From: Brachybacterium squillarum M-6-3
GTDB taxonomy: Bacteria > Actinomycetota > Actinomycetes > Actinomycetales > Dermabacteraceae
DNA length: 64,000 nucleotides
Reading direction: 5' to 3'
Assembly (NCBI RefSeq): GCF_000225825.1
Contig: NZ_AGBX01000007.1
Span: 496,001 to 560,000, forward strand
Positions 1-64,000 of the stretch are shown here, one piece after another. The position numbers and the translations under genes are program-made. How positions within the stretch are numbered: position 1 is the first letter of the stretch; each line of letters opens with the position of its first letter. Under the pieces are notes generated by a model. The model was not told the DNA's origin. It saw only the letters and a list, made by a program, of their open reading frames with translations, and searched no databases.

Positions 1-606
1 GACGCCGAGGCTGGAGCCGGCGCGGGCGGGCTTGACGAACCAGGGCAACCGCAGGTCCCCGGCGCGGGCGGCGATCGCCTCGGCGTCGCGCGCCCATTCG
101 TCCTCGTGCACGACGATCCCGGCGGCGGTGGACAGGCACGCGGCTTCCAGAGCCCGCTTGGTGGCGGCCTTGTCCTGGCACAGTGCGGAGGCGAGCACGC
201 CGCTGCCGACGTAGGGCACGTCCAGCAGCTCGAGCTGGCCCTGCACGGTGCCGTCCTCGCCGTAGGGGCCGTGCAGCAGCGGCCAGATCGCCTCGACCTC
301 GCCGAGCGGTTCGATCCGGCCCTCGCGGACCACGCGCAGGGCGACCGACTCGCCCGGCCGGTGACGGGTGGCGGGCAGCAGCACCTCGTCGCCGTCGGCG
401 GGGACCTCGGGCGCCTGCCCCTCGGTGATCTGCCAGTCGGCAGGGTCGGCGGAGACGTGGGTCCAGCGGCCCTCGCGGGTGATGCCGAGGGCGATCACCT
501 CGTACCGGTACCGGTCGATCGCGCCGAGGATGCCGCCGGCGGTGACGCAGGAGATGCCGTGCTCGCCGCTGCGGCCGCCGAAGAGGAGGGCGATGGTGCT
601 CGTCAT
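1..606 (-). CDS. ddl: D-alanine--D-alanine ligase, 3' end beyond window
   Basis: ATP-grasp enzyme that joins two D-Ala for peptidoglycan precursors in the cytoplasm. The first 202 residues are present and the rest lies beyond base 1. The N-terminus carries the family's glycine-rich LLFGGRSGEH segment (residues 7-16), and the last visible residues include FVKPARAGSSLGV, the ATP-grasp lysine/glycine-loop region typical of Ddl. The ATG at 604-606 is chosen because a -10 box TACCCT (minus strand, 614-619) ends 7 bases upstream, giving a leaderless start. It lies 14 bases after the gpsA stop, so it may also be read through from the murA operon. Confidence 0.93.
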   Translation of the reverse strand, partial: MTSTIALLFGGRSGEHGISCVTAGGILGAIDRYRYEVIALGITREGRWTHVSADPADWQITEGQAPEVPADGDEVLLPATRHRPGESVALRVVREGRIEPLGEVEAIWPLLHGPYGEDGTVQGQLELLDVPYVGSGVLASALCQDKAATKRALEAACLSTAAGIVVHEDEWARDAEAIAARAGDLRLPWFVKPARAGSSLGV

Positions 607-613
607 GCCGGCC

Positions 614-619
614 AGGGTA
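614..619 (-). promoter_or_regulatory. -10 box of leaderless ddl promoter
   Basis: TACCCT on the minus strand followed by 7 bases and then the ddl ATG. The arrangement matches at least eight other genes in this window, so transcription probably begins at the A of the start codon. No convincing -35 is visible. Confidence 0.5.
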
Positions 620-620
620 G

Positions 621-1634
621 TCACTCCGGTCGGACGGACCTCGACAGCAGGGCCGTGGTGACATGGTCGATCTTCGCGCCGTGGTCGACGACGGCGACGA
701 CGGAGCGGGTGATGGGCATGTCCACCCCGAGGCGCTCGGCGGCGTGGGCGACGGCGCGGGCGGTGGCGACGCCCTCCGCGGTCTGGCCGACGCGGGCCGC
801 GGCCGCCTCGACGTCCAGTCCCTCGCCGAGGGCGAGGCCGAGGCGGTGGTTGCGGCTGGCCGGGGAGGCGCAGGTGGCCACGAGGTCGCCCATCCCGGCG
901 AGGCCCGCGAAGGTCTCGCCGCGGCCGCCGAGGGCCACGCCGAGCCGGGTGATCTCGGCCAGGCCGCGGGTGATGAGGCTGGCGGTGGTGTTGTGGCCGT
1001 AGCCGAGTCCGGCGGCGGCGCCCACGGCGATCGCGATGACGTTCTTCACGGCCCCGGCGACCTCCACCCCGATCACGTCGGTGGAGGTGTAGGCGCGCAG
1101 GTAGGGGGCGCGGAACCAGGCGGCGAAGGCTTCGGCGGCGTCCTTCGTGGGGGCGGCGACGACGCTGCCGCAGGGCTGGCGGGCGGCGATCTCCCCGGAG
1201 AGGTTCGGGCCGGAGAGCACCCCGATCCGCCCCTCCGGGATGCTTCCCGCCTCGGCGAGGATCCGGCTGACGCGGGCGTCGGTGCCGCGCTCGATGCCCT
1301 TGACCAGGGACAGCGTCGGCACCGCGGGCAGCCCGGCGGCCAGCTCCGGATGCTGCTCGCGCCAGGCGGCGAGGGTGGAGCGCAGCGACTGGGCGGGCAC
1401 GGCGACGATGACGCCCTCGGCGCCGTCCAGGGCCTCGGGGACGGCGGCGGTGGCGTCGATGCCCGCGGGCAGCTCGTGCTCGCCGAGGTAGTCGGGGTTG
1501 CGGTGCTCGGTGCGGATCGTGGCGGCGAGCTCGGGGCGGCGGGCCCAGAGGGTGACGTCGTGGCCGCCGTCGGCGAGCACCTGCGCGACGGTGGTGCCCC
1601 AGCTGCCGGCGCCGAGGACGGCCAGGGCGCTCAT
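621..1634 (-). CDS. gpsA: NAD(P)-dependent glycerol-3-phosphate dehydrogenase
   Basis: Reduces dihydroxyacetone phosphate to sn-glycerol-3-phosphate for phospholipid synthesis; cytoplasmic. 337 residues, normal family length. The N-terminal Rossmann motif GAGSWGT (residues 8-14) and the catalytic-lysine segment VAGAVKN are both present. The start overlaps the plsC stop by 4 bases (ATGA, 1631-1634), so translation is probably coupled. The same frame stays open upstream to about 2675, but that stretch is low-complexity Arg/Pro read antisense to plsC codons and is not part of the protein. Part of a murA-DUF2867-plsC-gpsA transcription unit. Confidence 0.96.
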   Translation of the reverse strand: MSALAVLGAGSWGTTVAQVLADGGHDVTLWARRPELAATIRTEHRNPDYLGEHELPAGIDATAAVPEALDGAEGVIVAVPAQSLRSTLAAWREQHPELAAGLPAVPTLSLVKGIERGTDARVSRILAEAGSIPEGRIGVLSGPNLSGEIAARQPCGSVVAAPTKDAAEAFAAWFRAPYLRAYTSTDVIGVEVAGAVKNVIAIAVGAAAGLGYGHNTTASLITRGLAEITRLGVALGGRGETFAGLAGMGDLVATCASPASRNHRLGLALGEGLDVEAAAARVGQTAEGVATARAVAHAAERLGVDMPITRSVVAVVDHGAKIDHVTTALLSRSVRPE

Positions 1635-2575
1635 CGACGGCCTCCTGCGCCGCGGACGCACGGCCGGAGCCGGGTCTGCGCGTCCTGGCCGCTGCGGGTG
1701 GTGGCCGCGGCGGCGCGGAGCGCCAGACGGCGACGGTCGTCGGCGCGCAGGCGCTGTCCGCTCTCGGGGCGCAGCGGGTCGCGGCGCGGGTCGTGACGGG
1801 CGGGCGGGGGCTCCTGTCCGCGGGTCTCGGCCAGCAGCATGGTGATCGCCTCCATCAGCTCGTCGGTGAGGCGCATCGCGGCCTCCTGGGTGCTCTCCCC
1901 CGGGCGGGTCTCGGCGCGGATCGGTTCCCCGATGCGGGCGATCAGGCGCCGCCGCGGGAACGGGCGGGGAAGGGCCGCGCCGATCGGCCAGACGGCGCGG
2001 GAGCCCCACAGGGCGATCGGCACCAGCGGCGCACCGGTGTCCAGGGCGAGGCGCGCGGCGCCGGTGCGGGCGCGCATCGGCCACTCCCCCGGGTCGCGGG
2101 TGTAGGTGCCCTCGGGGAAGACCATCATCGCCTCGCCGCGACCGAGGGCCTCGCGGGCGCTGGACAGCGCGTCGCGACCGCGACGGGTGCCGCGGTGCAC
2201 GGGCACCTGGCCGCTGGCACGCAGCAGCGCGCCGAGCAGGGGCACCCGGAACAGGGCCTCCTTGGCCAGGAAGCGCGGGGCGATGCCGCCGGCCTGCAGC
2301 AGGTGGCCGTAGGCCAGGGCGTCCAGGGGGCCGGTGTGGTTGCCGGCGAGGATCGCGCCGCCGGTGGCGGGCAGGTGCTCCCGGCCGAGCCAGCGGGGTC
2401 GGGCGAGCAGGCTCAGCAGCGGTCGCAGCGGCAGCTGGGCCAGGAAGATCACGGCCCCGGCCCGCCGCTCGCGGGTGCGGGCCGCGGGCAGGTCCCAGGA
2501 AAGGGCGCAGTCCGCGATCCGCGCCCGGGGACCGCGACGGGACCGCACGGAGGCGGTGCGACCGCCGGGGCGCAT
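1631..2575 (-). CDS. plsC: 1-acylglycerol-3-phosphate O-acyltransferase family protein
   Basis: Acyltransferase of the PlsC family, which acylates lysophosphatidic acid at the membrane. 314 residues. The HX4D catalytic motif is seen in NHTGPLD and the FPEGTYT acyl-acceptor motif follows about 80 residues later. A hydrophobic segment (VIFLAQLPLRPLLSLL) precedes the catalytic domain. The first 40 residues are Arg-rich and may be an over-extension; a Val/Met start nearer the hydrophobic segment is possible. The ATG at 2573-2575 overlaps the upstream gene's TGA (ATGA), and the stop overlaps gpsA. The C-terminal 60 residues are Arg/Pro-rich and poorly conserved in appearance. Confidence 0.9.
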   Translation of the reverse strand: MRPGGRTASVRSRRGPRARIADCALSWDLPAARTRERRAGAVIFLAQLPLRPLLSLLARPRWLGREHLPATGGAILAGNHTGPLDALAYGHLLQAGGIAPRFLAKEALFRVPLLGALLRASGQVPVHRGTRRGRDALSSAREALGRGEAMMVFPEGTYTRDPGEWPMRARTGAARLALDTGAPLVPIALWGSRAVWPIGAALPRPFPRRRLIARIGEPIRAETRPGESTQEAAMRLTDELMEAITMLLAETRGQEPPPARHDPRRDPLRPESGQRLRADDRRRLALRAAAATTRSGQDAQTRLRPCVRGAGGRR

Positions 2576-3192
2576 CAGGACCCGCTCTGCCCGCTCCGGG
2601 GGCCGCGGCCCAGTGCGCGACGGGCGGCCTGGCCGGGCAGGGAGCGCCGGGAGACGCGGCCGTCAGTGACGGCACGGCGGCGCAGGGTGGTGGGGGCGCG
2701 CCGGGCCAGGGTGTTCACGGCGGCGGCGTGCATCAGGCGGCGCGGGGCGAAGGCGATCCGTCCGCGCACGCCGAGGAACTTCACGGCGGTGGTCACCTGC
2801 AGCAGCTCCCCACCGGGCAGCAGCGCCACCCCGATGCGGACCCGCAGGTTCTCGTCGTCGTCGCGGATCAGGGCCTCGGAGCCCACCACCTCGTCGGTGA
2901 CGTACTCCTTCGCGGGCGGCGGCACCATGTCGAACAGGCGCACCGCCTCGTCGCGCAGGGCCAGCAGGCCTCGGCGGCCCAGCGGCGTGTTCTCGTGGGA
3001 GAAGATCGCCTCGGCCCACACCCGCGGGTCGGGCTCGTCGATGCCGCGGGTGGGCACGATGACCACGTCGCAGTAGTCGGGGATCGGGATCTCCCGCAGC
3101 GCCAGGGAGGAGGCGGCCGCGGCCGCGGGCTCACCCGTCGCCGCGGCGGGCCGGATCTCCCCGCCGTCCTGGTGCTCGACCGCCTCGCTCAT
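2575..3192 (-). CDS. DUF2867-like hypothetical protein
   Basis: 205 residues, no membrane segment and no recognised catalytic motif. The core (about residues 36-165) resembles DUF2867-type proteins of actinobacteria, with a conserved-looking stretch VTTAVKFLGVRGRIAF near its end; that match is from memory and not strong. The C-terminal 40 residues are Arg-rich. The start has a GGAGGA Shine-Dalgarno and lies 7 bases after the murA stop; the stop overlaps plsC. Its place between cell-wall and phospholipid genes hints at an envelope-related role, but this is inference only. Confidence 0.75.
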   Translation of the reverse strand: MSEAVEHQDGGEIRPAAATGEPAAAAASSLALREIPIPDYCDVVIVPTRGIDEPDPRVWAEAIFSHENTPLGRRGLLALRDEAVRLFDMVPPPAKEYVTDEVVGSEALIRDDDENLRVRIGVALLPGGELLQVTTAVKFLGVRGRIAFAPRRLMHAAAVNTLARRAPTTLRRRAVTDGRVSRRSLPGQAARRALGRGPRSGQSGS

Positions 3193-3199
3193 GGCCGGA

Positions 3200-4516
3200 T
3201 CAGTCCTCCCAGAAGTCCGCGCCGAGCGCCGTGAGCTTCTCGCGGAACAGCTCGTAGCCGCGGTCGATCAGGTCGATGCCGTGGATCGAGGAGACGCCGT
3301 CGGCGCCGAGCGCGGCGATCAGGTAGGAGAAGCCGCCGCGCAGGTCCGGCACGGTGATGTCGGCGCCGTGCAGCGGCTTGGGGCCGGAGATCACGGCGGA
3401 GTGGTTGTAGTTGCGGCGACCGAAACGGCAGCTGGAGCCGCCCAGGCACTCGCGGTACACCTGGATGCGGGCGCCCATGTCGTTCAGGGCGGAGGTGAAG
3501 CCCAGCCGGTTCTCGTACACGGTCTCGTGGACGATGGAGATGCCGTCGGCCTGGGTCAGCGCCACCACCAGCGGCTGCTGCCAGTCGGTCATCAGCCCGG
3601 GGTGGACGTCGGTCTCCACGGCGATGGACTTCAGCGGGGTGCCGGGGTGGAAGAACCGGATGCCCTCCTCGGTGATGTCCATCCCGCCGCCGATCTTGCG
3701 GAAGGTGTTCAGGAAGGTCGCCATCGGCTTCTGCTCGGCGCCGCGCACGAACACGGAGCCCTGGGTGACCAGTGCGGCGCAGGCCCAGGAGCCGGCCTCG
3801 ATGCGGTCCGAGAGGGCCTTGTGCTGGTAGCCGCCGAGGCGGTCGACGCCCTCGATGGTGATGGTGCGGTCGGTCTGCAGGGAGATGATCGCGCCCATCT
3901 TCTGCAGCACGGAGATGAGGTCCTCGATCTCCGGCTCGACGGCGGCGTTGGTCAGCTCGGTGACGCCCTGGGCGCGCACGGCGGTGAGCAGCACCTGCTC
4001 GGTGGCGCCGACGCTGGGGTACTCGAGGTGGATCTTGGCGCCGGTGAGGCCGTGCGGCGCGGTGATGGAGATGCCGAACTCGCGCTTGTCCACGACGGCG
4101 CCGAAGTTGCGCAGCACGTCGAGGTGGTAGTTGATCGGCCGGTCGCCGATCTTGCAGCCGCCGAGGTCGGGGATGATCGCCTCGCCGAGGCGGTGCAGCA
4201 GCGGGCCGCAGAACAGGATCGGGATGCGGGAGCTGCCGGCGTGGGCGTCGATCTCGGTGGCGTGCGCCTTTTCCACGTTGGAGGGGTCCATCGCGATGGT
4301 GCCGGCCTCGACGTCGCGCTCGACCTTGACGCCGTGGATGGCCAGCAGGTCGGAGACGATCTGCACGTCGCGGATGTCGGGGACGGACTGCAGCAGGCTG
4401 GGCTCCTCGCCCAGCAGCGCCGCGACCATCGCCTTCGAGACCAGGTTCTTGGCTCCGCGGACGGTGATCTCACCGTCGAGGGGGCGTCCGCCGCGCACGT
4501 GGAATGTCGAGCTCAT
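3200..4516 (-). CDS. murA: UDP-N-acetylglucosamine 1-carboxyvinyltransferase
   Basis: First committed step of peptidoglycan synthesis: transfers enolpyruvate from PEP to UDP-GlcNAc in the cytoplasm. 438 residues. Substrate-binding Lys23-Asn24 (RGAKN) and the catalytic-loop cysteine C121 (DLGGCKIG) are present, so this is the fosfomycin-sensitive Cys form rather than the Asp form known from mycobacteria. The ATG at 4514-4516 is preferred over an in-frame start 18 codons upstream because AAGGA lies at the right distance before it. A -10 box at 4569-4574 and the leuD terminator upstream make it the first gene of its operon. Confidence 0.97.
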   Translation of the reverse strand: MSSTFHVRGGRPLDGEITVRGAKNLVSKAMVAALLGEEPSLLQSVPDIRDVQIVSDLLAIHGVKVERDVEAGTIAMDPSNVEKAHATEIDAHAGSSRIPILFCGPLLHRLGEAIIPDLGGCKIGDRPINYHLDVLRNFGAVVDKREFGISITAPHGLTGAKIHLEYPSVGATEQVLLTAVRAQGVTELTNAAVEPEIEDLISVLQKMGAIISLQTDRTITIEGVDRLGGYQHKALSDRIEAGSWACAALVTQGSVFVRGAEQKPMATFLNTFRKIGGGMDITEEGIRFFHPGTPLKSIAVETDVHPGLMTDWQQPLVVALTQADGISIVHETVYENRLGFTSALNDMGARIQVYRECLGGSSCRFGRRNYNHSAVISGPKPLHGADITVPDLRGGFSYLIAALGADGVSSIHGIDLIDRGYELFREKLTALGADFWED

Positions 4517-4568
4517 GGTGTCCTTGCCTCGATGGGAGGGCGTCCGGGACGCCCGCTCTGACCGGCCC

Positions 4569-4574
4569 ACCCTA
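4569..4574 (-). promoter_or_regulatory. -10 box upstream of murA
   Basis: TAGGGT on the minus strand, about 52 bases before the murA start and just downstream of the leuCD terminator hairpin. It fits a separate transcript start for murA. No clear -35 was found. Confidence 0.35.
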
Positions 4575-4586
4575 CCGGAGCGGGCC

Positions 4587-4626
4587 GGTCGGGCCCGGCG
4601 GCACGCACATCGCCGCCGGACCGACC
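4587..4626 (-). terminator. terminator hairpin after leuD
   Basis: GGTCGG plus CCGGCGGC pair with their complements across a short loop, with a small internal mismatch. The stem begins directly after the leuD stop (4629). There is no T-tract, as is common for terminators in this window. Confidence 0.5.
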
Positions 4627-4628
4627 GT

Positions 4629-5246
4629 TCAGCCCTCTGCGATCCGCGCGGGCAGCGTCTTGGGCATCCAGGAGGGGCGGCGCGCCTCGAAGGCGGTGAT
4701 GTCCTCCTCGTGGCGCAGGGTGAGGCCGATGTCGTCCAGGCCCTCCATCAGGCGCCAGCGGGTGTAGTCGTCGATGTCGAAGCGGAACACAGCTCCAGCC
4801 TCGCCGGCGTGCACCTGCCGCTCCGCCAGGTCCACGGTGATCTCGGTGCCGGGGTTCTCCTCGAGGATCTTCCAGATCTGCTCGATGTCGTCCTGGCTGA
4901 GCTGCGCGGCCACCAGGCCCTGCTTGCCGGCGTTGCCGCGGAAGATGTCGGCGAAGCGCGGGGAGAGCACGGCGGCGAAGCCGTAGTCGCGCAGGGCCCA
5001 GACGGCGTGCTCGCGGGAGGAGCCGGTGCCGAAGTCGGCGCCGGCCACGAGCACGGAGCCGGAGGAGTAGGCCGGCTGGTTCAGCACGAAGTCGGGGTCG
5101 TTGGTGCGCCAGGCGTGGAACAGTCCGTCGTCGAAGCCGGTCTTGGTGACCCGCTTGAGGTAGACGGCGGGGATGATCTGGTCGGTGTCGACGTTGCTGC
5201 GGCGCAGCGGCACGCCGACGCCGGTGTGGGTGGTGAAGGCTTCCAT
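4629..5246 (-). CDS. leuD: 3-isopropylmalate dehydratase small subunit
   Basis: Swivel-domain subunit of isopropylmalate isomerase in leucine synthesis; with LeuC it also acts on citramalate in the pyruvate route to isoleucine. 205 residues, normal length. Family features include the N-terminal [10 protein letters not shown] segment and the loop [15 protein letters not shown] Shine-Dalgarno AGGAGAG stands 6 bases before the ATG. It follows leuC by 25 bases and is surely cotranscribed with it. Confidence 0.97.
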
Positions 5247-5271
5247 CGGAATCTCTCCTGCGAGGGCCGGG

Positions 5272-6708
5272 TCAGGCGGCGGGGGCCGCGGCGGGCGCGG
5301 CGGTGCCGTCGAGGTCGGAGGGGGAGGACAGGGTGCCGCGCACCGCGGTGGCCGCGGCGACGACGGGCGAGACCAGGTGGGTGCGCCCGCCCTTGCCCTG
5401 GCGGCCCTCGAAGTTGCGGTTCGAGGTGGAGGCGGCGCGCTCGCCGGGCTTGAGCTGGTCGGGGTTCATGCCCAGGCACATGGAGCAGCCGGCCTGGCGC
5501 CACTCGGCACCGAAGGCGAGGAACTCCTGGTCCAGGCCCTCCTGCTCGGCCTGGAGGCGGACGCGGGCGGAGCCGGGCACGACCATCACGCGCACCTCGG
5601 GGTGCTTGGTGCGGCCGCGGATGGTCTCGGCGAAGGCGCGCAGGTCCTCGATGCGGCCGTTGGTGCAGGAGCCCATGAACACGGTGTCCACGCGGATGTC
5701 CTTGAGCGGGGTGCCGGGCACGAGGTCCATGTAGCGCAGGGCGTTCTCGGCGGCGACCTTGGAGGTGTCGTCGGTGAAGTCCTCGGGCGCGGGCACCGCG
5801 GCGGACAGCGGCAGGCCCTGGCCGGGGTTGGTGCCCCAGGTGACGAAGGGCTCGAGCTCGTCGGCCTCGATGACCACCTCGGTGTCGAAGGTGGCGTCCT
5901 CGTCGGTGCGCAGGGAGCGCCAGTACTCGACGGCCTCGTCCCAGTCGGCGCCCTGCGGGGCGTGGGGGCGGCCCTTGACGTAGTCGAAGGTGGTCTCGTC
6001 GGGGGCGATCATGCCGGCGCGGGCACCGGCCTCGATCGACATGTTGCAGATGGTCATGCGGCCCTCCATGGAGAGCTCACGGATGGCCTCGCCGCGGTAC
6101 TCGAGCACGTAGCCCGCGCCGCCGCCGGTGCCGATCTTCGCGATCACCGCGAGGATGATGTCCTTCGCGGTGACGCCGGGCTTGAGCGAGCCGTTGACGG
6201 TGATCGCCATGGTCTTGAAGGGCTTCAGCGGCAGGGTCTGGGTGGCCAGCACGTGCTCCACCTCGGAGGTGCCGATGCCGAAGGCGAGGGCCCCGAAGGC
6301 GCCGTGGGTGGAGGTGTGGGAGTCGCCGCAGACCACGGTGATGCCGGGCATGGTGAGGCCGAGCTGGGGGCCGACGACGTGGACGATGCCCTGGTCCTTG
6401 TCCCCGAGGGAGTGGATGCGCACGCCGAACTCCTCGGCGTTGCGGCGCAGGGTGTCGATCTGGGTGCGGGAGGTGATGTCAGCGATCGGCTTGTCGATGT
6501 CGATCGTCGGGGTGTTGTGGTCCTCGGTGGCCAGCTGCTGGTCCAGGCGGCGCGGGGTGCGGCCCTCCTGGCGGAGGCCGTCGAAGGCCTGCGGGCTGGT
6601 CACCTCGTGCAGCAGCTGGAGGTCGATGTAGAGCAGGTCGGGTTCGCCGTTCTCCCCGCGACGGACCACGTGATCCGCCCAGACCTTCTCCGCGAGCGTG
6701 CTCGCCAT
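5272..6708 (-). CDS. leuC: 3-isopropylmalate dehydratase large subunit
   Basis: Aconitase-family [4Fe-4S] subunit of isopropylmalate isomerase. 478 residues. The three cluster cysteines are visible in FMGSCTNGR and [10 protein letters not shown], and the substrate loop [14 protein letters not shown] is intact. The start ATG at 6706-6708 has a GGAGG Shine-Dalgarno; the frame is open a further 60 codons upstream, but that part is low complexity and lacks a ribosome site. The roughly 20 C-terminal residues are an Ala/Pro tail. Transcribed divergently from the IclR-type gene at 6924 across a 215-base spacer holding a shared operator. Confidence 0.97.
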
Positions 6709-6888
6709 GCTGCATCCCTCCTCGCACCCGGGTGGGGTGCCTGTTCGATGTGGCCGACGGTCGCTCGACCCGGGACCGTCCCCCGCATCCTCGCGCGGGG
6801 AGATGGGTGGCCGCTGGGTCGCGGCGCCGTCGCTGCGCCCGTGCTGCGGGCGCGACATCATCCTGGGGCTGTCCACGATCCGACGCAC

Positions 6889-6917
6889 TTGCGTCTCACG
6901 AAATAAGACGGCAGTAT
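6889..6917 (+). promoter_or_regulatory. promoter of the IclR-type regulator
   Basis: -35 TTGCGT (6889-6894), 17-base spacer, -10 CAGTAT (6912-6917), then 6 bases to the ATG at 6924, so the transcript is predicted to be leaderless. The operator at 6893-6909 overlaps the -35 and fills the spacer, which suggests autorepression. Confidence 0.6.
6893..6909. promoter_or_regulatory. candidate operator in the leuC-iclR spacer
   Basis: Imperfect inverted repeat GTCTCA-N5-TAAGAC (5 of 6 positions symmetric). A matching site, 13 of 17 identical when read on the other strand, lies upstream of ilvC at 39095-39111. IclR-type regulators divergent from leuCD (LtbR of Corynebacterium glutamicum, NdgR of Streptomyces) are known to control leucine genes, so this is probably the binding site of the adjacent regulator. 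Confidence 0.55.
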
Positions 6918-6923
6918 CGGACC

Positions 6924-7661
6924 ATGGACACCACCCCCACCGAGGAGAACGGCAGCGGCGTCGGCGTGCTCGACAAGGCCGCGATCGTGCTCGGCGCCCT
7001 CGAGGCCGGCCCCGCCACCCTGGCCCAGCTCGTGCAGTCCACCGGACTGGCGCGACCCACCGCCCACCGCCTCGCGGTGGCGCTCGAGTACCACCACCTG
7101 GTCTCGCGCGACATGCAGGGCCGCTTCATCCTCGGCCCGCGCCTGGGCGAGCTCGCCACGGCCGCCGGGGAGGACCGGCTGCTGGCCGCCGCCGGCCCCG
7201 TGCTGGCCGCGCTGCGGGACCACACCCAGGAGTCCGCACAGCTCTACCGCCGCCAGGGCGACCACCGCATCTGCGTGGCCGCCGCGGAGCGCCCGATCGG
7301 CCTGCGGGACTCGGTGCCGCTCGGCTCCACGCTCACCATGAAGGCCGGCTCGGCGGCCCAGATCCTGCTGGCCTGGGAGGAGCCGGACCGGCTGCACCGC
7401 GGCCTGCTCGGCGCCCGCTTCACCGCCACCCAGCTCTCGGCGGTCCGTCGCCGCGGCTGGGCCCAGTCCATCGGGGAGCGCGAGCCGGGCGTCGGCTCCG
7501 TCTCCACCCCCGTGCGCGGCCCCAACGGCCGTGTGGTGGCGGCGCTCAGCATCTCGGGGCCGATCGAGCGGATCACCCGGCAGCCGGGCCGCCTGCACGC
7601 GGCCTCCGTGATGAGCTCCGCCCAGCACCTGACCGAGATGCTGCGCCGCGCCGGGGGCTGA
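6924..7661 (+). CDS. IclR-family regulator of leucine genes (LtbR/NdgR-like)
   Basis: 245-residue transcription factor with an N-terminal winged helix-turn-helix (about residues 14-65, with [19 protein letters not shown] as the helix-turn-helix) and a C-terminal IclR effector-binding domain ending near residue 240. Divergent placement beside leuCD is the hallmark of the actinobacterial LtbR/NdgR group, which represses or modulates branched-chain amino acid genes. The ATG at 6924 is chosen over an in-frame upstream start because a promoter -10 ends 6 bases before it. The operator within its own promoter suggests autoregulation. Family assignment is firm; the regulon is inferred. Confidence 0.92.
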
Positions 7662-7676
7662 GACCCCCGTCCCCGA

Positions 7677-7692
7677 CGGCACCCCCGTGCCG
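7677..7692. terminator. possible bidirectional terminator hairpin
   Basis: CGGCAC-CCCC-GTGCCG between the convergent IclR and universal stress genes. Short 6-bp stem without a T-tract, so only weak support. Confidence 0.3.
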
Positions 7693-7700
7693 GGTCACGC

Positions 7701-8519
7701 TCAGGAGCGTTCGATCCACACGGGGGTGTTCGCGTGCCGGAGCACGGTGACCAGCTGGCGCGGTGCGGCGATCCGCTCGGCGTCGCGCGGGGAGCGCTCC
7801 CCCACCACGAGCATCATGCTGGCACCCTCGCTGGCGGCCACCAGCTCACGGGCCGTCTCGGCCTCCGCCACGGTCACGCCGCGCACGGCGACGGTCGGGT
7901 GCTCCCGACCCAGACGCTCGCGGATCTCCTCCAGCAGGTGATGGGCCTCGTGCTCGGAGGTCATGGCCCGCACGATCACCTCGAGCTCGCGGCCCTGCAC
8001 CTCGGCGAGCTCGGCGGCACGCTCCTCGTGGACCCGCTCGCTCTCGTGGTGGACCAGGCCGATGGGCCCGTCCGCGTCGATGTCTCCGCGCACGACCACC
8101 ACGGGGCAGTGGGAGCGGGCGGCCAGGGCCAGGGACTTCGAGCCGACGATGAGGGTGAGCAGCCGGCCGAGGCCCCGGCCGCCGACCACCATCAGCGCGG
8201 ACTCGGCGCTGGCCTCGACGAGGACCGGCACGGCATTGCCGTCGATGATCTCGGCGGTGATCTCGAGGTCGTCGTGCTCGGAGCGGGCGATCGCGGCGGC
8301 CTCCCGCAGCAGGGCGGTGGCGGCCTGGCGGATCCCGGTACCGGTGAGGCCGGGGACGGGATCGGTGTTCACGTCCAGCTCGGTCCAGACGAAGGCGTGG
8401 ACCAGGTGCAGCGGGGCGCCGGTGGCGTGGGCGTGCCGGGCGGCCCAGCGCACGGCGAGGTCCGACTCGGGGGCATCGAAGACCCCGACGGTGATGCGCT
8501 CTGCTGTGACGGGCGTCAT
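7701..8519 (-). CDS. tandem universal stress protein
   Basis: 272 residues with two UspA-type domains. Domain one (about residues 7-145) has the nucleotide-binding signature, seen as GGRGLGRLLTLIVGS followed by CPVVVV. Domain two (about 155-270) is degenerate: the expected glycine loop is replaced by VVGERSPRDAERI, so it may not bind ATP. Cytoplasmic and probably stress- or hypoxia-linked, as known for actinobacterial Usp proteins; the exact role is unknown. The ATG lies 6 bases after a TACCCT box, giving a leaderless start. Confidence 0.88.
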   Translation of the reverse strand: MTPVTAERITVGVFDAPESDLAVRWAARHAHATGAPLHLVHAFVWTELDVNTDPVPGLTGTGIRQAATALLREAAAIARSEHDDLEITAEIIDGNAVPVLVEASAESALMVVGGRGLGRLLTLIVGSKSLALAARSHCPVVVVRGDIDADGPIGLVHHESERVHEERAAELAEVQGRELEVIVRAMTSEHEAHHLLEEIRERLGREHPTVAVRGVTVAEAETARELVAASEGASMMLVVGERSPRDAERIAAPRQLVTVLRHANTPVWIERS

Positions 8520-8525
8520 GGAGGA

Positions 8526-8531
8526 AGGGTA
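8526..8531 (-). promoter_or_regulatory. -10 box of leaderless usp promoter
   Basis: TACCCT on the minus strand, 6 bases upstream of the ATG of the tandem universal stress protein. Confidence 0.45.
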
Positions 8532-8563
8532 CGCCCCTTCCCCTCGTCGACGGGTCCCGACGA

Positions 8564-8597
8564 CGAAAAGGAGCCGATGTCGATGACACCGGCTCCT
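8564..8597 (-). terminator. Rho-independent terminator of the tRNA cluster
   Basis: Minus-strand AGGAGCCG and CGGCTCCT form an 8-bp stem around a 13-base loop, followed by TTTT (8566-8569). It sits right after the second tRNA-Glu and is one of the few hairpins in the window with a real T-tract. Confidence 0.8.
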
Positions 8598-8602
8598 CGC
8601 CG

Positions 8603-8675
8603 TACCCCGTACCGGATTTGAACCGGTGTTACCGCCGTGAGAGGGCGACGTCCTAGGTCGCTAGACGAACGGGGC
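8603..8675 (-). tRNA. tRNA-Glu (CUC), distal copy
   Basis: 73-base cloverleaf. Acceptor GCCCCGT pairs with ACGGGGT (G1-U72 wobble) and discriminator A. Anticodon loop CTCTCAC gives CUC. The T arm GGTTCAAATCC is intact and CCA is not encoded. It differs from the copy at 8704 by one D-arm base (minus-strand A instead of G). It is the last gene of a Gln-Glu-Glu transcript. Confidence 0.97.
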
Positions 8676-8678
8676 TCC

Positions 8679-8700
8679 CGCAGGTCCCGAAGGACCTGCG
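8679..8700 (-). other. UUCG-capped hairpin between tRNA-Glu genes
   Basis: On the minus strand CGCAGGTCC-TTCG-GGACCTGCG makes a 9-bp stem capped by the very stable C(UUCG)G tetraloop. It fills nearly the whole spacer between the two tRNA-Glu genes and probably helps processing or insulates the folds. Confidence 0.6.
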
Positions 8701-8703
8701 TCG

Positions 8704-8776
8704 TACCCCGTACCGGATTTGAACCGGTGTTACCGCCGTGAGAGGGCGACGTCCTAGGCCGCTAGACGAACGGGGC
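8704..8776 (-). tRNA. tRNA-Glu (CUC), proximal copy
   Basis: 73 bases and nearly identical to the copy at 8603. Same CUC anticodon loop, acceptor stem and discriminator A. The tandem duplication is recent or kept by gene conversion. Second gene of the transcript starting with tRNA-Gln. Confidence 0.97.
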
Positions 8777-8805
8777 GCGGACTTCACGGCCGAAGCCGAT
8801 CAGCG

Positions 8806-8877
8806 CTGGGGTACCAGGACTCGAACCTAGAATAACGGTACCAGAAACCGTCGTGTTGCCGATTACACCATACCCCA
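8806..8877 (-). tRNA. tRNA-Gln (CUG)
   Basis: 72 bases. Acceptor TGGGGTA pairs with TACCCCA with discriminator G. Anticodon loop TTCTGGT gives CUG, and the T arm is GGTTCGAGTCC. First gene of the cluster. No glutaminyl-tRNA synthetase is seen in the window, while gltX and gatCAB are, which fits charging with Glu followed by amidation. Confidence 0.97.
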
Positions 8878-8972
8878 TGGTGAGAGCACGTTTCCGAGGT
8901 CATTCCCGGGCTGATTCCCCGAAGTTTCAGGGGGTCTTCCCGATGCCGATCCCGGCGCCGTACCGAGGTAAG

Positions 8973-9001
8973 ACTCTAGCGGTTCCCGGGCGCCGGGGCA
9001 A
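8973..9001 (-). promoter_or_regulatory. promoter of the tRNA Gln-Glu-Glu cluster
   Basis: Minus-strand -35 TTGCCC (8996-9001), 17-base spacer, -10 TAGAGT (8973-8978). It lies about 95 bases upstream of tRNA-Gln and downstream of the gltX terminator. Confidence 0.6.
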
Positions 9002-9109
9002 AGTCAGGAGGGGCCTGGACGCTGTGAGCATGCGCACCCTGGCCTGCGCACCCGTCCCCGGCCCGGCTCCCCCGCCCTCGGCGCGGCAGCCCGACGGCCC
9101 CGGATGCAC

Positions 9110-9145
9110 CGACGCCCCGGAGCCGTCGCGGGCTCCGGGGCGTCG
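9110..9145 (-). terminator. terminator hairpin after gltX
   Basis: Perfect 15-bp inverted repeat (9110-9124 with 9131-9145) around a 6-base loop, 11 bases after the gltX stop. There is no T-tract; GC-rich U-less terminators recur here. Confidence 0.6.
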
Positions 9146-9155
9146 GGGGCGGCGA

Positions 9156-10679
9156 TCAGGCGGCCAGACGCTCCTGCAGGGCGCGCAGGCGGGCCAGGCT
9201 GGAGGGCTTGCCCAGCAGCTCCATCGACTCGAACAGCGGCGGGGAGATGCGGCGGCCGGAGATCGCGCTGCGCAGCGGGCCGAAGGCGAGGCGCGGCTTG
9301 ATGCCCATGTCCTCGACGATGGCGGCGCGCAGGGCGGCCTCGAGGGTGGCGGCGTCGAAGGAGTCCTCGGGCACGGCCTCCACCTCGGTGACGGCGCGGG
9401 CCAGCACGGCGGCGGGGTCGTCACCGATCTTCCTCAGCGCGTCCTCCTGCACCTCGAGGTCGGCGTCGGCCACGAACAGGAAGCGCAGCATGTCGGGCGC
9501 CTCGGCCAGCAGGTTCATCCGCGGCTGCACCAGCGGGGTGGCGGCGACCAGCGGGGCCTGCTCGGCCTCGGTGACCGGATCGGAGACCACGCCGTCGGCC
9601 TGCAGGTAGGGCACCATCCGGGCGGTGAACTCGGCCTCGGGCAGCATCCGCATGTGGTCGGCGTTGATGGCGGTGGCCTTCTTGAAGTCCACCCGGGCGG
9701 GGTTCGGGTTCACCTGGGAGGCGTCGAAGCGCTCCACCATCTGCTCGCGGGTGAAGACGTCCTGGTCGGCGCTGTAGCCCCAGCCCAGCAGGGCCAGGTA
9801 GTTGACCATGCCCTCGGGCAGGAAGCCCTGTTCGCGGTAGCGGAACAGGTTCGACTCGGGGTCGCGCTTGGAGAGCTTCTTGTTCCCCTCCCCCATCACG
9901 TAGGGCAGGTGGCCGAAGCGCGGGATGGTCTCGGCGACGCCCACCTCGATCAGCGCCCGGTACAGGGCGATCTGGCGGGGCGTGGAGGAGAGCAGGTCCT
10001 CGCCGCGCAGCACGTGGGTGATGCCCATCAGGGCGTCGTCCACCGGGTTCACCAGGGTGTACAGCGGCTGTCCGTTGGCGCGGACCACCACGAAGTCGGG
10101 GGTGGAACCGGCTTTGAAGGTGATCTCGCCGCGCACCATGTCCTCGAAGACGATGTCGTCCTCGGGCATGCGCAGGCGCCACACCGGCTCGCGGCCCTCG
10201 GCGCGCAGGGCATCCTTCTGCTCGGCAGTCAGCTCGCGGTCGTGGCCGTCGTAGCCGAGCTGAGGGTCGCGGCCGGCGGCGCGGTGGCGCGCGGCGATCT
10301 CCTCGGCGGTGGAGAAGGACTCGTAGATCAGACCCGCCTCGGCGAGCTTCGCGATGACGTCCTGGTAGATCTCGCCGCGCTGGGACTGGCGGTAGGGGCC
10401 GTGGGGGCCGCCGACCTCGACGCCCTCGTCCCAGTCGATGCCGAGCCATCGCATGGCCTCGAGGAGCTGCTGGTAGGACTCCTCGCTGTCCCGCGCCCGG
10501 TCCGTGTCCTCGATGCGGAAGATCAGCTTCCCGCCGTGGTGGCGCGCGTGGGCCCAGTTGTACAGGGCCGTGCGCACCATGCCCACGTGGGGGGTGCCGG
10601 TGGGGCTGGGGCAGAAGCGCACGCGCACGTCGGCGCCGGTGGCCTCGGTGGTCGCGGCGGGAGCGGGGGCGGTGGTCAC
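9156..10679 (-). CDS. gltX: glutamyl-tRNA synthetase
   Basis: Class I synthetase that charges tRNA-Glu and, in organisms relying on GatCAB, also tRNA-Gln. 507 residues. The N-terminal HIGH-type motif appears as [11 protein letters not shown] and the KMSKS-type loop as KKLSKRD; the C-terminal alpha-helical anticodon domain is complete. The GTG start at 10677-10679 has a GAAGGAG Shine-Dalgarno. The frame stays open far upstream through the neighbouring gene, but that extension is a shadow. It follows the FAA-hydrolase-like gene by 47 bases. Whether the enzyme is non-discriminating is inferred from context, not seen directly. Confidence 0.96.
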
Positions 10680-10726
10680 GCGGGGGATCTCCTTCGGGGA
10701 GGCGGAACGGTGCGGGATCGCGGGGC

Positions 10727-11503
10727 TCAGCGGCGCACGACGGGGTTGGACAGGGTGCCGATACCCTCGATGCTCACGTCGACGCGGGAGCCCTCGGCCA
10801 CGGCGCGCACCCCGGCGGGGGTGCCGGTGAGGATCACGTCGCCGGGCAGCAGGGTCACCACGCGGGAGATCTCGGCGATCAGCTCGGCGACGGGGCGGGC
10901 CATGTCGGCGGTGGTGCCGTCCTGCGCGACCTCGTCGTCCACCCAGGAGGAGACGGCGAGCGCGGCGGGGTCCAGGTCGGTCTCGATCCAGGGGCCCAGC
11001 GGGCAGGAGGTGTCGAAGGCCTTGGCGCGGAACCACTGGCTCTCGGAGCGCTGGGCGTCGCGGGCGGTGAGGTCGTTGGCGCAGGTGTAGCCGAGGATCG
11101 CGGCGGGCACCTGCTCGGGCTCGAGGTCCTTGGCCATCGACTTCATCACCACGGCCAGCTCCGCCTCGAGACTGACCTCGGTGCTGTAGGAGGGCAGCAC
11201 GATGGGGTCCTCGGGGCCGATCACCGCGGTGTTGGGCTTGAGGAAGAACAGGGCCTGCTCGGGCAGCTCGTTGCCCAGCTCCGCGGCGTGGGCGGCGTAG
11301 TTGCGGCCGACGCACACCACCTTCGAGCGGGGGATGACGGGCGCGAGCAGGCGCACGTCCTCCAGCGGCACGATGGTGCCGGTGGGTCGGATCTCGGTGT
11401 ACAGGGGATCGCCGGTGATGCCGTAGACCATGTCGCGGCCGTCCTTCTCCTGGACGATGCCGTACATCGGGTCCTCACCGGTGGTGAATCGGGCGATGCG
11501 CAT
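10727..11503 (-). CDS. fumarylacetoacetate hydrolase-fold enzyme
   Basis: 258 residues with the FAH C-terminal fold: a short N-terminal domain (about 1-60), then the catalytic domain starting near [15 protein letters not shown]. Metal-binding acidic residues are seen in SLEAELAVV and NDLTARD, and the family's [12 protein letters not shown] motif is present. Members hydrolyse or isomerise beta-diketone acids or decarboxylate oxaloacetate; the substrate cannot be told from sequence. This gene is widely found just upstream of gltX in actinobacteria. The start is leaderless: TAGACT ends 7 bases before the ATG. Confidence 0.9.
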
Positions 11504-11510
11504 GGGGTCC

Positions 11511-11516
11511 AGTCTA
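11511..11516 (-). promoter_or_regulatory. -10 box of leaderless FAA-hydrolase/gltX promoter
   Basis: TAGACT on the minus strand, 7 bases upstream of the ATG at 11503. A clean TAnnnT box. Confidence 0.5.
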
Positions 11517-11530
11517 GGCGCGACGCAGGG

Positions 11531-11567
11531 CCGCCCCGGGCGTGCGCCGCAGCACGCCCGGGGGCGG
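11531..11567 (-). terminator. terminator hairpin after the usp gene
   Basis: CCGCCCCGGGCGTGC pairs with its complement at 11552-11567 with one bulged G. It lies between the usp stop (11614) and the downstream FAA-hydrolase promoter. No T-tract. Confidence 0.5.
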
Positions 11568-11613
11568 TCCCGGTGACGAGGCGTCGGCCGGGCACGATCC
11601 CCGGCGTGCGTGA

Positions 11614-12111
11614 TCAGCCGGCGACGACGAGCACGTCGCAGCTGGCGCGGCGCAGCACCTGCACGGCCGGGGAGCCGAACATGCGGCCGAGCATGGTGGA
11701 GACGCCGGAGTTGCCGACCACCACCAGCCCGGCCTGGTTCTCCAGGGCCACCAGCTCGAGGGCGTGGGCGGGCTCGTACTCCACGAGCACACCCTGGGTG
11801 CGCACGCCGGTGTCCTCGAGCCGGGCCAGGGTCTCCTCCAGCAGGGCCTCGGCGGCCTCCAGGGTGGCGACCTGCCAGAACCGGGAGTCGGGCACGTCGC
11901 TGGCCAGGCGCGCCTGGTCGCGGCGGGGCAGCGGGTCGAAGGCCACCACCACGAACAGCATGCCGTCGGCGGCGCGGGTGATCTGGGCGGCGCGGTCCAC
12001 GACGTGGCGGGAGCGTTCGTCCTGGCCGAGGCCCACCACGACCCGCGCGTAGTCGGGCAGGTGCGTGGTGGGGGCGGGGGTCGAGGTCTGCGTCGAGGTG
12101 GGGTCGGTCAT
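11614..12111 (-). CDS. universal stress protein, UspA family
   Basis: 165 residues with a single UspA domain (about 21-163) after a Thr/Pro-rich N-terminus. The ATP-binding loop GNSGVSTMLGRMFGSPA followed by CDVLVV is intact, so this copy probably binds nucleotide, unlike the second domain of the protein at 7701. A GAGGAG Shine-Dalgarno precedes the ATG. It follows the MFS transporter gene by 19 bases and is probably cotranscribed with it. Function beyond stress adaptation is not predictable. Confidence 0.9.
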   Translation of the reverse strand: MTDPTSTQTSTPAPTTHLPDYARVVVGLGQDERSRHVVDRAAQITRAADGMLFVVVAFDPLPRRDQARLASDVPDSRFWQVATLEAAEALLEETLARLEDTGVRTQGVLVEYEPAHALELVALENQAGLVVVGNSGVSTMLGRMFGSPAVQVLRRASCDVLVVAG

Positions 12112-12130
12112 GGTGGTCTCCTCGTCCCGC

Positions 12131-13564
12131 TCAGGCGGCGATCGGCTTGGGGTCGAGCTCGGGGCGCGGCTCGCGGATCCAGAGCATCGCGATGCCGCCG
12201 AGGCCCAGCAGGATGCCGGCGAGCATCACGGCGTTCTCGGGGTCGTCCCCGAGCAGGTGCTGGTAGATCCAGCCGAAGGAGAGGGTCTGCAGCAGCTGGG
12301 GCACCACGATCATCATGTTGATGATGCCCATGTACACGCCGTACTTCTCGCGGGGGATCATCCGCACCGCCATGATGTACGGGACGCCCATGATGGAGGC
12401 CCAGGCGATGCCGAGGCCGATCATCGTGGCGTACATCGGGATCTCGCTGGTCAGGTGCGGCAGGATCAGCAGGCCCACCGTGGCGCACCACAGGCTGACC
12501 GCGTGCACCCACTTGGCGCCGTGGCGCCGGGCGAGGGCCGCGAGCGCGAAGGCCACCAGGAAGGTGACGATGTTGTAGGTGCCGTTGAGTCGTCCGGCGA
12601 GCGCGACCGCGTTGTCGTAGGCGGTGGTTTGGGCGTAGTCGGCCTGCGTGGTGTCGAGCCCGAAGGCGCCAGAGCCGATCGCGATGGCCACGTACTGCCA
12701 GTACACGTTCATCGCGTACCACTGGAAGAGGTAGACCAGCGCAAGCTTCCGCAGCCCGACGGGCATCTCGATGATGGCCACGCCGATGTTCTTGAGGAAC
12801 CGCCCGACGGCGCCGAGGCCGCCGCCCTCGGCCCTCAGCCGTTCCAGCTCCGCCTTCTCCTCGGGGGTGGGTGGCAGCTCGTCGGTGGTCAGCACGGACA
12901 CCAGCACGCTGGCGATCGCGCAGACGGAGCCGACCATGAAGGCGCCGAACACCCAATAGGGGATGCCGGCCTCGGTGGCGCCGTCCAGGATCAGCCGGAA
13001 GAACGAGAGCGAGAAGTTCGCCAGGGTGATGCCGAGGCCGGTGAAGAATGACTGCGCCAGGAAGCCCTTGGCGAGCTGGTTGTTGGGCAGCTTGTCGGCG
13101 ATGAAGGCGCGGTAGGGCTCCATCGCGGTGTTGTTGGAGGCGTCCAGCAGCCACAGCAGCAGCACGGCCATCCACACGGCGGTGACGAAGGGGAACAGGA
13201 ACAGGCAGATCGCGCAGCCGATCGCGCCGATGATGAAGTACGGCTTGCGGCGGCCCCAGCGGTCGGACCAGGTGCGGTCCGAGAGGGCGCCGATCATCGG
13301 CTGGATCAGCAGGCCGGTGATGGGCCCGGCCAGGTTCAGCAGCGGCAGCGAGTCCGGATCGGCACCGAGGTACTGGTAGACCGGGTTCACGGCCGTCTGC
13401 TGCATCCCGAAGGAGTACTGGATCCCGAAGAATCCGAAGTTCATCAGCAGGATCTGCGCCGTGGACATCATCGGCTTGTGCTCGCGGTCCACCGCCTCCC
13501 CTGCGGCGACGATCTGCTCGCGCTCCTCGAATGCCGCCGATCCGGCGTCGGATTCCTGGTTCAT
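12131..13564 (-). CDS. MFS sugar transporter (GPH/sucrose-maltose type)
   Basis: 477-residue integral membrane protein with about 12 hydrophobic helices. The loop DRTWSDRWGRRKPYF and the fragment MEPYRAFIADKLP are typical of the glycoside-type MFS symporters related to plant and Caulobacter sucrose carriers. A long cytoplasmic loop in the middle (about residues 225-265) is charged. The ATG at 13562-13564 is chosen for its GGAGG site 5 bases away rather than an in-frame start 16 codons upstream. The substrate is probably a disaccharide, but this is inference. Confidence 0.85.
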   Translation of the reverse strand: MNQESDAGSAAFEEREQIVAAGEAVDREHKPMMSTAQILLMNFGFFGIQYSFGMQQTAVNPVYQYLGADPDSLPLLNLAGPITGLLIQPMIGALSDRTWSDRWGRRKPYFIIGAIGCAICLFLFPFVTAVWMAVLLLWLLDASNNTAMEPYRAFIADKLPNNQLAKGFLAQSFFTGLGITLANFSLSFFRLILDGATEAGIPYWVFGAFMVGSVCAIASVLVSVLTTDELPPTPEEKAELERLRAEGGGLGAVGRFLKNIGVAIIEMPVGLRKLALVYLFQWYAMNVYWQYVAIAIGSGAFGLDTTQADYAQTTAYDNAVALAGRLNGTYNIVTFLVAFALAALARRHGAKWVHAVSLWCATVGLLILPHLTSEIPMYATMIGLGIAWASIMGVPYIMAVRMIPREKYGVYMGIINMMIVVPQLLQTLSFGWIYQHLLGDDPENAVMLAGILLGLGGIAMLWIREPRPELDPKPIAA

Positions 13565-13679
13565 GGACACCTCCGTACCGTGCTTTCCCCGGCACATCAT
13601 GATCCCCGTCACAGCGAATGAAAAGGGGTGTTCCGGAATGGGGACGGCGAAAAGGTGGAATCCGGAGCCGCGACCAGCA

Positions 13680-13723
13680 GAAACCCCGGGGGAGGAAGGA
13701 CCGAGGTCCTTCCTCCCCCGGGG
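13680..13723 (-). terminator. 19-bp perfect terminator hairpin
   Basis: 13684-13702 and 13705-13723 are exact complements, so the stem reaches the loop almost without spacer. On the minus strand it is followed by TTTC. It ends the transcript of the truncated lipoprotein gene at 13782. Confidence 0.75.
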
Positions 13724-13781
13724 GAGCGTCCCGCGCGTGTCGCGTCGGGTGTCAGCCCTCCTCGGCGGGGAGGTCGCCGGG

Positions 13782-13955
13782 TCAGGAGACGGACTCGGGC
13801 GCCTCCCCCATCGCCGAGGTGTACTCGGTGCCGATCTGGGACTCGATGTCGGCCTGGGCGACGTCCTCGGTGCCGGAGACGTCGCAGCCCACCAGGCCGA
13901 CGGCGAGGAGCCCGAGAGCGGCGGGGGCGAGGGTGCGGCGGGTGGTGCGGCTCAC
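13782..13955 (-). pseudogene. truncated DUF4333-type lipoprotein relic
   Basis: Encodes 57 residues: a lipoprotein signal with lipobox LVGC (Cys at about residue 26), then about 30 residues that align with the intact neighbour at 14159. The reading frame stops with TGA exactly where the neighbour has the TGC of its first conserved cysteine (VSC). After this stop the match continues as PGDLPAE before ending at another TGA nine codons on. The rest of the DUF4333 domain is missing. The GTG start has an AGGAG site and a strong terminator follows, so it may still be expressed as a short lipopeptide. It could be a working small lipoprotein rather than a dead gene. Confidence 0.6.
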
Positions 13956-14108
13956 GGGGGATCTCCTGGGGCGGGGAACGGTCGAGCCTGGGGCCTGCCC
14001 CTCACACTCTGTGCGATGACACGATCCCGCGGGCGACCGGGCCCGGGCGCGAAGGGCAGCAGTCACCATCTCCGCTGGTCAGATGCCTGTGTCCCGGACG
14101 TGTGTGGC

Positions 14109-14132
14109 CCCGCCCGAGGGGACTCGGGCGGG
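14109..14132 (-). terminator. terminator hairpin after the DUF4333 lipoprotein gene
   Basis: CCCGCCCGAG-GGGA-CTCGGGCGGG, a 10-bp perfect stem 26 bases after the stop at 14159. No T-tract. Confidence 0.6.
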
Positions 14133-14158
14133 ACCACGGGGACAGCGGAGGGGACGGG

Positions 14159-14485
14159 TCAGTTGACCTCGTCGGCCACCTCCACGTCGAAGCTCACGTT
14201 CTCCTCCTCGACGCCGGTCACGGTCACGGTGACGTCCAGGGTGTCCTCGCCCTCGGTGAGCAGGCAGGTGATCTGCGCGTCGACCTCGGCGGGCAGCTCC
14301 TCGGGGCAGCTGACGTCGTCGGGGGCCTCGCCGTACTGTTCGGCGAGGCGGGTGCTGATCTGCTCCTCGACCTCCTCGGGGGCGACGGCCTTGCCGCCGC
14401 AGCCGGCGAGACCGAGCGCGAGGACACCGATCGCGGCGAGCGGGGCGATGCCACGGACGGGGGTGCGGAGGTCGGTGGGGGTCAT
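14159..14485 (-). CDS. DUF4333-type lipoprotein
   Basis: 108 residues: a type II signal peptide with lipobox LAGC (Cys about residue 29), then a compact extracytoplasmic domain with two conserved cysteines (in VSCPEELPA and ITCLL) that probably form a disulfide. This arrangement is typical of DUF4333 lipoproteins of actinobacteria, whose function is unknown. The start has an AAGGAG Shine-Dalgarno. It is the intact paralogue of the truncated gene at 13782, so the pair arose by tandem duplication. Confidence 0.82.
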   Translation of the reverse strand: MTPTDLRTPVRGIAPLAAIGVLALGLAGCGGKAVAPEEVEEQISTRLAEQYGEAPDDVSCPEELPAEVDAQITCLLTEGEDTLDVTVTVTGVEEENVSFDVEVADEVN

Positions 14486-14621
14486 GGGAACGGCTCCTTC
14501 GTCGATCGGGCCGGTGCGGGGTGCGCCGGGGTGATGGAATCCATCCTGCGGAGCCGGGCCGCCGGTGGCGATGGGGACGGCTCCCCACGACGGCGTCCCG
14601 ACCGGCCACGGGAGCGCCGCC

Positions 14622-14627
14622 TACGAT
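14622..14627 (+). promoter_or_regulatory. -10 box upstream of the gene at 14674
   Basis: TACGAT, about 46 bases before the GTG start at 14674. It supports a short 5' UTR and that start choice. Confidence 0.4.
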
Positions 14628-14673
14628 GGATGCGCCCATCGACCCCGCCCGATCCCCGAGGGGAGGACAGCCC

Positions 14674-15705
14674 GTGACCACGCAGGACACCACGCCGCCG
14701 GCCTCGCTCCCCGCCGGTACGGCGCCGGGAAGGGACGCCTCCTCCACGGAGCTCGGGTATCCCGCGGAGGCCTGGTCGGCGGAGCGGGCCGCCGCGGCGA
14801 GGGCGGAGCACGAGGCCCGGGCCGACGCCCTCACGGCGGGCCACCGGGAGCGGCGACGCCGGGGCGAGAAGCACCCGGTGGAGGACTTCCTGTTCACCTA
14901 TTACCCGTTCTCCGCGGCCCGGCTGCGACGCTGGCATCCGGGCTGGGGCACCGCCTACGACGCGGCCGCCGACCGCTGCGACGACGGCCGGCCGCGGATC
15001 GCCGACGTGGACGAGCACGGCCGTCGCTCCTGGTACGAGGACGGTCCTTCGACGGAAGGGATCACCTGGCGACGCGCGGACGCCGAGCGCTACCGCCGCG
15101 AGCGGGCCGATGCACTGGGCTTCATGCACCGCCTGCTGGCCTCCTCCTCGCTGACGGCGCGGCGCCCCGAATTCGGCTGCTTCGGCCTGCACGAATGGGC
15201 GATGGTGCACCGGCTGCGCCCCGGGGAGCAGCGCCACGAGGACCTGCCGCTGCGGCTCGGCCAGGAGGCCACCGACGCCGTGGTGGAGCGGGAACAGCTG
15301 GTGTGCTCCCACCTGGACGCCTTCCGCTTCTTCACCCCCGCGGCCGCGCCCCGCAACGCCCACGAGCCCACCCGCGAGCGCCAGGCGGAGCTGGACAACC
15401 CCGCCTGTCTGCACGTGGGCATGGATCTGTACAAGTGGGCGATGAAGCTGACGCCGCTGGTGGACTCGGCCCTGGTGCTGGACTGCTTCGAGCACGCCCG
15501 CGCCACCCGGGTGCTGGACATGGAGGCCAGCCCCTACGATGTGCGGCCGCTGGGCTACGGCGTGGTGCCGATCGAGACCCCGGCCGGCAAGGCCGAGTAC
15601 GTGCGGCGGCAGCGGGAGCTGGCCGCGGGCGCTGAGGAGCTCCGGCAGCGGATCCTCTCGGTCCTCGACGGTGTCGCGACGGGGACCCGGACGCGGCCGT
15701 CATGA
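14674..15705 (+). CDS. conserved protein of unclear function
   Basis: 343 residues, soluble, rich in Arg/Glu, with the recognisable core HPVEDFLFTYYPFSAARLRR (residues 69-88), WHPGWG and a C-terminal SPYDVRPLGYGVVPIET. Homologues in Micrococcales are often named 3-methyladenine DNA glycosylase in databases. I see no helix-hairpin-helix or other glycosylase hallmark, so I do not adopt that name. The GTG start is chosen for its GGGGAGGA site; an ATG at 14626 sits inside the promoter box. The stop overlaps the next gene by 4 bases. Confidence 0.8.
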   Translation: MTTQDTTPPASLPAGTAPGRDASSTELGYPAEAWSAERAAAARAEHEARADALTAGHRERRRRGEKHPVEDFLFTYYPFSAARLRRWHPGWGTAYDAAADRCDDGRPRIADVDEHGRRSWYEDGPSTEGITWRRADAERYRRERADALGFMHRLLASSSLTARRPEFGCFGLHEWAMVHRLRPGEQRHEDLPLRLGQEATDAVVEREQLVCSHLDAFRFFTPAAAPRNAHEPTRERQAELDNPACLHVGMDLYKWAMKLTPLVDSALVLDCFEHARATRVLDMEASPYDVRPLGYGVVPIETPAGKAEYVRRQRELAAGAEELRQRILSVLDGVATGTRTRPS

Positions 15706-16304
15706 GCGGAGCGCCCGATCCCGCCGTCGGCGACGGAGACGGCCCGGGACAGGTCCTCGACACCGTCGCCTGGGTGCTGCCCTACAAGCTCCTGCTCGGC
15801 GTCGTCGCGGTGCTCGCCCTGACGTTCTTCTCGCTCCCGGTGGTCCTCCTGCTGGGCGGGATGCTTTCGGCCGGTGGCGCCGACGGTCTCCCGCTCCTCC
15901 TCGTGGTGCCGGCCGTCCTCTGGACCGCGGTCGGCGTCCTGTTCGCCGCCTGCGCGCTCCGGGCGATCGGCCTGGGCATGGTCATCACGACCGAGGGCGT
16001 CCAGGTGCGCTCGTACCGGCGGCGCCGCTGGTACCCATGGGCGGGCATCGCGCTGGTCCGGTCCCGTCAGGGATGGCGCCACCTGGGCGCGACGGAGCTG
16101 GAGCTCACCGACGGACGCACCGTCACCGTCTGGTTCACCTCGGCGCGCTACGCCCTGCAGCGCGGGGATCGCCGCGACCCCGCCGTGTGGAGCGGGGGGT
16201 GGGGACGGGTGCAGCCGCTCCGCCCCACCCGCTCCGCGATCGACGCCCACCGAGAGTGGCTGCGGCGTCGCGGCGCCGCCGCGGGGACTCGTCCCGGCAC
16301 CTGA
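15702..16304 (+). CDS. two-helix membrane protein, PH-like
   Basis: 200 residues. Two transmembrane helices (about 27-53 and 63-90) are followed by a basic stretch and a cytoplasmic beta-rich part (about 95-150) with TTEGVQVRSYRRRRWYPWAGI, which resembles the bacterial PH-like domains that follow membrane helices in small actinobacterial proteins. Function unknown. The start overlaps the previous stop (ATGA), so the two are translationally coupled. Confidence 0.75.
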   Translation: MSGAPDPAVGDGDGPGQVLDTVAWVLPYKLLLGVVAVLALTFFSLPVVLLLGGMLSAGGADGLPLLLVVPAVLWTAVGVLFAACALRAIGLGMVITTEGVQVRSYRRRRWYPWAGIALVRSRQGWRHLGATELELTDGRTVTVWFTSARYALQRGDRRDPAVWSGGWGRVQPLRPTRSAIDAHREWLRRRGAAAGTRPGT

Positions 16305-16406
16305 GCGCCGTGTGCCGGTCGGAGGACCGCTCGATGGGCCGGTGCTCCGCCGAGCGTCGCCGCCCGGTGCGACCTCCGTGGAAGCCTCGCTGCCCCGTCG
16401 CCCTGG

Positions 16407-16412
16407 CAGACT
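16407..16412 (+). promoter_or_regulatory. possible -10 of leaderless helicase promoter
   Basis: CAGACT followed by 7 bases and the ATG at 16420. It departs from TAnnnT at the first base; a similar GAGACT box precedes the helicase at 63588. Confidence 0.35.
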
Positions 16413-16419
16413 GGAGCCC

Positions 16420-18972
16420 ATGCCCACCCTGACGCCGTTCCTGCCGCCCGACCTGCCCGACGACGGTCAGGACGCCATCGTCGACGGTTTCGTCGCCGCC
16501 CAGGAGTCGATGGGCCGCGTACTGTACCCGCACCAGGAGGAGGCGCTGCTGGCGATCGCCGCCGGGGACCACGTGATCGCGGCGACCCCCACCGGTTCCG
16601 GCAAGACCACCATCGCCTACGCGGCGATCTTCGCGGCCGTCGCCCGCGGCCAGCGCGCCTACTACACGGCGCCCATCAAGGCGCTGGTCTCCGAGAAGTT
16701 CTTCGACCTGGTCGCGCAGTTCGGCGCCGAGATGGTCGGGATGATGACGGGCGACTCGGCGGTCAACCACGACGCCCCGATCATCGTGTGCACCGCGGAG
16801 ATCCTCGCCAACCATTCCCTGCGCGACGGCCCCACCTCCGAGGTCGGCCTGGCGGTGATGGACGAGTTCCACTACTACGGGGACTCGCAGCGCGGCTGGG
16901 CCTGGCAGGTGCCGCTGATCGAGCTGCCCCACACCCAGTTCGTGCTGATGAGCGCCACCCTCGGCGATGTCACCGAGCTCACCGCGGACCTCGCCGAACG
17001 CAGCGGCCGCGAGGTCACCGTGATCACCGACGCCCCGCGCCCGGTGCCGTTGGACTTCCGCTGGTCGCTGGAGCCGCTGCCGGACACGATCACCACGATC
17101 CTCAGCGACCGCGACGCCCCCGTGTACATCGTGAACTTCACCCAGAAGGACGCGCTGGAGCAGGCGCAGGCCCTGGCCGGGCAGAAGATCCTCACCCCCG
17201 AGGAGAAGCAGCAGGTCCGCGACATCATCGGCGACTTCCGGTTCGCCAAGGGCTTCGGCCAGGTGCTCTCCCGCCTGGTGCGCGAGGGCGTGGGCGTGCA
17301 CCACGCCGGGATGCTGCCCAAGTACCGCCGCCTGGTCGAGCGCCTGGCCCAGTCCGGGCTGCTGAAGATCATCTCCGGCACCGACACCCTCGGGGTCGGT
17401 ATCAACGTGCCGATCCGCACCGTGCTGCTGACGGGCCTGGCCAAGTACGACGGCCGCCGCAGCCGCCTGCTGAACGCCCGCGAGTTCCAGCAGATCGCGG
17501 GCCGCGCCGGCCGCGCCGGCTACGACACCGTGGGGCACGTGGTGGTGCAGGCGCCGCCGTGGACCGTCGAGTTCGAGCGCCAGCGGGCCAAGCAGAAGGC
17601 CCGCGAGGAGTCCGGCGCCACCCCCAACAGCGCGAAGAAGCGCAAGAAGGAGCCCAAGCCCAAGGTTCCCGACGGCGCCATCTCCTGGTCCGAGGAGAAC
17701 CTCACCAAGCTGGTGGAGAACGCCCCCGAGCCGCTGCGCCCGCACCTGCGGATCACCCCCGCGATGGTGCTCGCGCTGATCTCCCGCCCCGGGGACGCGA
17801 TCGCCGCAGGGCGGCACCTGATCATGAACAGCCAGCAGACCCGCCGCCAGAAGCTCACCCTGGTCAAGGAGGCGCTGGAGATCCTGCGCGGCCTGCGCGA
17901 CGCGGAGATCGTGGAGATCCGGGACGAGCCCGACCACCTGGGCCGCCGCATCGTGCTGGTCGAGGACCTGCAGCTCGACTTCACGATGAACCAGCCGCTG
18001 GCCCCCTTCGCGATCGCGATGATCGACTCGCTGGACGAGGAGTCCGAGACCCTCACCCTGGACACCGTCTCCATCGTCGAGGCGATCCTGGAGGACCCCT
18101 TCCAGATCCTGCTGGCCCAGCAGAACGCGGCCCGCGGGGAGTTGCTGGCGGAACTGAAGGCCGACGGCGTCGAGTACACCGAGCGGATGGCGCGGCTGGA
18201 CGAGGTCACCTGGCCGAAGCCCCTCGCGGAGGAGCTGGAGGCGGCGCTGGAGATCTACCGGCGCTCCCACCCGTGGATGCGCAGCGGCGCCCTCTCCCCC
18301 AAGTCGATCGTCCGCGAGATGTACGAGACGGGTCAGACCTTCAGCGAGTTCGTGCAGCGCTACGGCCTGCAGCGCTCCGAGGGCATCGTGCTGCGCTACC
18401 TCTCCGACGCCTACCAGGCGGTGCGCCGCACCCTGCCGCAGGACCTGCGCACCGAGAAGATCGAGGACCTCGTCGAGTGGCTGGGGGTGCTGGTGCGCGG
18501 CATCGACTCCTCCCTGCTGGACGAGTGGGAGGCCCTCTCCCACCCCGAGGACGAGGAGGACGGCGCTGACGTGCGGCCCACCTCCCCGCGCGGGCTCTCG
18601 GCCCAGACCAAGGTGCTGCGCACGATGGTGCGGGCCGCGATGTGGCAGCGGGTGGAGCACTTCGCCTTCGAGCGGGAGGAGCGCCTGGCGGAGCTGGACG
18701 CCGCCTCCGGCTGGGACCGGGCCCGCTGGGCCGAGGCGATGGACGCCTACTACGACACCTACGACCACGTCGGCATCGACGGCTCGGCCCGCTCCCCCCG
18801 GCACCTGCAGATCACCGAGGAGTCCAAGCTCTGGCGGATCCGGCAGGTGCTGGAGGACCCGGAGGGCAACCACGACTGGGCGATCGAGGCGGAGCTGGAC
18901 CTGGAGGCCACCGACGAGGCCGGGGAGCCGGTGCTCGCGATCACCCGGGTCGGGGAGATCGGTGGGTACTGA
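16420..18972 (+). CDS. DEAD/DEAH-box RNA helicase with DUF3516 C-terminus
   Basis: 850 residues. Superfamily 2 helicase core: Walker A TPTGSGKT (56-63), motif II DEFH (148-151), SAT motif in LMSATLGD and motif VI QIAGRAGRAGY. A Lys-rich insert (about residues 395-420) follows the core. The C-terminal roughly 400 residues look like the DUF3516 extension seen in actinobacterial Ski2/Mtr4-related helicases. Such enzymes probably unwind structured RNA; the target is unknown. The in-frame upstream region belongs to neighbouring genes. Convergent with the nar operon, 22 bases away. Confidence 0.92.
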   Translation: MPTLTPFLPPDLPDDGQDAIVDGFVAAQESMGRVLYPHQEEALLAIAAGDHVIAATPTGSGKTTIAYAAIFAAVARGQRAYYTAPIKALVSEKFFDLVAQFGAEMVGMMTGDSAVNHDAPIIVCTAEILANHSLRDGPTSEVGLAVMDEFHYYGDSQRGWAWQVPLIELPHTQFVLMSATLGDVTELTADLAERSGREVTVITDAPRPVPLDFRWSLEPLPDTITTILSDRDAPVYIVNFTQKDALEQAQALAGQKILTPEEKQQVRDIIGDFRFAKGFGQVLSRLVREGVGVHHAGMLPKYRRLVERLAQSGLLKIISGTDTLGVGINVPIRTVLLTGLAKYDGRRSRLLNAREFQQIAGRAGRAGYDTVGHVVVQAPPWTVEFERQRAKQKAREESGATPNSAKKRKKEPKPKVPDGAISWSEENLTKLVENAPEPLRPHLRITPAMVLALISRPGDAIAAGRHLIMNSQQTRRQKLTLVKEALEILRGLRDAEIVEIRDEPDHLGRRIVLVEDLQLDFTMNQPLAPFAIAMIDSLDEESETLTLDTVSIVEAILEDPFQILLAQQNAARGELLAELKADGVEYTERMARLDEVTWPKPLAEELEAALEIYRRSHPWMRSGALSPKSIVREMYETGQTFSEFVQRYGLQRSEGIVLRYLSDAYQAVRRTLPQDLRTEKIEDLVEWLGVLVRGIDSSLLDEWEALSHPEDEEDGADVRPTSPRGLSAQTKVLRTMVRAAMWQRVEHFAFEREERLAELDAASGWDRARWAEAMDAYYDTYDHVGIDGSARSPRHLQITEESKLWRIRQVLEDPEGNHDWAIEAELDLEATDEAGEPVLAITRVGEIGGY

Positions 18973-18994
18973 CCGCTGGCCAGCTCGGTCCGGC

Positions 18995-19315
18995 TCAGCG
19001 CTCGGTGGTGGCCCGCTCCAGGGCCGCGCAGGCCTCGTCCAGCTCGGCGCCGCGGGCGACGGCGAGCCCCACGAGGTAGGAGGAGATCGGCGCCATCGAC
19101 CGCTGCACCTCGTGGGCCACGACGCCGGTCATGGCGTGCAGGCGGTCCACGTCCAGCGCCTCGTCCTCGATGCCGAGGGCGGTCTGCACCTGACGGATCC
19201 AGGGCAGCAGGGCGGTGGCGTAGTCGGCCTGGGCGGTCACCGGCGGCTTCGCCGGGGCCGTGCCGGAGGGCCCGGCGGTGGCGCGGGCGGGGGCGGTGCG
19301 GGTCGGGACGGTCAT
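18995..19315 (-). CDS. DUF6457-like small protein at end of nar operon
   Basis: 106 residues. An Ala/Pro/Thr-rich N-terminus (1-30) is followed by a helical domain with VVAHEVQRSMAPISSYLVGLAVARG, which resembles DUF6457, a small domain often found beside or fused to molybdenum-cofactor proteins. The ATG overlaps the narI stop (ATGA), so expression is tied to the nitrate reductase. I infer a role in molybdenum-cofactor supply or insertion. The domain call is from memory and moderate. Confidence 0.6.
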   Translation of the reverse strand: MTVPTRTAPARATAGPSGTAPAKPPVTAQADYATALLPWIRQVQTALGIEDEALDVDRLHAMTGVVAHEVQRSMAPISSYLVGLAVARGAELDEACAALERATTER

Positions 19316-20046
19316 CAGAACTTCACCTTCTCCCAGCCGCGGCGCTCGGCCTCGCGGCGGGGGTCCTTGGAGCGGTAGACGATGTAGGGCCGGGTCAGGT
19401 ATCCCACGGGCGCGGCGAACACGTGCACCAGTCTGGTGAAGGGCCAGGCCGCGAACAGCGCGAGGGCGCTGAGGATGTGCAGCTGGAAGAAGATGGGCGC
19501 GGCGGCCATCAGCTCGGTGGAGGGCCGCAGGGTCCAGAAGTTGCGGAACCAGATCGAGACGCCCTCGCGGTAGTCGTAGTGGCCGATGGTCGAATGGACC
19601 AGGGTGGCCAGCACGCCGAACAGGATCGTCAGCGACAGCAGCAGGTACATCAGCTTGTCCCCGCCGGTGGTGGCGCCGAAGACACGGGCGTTGGTGCGGC
19701 GCCGGTACAGCAGGATCAGCAGCCCGCCCACGCAGGCCACCGCGGCGGCCAGGCCGATCGTGACGGCCATCAGGTGGTAGACGTGGTCGGAGATGCCGAT
19801 CGCCGTGGTCCAGGACTTGGGGATGCCCAGGCCCACCACGTGCCCGACGAAGATGCCGATGATCCCGAAATGGAACATCGGGGAGCCGATGGCCAGCAGC
19901 CTGGACTCGTAGATCTGGCTGGAGCGGGTGGTCCAGCCGAAGCGGTCGGTGCGGAAGCGCCACACGTGGCCCAGCACGAACACGGCCAGCACCATGTAGG
20001 GGACGACGATCCACAGCAGGATGGCCGCCACGGAGTCGGGGTTCAT
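19315..20046 (-). CDS. narI: respiratory nitrate reductase gamma subunit
   Basis: Membrane cytochrome b subunit that oxidises menaquinol and passes electrons to NarH. 243 residues, five transmembrane helices, with histidines in GSPMFHFG, FVGHVVG, DHVYHLM and QLHILSA positioned like the haem ligands of NarI. The start at 20046 overlaps the narJ stop (ATGA). The frame continues open upstream inside narJ, but that is a shadow. Confidence 0.96.
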   Translation of the reverse strand: MNPDSVAAILLWIVVPYMVLAVFVLGHVWRFRTDRFGWTTRSSQIYESRLLAIGSPMFHFGIIGIFVGHVVGLGIPKSWTTAIGISDHVYHLMAVTIGLAAAVACVGGLLILLYRRRTNARVFGATTGGDKLMYLLLSLTILFGVLATLVHSTIGHYDYREGVSIWFRNFWTLRPSTELMAAAPIFFQLHILSALALFAAWPFTRLVHVFAAPVGYLTRPYIVYRSKDPRREAERRGWEKVKF

Positions 20047-20885
20047 GAGGGGCGTCCTCTCATCAGGTCCAGCGGGACGGGTCCGGGGGCGGCGGCGCCG
20101 TCCCCGCAGCTCGTGGCGGCCCAGGTGCGGCCGCTCAGGTCGTGCGCGTCGCCCTCGAGCCCCTCGGCGGCGTAGCCGTCCAGGCCGACGGTCTCCTCCT
20201 CGGGGCCCTGCTCGGCCAGGCGCATCACGGCAGCGCGGTCGTCGGCGTCCAGCGGCGGCAGGGTGGCGCACAGGGCCAGCAGCGCCCCGTGCCAGGGCGA
20301 GGCGATGTCGGCCAGGTGCAGCCGGAGCAGCTCCACGCCAGGACGGTTGGCGCGCAGGATCTTCGCGCCCCGTTCGGGGTCGTGAGCGGCAGCGAACTCG
20401 AGCACCAGGGGCAGGTGGTCGGGCAGCTCGTGCTCGTCGACGGTGAGCCCGGCGCTGCGCAGGTCCTGCTTGATGCGCAGCAGGGCCATGCCGCGGCGAC
20501 GGGTGTCGCCGTTGCTGAAGTAGGTCAGGTGCAGGCAGCCGCGGCGGCGGGTGTCGAAGGTGTCGACGTAGCGCTCCTGCAGGGCCAGCGGCTCCTCGGC
20601 GCGGACGGCGGCCAGCGCCCCGCGCAGCCCCTCGCCCGCGGCGCCGGGCACCCGCTCGGCGAGCGCGGCCACGGTGTCCCACTGGCCGCGGATCTGCTCG
20701 TCCGGGTAGCTCAGCAGCCAGGAGACGGCCATCCAGGCGGCGCGCAGCTCGCCGGTCTCCAGGCCGCTCGCGTGCAGCAGGTCCCCGCGCGCGCCGGAAC
20801 CGCCTGAACGGGCCGCGGTCGTCGGGCGGGGAGCCGAGCCCGCAATATCCTCGCGTCGCCCCAGCAGGCGGGCCAGGGCGCCCAT
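20043..20885 (-). CDS. narJ: nitrate reductase assembly chaperone
   Basis: Dedicated chaperone needed for molybdenum cofactor insertion into NarG before membrane attachment. 280 residues; the core (about 45-205) includes ERYVDTFDTRRRGCLHLTYF and LPDHLPLVLEFAA, typical of NarJ/NarW. The N-terminal 40 residues and the Pro/Gly-rich C-terminus are poorly conserved. The start overlaps the narH stop (ATGA), and the stop overlaps narI. Confidence 0.94.
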   Translation of the reverse strand: MGALARLLGRREDIAGSAPRPTTAARSGGSGARGDLLHASGLETGELRAAWMAVSWLLSYPDEQIRGQWDTVAALAERVPGAAGEGLRGALAAVRAEEPLALQERYVDTFDTRRRGCLHLTYFSNGDTRRRGMALLRIKQDLRSAGLTVDEHELPDHLPLVLEFAAAHDPERGAKILRANRPGVELLRLHLADIASPWHGALLALCATLPPLDADDRAAVMRLAEQGPEEETVGLDGYAAEGLEGDAHDLSGRTWAATSCGDGAAAPGPVPLDLMRGRPS

Positions 20886-22513
20886 CAGGCGCCCCCGGGC
20901 TGCGGGGCGGGGAACATGCCGGAGGGTCGTCCCCGGCCGTCCCAGTTCAGCAGGTTCACGGTGACACCGCTCGGCGGATCGGTGGCGCGGCGACTGGTGC
21001 CGTAGCCGGGACCGGCCATGCCCATCGACTCCTCGGGCGGGGCCATGCTCATGCCTGGACCACCGGGGGCGTTCAGCGGGCAGTCGGTGCCGGTGCTCTC
21101 GAGGTCGTGGGCGGATTCGTGGTGGCCGACGGGGATCACGTAGCGGTCCTCGTACTTCGCGATCGCGAGCAGCCGGTACATCTCCTCCATCGACTCGCCG
21201 TCCATGCCCACGGCGTGGGCGATGCCCTCGCGGGGCTCGCCGCCGAGGTTCACGTCGCGCATGTAGGAGCGCATCGCGGCCATCCGGTACAGCACCCGCT
21301 CGACGGCGGGCACGTTCCCGGCGGTGAAGAGGTTGGCGAGGTACTCGATGGGGATGCGCAGGGCGTCGATCGCGGCGAAGAGGTTCTCGGCGTCCTCCGC
21401 GTCGTAGCCGGTGTCGCGCACCACGTCGACCACGGGCGACAGCGGCGGGATGTACCAGACCATCGGCATCGTCCGGTACTCGGGGTGCAGCGGCAGCGCG
21501 ACCTCGTAGTCCTTGATCAGGCGGTAGGTCGGGGACTTCTGGGCGGCGCGGATCCAGTCGTGCGGGATCCCGGCGGCGCGGGCCCCGGCGATCACCTCGG
21601 GGTCGTGCGGGTCCAGGATGATGTCGCGCTGGGCGGCGTAGAGGTCCTGCTCGTCGGTGGTGGAGGCGGCCTCGGTGACCCGGTCGGCGTCGTAGAGCAC
21701 CAGGCCGATGTAGCGCAGGCGGCCCACGCAGGTCTCGGCGCAGACGGTCGGCTCACCCTGCTCGATGCGGGGGTAGCAGAAGGTGCACTTCTCGGCCTTG
21801 CCGGTGCGGTGGTTGAAGTAGATCTTCTTGTAGGGGCAGCCGGTGATGCACATGCGCCAGCCGCGGCAGCCGTCCTGGTCCACCAGCACGATGCCGTCTT
21901 CCTCGCGCTTGTAGATCGCGCCGGAGGGGCAGGATGCCACGCAGGTGGGGTTCAGGCAGTGCTCGCAGATGCGCGGCAGGTAGAACATGAAGGTCTGGTC
22001 GAACTCGAACTGCACCTTGTCCTCGATGCCCTTCAGCATCGGGTCCTTGTCCTTGTGCTGGTAGGTGCCGCCGAGGTCGTCGTCCCAGTTGCCCGACCAC
22101 TGGATCTGCACGCGCTCGCCCGTGATCAGCGACTTGGGGGGTGCGGTGGGGATGTTCTGCTGCTGGGCGGGGGCGGAGAGCAGCTGGTCGTACTCGTAGG
22201 TCCAGGGCTCGTAGTAGTCCTCGATGCCGGGCAGGCGCGGGTTGGAGAACAGCTGCATCAGCTTGGTGAGGCGGCCGCCGGCCTTGAGCTTGAGGCGGCC
22301 GTTGCGGCCGAGCTCCCAGCCGCCCTTCCACGTCGACTGGTCCTCGTAGCCGCGGGGGTAGCCCTGGCCGGGCCGGGTCTCGACGTTGTTGAACCAGATG
22401 TACTCGGTGCCCGAGCGGTTGGTCCAGGCCTGTTTGCAGGTCACCGAGCAGGTGTGGCAGCCGATGCACTTGTCGAGGTTCATCACCATGGACATCTGAG
22501 CCATGACGCGCAT
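20885..22513 (-). CDS. narH: nitrate reductase beta subunit, iron-sulfur
   Basis: Electron-transfer subunit carrying three [4Fe-4S] and one [3Fe-4S] cluster, on the cytoplasmic side of the membrane. 542 residues. The cluster motifs CIGCHTCSVTC (near residue 17), CEHCLNPTCVASCPSG, and CRGWRMCITGCPYKK with CTFCYPR are visible; the Trp in CRGWRMC is where NarH proteins carry Trp in place of a cluster Cys. Either ATG at 22513 or one three codons later could be used. Confidence 0.97.
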   Translation of the reverse strand: MRVMAQMSMVMNLDKCIGCHTCSVTCKQAWTNRSGTEYIWFNNVETRPGQGYPRGYEDQSTWKGGWELGRNGRLKLKAGGRLTKLMQLFSNPRLPGIEDYYEPWTYEYDQLLSAPAQQQNIPTAPPKSLITGERVQIQWSGNWDDDLGGTYQHKDKDPMLKGIEDKVQFEFDQTFMFYLPRICEHCLNPTCVASCPSGAIYKREEDGIVLVDQDGCRGWRMCITGCPYKKIYFNHRTGKAEKCTFCYPRIEQGEPTVCAETCVGRLRYIGLVLYDADRVTEAASTTDEQDLYAAQRDIILDPHDPEVIAGARAAGIPHDWIRAAQKSPTYRLIKDYEVALPLHPEYRTMPMVWYIPPLSPVVDVVRDTGYDAEDAENLFAAIDALRIPIEYLANLFTAGNVPAVERVLYRMAAMRSYMRDVNLGGEPREGIAHAVGMDGESMEEMYRLLAIAKYEDRYVIPVGHHESAHDLESTGTDCPLNAPGGPGMSMAPPEESMGMAGPGYGTSRRATDPPSGVTVNLLNWDGRGRPSGMFPAPQPGGA

Positions 22514-22582
22514 GAGAGGGGGTCCTTCCTGGGGCGGGAGCGGGGAGAGGGAGGGGCCGGGCGGCGGTGCCCGGCCCTCCGG

Positions 22583-25500
22583 TCAGTACTCGACGGGGGT
22601 GGTGCGCTTGCGGATACGGGTCACCTCGTCCCGCTGGTTCCCGGTGGGGCCGTAGTAGTTGAAGGCGTAGGAGAGCTGCCCGTAGCCGCCGATCAGGTGG
22701 GACGGCTTGAGCATGATCCGGGTCAGCGAGTTGTGGATGCCGCCGCGGCGGCCGTCCCGCTCGGTGAGCGGCACGTTCACGGTGCGGTCCTGCGCGTGGT
22801 GCATGAAGGCGGTGCCGCGGGGCATGCGGTGGGAGACCACGGCGCGGGCGGCGACGACGCCGTTGCGGTTGGTGGCCTCGATCCAGTCGTTGTCCTCGAT
22901 GCCGACGGCCTGGGCGTCCTCGACGCTCATCCAGATGGTCTGCCCGCCGCGGGACAGGTTCATCATGAAGAAGTTCTCCATGTACATCGAGTGGATGGCC
23001 CACTTGTTGTGGGGGGTCAGGTAGCGCACCGAGATGGAGGTGCCGCCGTCGTCGAGGGTGCCGAGCTCCTGCTCGCCGAACAGGGCGGTCATGTCCAGCG
23101 GGGGCCGGAACACGGGCAGCGCCTCCCCCATCTCCAGCATCCAGTCGTGGTCGAGGTAGAAGTGCTGGCGGCCGGTGAGGGTGTGCCAGGGCTTCTTGCG
23201 CTCCACGTTGATGGTGAAGGGGCTGTAGCGGCGGCCGCCGGTCTCGGAGCCGGACCATTCGGGGCTGGTGATCACGGGCACGGGGGCGGCCTTGGTGTCG
23301 GCGAAGTGGATCCGCTTGCCCTCGTTCTCGCCGGCCAGGTCGTGCAGGTGCACACCGGTGCGCTTCTCGAGGGTCTTGAAGCCCTCGGTGGCCATGTGCC
23401 CGTTGGTGGTGCCGGACAAGCCGAGGATGAACTCGCAGGCCTGCAGGTCGGTCTCCATCTTGGGGCGGCCGGCGGCGGGGCCGCGGCGGTGGGTGCCGTT
23501 GAGCCGTCCCAGCTCCTCGACGTAGGGCGTCACGTCGTAGGTGATGCCCTTGGTGGTCATGCCGAGCGTCTCCAGCAGCGGGCCGATGGAGGTGAACTTG
23601 GCGTGGATCGCGGTGTAGTCGCGCTCCACCTCCACCAGGGTCGGCATGGTCTTGCCGGGGATCGGCTCGCACTCGCCGTACTTCCAGTCCTTCACCCGGC
23701 CGTGCGGGGTGGCGAGTTCCCCGGGGGTGTCGTGCTGCAGCGGGAAGGCGACGACGTCCTTCCGGGTGCCGAGGTGGGTCTCGGCGAGCTGGCTGAACCG
23801 CTCGGCGATCGACGCCCAGGTCTCCCAGTCGGTGCGGGACTCCCAAGGGTTGGAGATGGCGGGGTTGAAGGAGTGGATGAAGGGGTGCATGTCCGTGGTG
23901 GACAGGTCGTGCTTCTCGTACCAGGTGGCGGCGGGCAGCACCACGTCGGAGTGCAGGGTGTGGCTGGTCATGCGGAAGTCCAGGGTGAGGACCAGGTCGA
24001 CCTTGCCGATCGGCGCCTCGTCCCGCCAGCGCACGTCGCGGGGGCGGAAGGCCTCGGGGGTCTCCTCCTCGGTGGCGGCGCTGTCCACGCCCAGCAGGTG
24101 GCGGAAGAAGTACTGGTCGCCCTTGGCGGAGGACCCGAGCGTGTTGGCGCGCCAGATCGACCAGATGCGCGGGTAGTTCTCGGGCGCGTCAGGGTCCTCC
24201 GCGGCGAAGCGGATCGTGCCGTCCTTCAGTTCCTTCACCAGGTGGGGGATGGTCTCCTCCCCCGCGGCGGCGGCGCGGTCGGCGACCTCCAGGGAGTTCA
24301 CGTCGAACTGCGGGTAGAAGGGCTGCCAGCCGAGCCGCTGCGAGAGGGCGACCGCGTCGGCCGTGGTGGTGCCGGCGAAGCGACCGGCCCCCGTGGTGGC
24401 GGCGAGGGTGTCGGCGCCGAAGCGGTCGTAGCGCCACTGGTCGGTGTGCATGTACCAGTAGGTGGTCTGGGTCATCTGCCGCGGCGGGCGGGTCCAGTCC
24501 AGGGCGTTGGCCAGGTGCAGCCAGCCGGTGATGGGCCGCACCTTCTCCTGGCCGACGTAGTGCGCCCAGCCGCCGCCGTTGACGCCCTGGGTGCCGCACA
24601 GCGTGGTCAGGGTGAGGAAGGAGCGGTAGATGGTGTCGGAGTGGAACCAGTGGTTGGTGCCGGCGCCCATGATGATCATCGAGCGGCCGCCGGAGTCGAT
24701 GGCGTTCTGGGCGAACTCGCGGGCGATGCGGGCGGCGGCGGGGCCGGGCACCCCGGTGATGGTCTCCTGCCAGGCCGGGGTGTAGAGCGCCTCGGCGTCG
24801 TCCAGGGCGCGGGCCCACTGCCCGGGCAGTCCGTCGCGGCCCACCCCGTACTCGGCCAGCAGCAGGTCCAGCACGGTGGTCACCCGGCGCCCGGCCACGC
24901 GCCGCACGGGCACGCCGCGGGCCACGTCGCCGCGGCCGCCCTGGCCGACGGTGTCGAAGCGCGGCATCAGCACCTCGGCCCGCTCCTGCTCGCGGCCCAG
25001 CAGGGTCAGCGCCGGGTCGAGGTCGCCGAGCTCGAGGTTCCAGCGGCCCTCACCGTCCCCGGAGTAGCGGTGGCCGAGGGTGCCGTTCGGGCAGACGGCG
25101 GTGTCGGTGGCGGCGTCCCACAGCAGCGGCTTGAAGTCGGCGTGCTCGGTGCCGGCCTCGACGGTGATCTCCTCCCCCGCCTCCCCGGCGACGAGGAACT
25201 TGCCGGGCACCAGGGTGCCGTCCTCGCGCTCCTCGAGCTGCACCAGGAAGGGCAGGTCGGTGTACTGCTTCGCATAGGCCTCGAAGGCGGGGGTGGGGCG
25301 GTCCACGTAGAACTCGCGCAGGATGGTGTGCCCCATCGCCATCGCCAGCGCCGCGTCGGTGCCGGGGTGCGGGGCGAGCCATTCGTCGGCGAACTTCACG
25401 CTCTCCGCGTAGTCGGGCGCCACCGAGATGACCTTCTGGCCGCGGTAGCGCGCCTCGGCCATCCAGTGGGCGTCAGGGGTGCGGGTCATCGGCACGTTCG

Positions 25501-26338
25501 AGCCCCACATGATCAGGTAGCTCGCGTCCCACCAGTCCCCCGACTCGGGCACGTCGGTCTGGTCGCCGAAGACCTGCGGGCTGGCCGGCGGCAGGTCCGC
25601 GTACCAGTCGTAGAAGGACAGCATGGAGCCGCCGATGAGCTGGTGGAATCGTGCCCCGGAGGAGAAGGACACCTGGCTCATGGCGGGGATCGGCGAGAAG
25701 CCGGTGGCGCGGTCGGGGCCGTACTCCTTGACGGTGTGCACGTAGGCGGCGGCCACCATCTCGATGACCTCGTCCCAGTCGGCGCGGACCAGGCCGCCCT
25801 TGCCGCGCACGGACTTGTAGCGACGGGCCTTGACGGGGTCGGAGATGATCGCCTTCCAGGCCTCGACGGGGTCGTGCCCGGGGGCGGCGGCCTTCTCCTC
25901 GCGGAACATCTGCAGCAGGGCGGAGCGCACGTAGGGGTAGCGCACCCGGGTGGGCGAGTAGGTGTACCAGGAGAAGGAGGCACCGCGGGGGCAGCCGCGG
26001 GGCTCGTACTCGGGTTTGTCGGGGCCGGTGGAGGGGTAGTCGGTCTCCTGCGACTCCCAGGTGATCACGCCGTCCTTGACGTAGACCTTCCAGGAGCAGG
26101 AGCCGGTGCAGTTCACGCCGTGGGTGGAGCGGACCACCTTGTCGTGGCTCCAGCGCTCCCGGTAGAAGGAGTCGCCGCTGCGGCCGCCCACCCGGTGGGT
26201 CTCGCGGCCGTCCTCGCTGATCCTCTCGGCGCGGGAGAACATCTTCCGGGCCCCGATCAGGGCGTCCATCAGCGGGTCGTCCGGGCCCGGGGTCGGCTGT
26301 GAGTCGGGCTGCTCGGTGTGCTGCTCGGAGGTCGTCAT
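22583..26338 (-). CDS. narG: respiratory nitrate reductase alpha subunit
   Basis: Catalytic bis-MGD molybdenum subunit that reduces nitrate to nitrite with menaquinol electrons. 1251 residues, normal length. The N-terminal FS0 ligand pattern (His, then Cys residues) appears in HGVNCTGSCSW, with the later Cys in RGCPRGASF. No Tat signal is evident; NarG normally stays cytoplasmic facing. Follows narK by 52 bases and precedes narH by 69. The very long open frame on the opposite strand across this gene is a GC-skew artefact. Confidence 0.98.
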   Translation of the reverse strand: MTTSEQHTEQPDSQPTPGPDDPLMDALIGARKMFSRAERISEDGRETHRVGGRSGDSFYRERWSHDKVVRSTHGVNCTGSCSWKVYVKDGVITWESQETDYPSTGPDKPEYEPRGCPRGASFSWYTYSPTRVRYPYVRSALLQMFREEKAAAPGHDPVEAWKAIISDPVKARRYKSVRGKGGLVRADWDEVIEMVAAAYVHTVKEYGPDRATGFSPIPAMSQVSFSSGARFHQLIGGSMLSFYDWYADLPPASPQVFGDQTDVPESGDWWDASYLIMWGSNVPMTRTPDAHWMAEARYRGQKVISVAPDYAESVKFADEWLAPHPGTDAALAMAMGHTILREFYVDRPTPAFEAYAKQYTDLPFLVQLEEREDGTLVPGKFLVAGEAGEEITVEAGTEHADFKPLLWDAATDTAVCPNGTLGHRYSGDGEGRWNLELGDLDPALTLLGREQERAEVLMPRFDTVGQGGRGDVARGVPVRRVAGRRVTTVLDLLLAEYGVGRDGLPGQWARALDDAEALYTPAWQETITGVPGPAAARIAREFAQNAIDSGGRSMIIMGAGTNHWFHSDTIYRSFLTLTTLCGTQGVNGGGWAHYVGQEKVRPITGWLHLANALDWTRPPRQMTQTTYWYMHTDQWRYDRFGADTLAATTGAGRFAGTTTADAVALSQRLGWQPFYPQFDVNSLEVADRAAAAGEETIPHLVKELKDGTIRFAAEDPDAPENYPRIWSIWRANTLGSSAKGDQYFFRHLLGVDSAATEEETPEAFRPRDVRWRDEAPIGKVDLVLTLDFRMTSHTLHSDVVLPAATWYEKHDLSTTDMHPFIHSFNPAISNPWESRTDWETWASIAERFSQLAETHLGTRKDVVAFPLQHDTPGELATPHGRVKDWKYGECEPIPGKTMPTLVEVERDYTAIHAKFTSIGPLLETLGMTTKGITYDVTPYVEELGRLNGTHRRGPAAGRPKMETDLQACEFILGLSGTTNGHMATEGFKTLEKRTGVHLHDLAGENEGKRIHFADTKAAPVPVITSPEWSGSETGGRRYSPFTINVERKKPWHTLTGRQHFYLDHDWMLEMGEALPVFRPPLDMTALFGEQELGTLDDGGTSISVRYLTPHNKWAIHSMYMENFFMMNLSRGGQTIWMSVEDAQAVGIEDNDWIEATNRNGVVAARAVVSHRMPRGTAFMHHAQDRTVNVPLTERDGRRGGIHNSLTRIMLKPSHLIGGYGQLSYAFNYYGPTGNQRDEVTRIRKRTTPVEY

Positions 26339-26390
26339 CGAGGGTCTCCTTCGACGGGGGCGGGAGAGGCGGGGTGGGTGCGCGCGGGGG

Positions 26391-27617
26391 TCAGGCGGCG
26401 GCGCGGCGGGCGCCGCGGGCGACCGCCAGGGTCACGCCGATCGCGCCGAGGGTGGCCAGCAGCAGCAGCACGATGCCGAGGGAGTAGCTGCCGGTGGCGT
26501 TGTGCACGGCGGACATCACCAGCGGCGGCACGAATCCGCCCAGGCCGCCGGCGGCGCCGACGAAGCCGGTCACGGAGCCCACCACGGAGGGGTCGCTGGT
26601 GGCGGCGACCAGGGCGAACACGGCCCCGGTGCCGAGCCCCAGCCCGATCGCCATGATCAGGAAGGACAGGGTGCCGACGGGCATCAGGGCGGGGTGGAAG
26701 ATCAGCACGATCGCGCCGAGGGAGACCAGGGCGTAGGCGATCAGCAGCGTGGTGGTGGGGCCGAGCCGGTCGGAGAGCACGCCGCCGGTGGGGCGCATCA
26801 GCACCGCGACGATCACGAAGCCGGCCATGCGGAAGGAGGCGTCGGCCGGCTCGAGCCCGTACCAGGTCTGCAGCATTGTCGGCAGGAACACCGAGAAGGC
26901 GACGTAGCCGCCGAAGGCGAGGGCGTAGAGGTAGCAGGCCTGCCAGGTGATGGTGAGCTTCATCGTGGCCACGGACTGCTCGACGACGTTGCGCGTCGAC
27001 GGCTTCCAGCTCGGCGAGGTGGGCATCAGCAGCCAGCCGACGACCGCGAAGGCGAGCAGCGCGATGGAGGTGGCGATGAAGGGGGCGAGGTTGCCGACGT
27101 TGTTCACCAGCGGCACGGTGGTGAAGGCGCTGATGGCGGTGCCGCCCATGCCGGCGCCGTAGATGCCGGTGGCCATGCCGCGCTTGGCGGGTGGGAACCA
27201 GGAGTTCACGTAGGGGATGCCGATGGCGAAAGTGGTCCCGGAGATCCCGAGGAAGAAGCCGCCCACGATCAGGGTGGCGTAGGTGTACTGGCCGACGACC
27301 CCCAGGAACAGCACCGGGATCACGGTGATCACGGAGATCAGGGGCAGCATCAGGCGGCCGCCGTAGCGGTCCGTGAGGGCGCCGATCGGGATCCGGCCCA
27401 GGGAGCCGACCAGCACGGGGATGGCGACGATGAGGGCGGCGTCGGCGGCGAGCCCGCGCTCGACGAAGATCGGGCCGAGGGGGCTGAGCAGTGCCCAGGC
27501 CCAGAAGTTCAGGGCGAAGCCGAGGGTGGCGAGGATCAGCGCACGGTAGGCGCCGGGGGCGACCTGCGAGCCGGCGGGGGCGGCTGCGGCGGAGCGGGGA
27601 GAGGGGGATGCGGACAT
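26391..27617 (-). CDS. narK: nitrate/nitrite MFS transporter
   Basis: 408-residue membrane protein with 12 predicted helices. The signature FALNFWAWALLSPLGP near the N-terminus and GLGGFVPP in the second half match the NarK/NasA group of nitrate importers or nitrate/nitrite antiporters. First gene of the nar operon; the upstream spacer (27618-27835) should hold the operon promoter, where the AT-rich stretch 27656-27670 (TTGCGTTATTTTGC) stands out, but I see no clear FNR or NarL box. Confidence 0.95.
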   Translation of the reverse strand: MSASPSPRSAAAAPAGSQVAPGAYRALILATLGFALNFWAWALLSPLGPIFVERGLAADAALIVAIPVLVGSLGRIPIGALTDRYGGRLMLPLISVITVIPVLFLGVVGQYTYATLIVGGFFLGISGTTFAIGIPYVNSWFPPAKRGMATGIYGAGMGGTAISAFTTVPLVNNVGNLAPFIATSIALLAFAVVGWLLMPTSPSWKPSTRNVVEQSVATMKLTITWQACYLYALAFGGYVAFSVFLPTMLQTWYGLEPADASFRMAGFVIVAVLMRPTGGVLSDRLGPTTTLLIAYALVSLGAIVLIFHPALMPVGTLSFLIMAIGLGLGTGAVFALVAATSDPSVVGSVTGFVGAAGGLGGFVPPLVMSAVHNATGSYSLGIVLLLLATLGAIGVTLAVARGARRAAA

Positions 27618-27835
27618 CGACGTCCTCCGGGTCGGGATTTCCGGCCCCCGCGCCTTGCGTTATTTTGCCTGGTGGGAAGCCCGTTGGCCCCCTCAGTCTC
27701 GGATCCGCGGTGATCCGCACCACGGGACGAAAGACCCGCTTCGGACGGCCCCGTGCGGGCGCGCCGGGGTCGCCAGGGCCGCTCCCCCGGCGTGTCAGGC
27801 ACGGGATTCAGGCGCCGCGACGCCTGGGGCGACGC

Positions 27836-28378
27836 TCAGACGTCCTCGAGCTCGATCTCCACCATCAGGTCGGCGGCGATGGCCTCGAGGGCCTCGCGCA
27901 CGGCGGGCTCGTCGGCGGCGTCCAGACGCAGCGCGGCCTCCGCCTCGAAGAGCATGCCGCCGCCCTCGGGTGCCTCGCGGCGGCGCGAGTGCAGGGTCTC
28001 GATGGTGGCGCCGCGGGTGGTGAGCGCGGTGGCGACCTCGCGGACCATGCCGGGGCGGTCCTGGCCCAGCAGGTGCAGGGACCAAGCGGTGCCGCTGCCG
28101 GTGCGGGGCGCCGCGTCGTCGCTCGCGTCCCCGGTGCTCTCGGCGGGACGGGCCTCGACCTGCAGGCCCACCTCCCGGGCGAGCGCCGGCAGGGCGTCAA
28201 GGAAGGCGTCGGCGCGCTCGGCGGGGATCTCCACTACCACGACGCCCGCGAACTGTCCGGCCAGCAGCGCGAGCTGGCTGTCCACCCAGTGGCCGCCGTG
28301 CTCGTCGACGGCGGTGGCCAGGGAGGAGACCAGGCCGGGGCGGTCCTCGCCGATCGCCGAGAGGATGAAGGTCTGCAT
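27836..28378 (-). CDS. tandem ACT-domain protein (GcvR-like)
   Basis: 180 residues with two ACT domains: residues 1-75 begin FILSAIGEDRPGLVSSLA, and about 95-175 begin LHLLGQDRPGMVREVA. This layout matches GcvR-type amino-acid-sensing proteins. No DNA-binding domain is present, so any regulation would be through partner proteins. It is the last gene after cimA (41-base gap, TAGGAG ribosome site), suggesting it senses an amino acid made by this cluster. Ligand unknown. Confidence 0.85.
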   Translation of the reverse strand: MQTFILSAIGEDRPGLVSSLATAVDEHGGHWVDSQLALLAGQFAGVVVVEIPAERADAFLDALPALAREVGLQVEARPAESTGDASDDAAPRTGSGTAWSLHLLGQDRPGMVREVATALTTRGATIETLHSRRREAPEGGGMLFEAEAALRLDAADEPAVREALEAIAADLMVEIELEDV

Positions 28379-28419
28379 GTCTCGCTCCTAGCTCAGGGGA
28401 TGCCGGGTGGGGCGCGGGG

Positions 28420-30060
28420 TCAGGCCGCAGCTTTGTAGAGGCCGTAGGTGTAGGCGTCGACGATGGCCTCCCAGGAGGCCTCGATGATGTTCGGTCCCAC
28501 GCCGACGGTCTGGAACTCCTGGCCGGCACCGGCGGTGCGCACGAGCACCCGGGTGGTGGCGTCGGTGCCGTGGTGGGCGTCGAGGATGCGCACCTTGAAG
28601 TCGCGCAGCTCCAGCTCGTCGATCAGCGGGAAGCGTTCGCGCAGGGCGCCGCGCAGGGCGGTGTCCAGGGCGTTGACGGGGCCGTTGCCCTCGGCGATGG
28701 CGACCGCGCGCGAGAGGCCGTCGCCGTCGCCGTGCAGCTTGACGGTGGCCTCGGTCTCCAGGGTGCCGTCGCGCAGCTGGTGGGAGGTGGCCCGCCAGGA
28801 CTCGACCTCGAAGAAGCGCGGCAGGCGGCCCATCTCGTCCAGCAGCAGCAGCTCGAAGGAGGCGTCGGCGGCCTCGTAGGAGTACCCGGCGGCCTCCCGC
28901 TGCTTGACGGTGCCGGCGAGGCGGCTGAGCAGGTTCTTCTCCCCCGTCAGGTCGAAGCCGAGCTCGCGTCCCTTCAGCTCCATGGAGGCACGGCCGGCCA
29001 TGTCGGAGATGATCATCCGCATGTCGTTGCCCACCCGGCGCGGATCGATCTGCTGGTACAGGTCGGGGTCCACCCGGATGGCGCTGGCGTGTAGTCCCGC
29101 CTTGTGGGCGAAGGCGCTGGTGCCGACGTAGGGCGCACGGGTGGTGACCGGCATGTTCACGATCTCGCCGATGGCGTGGGCGATGCGGGTGGCCTCCCCC
29201 AGCGTCTCGGCGGGCACCAGGTCCATGCCCATCTTCAGCTGCAGGTCGGCGAGCATCGTCACCAGGTCGGCGTTGCCGGTGCGCTCGCCGTAGCCGTTCA
29301 CGCAGCCCTGCACGTGGTCGATGCCGGCGCGCACCGCGGTCAGCGCGTTGGCGACGGCACAGCCGGAGTCGTTGTGGGTGTGGGCGCCGAGCCGCGCCCC
29401 GGCGTGCCCGGCGGCGTCCAGGCGCGCCCGGAGGTCGGCGACGATCTCGGCGACCTGATGCGGGAGCATCCCGCCGTTGGTGTCGCAGAGGATCACCACC
29501 TCGGCGCCGGCGGCGAAGGCCTCGGCGACGACGGCCGCGGAGTGCTCGGGGTCGTCGAGGAAGCCGTCGAAGAAATGCTCGGCGTCCACGAAGACCTCGC
29601 GGCCGTGGGCGCGCAGGTGCTCCACGGTGTCGCGGACCATCGCCAGGTTCTCCTCGGCGGTGGTGCGCAGGGCACCGACGACGTGGCGCAGGTCCGACTT
29701 GGCGACCAGGGTGACGGTGGGGGCGCCGGAGTCCAGCAGGGCGCGGACCTGCTCGTCCTCGGCGACGGCCACCCCGGCCTTCCGGGTGGCGCCGAAGGCG
29801 GCCAGGCGCGCGGTCCCGAGGCTCAGCTCCCGCTGGGCGCGGGCGAAGAACTCGGTGTCGCGGGGCACGGCCCCGGGCCAGCCGCCCTCGATGTAGGTGA
29901 CGCCCAGCTCGTCCAGCAGCCGGGCCACGGCCAGCTTGTCGGCCACGGAGAGGGTCAGGCCCTCCTGCTGGGAGCCGTCGCGCAGCGTGGTGTCGTAGAG
30001 GTGGAAGCCGGGGATCGGGGTGCTGGCGGGGACGGCGGCGGCCTCGCGCGGGGTGCTCAT
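28420..30060 (-). CDS. cimA: (R)-citramalate synthase
   Basis: Condenses pyruvate and acetyl-CoA to citramalate, giving a threonine-independent route to 2-oxobutyrate and isoleucine. 546 residues. The HMGL-like TIM barrel opens with YDTTLRDGSQQEG and has the metal-binding HTHNDSGCAVAN; the C-terminal LeuA-type regulatory domain (about 400-546) is present. The family can be told from 2-isopropylmalate synthase by overall layout, and LeuB/LeuCD elsewhere in the window would complete the pathway. It starts 7 bases after ilvE with no strong ribosome site, so it is likely coupled. Confidence 0.93.
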   Translation of the reverse strand: MSTPREAAAVPASTPIPGFHLYDTTLRDGSQQEGLTLSVADKLAVARLLDELGVTYIEGGWPGAVPRDTEFFARAQRELSLGTARLAAFGATRKAGVAVAEDEQVRALLDSGAPTVTLVAKSDLRHVVGALRTTAEENLAMVRDTVEHLRAHGREVFVDAEHFFDGFLDDPEHSAAVVAEAFAAGAEVVILCDTNGGMLPHQVAEIVADLRARLDAAGHAGARLGAHTHNDSGCAVANALTAVRAGIDHVQGCVNGYGERTGNADLVTMLADLQLKMGMDLVPAETLGEATRIAHAIGEIVNMPVTTRAPYVGTSAFAHKAGLHASAIRVDPDLYQQIDPRRVGNDMRMIISDMAGRASMELKGRELGFDLTGEKNLLSRLAGTVKQREAAGYSYEAADASFELLLLDEMGRLPRFFEVESWRATSHQLRDGTLETEATVKLHGDGDGLSRAVAIAEGNGPVNALDTALRGALRERFPLIDELELRDFKVRILDAHHGTDATTRVLVRTAGAGQEFQTVGVGPNIIEASWEAIVDAYTYGLYKAAA

Positions 30061-30067
30061 GGGGTGA

Positions 30068-31159
30068 TCAGGCCAATCGGGTGAGCCAGCCGTGGCGGTC
30101 CGGGATCCGCCCGTACTGGATGTCGGTGAGTTCCTGGCGCAGGGAGAGGGTGGTGGCCCCGGAGCCTCCGTCGCCGATGGTCCAGCTGCCGCCGCGGGCG
30201 CGCAGCTCGCCGATGGGCGTGATCACCGCGGCGGTGCCGGCGGCGAACATCTCGGTGATGGTGCCCTCCGCGATCTGCTCGACGACCTCGCTGGCGACCA
30301 GGCGCTGCTCGACGGGCTCGAGGCCGCGGTCGGCGGCGAGCTGCAGGATCGACTCGCGGGTGACGCCCTCGAGGATCGAGCCGGTCAACGAGGGGGTGAG
30401 CAGACGGCCGTCGGAGGTGACGGCGAAGACGTTCATCCCGGAGAGCTCGTCGATGCAGGTGTGCGTCTCGGAGTCCAGGAACATGACCTCGTCGGCGCCG
30501 TGCTCGGCGGCCTCGGCCTTGCCCTGCAGGGAGGAGGCGTAGTTGCCGCCGCACTTGGCGGCGCCGGTGCCGCCGGTGCCGGCGCGCGCGAACTCGTCGG
30601 TGATCCACACGACCAGGGGCTGCACGCCGCGCGGGAAGTAGGCGCCGGCCGGGGAGGCGATCACGTAGTAGTCCACGGTCTTCGCGGCCCGGACCCCGAG
30701 GAAGTCCTCGTTGGCGAACATGAAGGGCCGCAGGTAGAGGGACGCCTCGCCGGTGGGCTCGGGCACCCAGGGCTCATCGGCGGCGGCGACGGCGCGCAGG
30801 GAGGCCAGGAAGTCCTCGGTGGGCAGCTCGGGCAGGGCCAGGCGGCGGGCGGAGCGCTGCAGGCGGGCGGCGTTGCGCTCGGGCCGGAAGGTCCAGATGG
30901 AGCCGTCGGCGTGGCGGAACGCCTTGAGGCCCTCGAAGATCTCCTGGGCGTAGTGCAGCACCGCGGAGGCCGGCGAGAGGGTGATCGGGCCGTAGGGGAT
31001 CAGCGCGTCCTCGCCCCAGCCGGTCCCGGCGTGCCAGCGGGCGAACGCCATGAAGTCGGTGAAGTGCTGGCCGAAGCCCGGGGCGGCGAGGATCGCGGCC
31101 CGGTCCTCGTCGCTCACGCGACGGTCGGTGGTGGCGGGGGTGAAGCTCAGCGCGCTCAT
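30068..31159 (-). CDS. ilvE: branched-chain amino acid aminotransferase
   Basis: PLP fold-type IV transaminase, last step of Val, Leu and Ile synthesis. 363 residues. The PLP lysine lies in AAKCGGNYASS; EVMFLDSETHTCIDELSGMN and the ITPIGEL segment are also typical. Ribosome site AGGAG before the ATG. Lies between leuB and cimA in the serA-leuB-ilvE-cimA unit. Confidence 0.97.
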   Translation of the reverse strand: MSALSFTPATTDRRVSDEDRAAILAAPGFGQHFTDFMAFARWHAGTGWGEDALIPYGPITLSPASAVLHYAQEIFEGLKAFRHADGSIWTFRPERNAARLQRSARRLALPELPTEDFLASLRAVAAADEPWVPEPTGEASLYLRPFMFANEDFLGVRAAKTVDYYVIASPAGAYFPRGVQPLVVWITDEFARAGTGGTGAAKCGGNYASSLQGKAEAAEHGADEVMFLDSETHTCIDELSGMNVFAVTSDGRLLTPSLTGSILEGVTRESILQLAADRGLEPVEQRLVASEVVEQIAEGTITEMFAAGTAAVITPIGELRARGGSWTIGDGGSGATTLSLRQELTDIQYGRIPDRHGWLTRLA

Positions 31160-31199
31160 GTCGGTCTCCTGGGGAGGGGTTCTGGGGGAAGCCTACGGG

Positions 31200-32255
31200 T
31201 CAGCGGGCGGCGACGGCGGCCACCAGGGCGTCGCCGATGGCGACGGTGCCGCGCTGGCCGAGCTCCCCGCGGGCGGCGAGGTCGGCGTCGACGGCGTCCC
31301 GCACCCGCTGGGCGGCGGCGGTGTGGCCGAGGTGGTCCAGCAGCAGGGCCACGGAGAGCACGGTGGCGGTGGGGTCGGCGAGGTCCTTCCCGGCGATGTC
31401 GGGGGCGGAGCCGTGCACGGGCTCGAACATCGAGGGGAAGGCGCCGGTGGGGTTGATGTTGCCGCTGGCGGCGAGGCCGATGCCGCCGCCGATGGCCCCC
31501 GCGAGGTCGGTGACGATGTCGCCGAAGAGGTTGTCGGTGACGATCACGTCGAAGCGGGAGGGGTCCTGCACCAGGTAGATCATCATCGCGTCGACGTGGG
31601 CGTAGGCCACATCGACGTCCGGGTACTCGGCGCCGACCTGCTCGACGATGCGGCGCCACAGGTGCCCGGCGTGGACCAGCACGTTGTGCTTGTGCACCAG
31701 GGTGAGGTGGCCGCGGCGGGCCTGGGCCTGCTCGAAGGCGAAGCGGACGACGCGCTCGACGCCGACGGCGGTGTTGAGGGAGACCTCGGTGGCGACCTCC
31801 AGCTCGGTACCGGTGCGCATCGAGCCGCCGTTGCCGACGTAGGGGCCCTCGGTGCCCTCGCGCACCACCAGGAAGTCGACGTCGCCGGGGTCGGCCAGCG
31901 GGGTCGGCACGCCCGGCAGCAGGCGGGTGGGGCGCAGGTTCACGAAGTGGTCGAAGCCGAAGCGGAGCTTCAGCAGCAGGCCGCGCTCGAGCACGCCCGA
32001 GGGCACGTCGGGGTCGCCGACGGCGCCGAGCAGGATCGCGTCGTGCTCGGCCAGGCGCGCGGCGTCCTCCTCGGTAAGGGTCTCCCCCGTGCGGTGCCAG
32101 CGGCCCGCGCCGAGGTCGTAGTCGGTGGTGGTGACCTCGATGCCCTCGGGCTCCAAGGCGGCGCGGAGCACCCGCAGGCCCTGCGGGACGACCTCGTGGC
32201 CGATGCCGTCGCCCTCGATGACGGCGAGGTTCAAGGGATCGGGGGTGGTGCTCAT
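31200..32255 (-). CDS. leuB: 3-isopropylmalate dehydrogenase
   Basis: NAD-dependent oxidative decarboxylase of leucine synthesis; the family or its relatives also act on 3-methylmalate in the citramalate route. 351 residues. Motifs include [11 protein letters not shown] at the N-terminus, [13 protein letters not shown] and [15 protein letters not shown]. The ATG at 32253-32255 is preferred to an in-frame start 24 codons upstream since the extra residues are Pro/Ala-rich and the family begins here. Confidence 0.96.
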
Positions 32256-32344
32256 GGGGTGCTCCGGTTCTCCCGGCCGGGCCGGGCGGGTCGCTGCGAT
32301 GGGCTGGGGCGCCGCGGGGGCGCTCACGGGGTGGGTGGGGTCGC

Positions 32345-33949
32345 TCAGTAGACGAGGTCGACGGGGTGGATGGCGTGGGCGCCGATGGCCTCGCCGATCT
32401 CCTCGGAGAGCTCGCGGGGAGCGGCCTCGTCGAGGATGAGGACCACGAGGGCCTCGGCGCCGGGGGTGTTGCCGGCGCGGGAGACCTGCATGCCGGCGAT
32501 GTTCACGCCGGCCGCGCCGAGGCGGGCGCCGTACTGGCCGATCAGGCCGGGGCCGTCCTGGTAGCGGATCACCAGCAGGTGGTCGGCCAGGGCCAGGTCG
32601 AGCGAGTGGCCGTTGACCTCGACGAGCTTGTGCTCCTTGTCGACGCCGCTGAGGGTGCCGGAGACGGAGACGACGGTGCCGTCGCGCAGGGTGCCGCGCA
32701 GGGAGATGACGTTGCGGAAGCGCTCGCGGGTCTCGTCGGTCTCGAGCTGCACGCGGATGCCGCGCTCGTCGGCGAGGACGGGGGCGTTGACGTAGCTGAC
32801 CTGCTCGGCGACGGTGCCGCGGAACAGGCCGCGCAGGGCGGAGAGCTTCACGGCGGTGACGTCGCGGGTGGCGATCTCGCCGCGCACCAGGATGTCCAGC
32901 AGCTGCGGGGCCTCCCCCGCCAGGGCGGTGAAGAGCTGGCCGAGCCGGTCGGCGAGGCCGATGCCGGGGCGCACCAGGTCGTCGATGGCGCCGCCGGCGA
33001 CATTGACCGCGTCGGGGACCAGCTCACCGGCCAGGGCCAGGCGCACGGACTGGGCGACGGCCACGCCGGCCTTCTCCTGCGCCTCGGCGGTGGAGGCGCC
33101 CAGGTGCGGGGTGAGGGTGACGGAGTCCAGCTCCAGCAGCTTCGCGGCGGTCTCGGAGGACGCGGGCGGCTCCGAGGTGTACACGTCCAGGGCGGCGCCG
33201 GCGATCTGCTTGCTGACCAGCGCCTGGTAGAGCGCCTCCTCGTCGATGAGACCACCGCGCGCGGCGTTGACGACGTGCAGGGAGGGCTTGGCGACCGCGA
33301 ACTCCTCGGCGCCGATGATGCCGGTGGTCTCGGGGGTCTTGGGCATGTGCACGGTGACCACGTCGGACTCGCGCATCAGCTCGTCCAGCTCGACCACCCG
33401 GGCGCCGAGCTCGGCGGCGCGGGTGTGGTTGACGTAGGGGTCGTAGGCCAGCAGGTGCACGCCGAAGGGGGCGAGGCGCTCGGCGACGAGCTGGCCGATG
33501 CGGCCGAAGCCGACGATGCCGACGGTCTTGCCCAGCAGCTCCACGCCGGTGAGCTGCTTGCGCTCCCAGCGGCCGGCCTTCACGGAGGTGTCGGCGCGAC
33601 CGAGGTTGCGCAGCGAGGCCAGGATCAGGGCCACGGCCAGCTCGGCGGCGGAGACGATGTTCGAGGTGGGGGCGTTGATCACCATCGCGCCGGCCACGGT
33701 GGCGGCCTGCACGTCGACGTTGTCCAGACCCACGCCGGCGCGGGCGACGACCTTGAGGTTCCCGGCGGCGAACACCTCGGCGTCCACCTGGGTGGCGGAG
33801 CGCACCAGCAGTGCGTCGGCCTCGGCCACCGCGGCGAGCAGGGCGGCACGGTCGGTGCCGTCCACCTGGCGGACCTCGACGCCGGATCCCAGCACCTCGA
33901 CGGTGGCGGGCGAGAGCTCTTCGGCCAGCAGGACGACAGGACGGGTCAC
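32345..33949 (-). CDS. serA: D-3-phosphoglycerate dehydrogenase
   Basis: First step of serine synthesis. 534 residues with the four-part long form: substrate domain, Rossmann domain with [17 protein letters not shown], the intervening ASB domain (about 320-450) and a C-terminal ACT domain for serine feedback. Catalytic segments include [13 protein letters not shown] and TPHLGAST. I choose the GTG at 33947-33949, which has a GGAGGT site 7 bases away, over an in-frame GTG ten codons upstream with none. It heads the serA-leuB-ilvE-cimA unit; a possible -10 TATCCT lies at 34016-34021. Confidence 0.95.
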
Positions 33950-34278
33950 GGGGGCTACCTCCACAGGAGCGCTGTTCACAGGGCGATCAGACGAGGGCTC
34001 ACCGAGCCCCGCTCAAGGATACGACCGTGTCCGCCATGCGGGCTCTGTGCTCACGATGCGGGCGTTGATTACACCCCACGGCCGGGCACACACCCTGTTC
34101 GTGGACACGCTGATCCCGGCGCCTGCCAGCACCTGCTGGGGAAGCAAGATGAGACGCAAGCATGAGCCCCGGTGAACCCGACGCACCTCCACGCCTTGAC
34201 CCAGTCGGCCCCCGGCTAGGATGAACCTGTCCGCGTGCACCTGTCGGACGCAGCTCGCTCACTGAGAGGAGGCCCCGC
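33950..34278. other. 329-base spacer: serA upstream region and left edge of insert
   Basis: Divergent spacer. The serA-proximal part is GC rich, with a possible minus-strand -10 TATCCT at 34016-34021. From about 34060 the sequence becomes less GC rich. It contains a small palindrome CCAGCA-CC-TGCTGG (about 34126-34139) and the promoter of the AAA gene. I find no ORF, tRNA end or integrase, and no repeat of 10 or more bases shared with the right flank at 37854-37954. Confidence 0.6.
34196..34222 (+). promoter_or_regulatory. promoter of the AAA-protease operon
   Basis: -35 TTGACC (34196-34201) and -10 TAGGAT (34217-34222) with a slightly short spacer of 15 bases. Transcription would start near 34229, giving a 50-base leader with GAGAGGAGG at 34264-34272. 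Unlike many genes here it is not leaderless. Confidence 0.55.
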
Positions 34279-35280
34279 ATGGCGACCAAGGACCAGATGA
34301 AAGCTCTTGTGAAGAGCCACGCGGACGGCGATGACCCTCAGTTCTACGCCGTTGCAATGCAGGTTGCAGCCAAGGCCGCGCGGACCGGGCAGGAAAAGTT
34401 CGCGCAAGAGCTTCGGGACCTTGTTAACGACTTGCGTGAGAGCGCCGACAACAAGGCTCAGGTCGCGTCGATCTTGCCGTTAACAAAGCCCAGGGGCGAG
34501 CTCGGCGCTCTTCTCAACGTGTCATACCCTGACTCGCGCCTCGGGGATCTCGTGCTTGCTGACAAGCTTGCCGAGCGACTGCAGCACGTCCTTCTGGAAC
34601 AGCGCCAGCGTGACGCGCTAGCGAAGCACGGCCTGACCCCAGCGCGCAGGGTGCTTCTCATCGGACCTCCGGGGACCGGCAAGACCTCGACTGCCAGAGT
34701 CATCGCGGGTGAACTCGGGCTGCCGTTGTTTTCGATCCGACTTGACACGGTTCTAACGAAGTTCATGGGTGAGACCGCAGCAAAATTGCGCCTCGTGTTC
34801 GATGCGCTCGCGGAGACTCGCGGAGTCTATCTCTTCGACGAAGTCGATGCGCTCGGTGGAGACCGGGCGGTGCAGAACGATGTGGGAGAGATCCGTCGAG
34901 TTCTGAACTCATTCCTCCAGTTCCTCGAGGAAGACACCTCTGAAAGCATCATCATCGCGGCTACAAATTATCCGGAACTGCTAGATAATGCGCTGTTCCG
35001 TCGCTTCGACACCATGATGAACTTCGCACTTCCGGACGACACATCCGTGAAATCTGTGATCAAAAATCAATTATCGTCCTTCCAGGTCAGCAACCTCAGC
35101 TGGCCGCGGATCTTCCCTGCTGCCCTAGGGCTGAGCCACGCCGAGATCTCAACAGCGGCAGAGAACGCGGCGAAGCGGACCGTACTGAGCAACCGCACCC
35201 GAGTACGCACAGACGACCTCATCATTGCTCTTGAGGAGCGTCCCCGCCAAGGCCGTTCGTCCGAAGACACTCGTTCGTAA
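34279..35280 (+). CDS. classical AAA+ ATPase paired with S8 protease
   Basis: 333 residues, single AAA module. Residues 1-85 are a helical N-terminal region of unknown fold. Walker A GPPGTGKT (129-136), Walker B YLFDEVD (184-190), sensor 1 AATN (227-230) and arginine finger pair RR (241-242) are intact, and the C-terminal lid has GLSHAEIS. The segment KFMGET (161-166) fits the pore loop 1 of FtsH/spastin-type translocases, so it probably threads protein. No DNA-binding, nuclease or membrane part is seen. A strong GGAGG lies 6 bases before the ATG. The stop is 2 bases before the protease start. GC content and codon use differ clearly from neighbours. I infer an unfoldase feeding the partner protease; the biological role is unknown. 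Confidence 0.9.
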   Translation: MATKDQMKALVKSHADGDDPQFYAVAMQVAAKAARTGQEKFAQELRDLVNDLRESADNKAQVASILPLTKPRGELGALLNVSYPDSRLGDLVLADKLAERLQHVLLEQRQRDALAKHGLTPARRVLLIGPPGTGKTSTARVIAGELGLPLFSIRLDTVLTKFMGETAAKLRLVFDALAETRGVYLFDEVDALGGDRAVQNDVGEIRRVLNSFLQFLEEDTSESIIIAATNYPELLDNALFRRFDTMMNFALPDDTSVKSVIKNQLSSFQVSNLSWPRIFPAALGLSHAEISTAAENAAKRTVLSNRTRVRTDDLIIALEERPRQGRSSEDTRS

Positions 35281-35282
35281 GC

Positions 35283-37853
35283 ATGGCCGAACGAGACCGC
35301 CCGCACATTGTCGTGCCAACGCCACCCTCGACCGAGCCGTTCACACTCGCAGGACAAGGCGGCAGCAGCGACAAGCCCACCTTCGGAGGTGACCGCGAGT
35401 CCCACGGCAAAAGGTTGACCTCAGAGTTCAAGATAGCCTACGAGCTACCCAGTGACGAGACTTTAGAGCCAAAGGGCACATTTATCACGTTCGCGTCTTT
35501 CCCCGGGCTTGAACTCGCAATCGAGAGTCTGGACTCCCAACGAAAAGGCATACAGCCTGAGCTCATTGCCGTTCGAGAAGTCGCGCACCCCGACGGCAAT
35601 ATGCTCGAAGCAACTGTATTTATCCCAGAGGGCAAGAAGGAGTATTTTCTCAGCAAACTCGAGAAGTATGTCGATACGGCGACCAAAGGAATAGGCAAGC
35701 CGGAGAACGCCACGCTTATCGAAGGGATTGCTTCGATACGCCGCGCGACGATACGTGAACTCTGGACAGACCCCGACGATCAGTTCCCGAGTGACGAAAA
35801 CAAGCTCTGCTGGTGGGAGGTCTGGCTTCGTAAATCAGATGGGAACGAACGCCTACGGCTCAGTGAGTACGCTCGCCAACGCGACTTGAAGACGAGTGAT
35901 CACTACCTCGGATTTGGTGACCGAACAGTGATTCTTCTGCAGGCAACTGCGGCGCAGCTCGCATTAACGTTCCGCGCAGTGGATGATATTGCCGAGCTCA
36001 GGCGCCCGCACGAGGTCTCGAGCTTCCTGCCCGAGCTCTACGCTTTCGAGCAGAAGGAATGGGTGCAGGACCTTCTACATAGGGCATCCCCAGCCGCTAA
36101 CGGATCGCCGGTAGTGTGCATCTTGGATCGCGGTGTCCAAGCAGACCACCTGTTGCTCAACGACTCCCTGTCGCATGAAGACCTGCATGCAGCAGACCTG
36201 ACATGGCGAAGGGATGTTGCGGTACATGCTCACGGCACCGAGATGGCAGGTCTTGCGCTCTATGGGGATCTCCAAGCGGCGATCCTAGACCCACACAACG
36301 TGCGGCTACAGCACCGCCTCGAATCGGTCAAGCTTCTCCCCGACGCCGGACACAATGAGCCCGATGTGTATGGAGCAATCACCGCACGGGCGGTAGACCA
36401 GCCTGAGATCTCCGCCGCCGATCGAAGACGAGTCTTCATGCTCGCCGTAACAGCAACTGCCGGGTCGGGAGGGGCTACCGACGGTGCCTCTGCCGCCGGT
36501 CCGAAGCAAGAATCGGGCCGTCCGACGGCCTGGTCAGCGACGGTCGACGCGCTCACCTATGGGCGCGCGATCGACGATACGACGCCAAACTTCACTTATC
36601 TGGACCGGGGTGAAACTCGCCGACCGCGTCTGTTCATCGTTTCGGCCGGGAATATTCGCGACATCCGTGCGGAGGACGACCATCTTGACCGCAGCGATGC
36701 TGAAGCAGTTGAAGACCCCGCACAGTCATGGAATGCCCTTACCGTTGGCGCTTACGCAGAGCATGACGCAATGGACCACGCGCTCGAAGCTTTCAAGGGC
36801 TACGTGCCGATGGCTCCCCGGGGCGAACTGTCGCCGTCTAGCCGTACCTCCGTTTCATTCGAACAGAAGCGATGGCCTTTCAAGCCCGATGTCGTGGCAG
36901 CGGGTGGCAATCTTGCTCGCACCCCAGATGGAACAGGCGTTGACAGCCCGGGGAATCTCGCGATTCTTACGACGAGACTCCAACGACCCGGCGAGGGCTA
37001 CTTCACCACCACTCGAGACACATCAGCGGCCACTGCTCAGGTCGCGTCGATCGCTGCCGACATATACGCAACCTATCCGCAAATGCGGCCGGAGACGGTA
37101 CGTGCATTGATCGTGCACTCGGCAGAGTGGACCGAGGCCATGCGATCCCGAGTGGACGACGCTCGGAATAAGGCGGATGCCGTCAACCTACTACGCCGTT
37201 ACGGGATGGGCGTGCCGAGTCTCAAACGTGCGACTCGCAGCGCGATGAACGCACTTACGCTGGTCGCTGAGTCGAGCATCCACCCTTACGAACGCGACGG
37301 GCAGTCGAGCAATGGGAAAGCGCGTGAGATGAATCTGCACGAGATGCCGTGGCCGATCGAGCAGCTCACCGAGCTCGGCGAGACTCAGGTGAAGTTGCGT
37401 GTCACGCTGTCCTATTTCGTGGAGCCCAACCCGTCGAGCCGCGGCTGGTCCGGGCGCTACGCGTATCCATCGCATGGGCTCCGATTCGCGACTAGGCGCC
37501 CGGAGGAGAGTGTCGACTCGTTCCGTAAGCGCATCAATAAGCAGGCGCGGGTAGACGGGCGGAAGCCGCTGTCACTGGCAACCGAGAAGGGGTGGTTGTT
37601 CGGCAGTGGCCAGCAGAGATCAGCCGGATCGATCCATACCGACATCTGGACCGGCTCGGCAGTCGATCTCGCGAGCAAGGAAGCTGTCGCCGTATACCCG
37701 GTCCTAGGGTGGTGGAAAAACCGTCCCCAGATGGATCAGAGCGACCGCGGGGTGGACTACTCCCTTGTGGTCAGTATCGAGTCGCCAGAAGTCGACGTGG
37801 ATCTCTGGACGCCGGTGGCGCAACAGGTCGCTGCGACCGCCATCGAGGTGTAG
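35283..37853 (+). CDS. large cytoplasmic S8 (subtilisin-like) serine protease
   Basis: 856 residues. No signal peptide or membrane helix, so it should stay in the cytoplasm. Residues 1-270 form a long N-terminal region with a short conserved-looking RESHGKRL (38-45). The subtilase domain (about 275-640) has a full active site: Asp282 (LDRG), His317 (HAHGTEMAG), oxyanion Asn457 (SAGN) and Ser581. The serine stands in DTSAA rather than the usual GTSxA. A C-terminal roughly 200-residue region (about 650-856) is not recognised. It has no good ribosome site and starts 2 bases after the AAA stop, so translation is coupled. Base composition is low for this genome (35461-35520 is 31/60 G+C against 45/60 at 42241-42300). 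Confidence 0.9.
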   Translation: MAERDRPHIVVPTPPSTEPFTLAGQGGSSDKPTFGGDRESHGKRLTSEFKIAYELPSDETLEPKGTFITFASFPGLELAIESLDSQRKGIQPELIAVREVAHPDGNMLEATVFIPEGKKEYFLSKLEKYVDTATKGIGKPENATLIEGIASIRRATIRELWTDPDDQFPSDENKLCWWEVWLRKSDGNERLRLSEYARQRDLKTSDHYLGFGDRTVILLQATAAQLALTFRAVDDIAELRRPHEVSSFLPELYAFEQKEWVQDLLHRASPAANGSPVVCILDRGVQADHLLLNDSLSHEDLHAADLTWRRDVAVHAHGTEMAGLALYGDLQAAILDPHNVRLQHRLESVKLLPDAGHNEPDVYGAITARAVDQPEISAADRRRVFMLAVTATAGSGGATDGASAAGPKQESGRPTAWSATVDALTYGRAIDDTTPNFTYLDRGETRRPRLFIVSAGNIRDIRAEDDHLDRSDAEAVEDPAQSWNALTVGAYAEHDAMDHALEAFKGYVPMAPRGELSPSSRTSVSFEQKRWPFKPDVVAAGGNLARTPDGTGVDSPGNLAILTTRLQRPGEGYFTTTRDTSAATAQVASIAADIYATYPQMRPETVRALIVHSAEWTEAMRSRVDDARNKADAVNLLRRYGMGVPSLKRATRSAMNALTLVAESSIHPYERDGQSSNGKAREMNLHEMPWPIEQLTELGETQVKLRVTLSYFVEPNPSSRGWSGRYAYPSHGLRFATRRPEESVDSFRKRINKQARVDGRKPLSLATEKGWLFGSGQQRSAGSIHTDIWTGSAVDLASKEAVAVYPVLGWWKNRPQMDQSDRGVDYSLVVSIESPEVDVDLWTPVAQQVAATAIEV

Positions 37854-37954
37854 CCGGTCGCACGACGGCCCACCAAGAAGGTGGATAGATCAGGCTGGGC
37901 AGTGCATCTCGACTGGCTCTTCGGGTAGTCAAGTCAGCCGAAGCTGGAATCGAA

Positions 37955-37993
37955 GGGCGGGCGCCCGATCCGTGGATCGGACGCCCGCCCTTT
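37955..37993. terminator. bidirectional terminator between protease gene and ilvC
   Basis: GGGCGGGCG and CGCCCGCCC plus CCGATC and GATCGG form a 15-bp stem with one mismatch and a 4-base loop; TTT follows on the plus strand. It serves the convergent protease and ilvC genes. GC content is host-like, so the right edge of the insert is probably before 37955. Confidence 0.75.
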
Positions 37994-38009
37994 GCGGTGT
38001 TAGGCGGGG

Positions 38010-41472
<3,463 letters not shown>

Positions 41473-41550
41473 CGTCGCTCCTTCATGGTCCCGACCTGGA
41501 TGGGCGGCCGTGCCCGGGGTCGCTCCCCTGGTCCGCGCCCTCCCGGACAC

Positions 41551-41574
41551 GGAAAAGCCCCTCGGCCTGGGGCT
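41551..41574 (-). terminator. attenuator terminator in the ilvB leader
   Basis: Minus strand AGCCCC-AGGCCGA-GGGGCT followed by TTTT within the leader RNA, about 41 bases after the leader-peptide stop and about 80 bases before the ilvB ATG. This placement is that of an attenuator, not of an operon end. Confidence 0.75.
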
Positions 41575-41614
41575 CTGGAGGGGCGCGGAGACGTCTCGTA
41601 TCGACGAACGGGCG

Positions 41615-41653
41615 TCAGCCGCGCTCGAGGATTACGAGAAGGTTCGTCTGCAT
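41615..41653 (-). CDS. ilvBN leader peptide [12 protein letters not shown]
   Basis: Twelve-codon ORF with the run Leu-Leu-Val-Ile-Leu at codons 5-9, that is, five consecutive branched-chain codons including all three regulating amino acids. It is followed by an intrinsic terminator and then ilvB. The ATG is preceded by the -10 box TATGGT at 7 bases, so it is translated from a leaderless transcript. Helices between leader codons and downstream RNA can form, for example GACGAAC with GTTCGTC (41643-41649 with 41603-41609), and TCTCGTA with TACGAGA (41633-41639 with 41594-41600). These two exclude each other, as expected for ribosome-position sensing. Confidence 0.82.
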
Positions 41654-41660
41654 GATCCAC

Positions 41661-41666
41661 ACCATA
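41661..41666 (-). promoter_or_regulatory. -10 box of the ilvBN promoter
   Basis: TATGGT on the minus strand; 7 bases separate it from the leader-peptide ATG at 41653. The -35 region is weak. Confidence 0.6.
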
Positions 41667-41805
41667 GCCGCTCCGGGGTCGAACACCCCAGGGGTCCGGA
41701 TGCCGAGACGCACCCGAGATGTCCGCTGTGCCCGTCCCGGCTATTCCCCGCTCCCCCGCCCCGCGACGCTCATCACGCCCCAGGCACGAGGACGGCGACA
41801 CATGT

Positions 41806-41817
41806 TGTCATACGACA
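41806..41817. promoter_or_regulatory. inverted repeat upstream of sir
   Basis: TGTC-ATAC-GACA, 10 bases upstream of the sir -35. A possible operator for a sulfur regulator; the regulator is not in the window. Confidence 0.3.
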
Positions 41818-41826
41818 CCCAAGCGT

Positions 41827-41855
41827 TTGTTTCGGCGGCCATCGGCGAGCATTAT
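41827..41855 (+). promoter_or_regulatory. promoter of the sulfate assimilation operon
   Basis: -35 TTGTTT (41827-41832), 17-base spacer, -10 CATTAT (41850-41855), then 7 bases to the ATG at 41863. Predicted leaderless. Confidence 0.6.
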
Positions 41856-41862
41856 GAACGGC

Positions 41863-43602
41863 ATGGATCGCACCGACACCGCCGCGCGTCCGTCGGCCTC
41901 CTCCGCCGGCGCCCCCGCCCGCGTCCGCCCCTCACGCTCGTCCAAGCCGCAGGGGCAGTGGAAGATCGACGGGACGACCCCGCTGAACCACAACGAGGAG
42001 TTCAAGGCCGAGGACAACGGCCTGAATGTCCGCGAGCGCATCGAGGGCGTCTACGCCCGCGAGGGCTTCGACGCCATCACCGGTGATGACCTGCACGGCC
42101 GCTTCCGCTGGTGGGGCCTGTACACCCAGCGCAAGCCCGGCATCGACGGCGGCCGCACCGCCCAGCTCGAGCCGCACGAGCTCGAGGACCGCTACTTCAT
42201 GCTGCGGGTGCGCTCCGACGGCCAGGCCCTCACCCCGGCCGCCCTGCGCGTGCTCGGCGGCATCTCCACCGACTTCGCCCGCGGCGAGGCCGACATCACC
42301 GACCGCCAGAACATCCAGTACCACTGGATCGAGGTCGAGGCGGTGCCGGAGATCTGGCGCCGTCTGGACACCGTCGGTCTGGAGACCACCACCGCCTGCG
42401 GCGACACCCCGCGCGGCTTCCTCGGCAGCCCCGTCGCCGGCATCGCCGCCGACGAGATCATCGACCCCACCCCGGTGATCCAGGAGATCAAGCGCCTCTA
42501 CATCGGCGACCCGGAGCTGGCGAACCTGCCCCGCAAGTTCAAGACCGCCATCACGGGCCACCCCAGCCAGGACGTCGTCCACGAGATCAACGACATCGCC
42601 CTGGTGGGCGTCGAGCACCCCGAGCTGGGCCCCGGCTACGACCTCTGGGTGGGCGGCGCGCTCTCCACCGCGCCCCGCCTCGGCGAGCGCCTGGGCGCCT
42701 TCGTCACCGCCGAGCAGGCCGCCGACGTCTGGTACGGCGTGTGCCGCATCTTCCGCGACTACGGCTTCCGCCGCCTGCGCAACAAGGCACGCCTGAAGTT
42801 CCTGTTGGCCGACTGGGGCACCGAGAAGTTCCGCCAGGTGCTGGAGACCGAGTACCTCGGCTACGCCCTGGCCGACGGCCCCGCCCCCGGTGAGCCCACC
42901 CGCAGCGGCGACCACGTCGGCGTCTTCGAGCAGAAGGACGGCCGCGCCTACGTCGGCGCGACCCCCACCGTGGGCCGCGTCGGCGGGGACACCCTCACCC
43001 GCCTCGCCGACCTCGTCGAGCAGGTCGGGGCCGACGCGGTGCGCCTGACCTCCTTCCAGAAGCTGGTGGTGCTCGACGTGCCGAAGGAGAAGGTCGAGGA
43101 GCTGGTGGCCGGTCTGGACGAGCTGGGGCTCAGCACCCGGCCCAGCCTGTTCCGCCGCTCCACGATCGCCTGCACCGGCATCGAGTTCTGCAAGCTCGCG
43201 ATCGTGGACACCAAGGACACCGCGGCCGCCGCCATCGACGAGCTCGAGGACCGCCTCGAGGACGTCGAGCCCGAGATCGGCGGCTCGCTGACCCTGCACG
43301 TGAACGGCTGCCCCAACTCCTGCGCCCGCATCCAGACCGCCGACATCGGTCTCAAGGGCCAGATCGTCACCACCGAGGAGGGCGAGCAGGTGCCCGGCTT
43401 CCAGGTGCACCTGGGCGGGTCCCTCTCCTCCACCGGGGTGGAGGGGGCCCAGCTCGGCCGTACGCTGCGCCAGCACAAGGTGCCCGCGAGCGAGCTCGCG
43501 GACTACGTGGAGCGCGTCGTGCGACAGTACATACAGCACCGCACCAGCGGCGAGAGCTTCGCCGCCTGGTCCCATCGCGCCGAGGACGAGGAGCTGCGAT
43601 GA
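41863..43602 (+). CDS. sir: assimilatory sulfite reductase (ferredoxin type)
   Basis: Reduces sulfite to sulfide with six electrons using siroheme and [4Fe-4S]. 579 residues, with the two-fold nitrite/sulfite reductase repeat. The cluster-siroheme cysteines are C437 and C443 (CTGIEFC) and C483 and C487 (CPNSC). Close relatives include nitrite reductases; the following cysH, cysD and cysN make sulfite the likely substrate. The ATG at 41863 fits the leaderless promoter; an ATG three codons upstream overlaps the -10 box. The stop overlaps cysH (ATGA). Confidence 0.93.
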   Translation: MDRTDTAARPSASSAGAPARVRPSRSSKPQGQWKIDGTTPLNHNEEFKAEDNGLNVRERIEGVYAREGFDAITGDDLHGRFRWWGLYTQRKPGIDGGRTAQLEPHELEDRYFMLRVRSDGQALTPAALRVLGGISTDFARGEADITDRQNIQYHWIEVEAVPEIWRRLDTVGLETTTACGDTPRGFLGSPVAGIAADEIIDPTPVIQEIKRLYIGDPELANLPRKFKTAITGHPSQDVVHEINDIALVGVEHPELGPGYDLWVGGALSTAPRLGERLGAFVTAEQAADVWYGVCRIFRDYGFRRLRNKARLKFLLADWGTEKFRQVLETEYLGYALADGPAPGEPTRSGDHVGVFEQKDGRAYVGATPTVGRVGGDTLTRLADLVEQVGADAVRLTSFQKLVVLDVPKEKVEELVAGLDELGLSTRPSLFRRSTIACTGIEFCKLAIVDTKDTAAAAIDELEDRLEDVEPEIGGSLTLHVNGCPNSCARIQTADIGLKGQIVTTEEGEQVPGFQVHLGGSLSSTGVEGAQLGRTLRQHKVPASELADYVERVVRQYIQHRTSGESFAAWSHRAEDEELR

Positions 43603-44498
43603 CCACCGTCTCCCAGGAGACCCGCATCCACCGATCCACCGCCACCTCCGAGCTGCCCGCCGCCGAGCGCACCGCCCGGCTGCGCGCCCTGGCGGAGGAG
43701 GCCAACGCCCGCTTCGCGGCGCTCGAGCAGGAGCTCGACCCGCAGCAGCTGGCCGCCGCCGTCTCCGCCTGGGCCGCCGAGCAGTTCGGCGCCGACCTCG
43801 CCGTGGCCTGCTCCATGGCCGACGCCGTGCTGCCGCACGTGGTCGCCGAGCAGCGTCCCGGCGTGGACGTGCTGTTCCTGGAGACCGGCTACCACTTCCC
43901 CGAGACCCTCGCCACCCGCGACCGGGTGGAGCGGGAGCTCGACGTGACCATCGTGGACGTGCTGCCCGAGCGCACCGTCGCCCAGCAGGACGCCGAGTTC
44001 GGCGCGAAGCTGCACGACCGCGACCCCGCCTCCTGCTGCGGGATGCGCAAGGTGGAGCCGCTGAAGAAGGTCCTCACCGGCTACGACGCCTGGGTCACCG
44101 GCGTGCGCCGCGAGGAGGGCCCCACCCGGGCGAACACCCCGCTGGTCACCTACGACGAGTCCTTCGACCTGGTGAAGATCAACCCGCTGGCCACCTGGTC
44201 CTTCGAGCGGCTGATGGGCTACTCGGCCGATCACGCGCTGCCGGAGAACCCGCTGCTGCACCAGGGCTACCCCTCGATCGGCTGCCTGCCCTGCACCCGC
44301 GCCGTGGCTCCCGGGGAGGACCCCCGGGCCGGCCGCTGGTCGGGCACCCAGAAGACCGAGTGCGGCCTGCACCCGGGCGACGGCGGCACCGAGGCCGGGT
44401 CCACCGGCTCCTCGGCGGCGTCGGCAGGACCTGCTGTGACAGCGCTGAACCTGCTCAGCACCACCCCCCGTGACGACCGCGACCAGGAGGACCGATGA
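43599..44498 (+). CDS. cysH: adenylylsulfate (APS) reductase
   Basis: Reduces APS to sulfite. 299 residues. The paired cysteine motifs SCCGMRK and GCLPC that bind a [4Fe-4S] cluster in APS-type reductases are present, and KTECGLH near the C-terminus holds the catalytic Cys. This marks it as APS rather than PAPS reductase, in keeping with the absence of an APS kinase (cysC) in the operon. A 45-residue Ala/Ser/Thr-rich tail follows the catalytic motif. Both ends overlap neighbours by 4 bases. Confidence 0.94.
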   Translation: MTTVSQETRIHRSTATSELPAAERTARLRALAEEANARFAALEQELDPQQLAAAVSAWAAEQFGADLAVACSMADAVLPHVVAEQRPGVDVLFLETGYHFPETLATRDRVERELDVTIVDVLPERTVAQQDAEFGAKLHDRDPASCCGMRKVEPLKKVLTGYDAWVTGVRREEGPTRANTPLVTYDESFDLVKINPLATWSFERLMGYSADHALPENPLLHQGYPSIGCLPCTRAVAPGEDPRAGRWSGTQKTECGLHPGDGGTEAGSTGSSAASAGPAVTALNLLSTTPRDDRDQEDR

Positions 44499-45433
44499 CC
44501 GCGCTCGCCCCCGAGACCCGCCCCGCCCCGCCGGCGGAGGAGGGCCCCACCCTGCTCGACGCCCTGGAGGCCGAGGCCATCCACATCATCCGTGAGGTGG
44601 TGGCCGAGCTGGAGCGCCCGGTGATGCTGTTCTCCGGCGGCAAGGACTCCGTGGTGATGCTGCACCTGGCCGCCAAGGCCCTGTGGCCCGCCCCGGTGCC
44701 CTTCCCCGTGATGCACGTGGACACCGGCCACAACTTCCCCGAGGTACTCGAGTTCCGCGACCGCACCGTCGAGCGCCACGGCCTGGACCTGGTCGTCGCG
44801 TCCGTCGAGGAGTACCTGGCCGACGGCCGTCTGCAGGAGCGCCCCGACGGGACCCGCAATCCGCTGCAGACCATGCCGCTGCTGGACGCCATCGAGGAGC
44901 ACCGCTTCGACGCGGTCTTCGGCGGCGGCCGCCGTGACGAGGACAAGGCCCGCGCCAAGGAGCGCGTGTTCTCCCTGCGCAACGCCTTCGGCCAGTGGGA
45001 CCCCAAGAACCAGCGCCCCGAGCTGTGGCACCTGTACAACACGCGCCACCGCGCCGGGGAGAACCTGCGGGTGTTCCCGCTGTCGAACTGGACCGAGCTG
45101 GACGTGTGGCGCTACATCGCCCGCGAGGGCATCGAGCTGCCGTCCCTGTACTACGCGCACGAGCGCCCCGTCTTCGAGCGGGACGGCATGTGGCTCTCCC
45201 CCGGCGAGTGGGGCGCCCTGCGCGAGGGCGAGGTGCCCGAGACCCGCCTGGTGCGCTACCGCACCGTGGGCGACATGTCCTGCACCGGGGCCGTGCTCTC
45301 CGAGGCGCACAGCGCCGAGGACGTCGTCGCCGAGGTCGCCGCGACCACCGTCACCGAGCGCGGCGCCACCCGCGCCGACGACCGCCTCTCCGAGGCCGCC
45401 ATGGAGGACCGCAAGAAGGAGGGGTACTTCTGA
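44495..45433 (+). CDS. cysD: sulfate adenylyltransferase subunit 2
   Basis: ATP pyrophosphatase-family subunit that makes APS from sulfate and ATP, together with the GTPase CysN. 312 residues. PP-loop FSGGKDSVVML, plus HVDTGHNFPE and the FGGGRRDEDKARAKER segment. The ATG overlaps cysH and the stop shares one base with the cysN start (TGATG). Confidence 0.97.
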   Translation: MTALAPETRPAPPAEEGPTLLDALEAEAIHIIREVVAELERPVMLFSGGKDSVVMLHLAAKALWPAPVPFPVMHVDTGHNFPEVLEFRDRTVERHGLDLVVASVEEYLADGRLQERPDGTRNPLQTMPLLDAIEEHRFDAVFGGGRRDEDKARAKERVFSLRNAFGQWDPKNQRPELWHLYNTRHRAGENLRVFPLSNWTELDVWRYIAREGIELPSLYYAHERPVFERDGMWLSPGEWGALREGEVPETRLVRYRTVGDMSCTGAVLSEAHSAEDVVAEVAATTVTERGATRADDRLSEAAMEDRKKEGYF

Positions 45434-46794
45434 TGAGCACGCTCGACACCACGCCCGAGCCCACGATGACGACCGACGCGGGTCTCCCTGAATTGGCGGA
45501 CATCACCGCGCTCACGGAGGGCTCCCCCACCCTGCTGCGCCTGGCCACCGCCGGCGGCGTCGACGACGGCAAGTCCACCCTGATCGGGCGGCTGCTGCAC
45601 GACACCAAGTCGGTGCTGGCCGACCAGCTGGCCGCCGTCGAAGCAGCCAGCAAGCAACGCGGCTGGAAGGGCGAACTCGCGGACCTGGCGCTGCTCACCG
45701 ACGGCCTGCGGGCCGAGCGGGAGCAGGGCATCACGATCGACGTGGCCTACCGCTACTTCGCCACCGCCGACCGCTCCTACGTGCTGGCCGACACCCCCGG
45801 CCACGTGCAGTACACCCGCAACACCGTCACCGGCGCCTCCACGGCCGACGTGGTCGTGGTGCTGGTGGACGCCCGCAACGGCGTGGTCGAGCAGACCCGC
45901 CGCCATCTCGCGGTGATGTCCCTGCTGCGGGTGCCGCACCTGGTGGTCGCGCTGAACAAGATCGACCTGGTCGAGGACCCCGAGAAGGTCTACACCGACG
46001 TGCGCGCCGAGATCGGCACCATCGCCGGGGCCCTCGGCCTGCGCGACGTGCACGTGGTGCCGCTGTCCGCCCTGAACGGCGACAACGTGGTGGAGCCCTC
46101 GGGCGACACCCCCTGGTACGCGGGCCCCACCCTGCTGCAGCTACTGGAGACCCTGCCTCCCGGGCAGGACCTCCGCTCCGGCCCCTTCCGGATGCCTGTC
46201 CAGCTGGTCATCCGACCCCAGCAGGGCGCCGTGGACCCCGCCCAGGTGGACTACCGCGGCTACGCGGGCCTGATCACCTCCGGCGAGATCTCCGTGGGCG
46301 ACGAGGTCCAGGTCTCCCCCTCGGGCCGCACCACCACCGTCGAGGGCATCGACCGCGCCGACCGCTCCGTCCAGACCGCCGAGGCGGGCCTGTCCGTCAC
46401 CCTGCGCCTGGCCGACGAGCTGGACGTCTCCCGCGGGGACCTGCTGTGCGCCGCCCCCGGACCCGAACCCACCGACCGCAGCTCCGCGGTGCTGTGCTGG
46501 CTGGCCGAGATGCCGCTGCGCCCGGGCGCCAGGGTGCTGCTCAAGCACGGCACCCGCACCGTGCAGGCCCGTATCGGCGAGATCCACGAGAAGCTCGACA
46601 TCGCCAGCCTGGAGCGCGTGCCCGCCGAGACCGGCGAGCTGAACGACCTGGTGCGCGTGGACCTGCTGCTCTCGCAGGCGCTGCCGCTGGAGGACTACGA
46701 GGCCACCCGCGAGGGCGGCTCCTTCATCCTGGTCGACCCGCAGGACGCCACCACCCTGGCGGCCGGCATGGTCGGGGCGCGCCTGCGCGCCTGA
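45433..46794 (+). CDS. cysN: sulfate adenylyltransferase subunit 1, GTPase
   Basis: EF-Tu-like GTPase that drives APS formation by CysD. 453 residues, without the fused CysC kinase found in some species. G1 GGVDDGKST, G3 DTPGH and G4 NKID are intact, followed by the beta-barrel domains. The frame is open upstream inside cysD, but the ATG at 45433 with TGATG coupling matches the family start. Confidence 0.96.
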   Translation: MSTLDTTPEPTMTTDAGLPELADITALTEGSPTLLRLATAGGVDDGKSTLIGRLLHDTKSVLADQLAAVEAASKQRGWKGELADLALLTDGLRAEREQGITIDVAYRYFATADRSYVLADTPGHVQYTRNTVTGASTADVVVVLVDARNGVVEQTRRHLAVMSLLRVPHLVVALNKIDLVEDPEKVYTDVRAEIGTIAGALGLRDVHVVPLSALNGDNVVEPSGDTPWYAGPTLLQLLETLPPGQDLRSGPFRMPVQLVIRPQQGAVDPAQVDYRGYAGLITSGEISVGDEVQVSPSGRTTTVEGIDRADRSVQTAEAGLSVTLRLADELDVSRGDLLCAAPGPEPTDRSSAVLCWLAEMPLRPGARVLLKHGTRTVQARIGEIHEKLDIASLERVPAETGELNDLVRVDLLLSQALPLEDYEATREGGSFILVDPQDATTLAAGMVGARLRA

Positions 46795-46848
46795 TCCCCG
46801 GCCGCCCGGCGGCCCCCTCGTCCCCTCACGCTGAAGGAGCCCCCGGGC

Positions 46849-47787
46849 ATGGATGCGATCCTCGCCGGCATCACCGGCTTCCTCGCGCAGATGGTCGACG
46901 GGGCCCTCGGGATGGGCTACGGCATCACCAGCGCCAGCCTGCTGCTGGCCACCGGGGCCGCGCCCGCCGTGGTCAGCGCCTCGGTGAACTTCGCGCAGCT
47001 GGGCACCACGCTGGCCTCCGGGGCCAGCCACTGGCGGGCCGGGAACGTGGACCGGCGCTTCGTGCCGCGCCTGGCGATCCCTGGCGGCATCGGAGCGCTG
47101 ACCGGCGCGACCGTGCTCTCGGCGCTGTCCACCTCCGCGGCGCGCCCCGTGATGTCGTTGCTGCTGGTCACCCTCGGCACCGTGGTGCTGATCCGCTTCC
47201 TCACCCGACGCATCGGGGCCCCCGAGGGCACCACCCCCGCCCCGCGCAGCCGGGTGCTGGGGCCGCTGGGCCTGGTGGGCGGATTCGTCTCCGCCACCGG
47301 CGGGGGAGGCTGGGGACCCGTGGTCACCTCCACCCTGCTCTCCACCGGACGCACCGCCCCGCGCACCGTGATCGGCTCCGTGAGCGCCTCCGAGTTCGTG
47401 GTGACCGTCTGCGCGAGCGTCGGCTTCCTGCTGGGGCTGGGCCTGGGCGGCTTCCCCATCCTGCTGATCGCCGCGCTGATGCTGGGTGGGGTGCTGGCCG
47501 CCCCGATCGCGGCGCGGCTGGCCGGGCGGCTGCCCGCGCGGATCCTCGGCATCGCCGTGGGCGGGCTCATCATCACCCTGAACATCTCCCCCGCCCTCAG
47601 CGCCCTCGGCGCCGGCTCCACCCTCACCCTGGTGGTGCAGGCCGTCGTCAGCGCCACGCTGCTGGGCCTGCTGGCCGTGGCCGTGGTGCGCCACCGCCGA
47701 CAGGGGGGCCGCACCCATGTGGAGGTCCCGCTCGAGGACACGGTCCGGGCCGAGGACGCCGACGGGCCGGTCCCCGCGAAGGCCTGA
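46849..47787 (+). CDS. TSUP-family permease (TauE/SafE)
   Basis: 312-residue membrane protein with about eight hydrophobic helices and the repeated half-structure of the TSUP family. Members move sulfite, sulfate or sulfonates. As the last gene of sir-cysHDN it is probably the sulfate uptake or sulfite-protection carrier; direction of transport is not decidable. AAGGAG stands before the ATG. The C-terminal 40 residues are hydrophilic. Confidence 0.88.
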   Translation: MDAILAGITGFLAQMVDGALGMGYGITSASLLLATGAAPAVVSASVNFAQLGTTLASGASHWRAGNVDRRFVPRLAIPGGIGALTGATVLSALSTSAARPVMSLLLVTLGTVVLIRFLTRRIGAPEGTTPAPRSRVLGPLGLVGGFVSATGGGGWGPVVTSTLLSTGRTAPRTVIGSVSASEFVVTVCASVGFLLGLGLGGFPILLIAALMLGGVLAAPIAARLAGRLPARILGIAVGGLIITLNISPALSALGAGSTLTLVVQAVVSATLLGLLAVAVVRHRRQGGRTHVEVPLEDTVRAEDADGPVPAKA

Positions 47788-47854
47788 ACGTCTCCTCCCC
47801 GCCGCGCCACCGATCCCCGCACCTCGCTGACCTGCGACATCGGCCGAAGGTCCC

Positions 47855-47870
47855 CTTACTTCCGAGAATC
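47855..47870. promoter_or_regulatory. possible GlnR-type site before nirB
   Basis: CTTAC-N6-GAATC resembles one half of the GlnR box (gTnAC-N6-GaAAc) known upstream of actinobacterial nirBD. A weaker second half lies 21 bases upstream (from 47834). It overlaps the probable -35. Confidence 0.35.
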
Positions 47871-47876
47871 CGCTCC

Positions 47877-47882
47877 TAGAGT
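47877..47882 (+). promoter_or_regulatory. -10 box of nirBD promoter
   Basis: TAGAGT, about 45 bases before the nirB ATG. A TTACTT at 47856-47861 could act as a -35 with a 15-base spacer. Confidence 0.45.
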
Positions 47883-47926
47883 GGCGGAGTCACCCCTTTG
47901 ACTCCCGACAGGATGCGTGATCGACG

Positions 47927-50611
47927 ATGTCCGACCCCGGCTCCTCCCCCCTGACCCCGGTGCCCGCGGGCGCCCCGCTGACCGGCGCCCACGTGGTCGT
48001 CGTCGGCGGCGGCATGACCGGCCACCGCGTCGCCGCCCGGCTCCGCGCCCAGGACCCCGAGGGCGAATGGACCCTCACCGTGATCGGTGAGGAGCCCGAG
48101 CGGCCCTACGACCGGGTCCACCTCACCAACTGGTTCTCCGGCCGCGACGCCGAGCTGCTGTCACTGGACACCGCCGTCTGGGACGACCCCCGCATCACCC
48201 TGGTCACCGGCGACCACGTCGCCACCCTGGACCGCCCTGAGCACACCGTCACCACCGACTCCGGCCGCGTGATCGGCTACGACCGGCTGGTGCTGGCCAC
48301 CGGCTCCTGGGCCTGGGCGCCCCGCGCCGAGGGCAAGGAACTGCCCGGCATCTTCTCCTACCGCACCGTGGGCGACATGGAGGCCCTGGCCACCTGGACC
48401 GCGGGCCGCGCCGAGCAGCTCGGCCGCGCGCCACGCGGCGTCGTCGTCGGGGGTGGCGTGCTCGGGCTGGAGGCCGCCGCGGCGCTGCAGAAGCTCGGCG
48501 CCGAGGCCACCGTCGTCGAGTTCGCCGACCGGCTGATGGCCGTGCAGCTCGACCAGGGCGGCGGCGAGATGCTGCGCCTGCTCGCCGGCGACCTCGGCAT
48601 GTCCGTGCGCACCGGCGTCGGCGCCAGCGCCTTCCGGCCCGCCGAGGACGGCGCAGTGGGCGTCGCCGAACTCTCCGACGGCAGCGAGATCGACGCCGAC
48701 GTGGTCATCTTCTCCACCGGCATCCGCCCCCGCGACCGCCTGGCCCGCGAGGCCGGCCTCGCCATCGGCGAGCGCGGCGGCGTGGTGGTCGGCGAGACCT
48801 GCCAGACCTCCGACCCCGACATCTGGGCCGTCGGCGAGTGCGCCTCCTACCAGGGCGTCTGCGCGGGACTCATCGCGCCCGGCAACGACATGGCCGACGT
48901 GGTGGTGGACCGGCTGCTGGGCGGGGAGCGCACCCACCACCGCGGCGAGGACGGCACCAAGCTCAAGAGCGTCGGCGTCGACGCCGCCGCCTTCGGCGAC
49001 GTGAACGCCGTCAGCCCCGGGGCGCTCGAGGTCTCCTCCGTGGACCCGGTGCACCGCCGCTACATCAAGCTGGTGATGAGCGACGACGCGACCACGCTGC
49101 TGGGCGGCGTCTTCGTCGGCGACATCGCGCTGTACTCGCGGCTGCGGCCGCTGGTGGGCCGCGAGCTCGGCGCCGACCCCTCCGCCGTGATCGCCCCCGA
49201 GGGCGGCGCGGCCCTCTCGGACACCGCCCTGCCCGACGACGCCGTCGTCTGCTCCTGCAACAACGTCTCCGCCGGCACCATCCGCGAGGCCGTCTCCGAG
49301 CACGAGTGCCGCACCGTCGGCGAGATCAAGACCTGCACCAGCGCCGGCACCGTCTGCGGCTCCTGCGTGCCGACCCTGACCTCGCTGCTGCACCAGCAGC
49401 TCGAGGAGGAGGGCATCGCCGTCTCCCACGCCCTGTGCGAGCACTTCGAGCTCTCCCGCGCCGAGCTGTACCAGGCGATCAAGGAGGGCGGGCAGACCAC
49501 CTTCTCCGAGGTCGTCTCCGCCTTCGGCGCCGGCCGCGGCTGCGCGGTGTGCCGCCCGACGGTCGCCTCGATCCTGTCCACCCTGGGCTCCACCTCCGGG
49601 CAGCTGCACAGCCCCGTCGGCGAGCAGCTCGGCTCCCTGCAGGACACCAACGACCACGTGATGGCAAACATCCAGCGCAACGGCACCTACTCGGTGATCC
49701 CGCGGATGCCCGCCGGGGAGGTCACCCCCGAGCAGCTGCTCGTGTTCGCGCAGGTCGCCAAGGACTTCGGACTGTACGTGAAGCTCAACGGAGCCCAGCG
49801 GATCGGCATGTTCGGGGCGCGGCTGGACCAGCTGCCCGAGATCTGGCGGCGCCTCGTGGACGCCGGCTTCGAGTCCGGCCACGCCTACGGCAAGTCCTTG
49901 CGGATGGTGAAGTCCTGCGTGGGATCCACCTGGTGCCGCTTCGGCGTGCAGGACTCCACCGGCATGGCCGTGGCGCTGGAGAAGCGCTACCGCGGCCTGC
50001 GCTCCCCGCACAAGATCAAGGTGGGCGTCTCCGGCTGCGCCCGCGAGTGCGCCGAGGCCCGCGGCAAGGACGTCGGCGTGATCGCCACCAACCGCGGCTG
50101 GAACCTGTACGTCGGCGGCAACGGCGGCGCCCAGCCCGCGCACGCCCAGCTGCTGGTCGAGGACCTGGACTCCGACGCCCTGGTCAAGTGCATCGACCGC
50201 TACCTGATGCTGTACATCCAGGAGGCCGACCGGCTGCAGCGCTCGGCGCGCTGGCTGGAGGAGCGTCCCGGCGGCATCGAGGAGCTGCGCCGCGTGATCG
50301 TGGACGACACCCTCGGCATCGGCGAGGAGCTGGAGGCGGCGATGGCCCGCCACGTGGAGACCTACGTGGACGAATGGGCCGAGGTGCTGGAGGACCCGGC
50401 GCGCCTTGGCCGCTTCGTCACCTTCATCAACGCCCCCGAGGCCCCCGACCCGGCGCTGGCCTTCGCCCCCGAGCGCGGGCAGATGCGCCCCGCCACCGAG
50501 GACGACGAGATCGCCGAGAACGACCCGCGCGAGGCCCGCCGCCTGGCGCTGGCCGCGGTGAACCCGATGGGCGAGCCCGTCCCCACGATGCAGGGCGGGC
50601 AGGACCGATGA
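47927..50611 (+). CDS. nirB: NADH-dependent nitrite reductase large subunit
   Basis: Six-electron reduction of nitrite to ammonium in the cytoplasm. 894 residues. FAD/NAD domain (about 22-330) with VVVGGGMTGHRVA; BFD-like [2Fe-2S] domain with C442, C444, C477 and C480; C-terminal siroheme/[4Fe-4S] domain with C664, C670, C704 and C708. Two further CxxC-type cysteines (GCAVCRPT) precede the siroheme part. With NarGHI in the window it completes nitrate to ammonium. The stop overlaps nirD (ATGA). Confidence 0.97.
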   Translation: MSDPGSSPLTPVPAGAPLTGAHVVVVGGGMTGHRVAARLRAQDPEGEWTLTVIGEEPERPYDRVHLTNWFSGRDAELLSLDTAVWDDPRITLVTGDHVATLDRPEHTVTTDSGRVIGYDRLVLATGSWAWAPRAEGKELPGIFSYRTVGDMEALATWTAGRAEQLGRAPRGVVVGGGVLGLEAAAALQKLGAEATVVEFADRLMAVQLDQGGGEMLRLLAGDLGMSVRTGVGASAFRPAEDGAVGVAELSDGSEIDADVVIFSTGIRPRDRLAREAGLAIGERGGVVVGETCQTSDPDIWAVGECASYQGVCAGLIAPGNDMADVVVDRLLGGERTHHRGEDGTKLKSVGVDAAAFGDVNAVSPGALEVSSVDPVHRRYIKLVMSDDATTLLGGVFVGDIALYSRLRPLVGRELGADPSAVIAPEGGAALSDTALPDDAVVCSCNNVSAGTIREAVSEHECRTVGEIKTCTSAGTVCGSCVPTLTSLLHQQLEEEGIAVSHALCEHFELSRAELYQAIKEGGQTTFSEVVSAFGAGRGCAVCRPTVASILSTLGSTSGQLHSPVGEQLGSLQDTNDHVMANIQRNGTYSVIPRMPAGEVTPEQLLVFAQVAKDFGLYVKLNGAQRIGMFGARLDQLPEIWRRLVDAGFESGHAYGKSLRMVKSCVGSTWCRFGVQDSTGMAVALEKRYRGLRSPHKIKVGVSGCARECAEARGKDVGVIATNRGWNLYVGGNGGAQPAHAQLLVEDLDSDALVKCIDRYLMLYIQEADRLQRSARWLEERPGGIEELRRVIVDDTLGIGEELEAAMARHVETYVDEWAEVLEDPARLGRFVTFINAPEAPDPALAFAPERGQMRPATEDDEIAENDPREARRLALAAVNPMGEPVPTMQGGQDR

Positions 50612-51069
50612 GCACCTCCCCGACCGCCCCGCAGAGCACCCCGGACACCGCCGGCACCCCCGAGGAGACCCCCATGAGCGACGGCCTGATCGACGTCTGT
50701 TCCCTGGAGCAGCTGATGCCGGAGCGCGGCGCCGGCGCCCTGGTGGGCGAGCGCCCGGTGGCGGTGTTCCGCCTGGCCGATGCGAGCGTGCGGGCCGTGC
50801 AGCAGCTGGACCCGTACTGCGGGGCCAACGTGATCTCCCGCGGCATCGTGGGCAGTCACGACGTCACCGACGAGGACGGCACCGTGCGCACGATCCCCAC
50901 CCTCACCTCGCCGATGTACAAGCAGGTGTGGGACCTGGACACCGGCGCGGTCCTGGACGCGGCCGGCAAGGAGGACTTCCCCCTGGCCGTGCACGAGGCC
51001 GAGGTGCGCGAGGGCCGCGTGCTGGTCTCGCCCCAGCCGCGCGCGGCCGGGGTGCCCGAGCCCGCCTGA
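50608..51069 (+). CDS. nirD: nitrite reductase small subunit
   Basis: Rieske-fold partner of NirB. 153 residues from this start; the fold begins near DVCSLEQLMPE and includes GANVISRGIVG, with no Rieske CxH ligands, as is usual for NirD. Two starts are possible: the ATG at 50608 overlapping the nirB stop, and an ATG at 50674 with a strong GAGGAG five bases away that gives 131 residues and fits the family length better. The longer form adds a Ser/Thr/Pro-rich tail. Confidence 0.9.
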   Translation: MSTSPTAPQSTPDTAGTPEETPMSDGLIDVCSLEQLMPERGAGALVGERPVAVFRLADASVRAVQQLDPYCGANVISRGIVGSHDVTDEDGTVRTIPTLTSPMYKQVWDLDTGAVLDAAGKEDFPLAVHEAEVREGRVLVSPQPRAAGVPEPA

Positions 51070-51188
51070 GCCCGAGCTCGCCCGGGCCATCGCCGTGTGA
51101 CGTTCCCGTCGCCGGGGAGAACGTCGCCCCGGTGGCGCCGCCTCGTCGCCCGTCACGAACACGCCACGGATCGGACCTGAGCCCGGAC

Positions 51189-51226
51189 GAGCGCCCCGCA
51201 CCCGTCATGATCGGGGCGGGGCGCTC
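51189..51226 (+). terminator. hairpin between nirD and the siroheme gene
   Basis: GAGCGCCCCGC pairs with GCGGGGCGCTC across a 16-base loop. A second stem, GACGTTC with GAACGTC (51099-51125), lies upstream. Either a U-less terminator of nirBD or a leader structure for the next gene. Confidence 0.4.
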
Positions 51227-51273
51227 CCCGTCGCGCCGTCCGCCCCCGCCCTCGTCGTCCCCAGGAGCAGAGC

Positions 51274-52902
51274 ATGCCCGAGAACTCCCCCTCCGACACG
51301 TCCTCCCCCGCCCCCACGTCCTCGCTGCCCACCACGGAGCAGCTCGGCGCCCTCGGCGGGGCGCGCCTGGAGCCCGGCAGCGTCGCGCTGATCGGCGGCG
51401 GCCCCGGCGCGCTGGACCTCATCACCGTGCGGGGCCTGAGCCTGCTGCGGCAGGCCGACGTGGTGGTCGTGGACCGGCTGGGCCCCGTCGGCCTGGTGGA
51501 GCTGCTGGACGAGGACGTCGAGGTGATCGGCGTCGGCAAGTCCCCCGGGAAGCCCTCCATGCGCCAGGGCGAGATCGAGCAGGTGCTCGTGGAGCAGGCC
51601 CGCGCCGGCCACCGCGTGGCCCGGCTGAAGGGCGGGGACCCCTTCCTGCTGGGCCGCGGCGGCGAGGAGGTGCTGGCCTGCCGCGCCGCCGGGATCCCCG
51701 TGCAGGTGGTGCCGGGCGTGACCTCGGCGCTGGCCGGGCCCGCCGCCGGGGACGTGCCCGTCACCCACCGCGGCGTCGTCGTCGCCACCCACGTGGTCAA
51801 CGCCCACGGTGACCTCGGGCCCGCGGACCTCGCGGCCCTCGCCGACCCGGGCACCACCACCGTGCTGATGATGGGCGTGGGCTGGCTGCCGCGCATCGTC
51901 TCCCGCGCCCTGCTGAACGGCATCGACCCGGAGCTGCCGATGGCCGTCGTGCAGGAGGCGACCCTGCCGGGCCAGCGGGTCGTCCGCGGCACCCTGTCCA
52001 CCATCGAGGAGGTCGTCGCCGAGGCCGGCATCGGCCATCCCGCGGTCATCGTCGCCGGGCAGACCACCACCGACGGCTTCCTGGAGCCCGAGGACCCGGA
52101 GGCTGCGCCGCATCCGCGCGGCTCGGGCCGGGAGGCGCTGCCCTCGAACCGTTACCCCGCCACCCAGCAGGAGGAGCGGCCCGAGGTGGCCGGGCCGGTG
52201 CTGATCGGCTGCGCCCACGGCACCCGCGGCCGGGCGGGCCGGGACGTGGTGCGCGACCTGCTGATGCGGGTGCGGATCCTGCTGCCGCAGGTGGAGGTGC
52301 GCGAGGCCTACGTGGACGTGCAGGCCCCCGAGGTGTCCCAGGTGGTGCGGGAGTGGGCGGACCCCGTGGGCGACCTGGCCCGCACCGGCCCCGAGGAGCA
52401 CCTGCAGGCCGTGGTGGTGCCGCTGCTGCTGTCCACCGGGATGCACGTCGGCGAGGACATCGCCGAGGCCGTGGCCGGGCACCGCGCCGAGTCCGCCGGG
52501 CCGCTCGGCCCCGATCCTCGTCTCGCCACCGTGATGGCCGAGCGCCTCACCGAAGCGGGCGCCACCGCGGAGGACGCCGTGGTGATGGCCGTGGCCGGCA
52601 CCCGCGACGCCGCCGGGCAGGCGATGGGCCACGAGATGGGCTCTCTGCTCGCCGCGGAGCTCGGCCGGGAGGTCACCGTCGCCTTCGTCTCCGCCGCCCA
52701 GCCCGACGTGCCGAGCTCCGTCGCCGCCCTGCGGGAGCGCGGCGCCGAGCGGGTCGCCGTCGCCAGCTACCTGCTGGCCCCCGGCTACTTCGGCGACATG
52801 CTCGCCCATGCCGGCGCGGACCTCATCGCGGAGCCGCTGGGCGATCACCCGCTGGTGGCCGAGGTGGTCGTGGACCGCTTCCGCTCCGTCACCGGCGCCT
52901 GA
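51274..52902 (+). CDS. uroporphyrinogen-III methyltransferase fused to CbiX-type chelatase
   Basis: 542 residues, two enzymes in one chain. Residues about 37-275 are SAM-dependent uroporphyrinogen-III C-methyltransferase (CobA/SUMT), with LIGGGPGALDLITVRG and GGDPFLLGRGGEE. Residues about 308-535 are a sirohydrochlorin chelatase-like domain with LIGCAHGTRG (His315 likely catalytic) and repeated halves. A Pro/Ser/Gln linker joins them. I see no CysG-type NAD dehydrogenase domain, so precorrin-2 oxidation must come from elsewhere. The product siroheme is needed by Sir and NirB encoded next door. Shine-Dalgarno CAGGAGCAG before the ATG. Confidence 0.9.
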   Translation: MPENSPSDTSSPAPTSSLPTTEQLGALGGARLEPGSVALIGGGPGALDLITVRGLSLLRQADVVVVDRLGPVGLVELLDEDVEVIGVGKSPGKPSMRQGEIEQVLVEQARAGHRVARLKGGDPFLLGRGGEEVLACRAAGIPVQVVPGVTSALAGPAAGDVPVTHRGVVVATHVVNAHGDLGPADLAALADPGTTTVLMMGVGWLPRIVSRALLNGIDPELPMAVVQEATLPGQRVVRGTLSTIEEVVAEAGIGHPAVIVAGQTTTDGFLEPEDPEAAPHPRGSGREALPSNRYPATQQEERPEVAGPVLIGCAHGTRGRAGRDVVRDLLMRVRILLPQVEVREAYVDVQAPEVSQVVREWADPVGDLARTGPEEHLQAVVVPLLLSTGMHVGEDIAEAVAGHRAESAGPLGPDPRLATVMAERLTEAGATAEDAVVMAVAGTRDAAGQAMGHEMGSLLAAELGREVTVAFVSAAQPDVPSSVAALRERGAERVAVASYLLAPGYFGDMLAHAGADLIAEPLGDHPLVAEVVVDRFRSVTGA

Positions 52903-52928
52903 GACCCGCGCCCGGTCCTCTCACAGCG

Positions 52929-52964
52929 GAGCGCCCGCCCCGGATCGTTCCGGGGCGGGCGCTC
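52929..52964. terminator. bidirectional terminator between siroheme gene and ilvD
   Basis: Perfect 16-bp stem (52929-52944 with 52949-52964) with a 4-base loop, placed between convergent genes. No T-tract. Confidence 0.7.
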
Positions 52965-52980
52965 TGCGTCGGAGCTGGCG

Positions 52981-54813
52981 TCAGTCCAGCGGGCGGCGGG
53001 TGGCGCCGTAGGTGGCCGAGCGCACCAGGTGCGCGTAGACCTTGAGCGCCTGGGTGACCTGCCGGTCGCGGGACTCCGGGCGCCACGGCAGCGGGCCCTT
53101 GGCCTCGCGGCGGCGGGCGATCTCCTCCTCGGGCACCTCGAGCTGCAGCAGGCGCTTGTCGACGTCCAGCACGATGCGGTCGCCGTCCTCGACCAGGCCG
53201 ATCAGCCCGCCCTCGGCGGCCTCCGGGGAGATGTGGCCGATGGAGACGCCGCTGGTGCCGCCGGAGAAGCGGCCGTCGGTGATCAGCGCGCAGTCCTTGC
53301 CGAGGCCCCGCCCCTTGAGGAAGGAGGTGGGGTAGAGCATCTCCTGCATGCCGGGGCCGCCCTGGGGGCCCTCGTAGCGGATCACGACGATGTCCCCGGC
53401 CTTGACGGTCTTGTCGAGGATCTTCTGCACCGCCTCCTCCTGGGAGTCGCAGACCACGGCGGTGCCTTCGAAGTGGAAGAGGTCCTCGGTGATGCCGGCG
53501 GTCTTGATGACGGCGCCGTCGGTGGCGAGGTTGCCCTTGAGGACGCAGAGGCCGCCGTCCTTGGTGAAGGCGTGCGGGACGGCGCGGATCACGCCGCCCT
53601 CGGCGTCGCGGTCCAGCTCCTTCCACATGGTGGTCTGGGAGAAGGCCTGGGTGGTGCGGACCCCGCCCGGGGCGGCGTGGAAGAAGGCCTCGGCCTCCTG
53701 GCTGGTCTTGCCGCTGCGGATGTCCCAGGCGTCCAGCCAGGTGGTGAGGTCCGGGGAGTGCACGGAGTGGACGGTGTGGTCCAGCAGCCCGGCCCGGTCC
53801 AGCTCGCCGAGGATGGCGGGGATGCCGCCGGCGCGGTGGACGTCCTCGATGTGGGCGGTGCCGTTGGGGGCGACCTTGGACAGGCAGGGCACGGAGCGGG
53901 AGAGCCGGTCGATGTCGTCCAGGCCGAAGTCGATCTCGCCCTCGATGGCGGCGGCGAGGATGTGCAGCACCGTGTTGGTGGAGCCGCCCATCGCCACGTC
54001 CAGGCTCATCGCGTTGGTGAAGGCGGCCTTGGTGGCGATGTTGCGGGGCAGCACCGAGTCGTCGTCCTCGCCGTACCGGCGCTTGCACAGCTCCACCACG
54101 GTGCGGCCGGCGCGCAGGAACAGCTCCTTGCGGAAGGCGTGGGTGGCGAGCGTGGTGCCGTTGCCGGGCAGGGAGAGGCCGAGGGCCTCGGTGAGGCAGT
54201 TCATCGAGTTCGCGGTGAACATGCCGGAGCAGGAGCCGCAGGTGGGGCAGGCGTTGTCCTCGATCTCGGCGAGCTGCGCGTCGGTGACGTTGTCGTCGGC
54301 GGACAGCGCGATGGCGTCCACCAGGTCCAGCCGGTGCTCGACGACGCCCTCGACGGGCTCGCCGGACTCCATCGGGCCGCCGGAGACGAAGACGACGGGG
54401 ATGTTCAGCCGCATCGCGGCGATCAGCATGCCGGGGGTGATCTTGTCGCAGTTGGAGATGCACACCAGGGCGTCGGCGCAGTGGGCGTTGGCCATGTACT
54501 CGACGCTGTCGGCGATGACGTCCCGGCTGGGCAGGGAGTAGAGCATGCCGCCGTGGCCCATCGCGATGCCGTCGTCCACGGCGATGGTGTTGAACTCCTT
54601 GGCGACGCCGCCGGCCTCCTTCACGGCCCCCGCCACCAGGTCGCCCATGTTCTTGAGGTGCACGTGGCCGGGCACGAACTGGGTGTACGAGTTGGCGATC
54701 GCGACGATCGGCTTGCCGAAGTCGGAGGTCTCCATGCCGGTGGCGCGCCAGAGGGCGCGGGCGCCGGTCATGTTGCGGCCGTGGGTGGAGGTTCGGGAGC
54801 GGAGAGCTGGCAT
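52981..54813 (-). CDS. ilvD: dihydroxyacid dehydratase
   Basis: Third common step of Val/Ile synthesis, an iron-sulfur dehydratase. 610 residues. Cluster cysteines in [11 protein letters not shown] and [16 protein letters not shown], and the metal-binding [15 protein letters not shown] are present. The frame is open upstream through the divergent regulator, but the ATG at 54811-54813 fits both the family N-terminus ([20 protein letters not shown]) and a predicted leaderless promoter. Transcribed away from the MmyB-type regulator. Confidence 0.97.
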
Positions 54814-54819
54814 ATGACC

Positions 54820-54849
54820 ATTAGGCCACGCGCGCGCGGCCCGCACCAA
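54820..54849 (-). promoter_or_regulatory. promoter of ilvD
   Basis: Minus-strand -35 TTGGTG (54844-54849), 18-base spacer, -10 CCTAAT (54820-54825), 6 bases to the ATG. A leaderless start is likely, though the -10 is imperfect. Confidence 0.45.
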
Positions 54850-54860
54850 GACGCCACGAG

Positions 54861-54871
54861 CACTAGTAGTG
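54861..54871. promoter_or_regulatory. palindrome in the ilvD-regulator spacer
   Basis: CACTA-G-TAGTG, a perfect inverted repeat just upstream of the regulator's -10 and followed by a partial repeat AGTGACAGTGATAGT. Probably the autoregulatory operator. Confidence 0.4.
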
Positions 54872-54878
54872 ACAGTGA

Positions 54879-54884
54879 TAGTTT
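54879..54884 (+). promoter_or_regulatory. -10 box of leaderless regulator promoter
   Basis: TAGTTT, then 7 bases to the ATG at 54892. Confidence 0.5.
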
Positions 54885-54891
54885 CGCGACC

Positions 54892-55698
54892 ATGTCCGAT
54901 GCCGCCCGCTCCGACGCAGCCCGCCAGGAGCTGGGCACCTTCCTGCGCACCAAGCGCACCGCCGCCGTGCGTGCCGACCACGACCTGCCGCCGGTGGGCC
55001 GCGGGCGCACCACGGGGCTGCGACGCGAGGAGGTGGCCTTCCTCTCCGGGGTGTCCCTGACCTGGTACACCTGGCTGGAGCAGGGTCGGGACATCAACCC
55101 CTCCCGGCAGGTGATCGACGCGATCGCGCTGCGGCTGCGGCTCACCGAGGCGGAGCACGACTACGTGCTGGGCCTGGCCGGCTTCTCCCCCGCCCCGCGC
55201 CCCGAGCTGGACGAGCCCGCCCCGGTGCCCGCGCACGTGCAGCACCTGCTGGACGCCCTGGACCCGGCCCCCGCCTTCGCCCTCACCCCGCACTGGGACC
55301 TGGCCGCCTGGAACGACGCCTACGCGGAGCTTTTCCCCGGGGTGCTGGACGCCGCCCCGGCGGAGCGGAACCTGCTGGTGCTGATCTTCACCGACCCACG
55401 GGTGCGGGAGTTGCTGCCGGACTGGGAGCGCACCAGCCGCCAGTTCCTCGCCGAGTACCGCGCCGAGGTGGGCGGGCGCATCACCGGCCCGCAGCACGTG
55501 CGGCTGCTCCGGCACCTGCGCGGGACCAGCCCCGAGTTCGCGGCGGCCTGGGAGGAGCACACCATCGAGCGCTTCGCCTCCCGCCGCCGCTGCTTCCACC
55601 ACCCCACCCGCGGCCCCATCGAGGTGGAACAGGTGAACCTGCTCCCCCAGGACGTGCCCGAGCTGCGGCTGGTGAGCTACCTGCCGCTGCCCGACTGA
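54892..55698 (+). CDS. XRE/MmyB-type transcriptional regulator
   Basis: 268 residues. N-terminal helix-turn-helix (about 12-85) with [25 protein letters not shown], the hallmark of the MmyB group, and a PAS-like MmyB ligand-binding domain (about 108-262) with [19 protein letters not shown]. These usually regulate a divergent gene, often an oxidoreductase, in response to a small lipid-like ligand. Here the divergent gene is ilvD, which is unusual. A longer upstream frame is a shadow of ilvD. The leaderless promoter fixes the start. Confidence 0.88.
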
Positions 55699-55720
55699 GC
55701 CGTCGACCCGTCGGGGCGTG

Positions 55721-55790
55721 CACGAACCCGCTCCCCCGCGGCACCTGCCTACGCCTGCGCAGGGTCCTGTCGCTGGGGAGCGGGTTCGTG
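55721..55790. terminator. 16-bp inverted repeat around a 38-base loop
   Basis: CACGAACCCGCTCCCC (55721-55736) pairs exactly with 55775-55790. The loop contains CCTGCGCAGG, which can fold on itself. Lies between convergent genes and fits a bidirectional terminator, but the long structured loop is unusual. Confidence 0.55.
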
Positions 55791-55806
55791 TCCGGGCTCA
55801 GCGCGA

Positions 55807-57501
55807 TCAGCTGCGGGAGCTGCCCGCCGGCTCCGTGTCGGGGTCGGGGTCCTGCTTCCAGAAGGGGTTCTCGGGGGCGCCCATCGGGGAGGCGAGGGCG
55901 TCGTCGTGGTGGGCGGCACGCACCGGGAAGTCCGGGTCCTCGCTGAGCTTCTTGTGCAGCGCCTTCAGGCGCATCTCCTCGGTGCGGGTCATCTCGGCGG
56001 CCGCGGCCACCTGCTCCTCGGTGGGGTCGTGGCTGCCCATGCCCACGGCGAGGTCGCCCTCCACCGCGGTGAGCGCCCCGGTGTCCACGCGGCGCTTGTG
56101 GCGCAGGATCTCCAGGCGCAGCACGCGGGCCAGGAAGTAGATGCCCAGCAGGTTCGGCACCGCCATCAGGAAGAACATCGAGTCGGAGAAGGCGACCACG
56201 GCGTCCAGGGACATCGCGGAGCCGATCACGATGGCCAGCACCCAGATCACGCGGAAGGTGATGCGCACGCCGCGGCGGTTTCCGAACAGGTAGGTCGCCG
56301 AGAGCTCGCAGTAGTACTGGTAGGCCAGCAGGGTGGAGAAGCCGAACAGGATCACGACCACCAGCAGCAGGTAGGGGAACCAGGAGCTGACGGTCGCGAA
56401 GGCGGAGGCGGTCAGGGCGACGCCCTCGGCGTCGGCCCCGGCGCCCTCGTAGACGCCGGTGATGGTGATGGCGATGGCGGTCAGCGAGCAGACCACCACG
56501 GAGTCGATCAGCGGCTCCCACATGGCGGTGAAGCCCTCGGTGGCGGGCTCCTTGGTCTTGGAGGCCGAGTGGGACATGCCGGCGGTGCCGATGCCGCCGC
56601 CGTTGGAGAACAGGGCGCGCTGGATGCCGACGATGGCCACGCCGATCACGCCGCCTGCCACACCGGAGGGGGTGATGGCGCCGGAGATGATCGCGGAGAT
56701 CGCGGCGGGCAGCTGCTGGATGTTCACCAGGATGATCGCGAGTGCCGAGAGCACGTACAGCACGGCCATGGCGGGGGTGATCTTGGAGGTCCAGCGGGCG
56801 ATGGAGGTGACGCCGCCGAGGACGACGACGGCGGTGAGCACGGCCAGGGCCACGCCGACCACCCAGCCGTTCTGGGCGAGGAAGCTGCCCTCGCCGGAGA
56901 AGTCGCCGACGATGGCGGCGACCTGGTTGGCCTGGAAGACGTTGCCGGCGCCGAACACGCCGATCAGGGCGAAGATCGCGTACAGCACGCCGAGCACGGC
57001 GCCGGTGCGCTTCCAGCCGATCTGGGCGAGGCCGTCGCGCAGGTAGTACATGGGGCCGCCGTGGGTGGTGCCGTCCTCGTCGACCTTGCGGTACATGACG
57101 CCGAGGGTCGCCTCGGACATCTTCAGGCTCATCGCCAGCAGACCGAACACGGCGATCCAGACGGCGGCGCCGGGGCCGCCGATGCTGATCGCGACCGCCA
57201 CGCCGGCGATGTTGCCGAGGCCCACGGTGCCGGAGAGCTCGGTGGCCAGCGCCTGGAAGCTGGAGACCTGCCCGGGGTCGGTCTTGGAGGAGTACTTGCC
57301 GCGGATCACCTGGAAGGAGTGCTTGATGCCGGTGATCGGCTGGAAGCGCAGCCAGACGGTGAGGAAGACGGCGGCGGCCATCAGCCACAGCACGATGACC
57401 GGGACCCCTCCGAAGATCGGGATCTCGAAGAAGACCACGGCGCTGAGCCGTGAGGCCAGCGGGCCGAGGATGCTCTCGATGGCGGCGTCGATTCCGTTCA
57501 C
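55807..57501 (-). CDS. alanine/glycine:cation symporter (AGCS)
   Basis: 564 residues, about 10-11 membrane helices from residue 15 to 465, then a roughly 95-residue charged C-terminal tail. The family signature appears in the region GLGNIAGVAVAISIGGPGAAVW and SNGGGIGTAGMSHS. Imports D/L-alanine or glycine with sodium. The upstream 57502-57780 region carries repeated GGTCA half-sites, probably a regulator's binding cluster. Confidence 0.92.
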   Translation of the reverse strand: MNGIDAAIESILGPLASRLSAVVFFEIPIFGGVPVIVLWLMAAAVFLTVWLRFQPITGIKHSFQVIRGKYSSKTDPGQVSSFQALATELSGTVGLGNIAGVAVAISIGGPGAAVWIAVFGLLAMSLKMSEATLGVMYRKVDEDGTTHGGPMYYLRDGLAQIGWKRTGAVLGVLYAIFALIGVFGAGNVFQANQVAAIVGDFSGEGSFLAQNGWVVGVALAVLTAVVVLGGVTSIARWTSKITPAMAVLYVLSALAIILVNIQQLPAAISAIISGAITPSGVAGGVIGVAIVGIQRALFSNGGGIGTAGMSHSASKTKEPATEGFTAMWEPLIDSVVVCSLTAIAITITGVYEGAGADAEGVALTASAFATVSSWFPYLLLVVVILFGFSTLLAYQYYCELSATYLFGNRRGVRITFRVIWVLAIVIGSAMSLDAVVAFSDSMFFLMAVPNLLGIYFLARVLRLEILRHKRRVDTGALTAVEGDLAVGMGSHDPTEEQVAAAAEMTRTEEMRLKALHKKLSEDPDFPVRAAHHDDALASPMGAPENPFWKQDPDPDTEPAGSSRS

Positions 57502-57914
57502 GGGCGGGCGCTCCTGGGTCGGGGACGGGAGGGCCGGCCGGTCCGACGGGGAGGCGAGGGGCGCTCTCCGCCGTCGATCCCCCGGGGCACGAAAAATCCC
57601 GGGGGCGGCCGGGCCCCACCACCGTACGGAGACCGCTCAGGTCACGAGCCGGTCACGCCGCAGGCCACTGACCTGCGACGTCACTGGTCAGCGGGGAGGT
57701 TCCGCGGATCCGGCGCGCATCGCCGCGCCGAATCCGCGGCGGCCATCTTCACAGGTCATTCACATTTGACGTGACCTCGTTCACTTCTTGGTGGCGTGCC
57801 TCCATGACCAGCATTGATGCGCTCGAGGTCGGGTCCGGACATGCAGGACGCCCCGACCCGGCGGGGTCGGGGCGTCCAGGGTGACGCGGGAGCGAGGGGT
57901 CCGCCCTCGGCTGC
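57502..57914. other. 413-base spacer upstream of AGCS gene with GGTCA half-sites
   Basis: Six half-sites: GGTCA at 57640-57644, 57651-57655, 57686-57690 and 57754-57758; TGACC at 57669-57673 and 57772-57776. They form a direct repeat spaced 11 bases and two inverted pairs (57669/57686 and 57754/57772). The last pair lies in an AT-richer patch. The rest is GC rich; the gatB terminator lies at 57846-57877. No ORF is credible here. Confidence 0.5.
57846..57877 (-). terminator. terminator of the gatCAB operon
   Basis: Perfect 14-bp stem (57846-57859 with 57864-57877), loop GGCG, 37 bases after the gatB stop. Confidence 0.7.
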
Positions 57915-59419
57915 TCAGCCGTCGACGCCGAGCCGCTCCATGATCAGCTCGCGCGCGCGGCCGGCGTCGGCCTGGCCGCGGGTGGCCTTCATGATCGGGC
58001 CGATCAGCGCGCCGATGGCCTGCACCTTGCCGCCGCGGATCTTCTCGACCACGTCGGGGTTGTCGGCGATGGCCTGGTCGACGGCGCCGGTGAGCACCGA
58101 GTCGTCCGAGACCACGGCCAGGCCCTCGGCCTCGACGATCGCGGCCGGGTCGCCCTCGCCCGCCAGCACCTTGCCGAGCACCTGGCGGGCGATCTTGTCG
58201 TTGATCTTCTTCGCGTCGATGAGGCCCTGCAGCTCCGCGACCTGGGCGGGGGTGACCGCCAGGGCGTCCAGCTCCACCTCCTGCTCGCGGGCGGTGCGGG
58301 CCAGCTCGCCCATCCACCACTTGCGGGCGGCCTGGGCGGAGGCGCCGGCCACGACGGTCTGCTCGATGGGATCCAGCGCGCCGGCGTTGATGACGTCGCG
58401 CATCTCCAGCTCGGAGAAGCCCCACTCCCCCAGCAGCCGGCGCCGACGGGCGGCGGGCAGCTCGGGCAGGCCGGCGCGGATCTCCTCGACCCACTCGCGG
58501 CTCGGCGCCACGGGCACCAGGTCGGGCTCGGGGAAGTAGCGGTAGTCCTCCGCGTCGGACTTCACGCGGCCCGAGGAGGTCGAGCCGGTGTCCTCGTGGA
58601 AGTGCCGGGTCTCCTGGATGATCGTGCCGCCCTCGTCGAGGATCCCGGCCTGGCGGGAGATCTCGTAGTGCACGGTGCGGTCGATCGAGCGGAAGGAGTT
58701 GACGTTCTTGGTCTCCGTGCGGGTGCCCAGCGGCGAGTCCGCGGTGGGGCGCAGGGAGACGTTGACGTCGGCGCGGACGTTCCCGCGCTCCATCCGCGCC
58801 TCGGAGACGTCCAGGGTGCGGAAGATGTCGCGCAGGGTCCGCACGTAGGCCGCGGCGACCTCGGGGGCCCGCGCGCCGGTGCCCTCGATGGGGCGGGTGA
58901 CGATCTCGACCAGCGGCACGCCGGCGCGGTTGTAGTCCACCTGCGAGTGGGTGGCGCCCTGGATACGCCCGGTGGCGCCGCCGACGTGGGTGTTCTTGCC
59001 GGCGTCCTCCTCCATGTGGGCGCGCTCGATCTCGACGCGCACGACCTCGCCGTCCTCGAGCTCCACGTCCACCCAGCCGTCGAAGGCGATCGGCTCGTCG
59101 TACTGGGAGGTCTGGAAGTTCTTCGTGAGGTCCGGGTAGAAGTACTGCTTGCGGGCGAAGCGGCAGGACTCGGCGATGGAGCAGTTCAGCGCCAGGCCGA
59201 TCCGGATCGCGTACTCCACGGCCTTCTCGTTGACCACCGGCAGGGTGCCGGGCAGACCGAGGGAGACCGGGGTGATGGCCGTGTTCGGCTCGGCGGCGAA
59301 GATGTTGGGCGCGCCGTCGAACATCTTGGTGGCGGTGCCGAGCTCCACGTGGACCTCGATGCCGAGCACCGGGTCGTAGCGCTCCACGGCCTCGTCGTAG
59401 TCGATCAGGGTGTCGGTGC

Positions 59420-59423
<4 letters not shown>
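57915..59423 (-). CDS. gatB: Asp-tRNA(Asn)/Glu-tRNA(Gln) amidotransferase subunit B
   Basis: tRNA-binding and kinase subunit that phosphorylates the Glu of mischarged tRNA before transamidation. 502 residues. Starts with the GIEVHVEL motif and has the catalytic core (about 15-300) with [14 protein letters not shown], then the C-terminal YqeY-like domain. The ATG overlaps the gatA stop (ATGA). Confidence 0.97.
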
Positions 59424-60925
<1,502 letters not shown>

Positions 60926-60929
60926 GGGA

Positions 60930-61226
60930 TCACTCCTCCCCCAGGATCTGCGGGACCCCGAAGCGGCCGTCCTCGGGGTGCGGGGCGGCGGCGAGCGCCT
61001 GCTCCTGCGTGAGGGTGTCGGTGACCGTGTCCTCCCGGAACACGTTGGTCATGGGGATGGGGTGGCTGGTGGCGGGCACGTCCGCGGTGGCGACCTCGGA
61101 GACGGAGGCGACAGCGTCCATGATGGCGTCGAACTCGCCGGAGAGGCGATCGACCTCCTCATCGGTCAGCTGGATCCGTGCGAGGTCGGCGAGGCGTGCG
61201 ACGTCGTCTCGTCCGATCGAAGGCAT
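60930..61226 (-). CDS. gatC: Asp-tRNA(Asn)/Glu-tRNA(Gln) amidotransferase subunit C
   Basis: Small belt subunit that stabilises GatAB. 98 residues with the typical [20 protein letters not shown] start and the C-terminal REDTVTDTL. First gene of gatCAB. TAGGAT ends 6 bases before the ATG, giving a leaderless start. Confidence 0.96.
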
Positions 61227-61232
61227 GGCCCC

Positions 61233-61238
61233 ATCCTA
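61233..61238 (-). promoter_or_regulatory. -10 box of leaderless gatCAB promoter
   Basis: TAGGAT on the minus strand, 6 bases upstream of the gatC ATG. Confidence 0.55.
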
Positions 61239-61339
61239 GGCGGGGTCGCGGCGGAGCCTGGACGTCGCCACGGTGCCGCGGCTCACGATGGGCGGCGTAG
61301 CGTGGGCCGCCCGACCGGACCCGCGACCAGGAGGCCGCC

Positions 61340-62281
61340 ATGCCCACCGTGCTCATCACCGGAGGCCACTCGGGGATCGGCCGCGTCGCCGTCGAGGAGC
61401 TGGCCGCGCGCGGCGCGGACCTCGTGCTGCTGGGACGCAGCCCCGAGCGGATGCGGACGGTCGCCGAGGAGCTGCGGTCGCGCCACGACGTGGACGTCAC
61501 CCGGATCGAGGTGGACCTGTCCTCCCTGGCCTCGACGCGGAAGGCCGCGGGGCGGGTCCTGGCGATGGTCGAGGACGGCACGCTGGCGCCCCTGGACGCC
61601 CTGCTGGCCAACGCGGGCGGGCGCCACGACGGGCCGCTGACCTACGGCCCCGAGGGCTTCGAGACCACTTTCACCACGAATGTGCTGGCCAACCACCTGC
61701 TGGTCTCGCTGCTGCTGCCGGTGATGGCGCCGCGCGGCCGGATCGTGCTGACCGCCAGCGGCACCCATGACCGGGACTCCACCGACGGGCGGATGGTGGG
61801 CCGCACGGTCGAGCCCGCCGCGGCCCCGCTCGCCCGGGCCGGCCGGGACGGGCACCCGTCCCTCGGCGCCGGGGTGCGCTACGCGAGCTCGAAACTGTGC
61901 CTGGTGATGGACTCCTACGAGCGGGACCGGCGGCTGCGCGCGCAGGGCAGCTCGGTGGAGGTGATCGCCTACGACCCGGGCCTGGTGCCGGGCACGGGCT
62001 TCGTGCGGGACCTGCCGCGGCCGGTGCAGGCCATCGCGGGCTCGCCGATCACCACCGGCCTGTCACGGCGGCTGGGCGGGGTGGTCTCCGACGTCGACTT
62101 CTCGGGGGTCTCGCTGGCACGACTGGCGGTCGATCCGGATTTCGTGGGATACGCGGGGGCGTACGTGCAGGCGAACGTCGGGACGCTGACGGCGACGCGC
62201 TCGGCGCGGATCAGCTATGACCGGGAGCGGGCGCGGCGGCTCCGGGAGGACATGGAGGGACTGATCGCGTCCTCACCCTGA
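61340..62281 (+). CDS. SDR-family oxidoreductase
   Basis: 313 residues. Classical SDR elements: TGGHSGIG (cofactor loop, residues 7-14), NAG in LLANAGG and YASSK (catalytic Tyr/Lys). Layout matches the retinol dehydrogenase/protochlorophyllide reductase-like group, substrate unknown. AGGAGG precedes the ATG. Convergent with the GNAT gene, 20 bases apart. Confidence 0.88.
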   Translation: MPTVLITGGHSGIGRVAVEELAARGADLVLLGRSPERMRTVAEELRSRHDVDVTRIEVDLSSLASTRKAAGRVLAMVEDGTLAPLDALLANAGGRHDGPLTYGPEGFETTFTTNVLANHLLVSLLLPVMAPRGRIVLTASGTHDRDSTDGRMVGRTVEPAAAPLARAGRDGHPSLGAGVRYASSKLCLVMDSYERDRRLRAQGSSVEVIAYDPGLVPGTGFVRDLPRPVQAIAGSPITTGLSRRLGGVVSDVDFSGVSLARLAVDPDFVGYAGAYVQANVGTLTATRSARISYDRERARRLREDMEGLIASSP

Positions 62282-62301
62282 GGACCCGGAGGCGGCAGGG
62301 G

Positions 62302-63138
62302 TCAGGCGCCCACGCGGTAGTGGCAGCCGCCGAGGCGGGTGAATCCGGCGCGGCGGTAGAGGGCGCGGGCGGCGGCGTTGTCGCTCTCGACCTCGAGCAG
62401 CGCGGCGCGGGCGTCCTGCTGGTGGGCGGCGCCGAGCAGGGCGTCCAGCACGGTGCGGCCGTGGCCCTGGCGGCGGTGGTCCGGGTCAACGGCGAGGGCG
62501 TCGACCACGGTGACCAGGGTCTTGCGGACGGGCACCAGGGCGGCGCGGCCGACGGCGACGACGTCCTCCGGGCGGGCGCCGTCGGTGCCGGGCCGCGGCA
62601 GGGTGGCGTAGATCGCGGGGGTGCCGGCCATGATGTCGTGCAGGGTCGTCCGCGCCTCCTCGCCGGCGCGCGGGGCGAGGCGCCAGTGGGCCTCGGACCA
62701 GTCCGCGGGCGGCAGGCCGACCTCGAACCGCACGGCGGCGTCCCCGCGGGGCGGGGAGGCGAGGTCGCGGCCGAGGATCTCGCAGGGCGCCTCGGTGACC
62801 AGGCCGCGCGCGTCCAGAGCCTGATCGAGGGCGGTGTGGGCGGGCGGCAGGCCCGGCAGCTCGAAGATCCGCCACAGGGCGCGGCCGTCGGCGGCGGTGA
62901 GGGCGTGGACCCGGTCGATCAGGGCGTCCAGGTCCTCGGGGTCGCTCGGCGGGTCCAGGGGCACGGCGCTGTGGGCGCGCCGGGTGACGCCGCGGGAGCG
63001 CAGCAGCGCCACCCCGTCCACGTCGATCCGGGCCGGTGCCCTCCAGGCTCCGAGCAGCGTCTCCACCAGGGCGGTTCCCTCGGGGAGCGCGGAGCGGGCG
63101 GGGGCGGAGCGGCGGGAGCGGGAGGAGCGGGCGGCCAT
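62302..63138 (-). CDS. GNAT-family N-acetyltransferase
   Basis: 278 residues. A C-terminal GNAT domain (about 190-275) has VDALAVDPDHRRQGHGRTVL (acetyl-CoA loop RRQGHGR) and NAAARALYRRAGF. The N-terminal half (about 25-180) may be a second, degenerate GNAT-like domain. Substrate unknown. The first 15 residues are Arg/Ser-rich. Leaderless: TACGAT at 63145-63150 and a 6-base spacer. Confidence 0.85.
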   Translation of the reverse strand: MAARSSRSRRSAPARSALPEGTALVETLLGAWRAPARIDVDGVALLRSRGVTRRAHSAVPLDPPSDPEDLDALIDRVHALTAADGRALWRIFELPGLPPAHTALDQALDARGLVTEAPCEILGRDLASPPRGDAAVRFEVGLPPADWSEAHWRLAPRAGEEARTTLHDIMAGTPAIYATLPRPGTDGARPEDVVAVGRAALVPVRKTLVTVVDALAVDPDHRRQGHGRTVLDALLGAAHQQDARAALLEVESDNAAARALYRRAGFTRLGGCHYRVGA

Positions 63139-63144
63139 GCCCCG

Positions 63145-63150
63145 ATCGTA
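63145..63150 (-). promoter_or_regulatory. -10 box of leaderless GNAT promoter
   Basis: TACGAT on the minus strand, 6 bases from the ATG at 63138. It lies 37 bases from the divergent TAGAAT at 63188. Confidence 0.5.
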
Positions 63151-63187
63151 GGCGCGTCCGACCGGGGACGGGCGCGCCGGGTCGGAC

Positions 63188-63193
63188 TAGAAT
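63188..63193 (+). promoter_or_regulatory. -10 box of the small acidic protein gene
   Basis: TAGAAT, a near-consensus -10 about 46 bases upstream of the ATG at 63240. Confidence 0.5.
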
Positions 63194-63239
63194 GGCCGGC
63201 CACCGAGCACGACGCCGCGCCACAGAGAAGGTGATCCCC

Positions 63240-63473
63240 ATGTCCGTGGATCCTCACATCGATTACGGCTCCCACGACCCGCACGACCGGGAGACCCCCT
63301 CCGACAACCCGGCGATCCGGGAGGCCCAGGAGCTGGAGGAGCGGATGCGTCGGGCGCTGGCCACCAAGGACGACCCGATGCGCGACGACGAGTCGACGGT
63401 GGAGCGGCTGCGTCGCCAGGCCGCCGAGGCCGAGGAGGCCGAGCGCAACCGCGAGGAGACCTTCGACATCTGA
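63240..63473 (+). CDS. small acidic hypothetical protein
   Basis: 77 residues, highly charged: an N-terminal DPHIDYGSHDPHDRE stretch followed by a long predicted helix (about 24-72) rich in Glu and Arg, possibly a coiled coil. No known domain. It has its own strong -10 and an AGAAGGTGA ribosome site, and G/C-rich third codon positions, so I take it as a real gene. The frame is open upstream as an antisense shadow of the GNAT gene. Confidence 0.75.
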   Translation: MSVDPHIDYGSHDPHDRETPSDNPAIREAQELEERMRRALATKDDPMRDDESTVERLRRQAAEAEEAERNREETFDI

Positions 63474-63575
63474 GGGCTGCCCCGGCGTCTGTGACGGCGC
63501 CGGCCCTCCCCAGGCGTCCTCGGCCGTGGTGGTCCCCCACCCGGTTCGCTCCGCCCGTCTGTCGGGGCGGCTTGC

Positions 63576-63581
63576 GAGACT
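63576..63581 (+). promoter_or_regulatory. possible -10 of leaderless RecQ-like promoter
   Basis: GAGACT followed by 6 bases and the ATG at 63588; resembles the CAGACT box before the helicase at 16420. Confidence 0.35.
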
Positions 63582-63587
63582 GGCCCC

Positions 63588-64000
63588 ATGACCTCGCAGC
63601 CCCGCCCCGCCGATGCCGCCGCCCCCGACGACGGGCGCGATGATCCGCTGTACGCCGAGGCGCGGGAGATCCTGCAGCAGCTCACCGGGAACCCCGCGGC
63701 CGACTTCCACCCCGGCCAGTTCGAGGCGATCGCCGCACTGGTGCGGGAGCAGCGTCGGGTGCTGGTGGTGCAGCGCACCGGCTGGGGCAAGTCCGCCGTG
63801 TACTTCCTGGCGGCACTGCTGCAGCGACGCCGCGGCGCCGGTCCCGCGCTGATCATCTCCCCGCTGATCGCACTGATGCGCGACCAGGTGGCCGCGGCCC
63901 GCCGCGCCGGGGTGCGCGCCGAGGCGATCAGCTCCGCCAACGCCCTGGACTGGTCCGACATCGAGCAGGCGCTCGCCGAGGACACGGTCGACGTGCTGCT
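63588..64000 (+). CDS. RecQ-family DNA helicase, 5' part only
   Basis: 137 residues before the window ends. The Q-motif region FHPGQFEAIAALV (40-52), Walker A QRTGWGKSAVYFL (62-74) and motif Ia ISPLIALMRDQV are typical of RecQ-type 3'-5' DNA helicases, which act in recombination and repair. Motif II would lie just beyond the window end. The ATG follows a leaderless-type -10. Confidence 0.88.
   Translation, partial: MTSQPRPADAAAPDDGRDDPLYAEAREILQQLTGNPAADFHPGQFEAIAALVREQRRVLVVQRTGWGKSAVYFLAALLQRRRGAGPALIISPLIALMRDQVAAARRAGVRAEAISSANALDWSDIEQALAEDTVDVL

Follow-up and report, generated by a model that had tools for sequence, protein, structure and literature searches.

Pairs of genes for an AAA+ ATPase and a subtilisin-like protease have been described under several names. 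The ietAS genes of the Agrobacterium plasmid pTiC58 are said to form a toxin-antitoxin system tied to plasmid stability, and IetAS was reportedly also described as an anti-phage system by Gao and others in 2020. For sgiAT, from Salmonella Genomic Island 1, sgiT has been shown to be toxic in E. coli and sgiA to neutralise it (PMC5006074). In a minimal mycoplasma the related pair TA132/3 (_0132/_0133) has a toxin of 757 aa and an antitoxin of 353 aa (PMC6755753, PMC8562856), and its polarity shows in knock-outs: cells do not survive disruption of the AAA gene by itself, but they tolerate loss of the peptidase gene, with or without that of its partner (PMC6755753). A 2025 paper describes the mechanism of IetAS as unknown (PMC11878078).

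The window considered here, a stretch of 64,000 nucleotides, carries a pair of this kind, for which the initial annotation could offer no named system. The name is IetAS: the ATPase matches the PADLOC profile PDLC02196 (IetA) over its full length (3.6e-74, residues 4-324), and the protease matches PDLC02198 (IetS) more weakly, at 4.7e-36. With an IetA-type ATPase, an IetS-type protease, ietA upstream on the same strand and an accessory or mobile distribution, the pair is, as judged from these sequence matches, a divergent IetAS module. No fusion of the FtsH or Lon type is seen, there being two ORFs of one domain each, and A and S are separate in 94 loci. Gene pair, gene order and catalytic residues are shared with the anti-phage IetAS systems, but against the NCBIfam models IteA and IteS (NF042959 and NF042956) the window proteins score 214.2 and 58.2 bits, where the cut-offs are 510 and 900. 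The pair is therefore kept out of that narrow anti-phage equivalog clade, and for the same reason the anti-phage activity of the clade may not carry over. The IteS cut-off is reached by none of 396 genomes of the phylum; at 1e-20 there are matches in 12 of the 396, with matches below the cut-off also in two of 14 control genomes and the window's genome unmatched, and loci from this search were excluded from later analyses. In both trees the window clade is split, with support of about 0.99-1.0, from 11 other pairs, among which L070 is confirmed as PADLOC-typical. All 54 sampled members of the window clade match the IetS models and, with at least 549 confirmed relatives in one genome scan, this is a large clade that the NCBI curated models missed in the case tested.

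The connection with pTiC58 runs through a clade member of Rhizobium etli, which shares 48.8% identity over 97% with the S8 peptidase of the plasmid (NC_003065.3), presumably ietS, and 41% with the window IetS, so that homology is near full-length. Both pairs join an AAA-ATPase to a subtilisin-like protease, but the pTiC58 genes are plasmid-borne whereas the window copy is an actinobacterial one, flanked by serA and ilvC. By description, sgiAT is likewise an AAA antitoxin with a subtilisin toxin, although it is carried by an enterobacterial resistance island that can be mobilised, and TA132/3, again by description, has the two-gene order of AAA-ATPase and S8 protease in common with the window.

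Both ORFs are intact, as first described, and every catalytic and motor residue that had been quoted is present (Table 1). The TAA of ietA is followed by gc and then by the ATG of ietS, a spacing of 2 bases which suggests that translation of the two genes is coupled. The single promoter claimed for both was not borne out by a sigma-70 consensus scan, which returned no sites where shuffled sequences yield 0.7. The hairpin downstream of ietS did not appear in the output of that scan, and one of similar kind is also present in the empty site of a congener (L018).

Table 1. Features of the ietAS locus, in positions of the window.
Feature	Position	Strand	Basis
Accessory insert, ~3.9 kb	34061..37954		Congener empty-site homology stops at 34060 and restarts at 37955 (right-hand edge set by match to one congener, L018)
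Ribosome-binding site AGGAGG of ietA	34267..34272	+	Direct sequence reading
ietA, single-module AAA+ ATPase, 333 aa, predicted antitoxin/regulator	34279..35280	+	ORF list; PADLOC IetA 3.6e-74; Pfam; structure model
IetA N-terminal three-helix region, residues 1-62	34279..34464	+	Model helices 4-17, 20-35, 39-62; conserved
Walker A GPPGTGKT, residues 129-136	34663..34686	+	Sequence, alignment
Pore loop KFMGET, residues 161-166	34759..34776	+	G164 in 90/90 paired IetA
Walker B LFDE, residues 185-188	34831..34842	+	E188 in 90/90 paired IetA
Arginine fingers R241 R242	34999..35004	+	Sequence, alignment
ietS, cytoplasmic S8 subtilase, 856 aa, predicted toxin/effector	35283..37853	+	ORF list; PADLOC IetS 4.7e-36; Pfam; structure model
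N1 of IetS, residues 65-155	35475..35747	+	Ferredoxin-like order in model: strand-helix-strand-strand-helix-strand
N2 of IetS, residues 176-240, just before catalytic domain	35808..36002	+	Model; second unit of ferredoxin-like order
S8 catalytic domain, residues 254-652	36042..37238	+	Pfam, model; D282, H317, N457, S581
C-terminal domain of IetS, residues 653-856	37239..37850	+	Model; highest average conservation within protein
GC-rich hairpin, ietS-ilvC gap	37955..37990		Direct reading; likely terminator, native to site

Pfam places IetA in PF00004 (AAA, 4.1e-31) and IetS in PF00082 (Peptidase_S8, 4.2e-51), and the structure models of the two proteins have mean pLDDT values of 86 and 87, respectively. 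In 79 of 79 aligned IetA proteins K135, G164, D187, E188, the sensor-1 residue N230, R241 and R242 are invariant, as are D282, H317, N457 and S581 in the 79 aligned IetS homologues. The first 60 residues of IetS hold no hydrophobic N-terminus (best 19-residue Kyte-Doolittle mean 0.2), which upholds the earlier statement that the protease has no signal peptide and is in line with a cytoplasmic location. Residues 1-256 have no Pfam match up to E 1. Within this region N2 may be regarded as prodomain-like by its position and order, a reading that draws solely on secondary-structure order and fold matches, and the top Foldseek match of the IetS model is a pro-subtilase with its propeptide. In a sequence comparison with proteins of solved structure, 18 distinct sequences match IetS, over no more than parts of the subtilisin core and with a best value of 2.4e-7.

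Directly upstream of the protease gene and on the same strand, the ATPase gene is found in 93 of 94 assessable loci, a set that includes the window's own locus and four other duplicates (five in all), with spacings of -8 to 43 bases. The exception is L086 (whole as L217 and G310), where the two genes are divergent; L114 starts at a contig end and is not assessable. Such constancy of gene order indicates that the pairing is more than chance, and the trees of the two proteins mirror one another (r 0.924 over 79 pairs; maximum of 500 shuffles 0.102). Protease homologues are thus not unpaired, and this objection, foreseen in the initial annotation, falls away. L074, L094, L101, L102 and L161 were removed before the counts for identical IetS, and L086, L104, L105, L110, L112, L119, L130, L149, L154, L157 and L159 have no place in the 79-row alignments, being cut, broken or divergent.

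The reading that we prefer, at a probability of roughly 0.6, is that in this divergent IetAS module the protease is a toxin and the ATPase the ATP-driven antitoxin that restrains it. By sequence, IetA and IetS come from one gene pair whose stop and start codons adjoin. Free IetS, if it behaves as its homologues do, would be proteolytically active in the cytoplasm and would kill or arrest the cell. IetA would form an AAA+ ring that, by means of its pore loop and of ATP hydrolysis, acts on IetS and keeps it inactive, possibly by pulling or holding the prodomain-like N-terminal part. Were IetA to fail or be lost, because of phage take-over, a specific trigger or loss of the carrying element, IetS would be freed and the infected or element-free cell would die, which would either defend against phage by abortive infection or stabilise a mobile element. 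The direction proposed initially, with the subtilase activated or fed by the ATPase, is probably reversed, since in two homologous pairs with published accounts the subtilase is a toxin when on its own and is neutralised by its AAA+ partner (PMC5006074, PMC6755753).

The rival that survives best, though it is unlikely, keeps the original direction and sees the pair as an ATP-dependent protease machine, in which phage or host proteins, once unfolded by IetA, are passed on to IetS and cut. The near-constant pairing would suit such a machine, as would the nearest solved folds of the IetA model in a fold search, namely PAN, the proteasome Rpt subunits, p97 and FtsH; in common with FtsH, PAN/proteasome, Clp and Lon, the window pair combines an AAA+ motor carrying a pore loop with a protease in the operon. 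However, in contrast to those machines IetS is a separate chain of another protease class, and its published homologues are toxic without the ATPase and restrained by it, which would not be expected of an obligate feeder. The Foldseek matches shown for IetS are also ordinary subtilases and proprotein convertases.

The IetA proteins that lack a protease bear on both readings. G164 and E188 are present in 90 of 90 paired IetA (79 from the clade and 11 others), and in 60 of 60 paired IetA from viral contigs, but in none of the nine lone chromosomal-type IetA among the 34 proteins of the order search. This loss of the pore-loop glycine and Walker B glutamate in lone proteins, set against their retention in paired ones, points to a role for threading in the presence of the protease, one that a feeder would share. 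The tree of the lone chromosomal-type proteins needs two changes, but the AU test does not reject a single origin (p 0.08), and they may go back to one event. On nine viral contigs, however, there are ten loci with lone IetA whose motor motifs are intact and which have no protease partner in the same records; some sit within runs of head or tail genes, one of them between the portal and major head protein genes and another among baseplate genes. The proposed tie between motor and protease is thus not absolute, unless the viral proteins act on the IetS of the host. The same viral loci count against the feeder, as a motor of that type would have no protease of its own in the records searched.

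A fuller account, which is possible but has the odds against it, is that a threading antitoxin acts on its partner protease, that lone viral IetA are a counter-defence against host IetS, and that the actinobacterial lone IetA, without pore loop or Walker B glutamate, are retired and reused copies. By sequence, the lone viral genes are candidate counter-defence antitoxins and could be drawn on at once as possible inhibitors of IetAS. A role for them was not found in the open-licence literature, most subscription papers and all preprints falling outside its scope; one paper on plasmid anti-defence is said to use the words "orphan antitoxin" (PMC11541004). The module itself is of a known kind, the AAA+/subtilase self-destruct and anti-virus module; what is new is the motif contrast between paired and lone IetA, which makes the action of the ring on the protease directly testable, and the hints from lone viral IetA.

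Natural gene losses lean towards sparing IetA, mostly though not always (5 against 1). IetS is broken and IetA readable in L105, L110, L119, L149 and the Pseudonocardia plasmid pLS2-1, where IS1380 sits inside the peptidase gene; three of these five (L110, L119 and L149) come from metagenome bins, and that of L119 is a C-terminal frameshift only. The opposite case, L157, also from a metagenome bin, has a frameshift in IetA between residues 53 and 68 and an IetS open over its length, an arrangement that would cost less under the feeder model. In L130 both genes are altered.

The two genes are the only assignable long ORFs of the insert, which is flanked by serA (32345-33979, minus strand) and ilvC (38010-39041, minus strand), genes that are adjacent in 17 of 37 congeners. 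Its G+C content is 55-65%; the flank towards serA has 71-76% and the flank towards ilvC 65-74%. With the window's own genome included, the pair occurs in 14 of 396 order-level genomes and near full-length IetS in four of 47 family genomes, and the insertion site varies between genomes. Among the matches listed, the closest relatives belong to other families (71-73%), with 70% for G044 of the same family, while same-genus copies are at 39-43%. The sequence comparisons support an AAA+/subtilase module that is accessory, not core, and moves horizontally, in agreement with the initial reading of it as defence.

Relatives of the pair adjoin CBASS, restriction and relaxase genes. In 14 clade-locus neighbourhoods CBASS, type I and IIG restriction, PsyrT and PD-Lambda-1 are among the 25 of 63 families listed, and CBASS, restriction, PsyrT and PD-Lambda-1 are absent from the 25 of 29 families listed for nine control stretches, which were hand-chosen from pair-carrying genomes and are not random draws. 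The input was ORFs of at least 259 aa (102 of 117 near pairs, 91 of 97 in controls), and the defence tally is a lower bound because a spurious antisense ORF displaced the patatin gene of L069. This closeness to defence genes, with the patchy spread, variable site and 93/94 pairing, supports a module of defence or abortive-infection kind. Less probable again than the protease machine is an addiction module that maintains a plasmid or island and has no part in phage defence. Homologues are carried by 480 plasmid records, 336 of them typed conjugative (those seen mostly annotate an ATP-binding protein and an S8 family peptidase), sgiAT and pTiC58 ietAS are described as stability systems, and relaxases adjoin two family-level loci (G021 and G043). 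Such a module is, however, at odds with the small insert without further assignable long ORFs, with the defence families near the clade loci, and with the anti-phage designation of a related clade by NCBIfam. A housekeeping AAA+ and protease pair of unrelated function is very improbable: 7 of 11 genomes from another genus do carry a lone IetA relative, in a common neighbourhood, but the rarity of near full-length IetS in the family, the position of the nearest relatives and the adjacency of serA and ilvC in congeners all weigh against it.

Partial matches in G038 and G039 were considered as a stand-alone C-terminal domain, but in both species the rest of these frames looks unlike IetS and they were taken for remnants and not counted as pairs; a match in G020 (1.3e-4, residues 248-359) was judged to be an unrelated S8 protein. 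Within the window's genome the sole IetS match is the window copy, with no second IetS-type subtilase, and IetA has four other, weaker matches (best 3.7e-21, 30% identity).

The two reading frames singled out in the initial annotation are present, with every motif and catalytic residue named there, and they encode a AAA+ ATPase (IetA) and an S8 subtilase (IetS) separated by 2 bases. Across an alignment of 79 pairs, K135, G164, D187, E188, N230, R241 and R242 of IetA and D282, H317, N457 and S581 of IetS are identical in all 79, and both window proteins lack a strongly hydrophobic stretch. A scan with the sigma-70 consensus recovered no common promoter for the two genes. The pair had been left without a named system, but it matches the PADLOC models for IetA (3.6e-74, residues 4-324) and IetS (4.7e-36), and the IetS models match 54 of 54 sampled members of the clade formed by the window-type relatives (best 1.7e-55). 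With the NCBIfam anti-phage models IteA and IteS the scores are 214 and 58 bits, under the curated cut-offs of 510 and 900, respectively. The module in the window is real, accessory and of an already known kind, IetAS-type, and it comes from a divergent and poorly annotated clade.

Positions of the window pair and of partnerless IetA genes on viral contigs
Feature	Position	Strand	Evidence or surroundings
ietA, AAA+ ATPase, 333 aa	34279-35280	+	ORF; Pfam AAA 4.1e-31
ietS, S8 protease, 856 aa	35283-37853	+	ORF; Pfam Peptidase_S8 4.2e-51
lone IetA	L341:4986-5981		TerL, portal, IetA, three ORFs, then major head protein
lone IetA	L344:4944-5987		among baseplate genes
lone IetA	L360:765-1712		near head-tail adaptor
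lone IetA	L313:5001-6128 and L317:5001-6047		beside phage-type DNA polymerase and RecT-type gene

The pair is present as a single copy in a genome of 3.19 Mb (8 contigs), where it sits between serA and ilvC. Matches to these two genes lie about 30-262 bases apart, leaving an empty site, in 17 of 37 congeneric genomes, and 1.5-46.8 kb apart with differing other ORFs in 18; two fall outside the count, G028 having no serA match at threshold and G032 being split over contigs. Homology to the empty site ends at 34060 and restarts at 37955, and G+C falls to 55-65% inside the insert. The serA-ilvC gap (window 33980-38009) varies between members of the genus, with inserts that by eye include an ABC transporter with a TetR-like regulator, lipoprotein-like genes and a 46.8 kb stretch in G009; two congeners carry here proteins of 562 and 584 aa with similar beginnings (L047:389-2077 and L048:152-1906), for which PADLOC gave no match. 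Near full-length IetS occurs in three of 46 other family genomes, G044 (70%), G007 (43%) and G021 (41%), and clade IetS in 14 of 396 genomes and 13 of 110 genera of the order (1e-25, with the window genome and the divergent G310 counted). The nearest relatives with named records among the matches listed, at 71-73%, come from Microbacteriaceae bacterium X2B, Propionicicella and an Arachnia bin. In another genus of the family, two species hold, in like surroundings, a probable remnant of a decayed IetS C-terminus (L071 ~9568-9780 in G038, L072 ~9543-9725 in G039). Homologues are also carried by 480 of 72,556 plasmid records, 336 of them typed conjugative, and by 2 of 50,697 phage records; viral contigs add 48 loci. 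The window pair is a patchy, horizontally moving element, and the accessory character first proposed for it is borne out by the distribution across the order and the empty site in congeners.

The association of the two genes is close to invariant. Of the clade loci, 95 in all (L073-L167, with the window's own and four further duplicates counted), 94 were assessable. IetA lies directly upstream of IetS on the same strand in 93 of these, at a spacing of -8 to 43 bases, and in some of them a contig end truncates IetA; the sole exception, L086 (whole as L217:6746-10524 in G310), has its genes divergent. Distances in the IetA and IetS trees correlate at r 0.924 over 79 pairs, a value to compare with at most 0.102 in 500 shuffles.

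Some clade pairs have CBASS and restriction genes nearby. The G021 pair adjoins, upstream, a TrwC relaxase, a patatin effector, a CD-NTase and an E1-E2 protein (L069:1024-8544), the last three of which make a type II CBASS by gene content, and the neighbouring gene on the far side of the G007 pair encodes an MmeI-like restriction-methylation protein; a TrwC relaxase lies near the canonical G043 pair. In a PADLOC scan (1e-20) of 102 neighbour ORFs at 14 clade loci, the best 25 of 63 families included type IIG and type I restriction, two cyclases, two E1-E2 proteins, PsyrT, PD-Lambda-1, DpdF and mad2/3/8, whereas the best 25 of 29 families from 91 ORFs in 9 control stretches were limited to PD-T4-6 models, a kinase, GlgB and mad6, with one ORF each.

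Both protein trees (FastTree) separate the clade from 11 other pairs of the same order with support of about 0.99-1.0, these including L070, a PADLOC-typical IetAS (1071 bits), and L217, the G310 pair with its genes divergent. Plasmid pTiC58 is where the ietAS genes were reportedly described. The S8 peptidase of pTiC58 shares 48.8% identity over 97% with a Rhizobium etli plasmid copy, which itself falls among the aligned members at 41% identity to the window, and the window pair is thereby linked to the ietAS plasmid.

The direction of action first proposed, with the ATPase activating or feeding the protease, is probably reversed. A figure legend describes the IetS of pTiC58 as toxin and IetA as antitoxin, and the same paper reports that the SGI1 subtilase sgiT cuts transformation of E. 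coli 100- to 1000-fold, an effect cancelled by the AAA protein sgiA, and that the assay employed showed no post-segregational killing by the sgiAT operon when expressed from its native promoter (PMC5006074). For a minimal mycoplasma, knockout of the AAA gene only is described as lethal and the double or peptidase-only knockout as tolerated (PMC6755753), and this pair, TA132/3, is reported to be functional (PMC8562856). Natural gene losses lean the same way, though not wholly. IetS is broken and IetA readable in L105 (frameshifts), L110 (one stop), L119 (C-terminal frameshift) and L149 (insertion), and on a Pseudonocardia plasmid IS1380 breaks IetS beside an IetA of 309 aa with motifs present and a short C-terminus. 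In the one reverse case, L157:4964-5916, a frameshift falls between residues 53 and 68 of IetA upstream of an open IetS, and both genes are altered in L130; four of the loci (L110, L119, L149, L157) come from metagenome bins. As a whole, the homologue experiments, which weigh most, and these losses point to IetA as a probable restraint on IetS.

AlphaFold2 models from 79-row alignments are confident, with mean pLDDT values of 87 (IetS) and 86 (IetA). IetA is modelled as a three-helix N-terminal region and a AAA module nearest to PAN, proteasome Rpt, p97 and FtsH, and IetS as two strand-helix-strand-strand-helix-strand units (65-155, 176-240), the S8 domain and a C-terminal domain with the highest average conservation in the protein. 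The best Foldseek match of IetS is Tk-SP with its propeptide (8.3e-18), and a second entry, with a 409-residue Tk-SP chain, gives 6.1e-14. The models hint at a built-in prodomain-like unit in IetS, which IetA might conceivably hold or pull.

The comparison of paired with lone IetA, and the lone viral IetA genes, seem to be the new parts of this picture. The order-wide search gave 34 IetA matches in 32 of 396 genomes; the sequence retrieved around them holds an IetS-type gene for 25 and none for nine (L215, L216 and L218-L224, in G106, G171, G151, G091, G197, G158, G210, G145 and G132). The 14 genomes with clade IetS include none of these nine, and G197 has a second, canonical pair. By eye the lone genes share a neighbourhood, six having a gyrA-like gene close by and most having neighbours of polysaccharide type; Pfam finds Wzz-type neighbours at L218 and L219, the two tested, and an LMW phosphatase at L218. 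One genus has lone IetA in 7 of its 11 genomes, and the codon score is host-like in eight of the nine. In trees they nest within the window clade, and the Walker A lysine and R241 are retained in every one of the nine, yet the pore-loop glycine and the Walker B glutamate are each kept in 0/9 lone and 90/90 paired IetA. On a tree built without these two columns the lone or paired label needs two changes and a single origin is not rejected (AU p 0.08), so the nine represent one or two events rather than nine. The comparison suggests that threading and ATP hydrolysis by IetA are kept for the sake of IetS.

If IetA is an antitoxin, lone viral copies would be expected as candidates for counter-defence. 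Of 144 viral-contig IetA loci found, 80 were kept: the locus includes an S8 partner for 60, shows none across 2.7-5 kb downstream for 10 (on nine contigs), and was not assessable for a partner in the other 10. The pore-loop glycine and Walker B glutamate are kept in all 10 lone copies. Whole-record searches found no clade-type IetS in eight of the nine records, which may be fragments. The five tabulated copies, which have intact motor motifs, stand within runs of phage genes and gave no clade-type IetS match in their records, are candidate counter-defence antitoxins; L372 looks bacterial, and the one neighbour gene tested at L326 had no PHROGs match. The ninth record (L326, G797) has at 3581-3706 a weak 42-residue match to the IetS N-terminus (E 0.0012) and keeps a whole IetA, perhaps as another case of protease lost and ATPase kept.
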